A stretch of 18,076 bases of DNA, taken from positions 1 through 18,076 of the forward strand of contig JAILZY010000070.1 of NCBI GenBank assembly GCA_023512255.1. Reading direction: 5' to 3'. Below, one piece after another: positions 1 to 18,076 of the stretch. The notes beneath the pieces were generated by a model. The model did no database searches. It was not told where the DNA came from and saw only the letters and a list, made by a program, of their open reading frames with translations. Position 1 is the first letter of the stretch, and each line of letters opens with the position of its first letter. The DNA is from a bacterium (GTDB lineage: Bacteria; SZUA-182; DTGQ01). A program made the position numbers and the translations under genes.

Positions 1-104
1 TGCCATCCTTAATAAAAAGCCTGGATTACTGGTCTTAAGACCATGTCGTAATTAAATTCCCTATCTACTCTTGAGTGTCAATTTATCATTTTGCCCTTTG
101 CTCA

Positions 105-235
105 ACTCTAATCTTGGCCTCTTGCCCTGTTCTCATCTTGTCCCACTTGCCCCACTCTTATCTTGTCCTGCTTGCTCAACTATCATCTTGCCCATCTTGC
201 CCCGCTCGCCCCTCTTGCCTTACTCTCTTTGCTCA
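105..235. repeat. Pyrimidine-rich degenerate short repeat
   Basis: This stretch is built from loose variants of a 10-12 bp motif of the type TCATCTTGCCC, such as CATCTTGTCCCACTTGCCCC and CATCTTGCCCATCTTGCCCC, with strong C/T bias on the plus strand. No reading frame with protein-like composition is apparent. It probably arose by slippage. The first 100 bases and the AT-rich stretch 280-420 show nothing I can identify apart from a short palindrome, GGTCTTAAGACC, near position 34. Confidence 0.5.
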
Positions 236-253
236 GAATGCTGAGCTGTAGCC

Positions 254-279
254 TTATCTTAAAATGTGTCTGGTAGTGA
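254..279 (-). repeat. Isolated terminal fragment of MITE family 2
   Basis: Read on the minus strand, this segment gives CACTACCAGACACATTTTA followed by AGATA. This matches the terminal inverted repeat (CACTACCGGACAC, then a T-rich stretch and ATC) of the complete elements at 16641-16794 and 17618-17910. No second end is visible in the neighbouring bases, so this is a lone end or a decayed copy. Confidence 0.5.
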
Positions 280-459
280 GGTTCAGATAGGCTTTTAAGC
301 AATCATTAGTGCTTTTTAATCAATTATCGGCCAAAAATAGTTTTTGCTCAAATACCATATTTAACTAAATTATACTCAAAGTTTGACTTAAAATCAAGAT
401 CTTTTTTTAAAAAAAATTTTACTTATTGGCTAGCTCCCCATTTTATTATTTCCGCGTCT

Positions 460-890
460 ATTATTTTCGCGCAAGCGGGAATCCAGGGTAACAGGGTAAG
501 AGGAAGCGGCAAGGCGCAAAAATGCGCCTTCATTGCCGCGCAAGCAGGAATCCATGGTCGTGAGAGAGGCATAAGCAGGCAGCTTGTCAATTCATTTTCG
601 CGCAAGTGGGAATCCAGGGACATACGCAAGCCCTGTGGCCAGGAGGCGATTGCTCATCATTTCCGCGTAAGCGTAAATCCAGGGCACAATCTGACACTCC
701 CCTATGATCATCAGCCGTCACTGCCGCGCAAGCGGGGGAATCCCGAGTTGTAAAAAATATCCAGGAGGCACAGGATAACTCACTGCGATAAGTCACTGCC
801 CCGCAAGAAGGAATCCCTCGCGGCCTAACATCGCATATAAGATAAGACGCCGGACCGACACTGCCGCGCAAGCGGGAATCACGGAATATT
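460..890. repeat. Semi-regular array of seven hairpin repeats
   Basis: Seven degenerate copies of a roughly 20-bp motif, CCGCGCAAGCGGGAATCCAG, have their CGCGC cores starting near 468, 537, 599, 664, 725, 800 and 865, a spacing of 61-75 bp. The better copies can form a small CCGC/GCGG hairpin. The intervening 40-50 bp are mostly unrelated to each other; one holds a perfect hairpin, AAGGCGC/GCGCCTT, at 511-530. The motif resembles the dispersed intergenic palindromes (TCATTCCCGC...GCGGGAATCC type) common in many bacterial genomes, and a related motif lies inside MITE family 2. Copies are too degenerate for a CRISPR array. The minus-strand ORFs here merely translate the repeat as repeated WIPACA peptides. 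Confidence 0.7.
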
Positions 891-972
891 TAGGCTGGCT
901 GTATTCCTTCTTTCTCCGGAATTACGGTATTTGCGGCTTTGTAAAAGATGCATTGCCTAAGCCGGCCTTTTT

Positions 973-1076
973 GCTAACAAAGTGCGCAATTTTGGCGGAC
1001 CTCGGGTCCGCCCCTACAATTGATTGGGTACCCCTACAATTGATTTGTACCCCCTACAATTGATTGGGTAATTGGA
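973..1076. repeat. Hairpin plus 20-bp tandem repeat (family 3, copy 1)
   Basis: The element starts GCTAACAAAGTGCGCAATTT and contains a perfect hairpin, GGCGGACC/GGTCCGCC (994-1012). Three tandem 20-bp units of the type CCCCTACAATTGATTGGGTA follow (1011-1070), ending ATTGGA. A second copy at 9064-9128 has the same start, a decayed hairpin and only one unit. The right-hand part overlaps the 3' end of the pseudouridine synthase gene and supplies its stop codon. Confidence 0.8.
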
Positions 1077-1629
1077 GCATCATTTGCTCATCCTGAGACA
1101 GAAACCGCCACCTGCCCGACGGCAGATCAAGTTGAATGGGGCCAAAGGCGAGGCGTTTTAAATCCGTAACCTTCAAGGTTGTCCCGTAGCGCTCATCCCG
1201 CAGGGCGCCAAAGAGTCTGCGGATATGGCGGTTTTTCCCCTCATCGAGGACCAGCCAAAGGTGGGTCTTTGGCCCCACCCGGCCTAGGATCTTGACCTCA
1301 ACACAGCGCAATATCCCGACGGGAGAGGGGACCCCCTCACGGATAGCGGCCAGGTGCTTTTCTGTAACCTGCCCGCGTACCCAGGCCTCGTAGGTTCGGG
1401 TGAAGCCTCCGGGCCGGGTAAGCCGCTCAACCAGGCGGCCGTCTTTGACTAGAAGCAGCAGCCCGCGCGTTTGGCGGTCAAGGCGGCCAACCGCTACCCA
1501 GCCATCCCGCAGCACCCACTCGGGCAGAAGGTCGTAGATCGTCTTTCGCCCAAGCTCATCGCGGCGAGAGACAACTACCCCTTTTGGTTTATGGAACAGA
1601 ATTATCCCTGACTCGGCTATAGCTTTCAT
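1054..1629 (-). CDS. Pseudouridine synthase, RluE/RsuA-like, no S4 domain
   Basis: This 191-residue protein would isomerise a uridine in ribosomal RNA to pseudouridine in the cytoplasm. The family motif is clear: an N-terminal LFHKPKGVVVS strand followed by GRLDRQTRGLLLL at about residues 48-60. D51 is the expected catalytic aspartate and R49 its partner. Further on, GKNRHIRRLF matches the conserved basic motif of the RsuA/RluB/RluE/RluF group. There is no N-terminal S4 RNA-binding domain, which together with the short length points to the RluE subgroup; the exact rRNA site cannot be told. ATG at 1629 is the only reasonable start, because an in-frame stop lies just upstream. No good Shine-Dalgarno sits next to it: an AGGAGG lies about 36 nt upstream. 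The last six codons and the stop come from a dispersed repeat, so the C-terminal tail is probably recent. Confidence 0.9.
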   Translation of the reverse strand: MKAIAESGIILFHKPKGVVVSRRDELGRKTIYDLLPEWVLRDGWVAVGRLDRQTRGLLLLVKDGRLVERLTRPGGFTRTYEAWVRGQVTEKHLAAIREGVPSPVGILRCVEVKILGRVGPKTHLWLVLDEGKNRHIRRLFGALRDERYGTTLKVTDLKRLAFGPIQLDLPSGRWRFLSQDEQMMLQLPNQL

Positions 1630-1659
1630 AGAGCTATTCTAACCCGAGTGGGCAGAAAT

Positions 1660-2105
1660 TTCTACCTCCTCTAAATCTTATAAACAACTTATCTTATCAC
1701 TTATAAACTTATCTTATAGCCTCCTCTTATCTTATAAACTTTAAACCTTTATAAACTTTACCCCCTACTTTTGGATAAACCCTACTTGGATAACCCCTCC
1801 CTCTTGGGCAGCCTCGCTGCTCTCATTGCATTGATGCCGATCTACCACCAGTTGAGGATGGCAATCTACTTCATAGGCGCAGCCTCGCTGCTCATTGATG
1901 CCGATATTATCCTGTGGTATACTCAAATCAAATAGTTCGCCATGATTTGCCATGCTATTATTTTTATGCGCTACTGTTGCATGTATTGTATGGTATTCAT
2001 TACATGACATGGTATTCAACGGCATTGCAGTATTCTGGTATTCAATGGCATTACAGTATCTTAATTTCTGGTATTCAATGGCATTACAGTATCTTAATTT
2101 AATGT
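1660..2105. repeat. Intergenic short tandem repeats
   Basis: This non-coding stretch upstream of the phosphohydrolase holds several local duplications. At 1670-1760 variants of CTTATAAACTTATC recur. A GCAGCCTCGCTGC hairpin motif followed by ATTGATGCCGAT occurs twice (about 1809-1846 and 1881-1907). At about 2035-2100 a 33-bp unit containing GGTATTCAATGGCATTACAG is present twice in tandem, with a third decayed copy (GGTATTCAACGGCATTGCAG) just before it. The small ORFs crossing the area have repeat-derived sequences and no protein-like features. Confidence 0.65.
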
Positions 2106-2117
2106 ATGTACCATTTT

Positions 2118-2230
2118 CGCTCTTATTTATTAGCTACCATTGAGAGACAAAACCCTAATAAGAGCTAAGCTCCTTCGAGGGTTTATGGTTGTTCTGATAT
2201 AGGGTTTATGGTGTCTGATATATAAGAGAG
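2118..2230 (+). mobile_element. MITE family 1, copy 1 (113 bp)
   Basis: The ends form imperfect terminal inverted repeats: left CGCTCTTATTTATTAGC..., right ...GATATATAAGAGAG, both continuing to ACCAT inward. The flanks ACCATTTT (2110-2117) and GCCATTTT (2231-2238) match at 7 of 8 positions, which fits an 8-bp target duplication. Inside are an AACCCT/AGGGTT inverted repeat and a direct repeat of GGGTTTATGGT followed by CTGATAT. It encodes no protein and ends only 34 nt before the start codon of the phosphohydrolase, so its right end lies in that gene's leader. Other copies are at 8913-9027, 11652-11772 and 16606-16636. Confidence 0.8.
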
Positions 2231-2264
2231 GCCATTTTTACCCGATCACATAAGGAGACTAACC

Positions 2265-3719
2265 ATGCCTGATCAAGCTCAACCAAGGGGAGCCGCAGCC
2301 CGGCGGCAGGGGAAGAAGGTAGTGGTCATCGGACTCGATTGCGCTGCTCCGCAACTGGTTTTCGACCAATGGACAGAGGATTTGCCGAATCTTCGCTCCC
2401 TGATGAACAAGGGGATTTACGGCCCCATGAGGAGCACCATTCCGGCCATAACCTGCCCGGCTTGGATGTCGATGATGACCAGCAAGTGCCCTGGCACACT
2501 AGGCTTTTACGGATTTCGCAACCGGGCCGATTATTCTTACTCAAAGATGGTGATGTGCAATTCGACCACGGTCAAGGAGAAAACCCTGTGGGATTTGCTT
2601 GGTGAGGCAGGCCAAAAATCTATCCTACTCGGCATCCCTCAGACCTACCCGGTAAGGCCGATCAATGGCTGTATGGTGTCCTGCTTCCTTACGCCGGACA
2701 CCAGCTGCCAGTATACCTATCCGAAGAGCCTGAAGACTGAGATTGAACTGGTAACCGGCGGCTATATCATTGATGTGGAAAATTTCCGCACCAATGATAA
2801 GGAAAGGCTGCTTGAGCAGATCTACCAGATGACTGAGAAAAGATTCAAGGCGGCCCGCTATCTCCTGAGGCAGAAGGAGTGGGATTTTTTTATGATGGTT
2901 GAGATGGGCGTAGATCGGATCCATCATGGCTTTTGGAAATTCACCGATCCCCAGCATCGCCAGTATGAGCCAGGAAACCCCTTTGAGCAGTCGATCAAAA
3001 ACTACTACCGATATATTGATGAGCGGATCGGAGAGCTTTTGTCTTTCCTCGATGATGAGACCGCAGTGTTGGTGGTCTCAGATCATGGGGCCAAAAAGAT
3101 GGATGGGGGGATCGCCATCAACGAGTGGCTCCAGAGGGAAGGGTATCTTACCCTGGCGGAGCAGCCCTCTGCCCCTATTCGCTTTGAGCAGGCTAAGATC
3201 GACTGGTCAAAGACCAAATGCTGGGGAGAAGGCGGCTACTATGGCCGTATCTTTCTGAATGTCCAGGGCCGAGAGCCGCAAGGGGTAATCAGGCCGCAGG
3301 ATTATGAGAGTGTGCGGGATGAGCTTAAAGCAAAGCTTGAGGCCTTAGCCGACGAGAAAGGGAATCAGATTGGTACCCGGGTGTTTAAGCCGCAGGAAAT
3401 CTATCCGAGGGTAAACGGCATCGCTCCTGACCTGATTGTCTATTTCGGCAATCTGGATTGGCGCTCAGTGGGCAGTGTGGGGCTTTCGACCATCCACACC
3501 TTTGAAAATGACACTGGCCCGGATGACGCCAATCACGCTCAGGAGGGAATCTTCATCCTCTATGATCCAAACTACCAGGGGCCGAAGGTGCAAAACCCGG
3601 GCTATTTTGATATCCTGGATGTGGCCCCGACCGTCTTACACCTTATGGGAATAGAGCCGCCGGCAGACTTTGAAGGCAAGCTCATTTCTGCCTACGAGCA
3701 GCAGGCAAGCTACTGCTAA
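2265..3719 (+). CDS. AlkP-superfamily phosphohydrolase/phosphomutase
   Basis: This 484-residue protein belongs to the type I phosphodiesterase/nucleotide pyrophosphatase branch of the alkaline phosphatase superfamily, metal-dependent hydrolases of phosphate esters. The metal and nucleophile motifs are visible in order: VIGLDCA near residue 22 (first Asp ligand), TIPAITCPAW near residues 60-70 (likely Thr nucleophile), GVDRIHHGFW near residue 220 (Asp/His ligands), VSDHGAKK near residue 272 (Asp-His pair) and a late NHAQEGIF near residue 424 (His ligand). No signal peptide or membrane segment is seen, so it is probably cytoplasmic. The start is well supported by AAGGAG, 8 nt before ATG. The substrate cannot be deduced; relatives often sit near glycan or lipid genes, but the neighbours here do not settle it. 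The next gene is also a phosphatase on the same strand, 218 nt away. Confidence 0.92.
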   Translation: MPDQAQPRGAAARRQGKKVVVIGLDCAAPQLVFDQWTEDLPNLRSLMNKGIYGPMRSTIPAITCPAWMSMMTSKCPGTLGFYGFRNRADYSYSKMVMCNSTTVKEKTLWDLLGEAGQKSILLGIPQTYPVRPINGCMVSCFLTPDTSCQYTYPKSLKTEIELVTGGYIIDVENFRTNDKERLLEQIYQMTEKRFKAARYLLRQKEWDFFMMVEMGVDRIHHGFWKFTDPQHRQYEPGNPFEQSIKNYYRYIDERIGELLSFLDDETAVLVVSDHGAKKMDGGIAINEWLQREGYLTLAEQPSAPIRFEQAKIDWSKTKCWGEGGYYGRIFLNVQGREPQGVIRPQDYESVRDELKAKLEALADEKGNQIGTRVFKPQEIYPRVNGIAPDLIVYFGNLDWRSVGSVGLSTIHTFENDTGPDDANHAQEGIFILYDPNYQGPKVQNPGYFDILDVAPTVLHLMGIEPPADFEGKLISAYEQQASYC

Positions 3720-3832
3720 CTAAACCACAAAGCTCTTGCTAAAAAAGCCCTCGCCGCCGCCACCACCGGAGCACCTTCCTGCTAAAAGGCCTGTTGGCTG
3801 TTTTTTTATTCAGCCCCCAGCAAAGCGCCACG

Positions 3833-3869
3833 CGCCAGGGTGAGAAAAAAATTTTTTCTCGCCCTGGCG
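3833..3869. terminator. Strong inverted repeat, possible terminator
   Basis: Arms 3833-3850 and 3852-3869 pair at 17 of 18 positions (CGCCAGGG/CCCTGGCG outer part, A/T-rich inner part). The A and T tracts lie in the inner part of the stem, so the GC-rich outer stem is followed by GATAAAATTT rather than a clean U-run. It lies 113 nt after the phosphohydrolase stop and 68 nt before the next start. It may end or attenuate transcription between the two genes, but it is not a textbook intrinsic terminator. Confidence 0.4.
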
Positions 3870-3937
3870 ATAAAATTTAGATTTAGCCGAAATAGTAATA
3901 TTAACTCTTATCAGATGAGAAAGAGCAGGTGATCGGT

Positions 3938-4612
3938 ATGTTTAGAATCCTCATTATCCGTCATGGAGAAACCTCCTGGAATAAAGAGAAGATTTTTCGT
4001 GGTCGGGTCGATGTCAGCCTAAGTGACGTCGGACGACAGCAGGCCAAGCTCCTGGCTCGAAGGCTCAGCGGCCAGCGCATCAGGAGCATATATACCAGCC
4101 CGCTGAAGCGGGCCTACGACACTGCCTTGGCTATCCAGGAAGGTCAATCAGGGGCCGCCGATCTTCCCCCGATTATTCAGGATGATCTGCTGATTGATAT
4201 TAATTACGGAGCATGGGAGAAAAAGGGCCACCTTCAGGTTCAGCAGGAGTTCCCAGATCTCTACCAGCAGTGGCTTGAGGCCCCTCATACGGTGCATATT
4301 CCAGACGGGGAGGGTCTGTCGTCGATTCGACAGCGGGTTGAAACTTTCCTCGATCAACTCATCATTCAGTATGAGCAGTATGACCAAAAGGATACGGCTG
4401 CCACCATTGCCCTGGTTTCTCATCGGGTAATTATTAAAATCTTACTCTGTGCCATACTCGGGCTGGACAATTCGCATTTTTGGCAGATCAAGCAGGATAC
4501 GGCTGGGCTGTCTGTAGTCGAGTGCCAAGGTAGCCGATTTGTTCTGAGCAGTTTGAATGATACCTGTCACCTGGCTGAGGTTTCCGAGCAGATGAGCAAG
4601 GATGATTTCTGA
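3938..4612 (+). CDS. Histidine phosphatase (phosphoglycerate mutase-like)
   Basis: This 224-residue protein belongs to the histidine phosphatase superfamily. The signature LIIRHGETSWN lies at residues 4-14, with His8 of RHGET the expected phospho-acceptor. SPLKRAYDTA carries the conserved arginine, NYGAWE the acidic residue region, and ALVSHRVIIK the second catalytic histidine. The family includes CobC-type alpha-ribazole phosphatases, GpmB-type enzymes and broad-range phosphatases; there is no cobalamin gene nearby to favour CobC. I chose ATG 3938, which has AGGTG about 7 nt upstream, over a GTG three codons earlier. The motif is SHRV where many relatives have SHGG, which may affect substrate choice. 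The gene could share a transcript with the upstream phosphohydrolase if the hairpin between them is read through. Confidence 0.9.
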   Translation: MFRILIIRHGETSWNKEKIFRGRVDVSLSDVGRQQAKLLARRLSGQRIRSIYTSPLKRAYDTALAIQEGQSGAADLPPIIQDDLLIDINYGAWEKKGHLQVQQEFPDLYQQWLEAPHTVHIPDGEGLSSIRQRVETFLDQLIIQYEQYDQKDTAATIALVSHRVIIKILLCAILGLDNSHFWQIKQDTAGLSVVECQGSRFVLSSLNDTCHLAEVSEQMSKDDF

Positions 4613-4633
4613 GAGAGACGGCACGCAATGCTC

Positions 4634-5000
4634 TAGGGAGAGGCTGTCGATAGAGAGGCTGTCAATGTACTAGTATGCTTATAGGCTATATACATATATC
4701 TATTATCTATACGATTATCTATACGCTATACCTATAGGCTATATACATGTATCTATACGCTATACCTATAGGCTATACATGCATCTATTATTATACATCA
4801 TATATGTCTATAAAGTATGTATGATATGCCCTATGTATGATATGCCCTAATGATACGCCATAATCTATAAGCTATATGGAAGCTATTCTATAAGCTATAA
4901 GCTATATGGATGCCATAAGGAGCGCTATGGGGATTAGCATCAAAATATGTGCATTAAAATATGTGCATTGCCAAAGATATGTGCATTACCATCAAAAGAT
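4634..5000. repeat. Intergenic AT-rich degenerate tandem repeats
   Basis: The 459-bp gap between the histidine phosphatase and the exporter operon contains no gene. It starts with a duplicated GAGAGGCTGTC at about 4639 and 4654. About 4670-4920 is built from variants of CTATACCTATAGGCTATA and ATAAGCTATATGGA. About 4938-4990 has AAAATATGTGCATT repeated two to three times, followed by GATTGATTGC variants. No convincing promoter stands out in such biased sequence, although one for the exporter operon should lie in this gap. Confidence 0.6.
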
Positions 5001-5071
5001 GATTGATTGCAAAGATAATTGATTGCCCATGAGAGCAAGATAATCTCTATGATCTTTTTGGGGGGAGCAAT

Positions 5072-6457
5072 ATGAAGCGCAGGATTATCCTGGCTGGCTT
5101 GGCGGTCTTAGGGGGAGCTTTGGTATTCGTATGGCTGAAACCATTTTCCTCACCGAAAGAAGAAAGGGTGGAGGGATTGGCTAGCGCTAGAATCGAGCGG
5201 GGTAGCATTCAGGTAACTGTTGCCTGCACGGGGAAGGTAGTTTCAAACCAGGATGTTGAGATCAAATCGAAGGCCAGCGGAGAGATAAAAAAGCTTCCCT
5301 TCGATGTCAGCGATCCTGTGCGGGCTGGAGACTTGCTGGTAGAGCTTGATCCGTCGGATGAGCAGCGGAACCTGGAGAAGGCTCAGGCTGCGTTGGATGC
5401 AGCCAACTCTCAGCTCAACAATGCCAGGCAGGATCTAGCCATTGCCGAAAATCAGCTGCTGACCACCAAGCTGAATATCGAGGCCGAGATCTCATCCGCC
5501 AAGGCTACTTGGGAAGATGCGGAAAATAAGGCTAGACGGGAAGAGCAACTCTACCGCAAGAAGCTCTCAAGCCAGGAGATGATGGACAGTCAGAGAGCTG
5601 AAGCTGCCCGGGCCAAAGCCGCCTATGAAAAGGCCTTGGTCAAGCAGGAAGAGCTAAAGACCAAGGAAATGGAACTTGAGCTTAGGCGGCAAGCTGTCCG
5701 GCTTGAGGAAAGCCGGGTGCGGGCCGCCAAGGTGGACCTTGAAATCGCCAAACAGCGGCTTGCAGACACCCGGATTCTCTCCCCAATGAATGGAATTGTA
5801 ACGGCCAGGGATGTCCAAATTGGCCAGATTATCTCATCAGGAATCAACAATATCGGCGGCGGAACCACAATTTTAACCATATCTGATCTGAGTCGCATTT
5901 TTGTCATCGCCTCAGTTGATGAAAGTGATATCGGCAAGATCAAGCTTGGTCAAAAAGCCAAGATTACCGTAGATTCCTATCCTGATGAGCTCTTCTCTGG
6001 TCAGGTGGTCCAGATCGCTACCCGTGGGGTCAATATCAGCAATGTGGTAACCTTTGAGGTTAAGATCGAGGTTGTGGGAAAAAATAAATCACTTCTGAAG
6101 CCTGAGATGACAGCTAATGTTCAGATTATCGCTATGGAAAAGGCCGGAGTGTTGCTTATCCCGAATGAGGCGGTTGAGTTTTCATCCGAAGGGCCGAGAG
6201 CCCAGGTCATTTGGCCAGATGGCAAGATCGAATCTCGCTCCCTAACCCTGGGGCTTGACAATGGTGAGATAGCCGAGGTCATCGCTGGCCTTCGGGAAGG
6301 GGAAAAGGTTTGCCTGCATTCAGGGCAGGTCCAAAGCAGATGGTCAAAGAGCGGAAAGTATAGCAGCAGTAGCAGTCAGGGGGAGCAGCAGAAGGGTGAG
6401 CAGCAGAGGGAAAGGGGAGGCTTTGCGGCTTTCAGGAGAAGATCGAAGGAAGAGTAG
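5072..6457 (+). CDS. MacA-like periplasmic adaptor (membrane fusion protein)
   Basis: This 461-residue membrane fusion protein would bridge an inner-membrane ABC transporter and an outer-membrane channel. A short basic N-terminus and one hydrophobic segment (about residues 5-22) anchor it in the inner membrane. Next come the first half of a lipoyl-like domain (GKVVSNQDVEIKSKASGEI, about 52-70), a long Ala/Glu/Lys-rich coiled-coil hairpin (about 95-235), the second lipoyl half (LADTRILSPMNGIVTARDV, about 235-255), a beta-barrel and a membrane-proximal domain. The end is an unusual Ser/Gln/Glu-rich tail (SSSSSQGEQQKGEQQRE) with a basic patch. The start is supported by a GGGGGGAG run just upstream. 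ATPase and permease genes follow on the same strand, giving the order expected for a MacA-MacB-TolC system. Its stop codon lies in an 18-bp tandem duplication. Confidence 0.93.
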   Translation: MKRRIILAGLAVLGGALVFVWLKPFSSPKEERVEGLASARIERGSIQVTVACTGKVVSNQDVEIKSKASGEIKKLPFDVSDPVRAGDLLVELDPSDEQRNLEKAQAALDAANSQLNNARQDLAIAENQLLTTKLNIEAEISSAKATWEDAENKARREEQLYRKKLSSQEMMDSQRAEAARAKAAYEKALVKQEELKTKEMELELRRQAVRLEESRVRAAKVDLEIAKQRLADTRILSPMNGIVTARDVQIGQIISSGINNIGGGTTILTISDLSRIFVIASVDESDIGKIKLGQKAKITVDSYPDELFSGQVVQIATRGVNISNVVTFEVKIEVVGKNKSLLKPEMTANVQIIAMEKAGVLLIPNEAVEFSSEGPRAQVIWPDGKIESRSLTLGLDNGEIAEVIAGLREGEKVCLHSGQVQSRWSKSGKYSSSSSQGEQQKGEQQRERGGFAAFRRRSKEE

Positions 6458-6488
6458 AAGGCTTTTGCAAAGTAGAAGGCTTTTGCAA
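6453..6488. repeat. 18-bp perfect tandem duplication across the adaptor stop codon
   Basis: The unit AGTAGAAGGCTTTTGCAA occurs at 6453-6470 and again at 6471-6488 without a mismatch. The first copy contains the TAG stop (6455-6457) of the adaptor gene, so the 3' end of the gene has been duplicated into the spacer. Confidence 0.85.
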
Positions 6489-6494
6489 GGATTC

Positions 6495-6652
6495 AATAAT
6501 ATCAATCTAATAATATTAAATAATATCATAATATTATGATATTATTTAATATTATGATATTATTTAATATTATGATATTATTTAATATCAATCTAATAAT
6601 ATTAAATAATATCATAATATTAAATAATATCAATATCAAATAATATCAAAAA
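6495..6652. repeat. AT-only palindromic repeat with a perfect 44-bp palindrome
   Basis: This block is almost wholly A and T, with TAATATTATGATATTATTT-type 19-bp units repeated in both orientations. Bases 6511-6554 form a perfect 44-bp palindrome (22-bp arms, no spacer). A second inverted pair, GATATTATTTAATAT/ATATTAAATAATATC, surrounds CAATCTAATA further right. It lies inside the exporter operon, between the adaptor and the ATPase gene, where a long AU hairpin in the mRNA could affect stability or read-through. A duplicated GATGATGGGGGAAAATGCAA-like segment follows at about 6677-6716. Confidence 0.8.
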
Positions 6653-6814
6653 ATATGTATTTTTGCGCTTGCCCAGGGATGATGGGGGAAAATGCAAGAT
6701 GATGGGGAAAATGCAAGGTTTGGTATGAAAGATCACTTTCAATTGAGGTTTAAGGCATGGAGAGGTTTCTGTGTGGGCGTAACAGGAAGCATCGAGCAGC
6801 AAGGGGCTTTCATC

Positions 6815-7474
6815 ATGCTGGTGGTTGAAGAGGTTACCAAAAGATACCGGATGGGCGATCAGGAGATTTTGGCTCTTAATCGGGTTTCTCTCACTGTAGA
6901 CAGAGCCGAGATGGTGGCCATTGTAGGGGCCTCAGGGAGCGGAAAGTCTACCCTGATGCACATTCTGGGCTGTCTGGATCGTCCTGATTCAGGCCGGTAT
7001 GTGCTCAATGGCCGGGATGTGTCAAGACTTTTGGGGGATGAGCTGGCCAGAATTCGGAATCGAGAAATTGGCTTTGTTTTTCAAACATTTAATCTTCTGC
7101 CACGGATGAGTGCCCTGGAAAATGTAGAGCTTCCCCTTCTTTATGCTGGACATCCGGCAGCCAAGATCGAAGCGGCTAAAGCCCTTGAGCAGGTTGGGCT
7201 GGCTTCCCGCATGTACCATGAGCCGAATCAACTCTCTGGCGGACAGCGGCAGCGGGTGGCCATTGCTCGGGCTCTGGTAACTAATCCATCCATAATTTTG
7301 GCTGACGAGCCTACCGGCAACCTAGACAGCAAGTCGAGTGAGGAAATCATGGCTGTTTTCCAAAGGCTTAACCGAGAGGATGGTCGAACAATCATCATTG
7401 TTACCCATGAGCAGGAAATTGCTGCAAAATGCCAGCGTCAGATTCGGATCCGTGATGGCCAGATTTTATCGTGA
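6815..7474 (+). CDS. ABC transporter ATP-binding protein (MacB/LolD type)
   Basis: This 219-residue cytoplasmic ATPase powers the adjacent FtsX-type permease. All nucleotide-binding motifs are present: Walker [10 protein letters not shown] (residues 38-46), Q-loop [10 protein letters not shown], signature [15 protein letters not shown], Walker [13 protein letters not shown] and the H-loop VTHEQE. The sequence fits the lipoprotein/macrolide exporter (LolD/MacB) subfamily. In E. coli MacB the ATPase and permease are one chain; here they are separate genes, as in many other bacteria. I chose ATG 6815 (preceded by AAGGGG at 9 nt); an upstream in-frame ATG at 6692 would add 41 residues unlike the family. 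A 19-bp near-perfect tandem duplication (7451-7469 and 7470-7488) covers the gene's end and includes the TGA stop. Confidence 0.94.
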
Positions 7475-7540
7475 TGGACAGATTTTATGAAGAGTGTGAA
7501 AGGAAGATGAAGATAGAGTTGTCATGAGGAGAGTTTGCCG

Positions 7541-8749
7541 ATGCTCATCTTGACCCTGATTAAGGTTTCCCTAAAGAGCCTGTGGGCCAATAAAATGCGC
7601 TCCTTTCTGGCCACCTTGGGCATCATTATCGGCGTTGGGGCAGTGATTGCCATGCTTGCTCTTGGAGAGGGAGCCAAGCGGCAGATTACCCAAAAAGTTT
7701 CTTCTCTGGGGAGCAATCTGATGATCTTGCGGCCTGGGCAGAAGGGAAGTCGCGGGGTTCAGAGCAGCACCTACGACAACTTAAAGCTTGAGGATGCCGA
7801 AGCCATCCTGCATAAGGTGCCTGAGGTCTTGCAGCTTTCGCCGGTCATCCGGGGCAGTGCTCAGGTAAAATATTTGAATCAGAATACCCGTGTTCCGATC
7901 ACTGGCGCGGCAGTAACCTATTTTTCGATCCGAAACTTCGCTCTTCAGCATGGGCGGCCATTTACTGATGCTGAAACCAGAGAGCAGGCTAGGTTAGCTG
8001 TAATCGGATCGCAAACCGCTGATGATCTGTTTAAAGGGCGCTCTCCTCTTGGCAAGGTGATCAAAGTGAACGGCCTGAATTTTAAGATTATCGGCCTGCT
8101 GAAGGTCAAGGGTGATGAAGGCTGGTACAATCCGGACAATCAGCTCATTATCCCTTACACTACAGCCATGAAGCAGCTCTTTGGGCTTGATTACCTTGGG
8201 GGGATTGACCTTCAGATCAAAAAAGGGGTTGATCCTGAGGAAGTTAAAAAGAAGATCACGGCGGTGATGAGACACCAGCATCGGATCCCGGCTGATATGC
8301 CTCTTGATTTTACCCTTCAGAGCCAGGCCGAGGTTCTCGAAACTCTAAACTCCATCACCCTGGCCCTGACCCTGCTGCTTGGCGGAATTGCCAGTATCTC
8401 CCTCCTGGTAGGTGGGATCGGGATCATGAACATTATGCTGGTTACCGTAACCGAAAGAACACGGGAAATTGGTATTCGCAAGGCCTTGGGAGCCCGAAAC
8501 CGAGATATCTTGCGGCAGTTTCTCTTTGAGTCTACCCTGATTAGCCTGATCGGCGGAGGCATTGGCGTGGCCCTTGGCATTGGCATCTGCTATTTGATTG
8601 ACTCTATCTTTTCCTTCTCTACCCTGATTCAGCCTACCTATGTGGCTATTGCCTTTTCATTTTCGGCGGCAGTGGGCACTTTTTTTGGATTTTATCCGGC
8701 TCTGCGAGCGGCAAGACAAGATCCGATCGAGGCCTTAAGATATGAGTAA
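7541..8749 (+). CDS. ABC transporter permease, MacB/FtsX family
   Basis: This 402-residue inner-membrane protein has the standard MacB architecture. An N-terminal amphipathic segment and first helix (about residues 5-45, with LRSL-like SLWANKMRSFLATLGIIIGVGAVIAML) lead into a periplasmic domain (about 45-265). The C-terminal FtsX unit has three membrane helices at about 270-305, 330-355 and 365-390. The loop VTERTREIGIRKALGAR and the ending PALRAARQDPIEALRYE are hallmark FtsX/MacB motifs. With the ATPase 66 nt upstream and the adaptor before that, it forms the motor part of an efflux or export machine. ATG 7541 has GAGGAG 9 nt upstream; a TTG two codons earlier is too close to the SD. The substrate is unknown; family members export macrolides, peptides, siderophores and lipoproteins. 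The 3' end is repeated in several partial copies of GCCTTAAGATA (8732-8805). Confidence 0.94.
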   Translation: MLILTLIKVSLKSLWANKMRSFLATLGIIIGVGAVIAMLALGEGAKRQITQKVSSLGSNLMILRPGQKGSRGVQSSTYDNLKLEDAEAILHKVPEVLQLSPVIRGSAQVKYLNQNTRVPITGAAVTYFSIRNFALQHGRPFTDAETREQARLAVIGSQTADDLFKGRSPLGKVIKVNGLNFKIIGLLKVKGDEGWYNPDNQLIIPYTTAMKQLFGLDYLGGIDLQIKKGVDPEEVKKKITAVMRHQHRIPADMPLDFTLQSQAEVLETLNSITLALTLLLGGIASISLLVGGIGIMNIMLVTVTERTREIGIRKALGARNRDILRQFLFESTLISLIGGGIGVALGIGICYLIDSIFSFSTLIQPTYVAIAFSFSAAVGTFFGFYPALRAARQDPIEALRYE

Positions 8750-8905
8750 CGCCTTAAGATAAGAGCCTTAAGATAAGATATGATTAGTCTTAAGATATGA
8801 TTAACAAGGATGAGTAAAGATACAAGTAATACATACATACAAAGTAATACATACATAAAGATATAAGTAATACATAATAAGATACTCGCAATACAATACG
8901 ATTAA
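8732..8905. repeat. Tandem repeats extending from the permease 3' end
   Basis: GCCTTAAGATATGAGTAAC (8732-8750) contains the permease stop codon and is followed by GCCTTAAGATAAGAG, CCTTAAGATAAGATATGATTAG and TCTTAAGATATGATTAAC. Next come repeats of AAGTAATACATACATA to about 8875. The block appears to be successive slippage copies starting from the gene's last codons. Confidence 0.7.
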
Positions 8906-8912
8906 CCAGATT

Positions 8913-9027
8913 CGCTCTTATTTATTAGCTACCATTGAGAGATATACCCCCCTAATAAGAGCTAAGCCCCTTCGAGGGTTTATGGTTACTCTGATATAGG
9001 GTTTATGGTGTCTGATATATAAGAGCG
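8913..9027 (+). mobile_element. MITE family 1, copy 2 (115 bp)
   Basis: This element has the same terminal inverted repeats as copy 1, CGCTCTTATTTATTAGC at the left and TATATAAGAGCG at the right. The interior also matches, with CTAATAAGAGCTAAGC, TTCGAGGGTTTATGG and a second GGGTTTATGG. The flanks ACCAGATT (8905-8912) and ACCAGAGA (9028-9035) match at 6 of 8 positions, in keeping with an eroded 8-bp target duplication. It lies between the permease and TolC genes, about 240 bp before the TolC start. No coding capacity. Confidence 0.8.
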
Positions 9028-9063
9028 ACCAGAGATTATAACTAGATGATGAGTGGTCCTCTC

Positions 9064-9128
9064 GCTAACAAAGTGCGCAATTTGGGCGGGCCCCAAGGTC
9101 CACCCCTACAATTGATTGGGTAATTGGA
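9064..9128. repeat. Dispersed repeat family 3, copy 2
   Basis: GCTAACAAAGTGCGCAATTT and CCCCTACAATTGATTGGGTA followed by ATTGGA match the repeat at 973-1076, with a related but imperfect GC-rich hairpin between them. Here the 20-bp unit is single rather than triple. The following 9130-9240 is GATGATG-rich and holds nothing else I recognise. Confidence 0.75.
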
Positions 9129-9265
9129 TCTGCTCTCGAATTTAGCGAAAGAACCAATTAGATGGTGATTAACTGGATGATTAGTATGGTGATGATGCCA
9201 TTGATGATGTGGATGATACCGTAATGAGTAATCTGCTATCTGTTTTCAGCAGAAGGAGAGAAACT

Positions 9266-11077
9266 ATGAACACTACCAGCCTACCGATTGTATGGCTACT
9301 TTTTGCCTTGCTGCCCTCCTTTTTTATTCCAGGGGTCAGCAGGGCAAAGGAGCCTTCCAGGATACATCAGGGATTTTTGGAAACCGATCGAAGAGAGGTG
9401 GCTGAAGTGGATAGAGAGGCTACTGCTGAAGTGGGCCAGGAGCCCTCTGGATCAGAGCCCTCTGGATCAGAGCCCTCTGGATTAGAGCAGAAGACTGAGG
9501 TCCCAAAATCATCATCAGGCCCTTCGAGCCCTGAATACCTAACTTTTAGTCTGGAAGATGCGGTTTTGCTAGCCTTAAACCGAAACCGCGACCTCAAGGT
9601 TCAGATCATCAATCCCCAGATCGCCGAGACCGCAGTCGAGGAAAAGAAAGCTTCTTTTGATTTTGAGCCATCGTTAAAACTCCAGGTTGAGCAAACTACG
9701 GACTCTAGTTTACTTAGCCAGAAGGATATCCGCAAGGCAGCTCGCGATGAATATCCCAATATGCCTGATGAGATCTTTGACTCATACTTTAACGAATATT
9801 TTGGTAATGTACGGCAGGCTGAGATTGAAAAAAAGGCTCAAATTTCCGGTGGAGCACTTTCGCTTTCCAAGCTTTTCTCAACCGGAACAAGGCTTGAGCT
9901 CAATCTTCAAGGTCAATATAGCGATGAGGAGAGAAGCCAGCGGATCAGCAAAACCGACGCAGCAGAGGAAAAATTATCATCATCATCAAGCCGCTCCAAT
10001 GCCTCGGCCAGCTTGACCCTCACCCAGCCTCTTCTGGCCGGCAGGGGGAGGAAAATCAACCTCTGCCTGGTCCGTGAGGCGGAATTTGACCGGCAGATTT
10101 CTGCCTATGAGCTTAAGCAGTATGTGATTGAGCTTGTGGCCAGGGTTCAAAAAACGTACTGGGACCTGGTACTGGCTGAAGAGAAGCTGAGCATTCGGGA
10201 AAAATCCCTAGAGTTATCCGAGCGCCAGATGGAGGAAACCAAGGAGAAGATTCGGCTGGGGAAACAGGCTGAATCAGAGCTCATCTTTGCCCAGGCCGAA
10301 GTGGCTGCAGAAAAGGGGAAGGTGATTGACGCAAAGAGCATACTAACCCAGCGGACCCTAGATTTTTTGCGCCTCTTAAACCCTGAGGTCGATATGCTCT
10401 GGGAGCGGCGGGTTACCCTGACCACTCCCCCGGCTCCGATCGAGCAGGAGATAGGCCCGATGGATGAGCTCATAGCTACAGCCTTTCGGTCCAGAGCCGA
10501 CCTTGCCCAGGCTTATCTCAATCTTCAGAAGGGAGACCTCGAAGTAATTCGGACCCAAAATGGACTCATGCCACGGCTTGATTTTTTTATCACTCTAAAA
10601 AGCCTGGCCTCTGGGATCCAATTTCCTGTCTCTCTCAGTGACTTTAACGGTTCTGACTATGCAGTGGGTTTTAGCCTTTCTCGGCCCTTGGGTAACATTG
10701 GAGCTAAAGCTCAATCCCGCCGAGCCGGCTTGAGCCGTCTCAAATATCTTGAAAGCATCGAGAATCTGAAGCAGGCCATTCAGGTTGAGGTCCGAAAGGC
10801 AGTGGTGGAGATCGAGCGCTGTCGGCAGCAGATTGTGGCCATGCAGGCTAATCGGAGCAGACAGGAAGAGAAGCTGAAGGTCGAGCAGGAAAAATTTCGT
10901 CTTGGCCGATCCACAAACCTGGCCGTCTTTCAGGCTCAGCGGGACCTTACTGAAGCCAAACTCGGCGAGGTTACCGCAGTTGTTGACCAGATTAAGGCTT
11001 TCATTGATCTTAAGGTGTGTCAAGGGACCCTGCTGCAAGAGTGGTCGATTGAGATGGCTTCCCCGCTCATCAGGTAG
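9266..11077 (+). CDS. TolC-family outer-membrane efflux channel
   Basis: This 603-residue protein would form the trimeric outer-membrane exit duct for the adaptor/ABC pump encoded just upstream. The start, ATG 9266, has AAGGAG at 8 nt and opens a clear signal peptide (hydrophobic core PIVWLLFALLPSFFIPGV, probable cleavage after SRA near residue 26). A Ser/Pro/Glu-rich linker follows, with three copies of a 15-bp unit encoding EPSGS-type pentapeptides (9440-9484). The first OEP half begins at YLTFSLEDAVLLALNRNRDL (about residue 90) and the second near residue 390 (GPMDELIATAFRSRADLAQAYL). Long Glu/Lys/Gln-rich helices (REKSLELSERQMEETKEKI...) fit the periplasmic alpha-barrel. At 603 residues it is longer than typical TolC proteins (roughly 430-490), owing to the linker and an inserted region around residues 150-270. 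Minus-strand ORFs inside it are shadows. Confidence 0.92.
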   Translation: MNTTSLPIVWLLFALLPSFFIPGVSRAKEPSRIHQGFLETDRREVAEVDREATAEVGQEPSGSEPSGSEPSGLEQKTEVPKSSSGPSSPEYLTFSLEDAVLLALNRNRDLKVQIINPQIAETAVEEKKASFDFEPSLKLQVEQTTDSSLLSQKDIRKAARDEYPNMPDEIFDSYFNEYFGNVRQAEIEKKAQISGGALSLSKLFSTGTRLELNLQGQYSDEERSQRISKTDAAEEKLSSSSSRSNASASLTLTQPLLAGRGRKINLCLVREAEFDRQISAYELKQYVIELVARVQKTYWDLVLAEEKLSIREKSLELSERQMEETKEKIRLGKQAESELIFAQAEVAAEKGKVIDAKSILTQRTLDFLRLLNPEVDMLWERRVTLTTPPAPIEQEIGPMDELIATAFRSRADLAQAYLNLQKGDLEVIRTQNGLMPRLDFFITLKSLASGIQFPVSLSDFNGSDYAVGFSLSRPLGNIGAKAQSRRAGLSRLKYLESIENLKQAIQVEVRKAVVEIERCRQQIVAMQANRSRQEEKLKVEQEKFRLGRSTNLAVFQAQRDLTEAKLGEVTAVVDQIKAFIDLKVCQGTLLQEWSIEMASPLIR

Positions 11078-11175
11078 GCTGTTATAATTTTTATTAATAT
11101 ATTTATTAAATAATTAATATACTGACTAATATTAATATCCTGCCTAACTACCCATTTTCATTAATGTATTACCTA

Positions 11176-11325
11176 CTACACTTTTGCACTTTTTATAACC
11201 GTTTCACTACCAGACCACTTTTATCGTCATTACTGCTATCATCAATAATTCTGCAATTAAAGAGTCCCCGGCCACAGTCAGTGGAGTAGGAATGGGGGTG
11301 AATTTTCGAAAGCTTTCCCCTATCT
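11176..11325 (+). repeat. Composite dispersed repeat, shared with 17587-18003
   Basis: The left part (CTACACTTTTGCACTTTTTATAA, then TTTCACTACC, GACCACTTTTATCGTCATT) matches 17589-17643. The right part (TCAATAATTCTGCAATTAAAGAG through GGGGGTGAATTTTCG and AAAGCTTTC) matches about 17926-18003. The intervening body of the MITE family 2 element seen at 17618-17910 is missing here, so this is a deleted version of the same nested repeat. The minus-strand ORF across it (11193-11399) is repeat-derived. The preceding 11078-11175 is AT-rich with no recognisable terminator. Confidence 0.7.
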
Positions 11326-11350
11326 TGACATTCAGCGTTAAAGATGCAAT

Positions 11351-11637
11351 AGACTTTATCGGAAAAAAGTGTTAAACTGAATATTAAACCGATTTTCATA
11401 TTGTATCAAAGTTCAAGGGGGTTAAAAGGAGATGATAAGATATTCTAAACTTGAGAACAAGCCAAGGATTTTCAAAAGTCTTACAGGATTGACTCCTCCA
11501 GCCTTCCTTGAACTGCTTGAGAAATTTATCTATAAACCTCACTATGAAGATTTGGTTATGGTAGGCCACATACTGTTTCCATAACCAAATAAAATAAAAC
11601 GATCTAACATGTAAGTTTATTATTTCCGATAAAGTTT
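11351..11637 (+). mobile_element. Insertion-sequence deletion derivative (287 bp)
   Basis: AGACTTTATCGGAAA at 11351-11365 and its inverted partner at 11623-11637 (AAACTTTATCGGAAA on the minus strand) match at 14 of 15 positions and bound the segment. AAT flanks both outer ends (11348-11350, 11638-11640), consistent with a 3-bp target duplication, although so short a match could be chance. Only a transposase stub lies inside, and the right end follows 38 bp after its stop, so most of the transposase gene has been deleted. The IS probably belongs to an IS5-like family, judging from the stub. Confidence 0.65.
11432..11584 (+). pseudogene. Transposase N-terminal stub (helix-turn-helix)
   Basis: A 50-codon frame starts ATG 11432 just after AAAAGGAG, a good ribosome site, and reads MIRYSKLENKPRIFKSLTGL, then PPAFLELLEKF. 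The pattern of a short basic start, a conserved TGLT and an EF/FLELLEKF helix is typical of the N-terminal HTH domain of DDE transposases of the IS5 type. Full-length relatives run to roughly 250-300 residues; here the frame ends in TAA after 50 and no catalytic DDE part follows. It is a non-functional remnant of the surrounding IS. Confidence 0.6.
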
Positions 11638-11651
11638 AATTAAAAGAGGTT

Positions 11652-11772
11652 CGCTCTTATATATCAGACACCATAAACCCTATATCAGAACAACAATAAA
11701 CCCTCGAAGGGGCTTAGGGGCTTAGCTCTTATTAGGGTTATGTCTCTCAATGGTAGCTAATAAATAAGAGCG
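11652..11772 (-). mobile_element. MITE family 1, copy 3 (121 bp), perfect 8-bp target duplication
   Basis: The same element as copies 1 and 2 is present in reverse orientation. CGCTCTTATATATCAGAC is at the left and AGCTAATAAATAAGAGCG at the right. It is flanked on both sides by exactly AAGAGGTT (11644-11651 and 11773-11780). A small internal duplication (GGGGCTTAGGGGCTTAG) accounts for its extra length. It ends 55 nt before the NRPS start codon, so it makes up much of that gene's proximal upstream region. Confidence 0.88.
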
Positions 11773-11827
11773 AAGAGGTTAAAAAAGAGGGCTTAGAATT
11801 AGAAGAATTAGGATTGGAGAAGGTTTT

Positions 11828-12490
11828 ATGAGCATGTTCTCGCTTTATCCCCTAACTTATCCCCAGCGGGCCATTTGGCTCACTGAAAAGGTTTACCCCA
11901 ACACCAGCATCCATAATATAACCTGTTCGGTAAAGATCATGGGAGAAGTTGACTACTCCCTTCTTTCTGAGATGATCAATCTCTGCCTCGAGCAAAACGA
12001 CGGCCTTCGCTTTCGCCTCATCGAACATAACGGCCAGCCGAAGCAGTATGTAAGCCCCTATACTCGACGGGAGATCCCCTTTTTCGACTTCAGCCAAAGC
12101 ACTGGGCCGGAAGAACAATTATATGCTTGGGATAGAAAGATCGCCGCTTCGCCGATGAAGCTCATCGAGAGCGATCTTTACGACTTTGCCCTTTTCCGCC
12201 TGAGCAGTTCTGTGGGTGGGTTTTATATCAAGCTTCACCATCTCATTTCTGATGCCTGGGGACTGGCCGTTACGGTGGACTGGATTTTGAAGAACTATTT
12301 TGAAAACTGCTCAAAGAAGAATATTGAGGACTGCTCAAAAGGGAACGGCTCAAAGCAAAGGTGGGAGGCTGAAGACGGGCGGGGTTTGGTTGAGGAATCG
12401 GGCTGGGAAGATAATGAGGAAGACTTAGGGAGAAGCTCTCAAGAAGAGGAAGAGGAAAAAAGAGAAAGGGGAAATGTCCTTCTTATTTAG
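11828..12490 (+). CDS. NRPS, first part: N-terminal half of condensation domain
   Basis: These 220 residues are the start of a non-ribosomal peptide synthetase. YPLTYPQRAIWLTEKVYP (residues 5-22) is the C1 motif. The catalytic C3 motif is HHLISDAWG, with H137, H138 and D142 (the HHxxxDG pattern, Ala replacing the usual Gly). After residue about 160 the chain becomes a low-complexity Lys/Asn/Glu-rich linker (SQEEEEEKRERG) and stops at TAG 12488. The C domain resumes one frame back at SYLDYLLSEQ (from 12481), so this is half of a split gene. The start ATG follows a GGAGAAGG sequence. A C domain with no carrier protein before it suggests a starter domain that acylates the first amino acid, or one taking its donor from another protein. 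Confidence 0.85.
   Translation: MSMFSLYPLTYPQRAIWLTEKVYPNTSIHNITCSVKIMGEVDYSLLSEMINLCLEQNDGLRFRLIEHNGQPKQYVSPYTRREIPFFDFSQSTGPEEQLYAWDRKIAASPMKLIESDLYDFALFRLSSSVGGFYIKLHHLISDAWGLAVTVDWILKNYFENCSKKNIEDCSKGNGSKQRWEAEDGRGLVEESGWEDNEEDLGRSSQEEEEEKRERGNVLLI
12469..12475 (+). other. Frame change point; in-phase X XXY YYZ heptamer GGGAAAT
   Basis: The NRPS reading frame must move by -1 between 12418 (where the downstream frame opens) and 12490 (stop of the upstream frame). Within that overlap, G GGA AAT has the X XXY YYZ pattern in phase with the upstream frame, 13 nt before its stop. A purine-rich AAGAGGAAGAGG lies about 15 nt upstream. A slip there would give GGG AAA TGT CCT TCT TAT TTA GAC, joining directly to SYLDYL. 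A single-base loss in the A6 or G4 runs, real or from assembly, explains the data equally well. Confidence 0.3.
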
Positions 12491-15400
12491 ACTATCTTCT
12501 CAGCGAACAGGCCTTTACCAGTTCAGCAAGGTGGCAGAAAAATAAAGCCTTCTGGGAGGAGAAATTCAGCACTATCCCTGAGCTGACAGACTTAACATCC
12601 GCTCCCTTAGGCCAGCGCCGGCTGGAGGCGGTAAGGAAAACCTTTTTGCTCGATCAAGCCTTGACGGCTCAGGTCCGCGGCCTCTGCCGTCAGCTGGGCA
12701 TTTCCGTGCCTGTCCTCTTTCAAGCCCTCCTCTTTACCTATCTCTACCGCCTAACCTCCCAGCACGATCTGATCATCGGCACTCCCCTTCTGAACCGCTT
12801 AACTCCGGCTGAAAAAAACACCATTGGTATGTTTGTCCATAACCTCCCCCTGCGCCTCTATGTTGATGAAGCTAAACCCTTTGGGGATTTTGTCCATGAG
12901 GTAGCTAAAGAGGCAAGAGCAGTGTTAAAGCATCAAAGATATCCCTATGAGCTTTTACTGCGCTATGTCAGGCAAAGACACAACCTTCAGTCCACTCTCT
13001 ACAGCCTTGTCCTATCGCCTATTAACGCCGCGCTGGATAGTTATAATAGACAGCATGTCAGGGCGAGGTGGCTTTTCCCTGAAAGCCAGCCTGAGCCTTT
13101 GATCATTCACCTAACTGATCCTGCATCCTCTGATCCTGCGGGCGAAGGCCGCCTGATGATGCACTACGACCACCGGCTCGATCTCTACTCTCCGGCCGAT
13201 ATTGAGCGCCTGCATCAGCACCTGCTGAATCTTCTAACCGATGCGGCTCATCATCCTGAAAAGAGGCTTTATGAGCTGAAGCTCCTCTCAGAGGCGGAAG
13301 AGCGGCAGATTTTATACGAATTTAATCAAACCAGCCTAGATTATCCTCAAAAAGATAAGACCGTGCACCAGCTTTTTGAAGAGCAGGTCAAGCGGACGCC
13401 TGAAAGCCCTGCGCTGGTCTTTAGGGGAGAATCCTTAACCTACCGCCAGCTCAATGCTCGGGCTAATCAGCTGGCCCGGCGGCTGAGGGAAAAGGGCGTC
13501 GGCCCGGATGATATTGTCGCCCTTATTCTGCCCCGCTCGCTGGAGATAGTCATCGGCATGATGGGCATTTTAAAGGCCGGCGGAGCCTATCTGCCCATAG
13601 CCTTCGATTATCCGCTCGAGCGCATTAAATACATGCTGGAAGACTCGAGGGCTAAGCTCATTATCACTCAAGAGAGCCTCTATCGAAAGATCCACCAGCA
13701 GATTAAGCCTACAGGGCAGTCTGAGGCAGGCCTTAAGGGCGAGGTCATCTTTCTCGACCAGGATTTCTTTTCAGAGAATGAAAATGAGGCCGCAGACCTG
13801 CCGAATCAAAATCAGCCTAAGGATCTGATCTATGTTATCTACACCTCAGGCTCAACCGGCCGCCCCAAGGGAGTAATGATCGAGCACCGGGGTGTCAGCA
13901 ACTATCTTCAGGCTGTCCATCCCATCCAGCAGGCTCAGGCAGGCCAAACTTTACTATCTATCAACAGCGTTTCTTTTGATATGTTTTCTATGGAGATTCT
14001 TTTTTCGCTCTGCTTTGGGCTGAGAATCATTTTAGCCAGCGAGCCAGAGATTCAAAATCCAAGGCTTTTAGCCCAGCTGATAGAAAAATACCGCCCTGAG
14101 ATCATCGTAGCTGTTCCCTCCTTTGCCAGCCGCTTCTTGGATGATAAATTTTGGGCTGATCAAAAGGAGAAAACCAGCCAGAACTTACAGGATGCAGGCC
14201 AGCCGCAGATTAAAACCTTTTATTTAGGAGGAGAGCCGGTTACGGTTGAGCTGATAAACAAATTAAAGCAGAGATTTCCAGGGGTTAAAATAATTAATGC
14301 ATATGGTCCTACAGAGATTACTATGGCCTGCACTGCCAAGGATATTTCAGCCGGTGAGCCGCTGATAGGCCGTCCCCTAGCCAATTATCAAATTTTCATT
14401 CTCGATCAATACCAACATCCTCTTCCCGTCGGCACAGCAGGTGAGATCTGCGTCAGCGGTGTAGGTCTAGCTCGGGGCTACCTAAGACAGCCTGAGCTTA
14501 CCAGCCAGCGCTTTGTGCCTCATCCCTGGGTGAGGGGAGAGAGGATTTACAAAACAGGCGATCGGGGCAGGTGGCTGCCGAGCGGGGAGATAGAGTTTTT
14601 GGGAAGATATGATAATCAGGTAAAAATTCACGGCCAGAGGGTAGAGCTTGGAGAAATTGAACACTGCCTTTTGGGGCACGAAAAGATCAAAGAGGCTGTG
14701 GTAGCAGTTGAAGATGACGGCAGAGGCCAAAAGCAGTTGTGCGCCTATCTAGTGGCTGAAGATGGGCTTAAGCTGGCTGAGCTCAAGCTTTTTTTAGGTG
14801 AGAGACTGCCTCGCCACATGATACCGACGCGCTTTTGCCGGCTTGCCAAGATTCCCCTCACCGCTAGCGGGAAAATCGACCGCCGGGCGCTCGCTCAGAC
14901 AGCTGAGGCGGTTGAGGCTGAGACTGAATACGAAGCCCCGCAGGGAGGGGATGAGGAGCGGCTGGCGGCTATTTTCGGCGAGGTGCTCGGCTTAGAGCGG
15001 GTGGGGGCTAGGGACAGCTTCTTTGATCTTGGGGGTGACTCTTTGAGATTTATGGATCTGGCGGCAAGGATTTATCAGGAGTTCGGCTTTGGCCTGGGGC
15101 TGCAGGATTTTTGGGCAAAGCCTACGGTCAGAGATACAGCTAGATGGCTCGCTCAGAAGAAAGAGAGGGAGAAAAAGAATATCAGGCCGCAGGATAATAT
15201 CAGCCCGCAGGATCAGCTTCAGTCGGGGCAAGACGGCGGCAGGCGACTGAGGGAAGAGGAGATAGACGCTGGGGGCGGCGGCCGCGGTAAGAGCTGTGAA
15301 GTTAACAGCCGGTCCTATTTTAACCCGTCCTATTTTGACTTTTTTAAAATGCTCTCTGAGCCTCCAGCCAGACTGATTGAGGAGGGGAAACTGCCGAGGC

Positions 15401-16545
15401 TGACTTCGGCGGCTTTGGTTTATCTGCCGGATGAACTGCCGGCGGCTGTTAAGGACGATTTGGGAGATGAGCCTCTGCTCTACGGTCTAATTGAGACCGG
15501 CGGCTGGGGACAGATTGGGCTGGTAGCTGTTCCTGTGTTTGCTCGGGAGCTTTACAGCCATAAGGAGAGGCTAATTAACTTATGCCTTAAGGCAGTAGAG
15601 CTGGCTGGTTACCTCGGGGCTAGAGTAGTCTCCTTAACAGGCTTAATCCCCTCAGCTACCGACTACGGCCGGGCAGTCAGCGGCCGGCTTGGGGAGAGGG
15701 GGCTTGAGGTTCTGGTCAGCACAGGGCATGCGGCTACGGTGGCGGCTGTGCTTTTAACGCTGGAGAGACTGCTTCAGACCAGCCAGCGGGACCTTGGACT
15801 AGAGCGGCTGGCGGTGGTAGGGTTAGGGTCGATCGGGGCCGGGGTTGTAAGGTCCCTGCCGCTTTTATTTTCTCCTCAGCCTGAGTTGATTATCTTGTGC
15901 GATCTGGCGAGCAGGCATGAATTTTTGACCAAACTCAGGCAGGAGCTTAAGGATGAGGGCGGCTTTAAAGGCTCGATTGAAATTGCTCTGGCTGATGGCC
16001 CCCACTTGCCCGATAAGGTCTATCAGGAGGCCACGCTGGTTGTCGGAGCTTCCAACATAAGCGGCATCTTAAGGGTAGCTGAACTGAGATCAGGTGCTTT
16101 GATAGTTGATGATTCGGCCCCGCACTGCTTTTCTCCGCAGGAGGCTGTCGCTAGGCTGATAGAGAAAAATGATCTTCTGTTTACGGAGGGAGGCGTTTTA
16201 GAATCGCCCAGGCCACTGAGACGGCAGGTTTATTTACCAGCAGGGAGCGGGCTGACAGTTCTAACCAGCTTTGAGAGGCACTTTTTTGCCAGCAGTGAGA
16301 TTACGGGCTGTATTTTGTTAAGCCTTCTTTCAGCCAGCTATCAAGACCTGCCGCCTACCTTGGGTCAGCCGACAGGGCAGGAGTGCTGTCGCTACTACCT
16401 AAAGCTTAAGGAGCTGGGATTTAGAGGTGCGGCTGCCCATCTTCAGAATTTCGTTCTGCCTGAAAACTCGATCGAAAGGTTTAGGAGCATCTATAACCAG
16501 CAGTTTTTAGCCCTCGGCGGCGGTGGTCGAAGAAAAGCTGGTTAA
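12475..16545 (+). CDS. NRPS, main part: C (rest)-A-PCP-AAR-like reductase
   Basis: About 1,355 residues continue the NRPS. No ATG, GTG or TTG start occurs in this frame before TTG 12646, and C-domain sequence already begins at 12481, so it is not an independent gene. Numbering from 12646: C5 IGMFVHNLPLRL; a full adenylation domain with A3 YTSGSTGRPKG (399-409), A5 NAYGPTE (551-557), A7 YKTGDRG, A8 GRYDNQVKIHGQRVELGEIE (653 on) and the A10 lysine K743 in ASGKIDRR; and a carrier domain with LGGDSLRFMDL (phosphopantetheine Ser799). After a polar linker, about 410 residues resemble acyl-ACP reductase: STGHAATVAAV (1025 on), Rossmann motif GLGSIG (1059-1064), EGGVLESP and FERHFFASSEI. This would release the thioester as an aldehyde. 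The Cys expected after the GGV motif is replaced (Pro1188); C1161 is a nearby alternative. The exporter genes lie upstream on the same strand. Confidence 0.88.
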   Translation, partial: CPSYLDYLLSEQAFTSSARWQKNKAFWEEKFSTIPELTDLTSAPLGQRRLEAVRKTFLLDQALTAQVRGLCRQLGISVPVLFQALLFTYLYRLTSQHDLIIGTPLLNRLTPAEKNTIGMFVHNLPLRLYVDEAKPFGDFVHEVAKEARAVLKHQRYPYELLLRYVRQRHNLQSTLYSLVLSPINAALDSYNRQHVRARWLFPESQPEPLIIHLTDPASSDPAGEGRLMMHYDHRLDLYSPADIERLHQHLLNLLTDAAHHPEKRLYELKLLSEAEERQILYEFNQTSLDYPQKDKTVHQLFEEQVKRTPESPALVFRGESLTYRQLNARANQLARRLREKGVGPDDIVALILPRSLEIVIGMMGILKAGGAYLPIAFDYPLERIKYMLEDSRAKLIITQESLYRKIHQQIKPTGQSEAGLKGEVIFLDQDFFSENENEAADLPNQNQPKDLIYVIYTSGSTGRPKGVMIEHRGVSNYLQAVHPIQQAQAGQTLLSINSVSFDMFSMEILFSLCFGLRIILASEPEIQNPRLLAQLIEKYRPEIIVAVPSFASRFLDDKFWADQKEKTSQNLQDAGQPQIKTFYLGGEPVTVELINKLKQRFPGVKIINAYGPTEITMACTAKDISAGEPLIGRPLANYQIFILDQYQHPLPVGTAGEICVSGVGLARGYLRQPELTSQRFVPHPWVRGERIYKTGDRGRWLPSGEIEFLGRYDNQVKIHGQRVELGEIEHCLLGHEKIKEAVVAVEDDGRGQKQLCAYLVAEDGLKLAELKLFLGERLPRHMIPTRFCRLAKIPLTASGKIDRRALAQTAEAVEAETEYEAPQGGDEERLAAIFGEVLGLERVGARDSFFDLGGDSLRFMDLAARIYQEFGFGLGLQDFWAKPTVRDTARWLAQKKEREKKNIRPQDNISPQDQLQSGQDGGRRLREEEIDAGGGGRGKSCEVNSRSYFNPSYFDFFKMLSEPPARLIEEGKLPRLTSAALVYLPDELPAAVKDDLGDEPLLYGLIETGGWGQIGLVAVPVFARELYSHKERLINLCLKAVELAGYLGARVVSLTGLIPSATDYGRAVSGRLGERGLEVLVSTGHAATVAAVLLTLERLLQTSQRDLGLERLAVVGLGSIGAGVVRSLPLLFSPQPELIILCDLASRHEFLTKLRQELKDEGGFKGSIEIALADGPHLPDKVYQEATLVVGASNISGILRVAELRSGALIVDDSAPHCFSPQEAVARLIEKNDLLFTEGGVLESPRPLRRQVYLPAGSGLTVLTSFERHFFASSEITGCILLSLLSASYQDLPPTLGQPTGQECCRYYLKLKELGFRGAAAHLQNFVLPENSIERFRSIYNQQFLALGGGGRRKAG
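15310..16500 (+). other. C-terminal acyl-ACP-reductase-like domain of the NRPS
   Basis: This part of the NRPS does not look like the usual SDR-type thioester reductase (no N-terminal GxTGFLG dinucleotide motif). The order of motifs matches cyanobacterial AAR as I recall it. A small-molecule-binding N-terminal part is followed by a helix with STGHAATVAAVLLTLERLL (AAR: TTGNTHTAYVICRQVEAA), then AVVGLGSIGAGVVRSL (AAR: AVVGATGDIGSAVCRWL), a LIVDDSAP strand (AAR: LIDGGYP), a LFTEGGVLES segment (AAR: YVLNGGVVEH), and a late FASSEITGCILLSL helix (AAR: FACFAEAMLLEF). The AAR nucleophile lies two residues after VVE in VVEHCF and is not conserved here. The assignment rests on motif order only. Confidence 0.65.
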
Positions 16546-16602
16546 GGAGCGGCTGGAGGAGAGCTCGGTTAAGGAGAGGCCGAAGAGAGCTTGGTTAAAA
16601 GA
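16540..16602. repeat. Tandem duplication across the NRPS stop codon
   Basis: GGTTAAGGAGCGGCTGGAGG at 16540 is repeated as GGTTAAGGAGAGGCCGAAG at 16567 and starts again as GGTTAAAAG at 16593, a period of 26-27 bp. The first unit contains the TAA stop (16543-16545) of the NRPS gene. Confidence 0.75.
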
Positions 16603-16605
16603 AAA

Positions 16606-16636
16606 CGCTCTTATATATCAGACACCATAAACCCTA
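16606..16636 (-). repeat. MITE family 1, truncated copy 4
   Basis: CGCTCTTATATATCAGACAC followed by CATAAACCCTA is identical to the left end of copy 3 (11652 on) and then breaks off. A MITE family 2 element begins 4 bp later. No other end of this copy is visible beyond that element, so the rest has been lost. It lies 60 nt after the NRPS stop, in the same orientation as the copy just before the NRPS. Confidence 0.75.
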
Positions 16637-16640
16637 CTTG

Positions 16641-16794
16641 CTACCGGACACATTTTATCTTCCGGTTTTGTATACACAGTGAAAGTGCAGGCATTTCATG
16701 TCATTCTCGCGTGGGCCAAATCCAGAGGGTTGCTGCAATTATAAATGGATTATCACTTTCGCGGGCATGACGATAAAAAAGTGTCCGGTAGTGA
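16641..16794 (-). mobile_element. MITE family 2, short form (about 154 bp)
   Basis: The left end CTACCGGACACATTTTATC and the inverted right end (CACTACCGGACACTTTTTTA on the minus strand) form terminal inverted repeats. Read on the minus strand, the interior shares GCAGCAACCCTCTGGATTT, a GAATGAC segment and TGCCTGCACT with the larger element at 17618-17910. No clear target duplication is seen. It encodes nothing. Confidence 0.75.
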
Positions 16795-17061
16795 AATTAG
16801 GAGTTATATAAGAAATTAGGAGTTATATAAGGAGAAGGTTCGGAAATCATACAAAAGAGTATAGGAATACCCAAATTTTTTAACACCAAGACAACCCCAC
16901 TAACACTCCTTATACATAAAATAGTAAATAAATAAAGTAATTTTTAAACGAAAAAGACGCATATTTAACCACAAGAAAGTAGAAATAAAAAGAAAGCAGG
17001 AAAAGGAATGGATTGGGTGATTTGAAATGAGTTAATGTGATGAATAAACGAATGAACTAAT
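16793..17061. other. Gene-free A-rich stretch
   Basis: It opens with a 19-bp tandem duplication (AAATTAGGAGTTATATAAG twice, 16793-16831). The rest is A-rich sequence in which I see no gene, RNA structure or repeat. It also holds the downstream region of the minus-strand coiled-coil gene, without an obvious terminator hairpin. Confidence 0.5.
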
Positions 17062-17370
17062 TTAATTCTTTTGCTTGCTCAATTCTATTAATATTTGCAT
17101 GATATTATCTAATCTTTGATTTGTTTGATCGAGTCTCTGGTTCATTTGATCGAGTCTTTGATTTGTTTGATCGAGTCTCTGGTTCATTTGATCGAGTCTT
17201 TGATTTGTTTGATCGAGTCTTTGATTTAAATATTTAAAATCAGATTCTTGTTTGTCCCTGAGTTCTGTTATTTCTTTTTTTATTTCTTCCGTCCGTTCAT
17301 CTACAATTTCATAAATCATTTCCAATGATACTTTTTTTATGATTTTTGCAGCTAAATTTCTCATCTTCAA
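17062..17370 (-). CDS. Small coiled-coil protein with alternating heptads
   Basis: This 102-residue protein of unknown function has no signal peptide or membrane helix. Residues 1-50 are a charged helix-prone segment (IIKKVSLEMIYEIVDERTEEI...). Residues 51-88 consist of strict heptads that alternate RLDQTNQ and RLDQMNQ, with Leu at one core position and Thr or Met at the other, ending LDNIMQILIEL. This predicts a regular parallel coiled coil. In DNA, five 21-bp units alternate exactly (17114-17218), a 42-bp period. The listed start is TTG 17370, which has AGAAG 7 nt upstream; ATG 17364, two codons on, is an alternative. It may be a self-assembling adaptor or a partner of some neighbouring system, but nothing in the context says which. 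Expansion of the repeat by slippage is likely. Confidence 0.6.
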   Translation of the reverse strand: MKMRNLAAKIIKKVSLEMIYEIVDERTEEIKKEITELRDKQESDFKYLNQRLDQTNQRLDQMNQRLDQTNQRLDQMNQRLDQTNQRLDNIMQILIELSKQKN

Positions 17371-17480
17371 ATATACACTTCTAATGTTTTTGTCTTTTTA
17401 TTTTTGGATGACAGAGATACAAAAGATAGTAGCATACCTCAGCATCACACGTCAAATAATTTTTGTTATTTTTACAACTA

Positions 17481-17601
17481 CTACACTTTTGCAGAAATTT
17501 CTTAACGCCTTGAAATCCTTGAAAATTACCTCTAATAGCAAATCCAGCAAAATCAAGGGTTCGGAGAAAAAGTGCGAAAACATAGCAACTACACTTTTGC
17601 A
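17481..17601. repeat. Direct repeats of CTACACTTTTGCA around a 95-bp spacer
   Basis: CTACACTTTTGCA occurs at 17481 and again at 17589, and also once at 11176 in the related repeat. The spacer and the bases back to 17371 carry small overlapping ORFs on both strands with no recognisable domain. I see no gene in 17371-18076. Confidence 0.5.
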
Positions 17602-17617
17602 CTTTTTATAATCATTT

Positions 17618-17910
17618 CACTACCGGACCACTTTTATCGTCATTCCCGCCAAAGTGGTAATCAAAGTGGTAATCCATGTATGGTTGCAGCAACCCTCTGG
17701 ATTTCCGCCTATGAGGGAATGACAAGAGCAGAAGCAGCAGCCCCCCACCTTGCATCTTTGAACTCCCGCCTATGCGGGAATGACAAGAGCAGAAGCAGCA
17801 GCAAAACCCCTTGCATCTCTGAACTCCCGCCTATGAGGGGATGAGATGAAATTGCCTGCACTCAAGAAGGCATATAAAAAACCGGACGATAAAATATGTC
17901 CGCTAGTAAG
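17618..17910 (+). mobile_element. MITE family 2, expanded form, perfect 10-bp flanking repeat
   Basis: The left end CACTACCGGACCACTTTTAT and the inverted right end (CTTACTAGCGGACATATTTT on the minus strand) bound the element. It is flanked on both sides by exactly ATAATCATTT (17608-17617 and 17911-17920). Compared with the 154-bp form it carries a 12-bp duplication (AAAGTGGTAATC) and an internal array with a 61-bp period: CCGCCTATG starts at 17705, 17766 and 17827, with GGGAATGACAAGAGCAGAAG in the first two units. It has no plausible gene. Confidence 0.78.
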
Positions 17911-17924
17911 ATAATCATTTGAAA

Positions 17925-18003
17925 TATCAATAATTCTGCAATTAAAGAGTCCCCGGCCACAAGTCAGTGGAGTAGGAATGGGGGTGAATTTTCGAAAGCT
18001 TTC
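17925..18003 (+). repeat. Dispersed repeat, second copy of 11238-11325 segment
   Basis: TCAATAATTCTGCAATTAAAGAG, CCCCGGCCACAAGTCAGTGG, AGTAGGAATGGGGGTGAATT and TTCGAAAGCTTTC match the right part of the repeat at 11176-11325 almost base for base. It continues directly from the flank of the MITE family 2 insertion. Confidence 0.75.
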
Positions 18004-18076
18004 AGATGTTCCCCATGTTGAAAAAATAATGTTGAAAATATAAAGGGGAGGAGAGAAAATAAAGAGAGAAGAAAGT

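Follow-up and report, generated by a model that had tools for sequence, protein, structure and literature searches.

The question posed by this locus is what kind of element a short repeat occurring four times within 18 kb might be, and which transposase could have spread it. The DNA analysed, referred to here as the window, is 18,076 nucleotides long and is the entire contig C71 of a 3.83-Mb, 172-contig bacterial genome. A preliminary description had proposed a MITE with 8-bp target duplications, mobilised in trans by an insertion sequence (IS) that it left unnamed.

Copies in the window and their neighbours

The repeat is found at all four of the positions first given for it, with flanking 8-mers exactly as had been described for the three full copies:

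2118-2230, plus strand: MITE copy 1; with flanking duplications, 2110 to 2238; imperfect pair ACCATTTT/GCCATTTT, matching at 7/8 positions
8913-9027, plus strand: MITE copy 2; with flanks, 8905 to 9035; ACCAGATT/ACCAGAGA, 6/8
11652-11772, minus strand (opposite orientation): MITE copy 3; with flanks, 11644 to 11780; perfect pair AAGAGGTT/AAGAGGTT, 8/8
16606-16636, minus strand: MITE copy 4, truncated; right end alone, 31 bp

The window contains the tip CGCTCTTAT at six places, all of them at MITE copies, against approximately 0.14 occurrences expected if a uniform base composition is assumed. A seventh tip, at the right of copy 1, is mutated to CTCTCTTAT (AGAGAG). All three full copies are intergenic. 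Compared with the 113-bp consensus, copy 1 differs by 3 substitutions and copy 2 by 4, with 2 bases inserted in the latter as well; copy 3 has a single substitution and has 8 bp duplicated internally. The suggestion that copy 3 is the youngest is weakly supported by its single substitution, while its own internal duplication counts against it. MITE left ends are more frequent in the window than the genome average, which would predict 0.51 for a stretch of this size, but this high density means little as the window was chosen for its copies. A search of the window against Rfam matched no known RNA family.

Directly next to copy 4, from 16637 onwards, lies a member of another, unrelated repeat family. 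This second short repeat (16637-16800, with part also at 17614-17727) is approximately 160 bp long, has the inverted ends TTGCTACCGGACAC and TTCACTACCGGACAC, and gives 44 matches in the genome. In three of its copies the 8 bp on either side are the same (GGTAAAAT in L171, AAATTTAC in L173 and CCCTCTTA in L174), and the family therefore appears to be a further MITE that generates 8-bp duplications. The source genome is repeat-rich, and dispersed repeats of two more types, GCGCAAGCGGGAATCC and GGGCGG..CC..GG.CC.CCCCTACAATTGATTGGG, lie at 450-900, 985-1070, 9068-9125 and 17639-17850 of the window. Among the genes, copy 3 lies immediately upstream of the start of an NRPS-like gene (11828-16545) with condensation, adenylation and carrier domains, the condensation domain being divided between open reading frames at 11828-12490 and 12646-16545. 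A MacB/TolC-type efflux cluster (5072-11077) is found upstream of this gene.

Copy number and target duplications in the genome

Searching the whole genome for the element, as the preliminary description had proposed, gave 108 matches to a 21-mer from the left end and 103 to one from the right end with up to 3 mismatches allowed, while reversed-pattern controls gave 0 matches in the same genome. The copy number is therefore approximately 110, the family's most notable feature. The consensus is 113 bp long with inverted CGCTCTTAT tips, has no coding capacity and folds into a single hairpin. Of 66 directly matched end pairs, 18 span 113 bp and 9 span 90 bp, the two most frequent lengths, and the identity of copies to the consensus has a mean of 95.8% and a median of 97.3%. 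The genome-wide analysis drew on the stretches around MITE copies. Of 38 copies for which long flanks were available, only 3 overlap an open reading frame of at least 110 amino acids, so the family is mostly intergenic, and the genes beside these 38 copies are found in all orientations. Several contig ends lie approximately 55 bases past a MITE tip, and the family thus breaks the assembly.

The duplication is 8/8 at 56 and 7/8 at 15 of the 93 left ends whose flanks could be parsed, giving 71 of 93 at 7/8 or better in a parse where the duplication was itself part of the right-boundary score, favouring matches somewhat. An earlier parse, in which the boundary was set by the end sequence alone, gave 24 perfect and 7 near-perfect duplications out of 38. 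When flanks were shuffled and randomly paired, a match of at least 7/8 was obtained in only about 2% of draws. The 71 duplications have a base preference, with A at position 1 in 57 and T at position 8 in 60, and perfect duplications persist at some copies with small indels close to the right tip. The repeat thus has the features of a MITE: a short non-coding sequence with inverted ends, duplications of constant length and many, mostly intergenic, copies. The initial assignment had been open to refutation by inconsistent ends or duplications across the genome, and it holds.

It is at this point that a different kind of repeat has to be considered. Structural or regulatory palindromes of the REP/ERIC type, whose spread is due to recombination or to a single-strand transposase of the RAYT type, would also be mostly intergenic and palindromic and could reach some 110 copies, and the genome does contain other palindromic repeats. 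Such an origin predicts that duplications would be missing genome-wide, yet most copies carry the 8-bp target duplications that are a mark of DDE transposition and are unexpected for RAYT/REP spread, and the ends coincide with those of the IS1595 element described below. We regard this origin as the least probable of those considered, and extremely unlikely.

A candidate partner of the IS1595 family

By reading inwards from MITE-type ends that had no partner we found an IS with such ends, the kind of element that the preliminary description had proposed to search for. At two loci, on contigs C83 and C97, the right end is followed by identical sequence that is not MITE. The IS is complete on C83, where it spans approximately 1,096 bp (L096:174-1269) and contains a single gene, an IS1595-family transposase in one frame interrupted by an in-frame TAG. 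The two parts of this transposase match Zn_ribbon_IS1595 (PF12760) and DDE_Tnp_IS1595 (PF12762) above the Pfam cut-offs, although neither part on its own reaches the NCBIfam cut-off for IS1595. The residues D141, D226 and E262 align with the invariant catalytic residues of other IS1595 transposases. A second copy, 99% identical, is cut off by the end of contig C97 after its first 212 bp, while C101 holds a relic of the IS left end of approximately 40 bp.

The right ends of the MITE and the IS are identical at 21 of 22 bases, and the left end of the MITE is identical to the C101 relic form at 19 of 23 bases; the C83 left end has one extra A (CGCTCTCAATTTATTAG). Between the ends, blastn-short detected no similarity between MITE and IS. 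The 8-bp duplication expected of an IS1595-derived element is present for the MITE and absent at the one complete IS copy, where no matching flanking duplications were found. The C83 element is a candidate IS1595 partner with MITE-type ends, and this particular copy may be dead, given its in-frame TAG and unmatched flanks.

Comparison with other IS1595 systems supports the assignment. Eight haloarchaeal IS1595 elements, including ISNpe6, have CGCTC[T/A] at both ends and at least one CGCTCTT end each, and a Natribaculum copy has a perfect 8-bp duplication, TTTTCATA. The transposases of these elements are 32-35% identical to that of the partner but, unlike the MITE, the elements are autonomous, approximately 1,000 bp long and have other inner end sequences. 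Duplications of 8 bp are usual for IS1595 elements (PMC8101967). ISApl4, of the IS1016 group of IS1595, likewise has many copies (39) with AT-rich 8-bp duplications, but is an autonomous IS of 712 bp with the ends GGGGCTGTACTAGA (PMC12561309). The closest parallel in kind, likened here by its description, is an ISHwa6-related MITE of Haloquadratum walsbyi, which is also a short non-autonomous IS1595-family element (165 bp) with long inverted repeats (25 bp) and 8-bp duplications, but has an archaeal host and 7 copies rather than approximately 110 (PMC3852290). IS1595-family transposases on plasmids reach an identity of no more than about 40% in the aligned part, among the matches listed; the closest of these, from Thiothrix (40%), has the ends GGCTCAATATG rather than CGCTCTT. 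No convincing ends were found for an Entomospira relative, and the IS1595 genes that genomes of the same genus and family contain (26-49% identity, short matches) did not show MITE-type ends.

The repeat is thus very probably a non-autonomous MITE that belongs to an insertion sequence of the IS1595 family. A DDE transposase of IS1595 type, consisting of a zinc ribbon and an ISXO2-like catalytic domain, would recognise the ends of approximately 22 bp common to the MITE and the IS (CGCTCTYATWTATYAG...) and, acting in trans, would move the 113-bp MITE, which would insert at AT-rich 8-bp targets and duplicate them. Mobilisation in trans, as originally proposed, now has a candidate with matching ends on C83, and we infer the trans action itself.

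Which IS1595 element was the driver is less clear. Base 7 of the ends is T in most MITE copies (CGCTCTT) and C in the C83 and C97 copies of the IS (CGCTCTC), so the actual driver could be a sister IS that was lost or is missing from the assembly. The interrupted frame on C83 and the existence of another group of MITEs whose ends differ slightly point the same way, while the CGCTCTC tip is found on some MITE copies and the C83 gene was the only match to PF12762, giving a single kind of IS1595 transposase in the genome. A sister element in place of the C83 one is a realistic version of the IS1595 explanation, if the less favoured one; spread by a C83-type transposase or a close sister, since lost or unassembled, would cover both. 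A smaller and more diverged MITE-like group, with the related ends CGCTYTYATATAGCAGACACC ... GGCATCTAATAA...GAGCG, was observed on other contigs (L100:217-355, L098 and L099); L100 gives seven genome matches, and L074 and L078 may belong to it.

A driver from outside the IS1595 family was also considered. ISL3 elements have GGCTCTT tips, similar to those of the MITE, and also generate 8-bp duplications. DDE_Tnp_ISL3 (PF01610) gave 0 matches in the genome in a search that was positive in 4 control genomes, and IS1595 elements with CGCTCTT tips do exist, with an IS1595 element of the source genome sharing long end identity with the MITE. An ISL3-family transposase is accordingly a very improbable driver, and was dropped because it is absent from the genome.

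Distribution and meaning

The MITE was absent from 39 other genomes searched, one of them of the same genus, and is specific to the source genome among the genomes sampled. Exact 21-mer scans of genome contigs and viral contigs did not find it, and a phage collection gave no match. The IS DNA had no match in a plasmid collection, and a scan of genome contigs with the N-terminal part of the C83 transposase gave no relative. MITEs derived from IS1595 elements are a known kind, and the present family is new only insofar as the collections searched contain no match to it.

It is possible, though unlikely, that some of these approximately 110 mostly intergenic hairpins were recruited as a promoter, terminator or mRNA-stability element of adjacent genes; if this were true, a burst of an IS1595 MITE would have rewired expression in this lineage. 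Contigs that end inside the MITE help to account for the fragmentation of the assembly. The family adds a high-copy IS1595 MITE, tied to an IS partner within its own genome, for a sparsely sampled bacterial lineage with 9 genomes of the phylum in the searched collection. The findings also suggest that a CGCTCTT tip together with an 8-bp duplication would mark an IS1595 group common to bacteria and haloarchaea, which would be useful in annotation.

Follow-up and report, generated by a model that had tools for sequence, protein, structure and literature searches.

Which chemistry releases the product of the small nonribosomal peptide synthetase (NRPS) at this locus, and to which family does its terminal domain belong? 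The window, meaning the whole stretch of DNA analyzed, is an entire contig of 18,076 bases from the 3.8-Mb genome, in 172 contigs, of an uncultured bacterium. A plus-strand open reading frame (ORF 12646-16545) codes for the end of a condensation (C) domain, an adenylation (A) domain, a peptidyl carrier protein (PCP), a linker of low complexity, and a 411-residue terminal domain. Judged from its sequence, the synthetase is a single-module NRPS, C-A-PCP, that ends in a carmabin-type TAD. The motif order that a sequence-only reading had reported after the A and PCP domains (STGHAATVAAV, GLGSIG, EGGV, FASSEI) is present in this ORF as described. That reading was also right that an SDR-type reductase is missing, as PF07993 has no match in the NRPS protein (Pfam scan) or on the contig (whole-genome search). 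The features of the synthetase gene are as follows.

11846-12331, + strand: condensation domain, first part (ORF 11828-12490); PF00668 positions 5-169, HHLISDAW active-site motif
12418-12490, + strand: 73-nt overlap of both open frames, within which a -1 shift would make the two C-domain parts continuous; A6 at 12456, G4 at 12468
12466-13314, + strand: condensation domain, second part (PSYLDYLLSEQ...); PF00668 positions 169-456
13375-14874, + strand: adenylation domain; PF00501 and PF13193, residues 244-743 of ORF 12646-16545; TIGR01733 6.5e-126
14956-15150, + strand: peptidyl carrier protein; PF00550 3.9e-16, residues 771-835, DLGGDS phosphopantetheine site
15310-16545, + strand: terminal domain resembling acyl-ACP reductase (AAR), carmabin TAD family, stop codon included; PDB 9e4s/9e4x E ~1e-80, model pLDDT 90, VIA Z 52.3 to 9e4x
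15820-15837, + strand: GLGSIG dinucleotide-binding loop; G171, G173, and G176 invariant in 44 sequences
15901-15903, + strand: Asp198, end of Rossmann strand 2; invariant in 44 sequences
16309-16311, + strand: Cys334 (EITGC), probable acyl-accepting cysteine; conserved in 45/45, paired by hhalign with AAR Cys294

Pfam has no family for the terminal domain (15310-16545), and searches of PHROGs and PADLOC gave no match. The only NCBIfam match of the window domain is a weak one to PigE (E 5e-7). Across the family, PigE is matched by all 44 members and the long-chain acyl-ACP reductase model TIGR04058 by three, weakly; the window domain has no match to the latter at E 0.1. Two PDB constructs of one protein were matched by sequence far above chance. 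An AlphaFold model built on 44 sequences (the window domain and 43 relatives) reached a pLDDT of 90, compared to 36 for a single-sequence run. The best structural matches to this model in Foldseek and VIA were entries titled 'TAD from Carmabin Biosynthetic Pathway' (9e4s/9e4x/9e56; Z 51-52, 36-37% identity), with an rmsd of 1.9 over 380 residues for 9e4x. Cyanobacterial acyl-ACP reductase ranked second (Z 29-30, 18-19% identity; Foldseek E 2e-16; VIA Z 29.8 to 6jzy over 310 residues), and the remaining Rossmann dehydrogenases scored Z 14 or lower. The AAR-like fold suggested earlier is therefore borne out in the model, with the carmabin TAD ranking above AAR. We conclude that the window domain adds a new, divergent member to the carmabin-type TAD family, a known and recently solved family that branches off from the acyl-ACP reductase fold. 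It is a rarely noticed release domain. A literature search for the PDB entries and for TAD found no open-access paper on the carmabin TAD structure. The group that deposited the structures has reportedly described a putative terminal amidation domain.

Comparison with named systems places the domain more closely. The solved carmabin TAD (9e4s, 9e4u, 9e4x, 9e50, 9e56) is approximately 90% identical to Moorena loci. It shares with the window domain the position after A-PCP, the whole-domain fold, the full-length sequence match, the NAD loop, and a cysteine equivalent to its Cys2238. Unlike it, the window domain is 37-39% identical, lies outside the cyanobacteria in the tree, and sits on a single-module synthetase. 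The terminal domains of VatR and HcaD are grouped with the carmabin TAD as nearest systems, a likeness to the window domain that is drawn from a published description rather than from their sequences. AAR (6jzq/6jzu/6jzy/6jzz, TIGR04058) has in common the fold (Z 30), the catalytic cysteine Cys294, and a glycine-rich dinucleotide loop. It differs in that the window domain is 19% identical, approximately 70 residues longer, and fused to a carrier protein, falls below the TIGR04058 cut-off, and lacks Arg189/Arg193 and Tyr247, with Asp in place of the NADPH-binding Arg189. The N-terminal domain of PigE and the C-terminal domain of TamH, both thioester reductases, are distant AAR-type homologs whose substrates are thioesters bound to a carrier or CoA; they differ in being fused to aminotransferases, and their match to the window domain is weak and in sequence only. 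SDR-type thioester reductases (PF07993) resemble the domain in NRPS-terminal place and NAD(P)H use but have no sequence match in the window protein.

Cys334 is conserved in all 45 sequences compared, and the alignment of 44 sequences shows no variation in the GxGxxG loop or at Asp198. A profile of seven cyanobacterial AARs, compared by hhalign, pairs Cys334 with Cys294, to which the acyl group is attached in AAR (PMC7089970), so the AAR catalytic cysteine is kept. One carmabin TAD entry contains a disulfide between Cys2238 and dephospho-CoA; counting residues puts Cys2238 at the cysteine of an IMGC motif, which aligns with Cys334. Asp198 suggests a preference for NAD(H) over NADP(H), as read from the alignment, and the NAD and NADH complexes among the carmabin TAD entries agree with an Asp at the end of strand 2. 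The phosphate of NADPH is bound by Arg189/Arg193 in AAR, of which Tyr247 is also a feature (PMC7089970). In an alignment that is gapped near strand 2, the window domain has Asp198 for Arg189, Ala270 (DDSAPHC) for Tyr247, and His140 for Asn131 (TGH motif), differences from which we infer a possible functional meaning. The Asp and His are family-wide, as is the lack of Tyr247, which sets the family apart from AAR proper. Weak matches of the relatives to several Rossmann families could suggest a non-catalytic domain, dehydrogenase-like or structural. We regard this as highly improbable given that the cysteine and NAD loop are invariant, that the motifs SLTGLIPSATDYG and VDDSxPHCF are strongly conserved in 44 sequences from many phyla, and that the domain occupies the terminal place of a thioesterase.

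Fusions of A, PCP, and an AAR-like domain were sought in other genomes by scanning GTDB species genomes with a two-sequence alignment (the window domain and the PDB sequence), and they were found in tens of genomes. The scan yielded 49 loci, mostly fused, from at least 11 phyla, with the caveat that many of the records are MAGs and that taxonomic assignments could be in error. Cyanobacteriota, Pseudomonadota, Chloroflexota, Bacteroidota, Planctomycetota, Verrucomicrobiota, Gemmatimonadota, Bacillota, Nitrospirota, Neomarinimicrobiota, and Electryoneota carry TAD loci, as do Acidobacteriota by partial sequence. In most loci a C-A-PCP module has the domain at its C-terminus, and in at least 30 it directly follows an NRPS carrier. 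The synthetase of the cultivable Thiothrix caldifontis DSM 21228 (L030) likewise has the order C-A-PCP-TAD. The domain ends a PKS in three loci (L036, L053, L055), and others (L043, L047/L048, L057) encode it as a stand-alone protein next to NRPS or PKS genes. Recurrence in most of the 49 loci indicates that the fusion is neither an assembly artifact nor unique. In a sample of 386 genomes, strong full-length matches occurred in two genomes besides the window's own. The tree pairs the window domain with a sequence from a Clostridia MAG (SH-aLRT 99), a join of two long branches and thus of a kind prone to artifact, and places the pair apart from the cyanobacterial branch. Two Rickettsia records (L047:425-1630 and L048:7788-8987) code for a separate TAD-like protein adjoining NRPS genes (2,585 aa in L048); an NRPS with a TAD-like protein is unusual for small endosymbiont genomes.

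Is the synthetase in the window intact? The sequence-only reading missed one point. The A, PCP, and terminal domains share one frame, but the C domain starts in a different one (11828-12490) and is whole only with a -1 shift. The C domain is complete in Pfam positions (5-169, then 169-456) yet divided between two frames, and an acidic low-complexity insert (about 12332-12465) comes before the break. The gene may thus be broken or misread. A decaying, non-functional synthetase, which would be compatible with either release chemistry, is possible though doubtful. It would account for the -1 frame break and insert in what is the sole C domain detected genome-wide, no coordinated biosynthetic genes are close by, and the preceding gene block also occurs in a relative from the same genus, where no NRPS is found at that place. 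Against decay, the A, PCP, and terminal domains run undamaged through 1,299 codons and retain every key residue, and sequencing commonly miscounts a run such as A6 by one base.

In the same-genus genome (G001), phosphodiesterase, phosphatase, MacA-like, ABC, FtsX, and TolC-like genes occur in the same order with no NRPS after the TolC-like gene. A functional tie between the MacAB-TolC genes and the NRPS was considered and is doubtful, as the block occurs without an NRPS in that genome. Two direct repeats, one of 78 bp (99%) and one of 57 bp (95%), flank the NRPS within 11171-11317 and 17588-18003. The copies of the longer repeat are as follows.

11241-11317, + strand: 78-bp direct repeat, left copy flanking the NRPS; 99% to 17926-18003
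17926-18003, + strand: 78-bp direct repeat, right copy; 99% to the left copy

No further copies of either repeat at that length were found elsewhere in the genome, and no empty-site sequence was found in G001. The NRPS was likely gained by insertion. Other repeats occur in the window. An element of approximately 120 bp at 11650-11774 (also at 2116-2228), with the inverted ends TTCGCTCTTATATATCAGACACC ... GGTAGCTAATAAATAAGAGCGAA, has at least 40 genome copies with 86-93% identity and is a dispersed repeat of MITE or hairpin type. Six 21-bp tandem units at 17073-17240 code for 7-residue repeats, perhaps a coiled coil, in a minus-strand ORF (17062-17370).

Given the fold (established by way of a predicted model), the cysteine, the NAD-binding motif, and the fusion, two release chemistries were weighed. 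Domain order suggests that the C-A-PCP part would build an N-acyl aminoacyl thioester, with the C domain adding the acyl group to a single PCP-bound amino acid. The arm of the PCP would hand this chain to Cys334, so that it forms a thioester with the enzyme next to bound NAD(H), and the chain would leave as a C-terminal primary amide with its nitrogen from ammonia, perhaps derived from glutamine. By analogy with related systems, acceptance of the chain by Cys334 and its departure as a primary amide is the reading that we lean toward, by a modest degree. Acyl transfer to Cys334 is suggested by the AAR mechanism and the Cys2238 disulfide entry, and amide formation by what related pathways produce. 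Carmabin, vatiamide E/F, and hectoramide B, whose synthetases terminate in this domain, each have a primary amide at the C-terminus (PMC10949194, PMC6164609), with carmabin A bearing a C-terminal amide (PMC6164609), and in HcaD and VatR a terminal domain after the PCP has been assigned to terminal amidation (PMC10949194). Assembly-line C-terminal amide formation was described in 2024 as mechanistically unstudied, with ammonolysis suggested (hectoramide paper, PMC10949194). Several points count against amide release in the window. A conserved NAD site is needless for plain ammonolysis, no glutamine- or ammonia-handling genes were seen on the 18-kb contig, and the frame break in the C domain may leave this copy inactive. 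The chemistry may also have diverged, since the window domain is distant in sequence from the carmabin TAD and apart from the cyanobacterial branch. The sorbamide pathway was rejected as a parallel; it is unrelated, and its enzyme is of the asparagine-synthase type (PMC13284220).

The other chemistry is reductive release, in which Cys334 would take the chain and an N-acyl amino aldehyde would form by NADH-dependent reduction of the thioester, maybe to be modified further by other enzymes. The sequence-only reading had proposed such an aldehyde, and this was not borne out as the preferred product: of the two options it is the less likely and, in our estimate, has a limited chance of being correct. 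The AAR fold with the aligned catalytic cysteine and the invariant NAD site would fit a reductase, as would the match of every family member to PigE, whose AAR-like N-terminal part reportedly reduces a thioester to an aldehyde (PMC8341465); the same reduction has been proposed for TamH (PMC9594044). Weighing against it, the nearest solved family and the sole pathways with known products yield amides, and neither a class III aminotransferase nor an aldehyde deformylating oxygenase is among the 25 commonest neighbor families listed. A small fatty-acyl amino amide is thus a more likely product than an aldehyde.

Neighbors of the relatives bear on amide release. NAD synthetase ties as the commonest family among the 25 listed. 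In four related cyanobacteria of the Crocosphaera/Cyanothece group (L029, L032, L033, L034), a second full-length glutamine-dependent NAD synthetase directly follows the TAD synthetase; these extra copies are 67-70% identical to the other copy in the genome, both compared against the L029 protein. In Robbsia (L043), a divergent second NAD synthetase is two genes from the separate TAD. The extra genes are located as follows.

L029, 9269-10948: extra glutamine-dependent NAD synthetase
L032, 9200-10873: extra glutamine-dependent NAD synthetase
L033, 9269-11035: extra glutamine-dependent NAD synthetase
L034, 1873-3567: extra glutamine-dependent NAD synthetase
L043, 11500-13539: extra glutamine-dependent NAD synthetase

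L060 has its single NAD synthetase copy near the TAD gene, and a glutaminase (PF04960) is present in the TAD locus of L023. The four cyanobacterial loci form one tree branch, so there are approximately three independent NAD synthetase cases. The copies were considered as suppliers of ammonia alone, and loss of the synthetase site was looked for; the glutaminase and synthetase active sites both appear intact, and the idea was set aside. The extra enzymes may thus supply NAD, ammonia, or both. They are a hint toward amide release and could supply NAD instead of ammonia. A further reading is a redox-neutral NAD cycle: an AAR-fold domain, widespread in NRPS and PKS release, would reduce the thioester to an aldehyde, ammonia would add, and the hemiaminal would be oxidized to the amide, with ammonia or NAD provided in some clusters by a dedicated glutamine-dependent NAD synthetase. 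This scheme is speculative, and we give it a low probability.

The TAD family has one solved structure, from a cyanobacterial pathway, yet it extends to at least 11 phyla, on NRPSs, on PKSs, or as separate proteins, and Pfam is without a model for it. A small single-module synthetase such as the one in the window would be a handy system for the question of amide versus aldehyde release.
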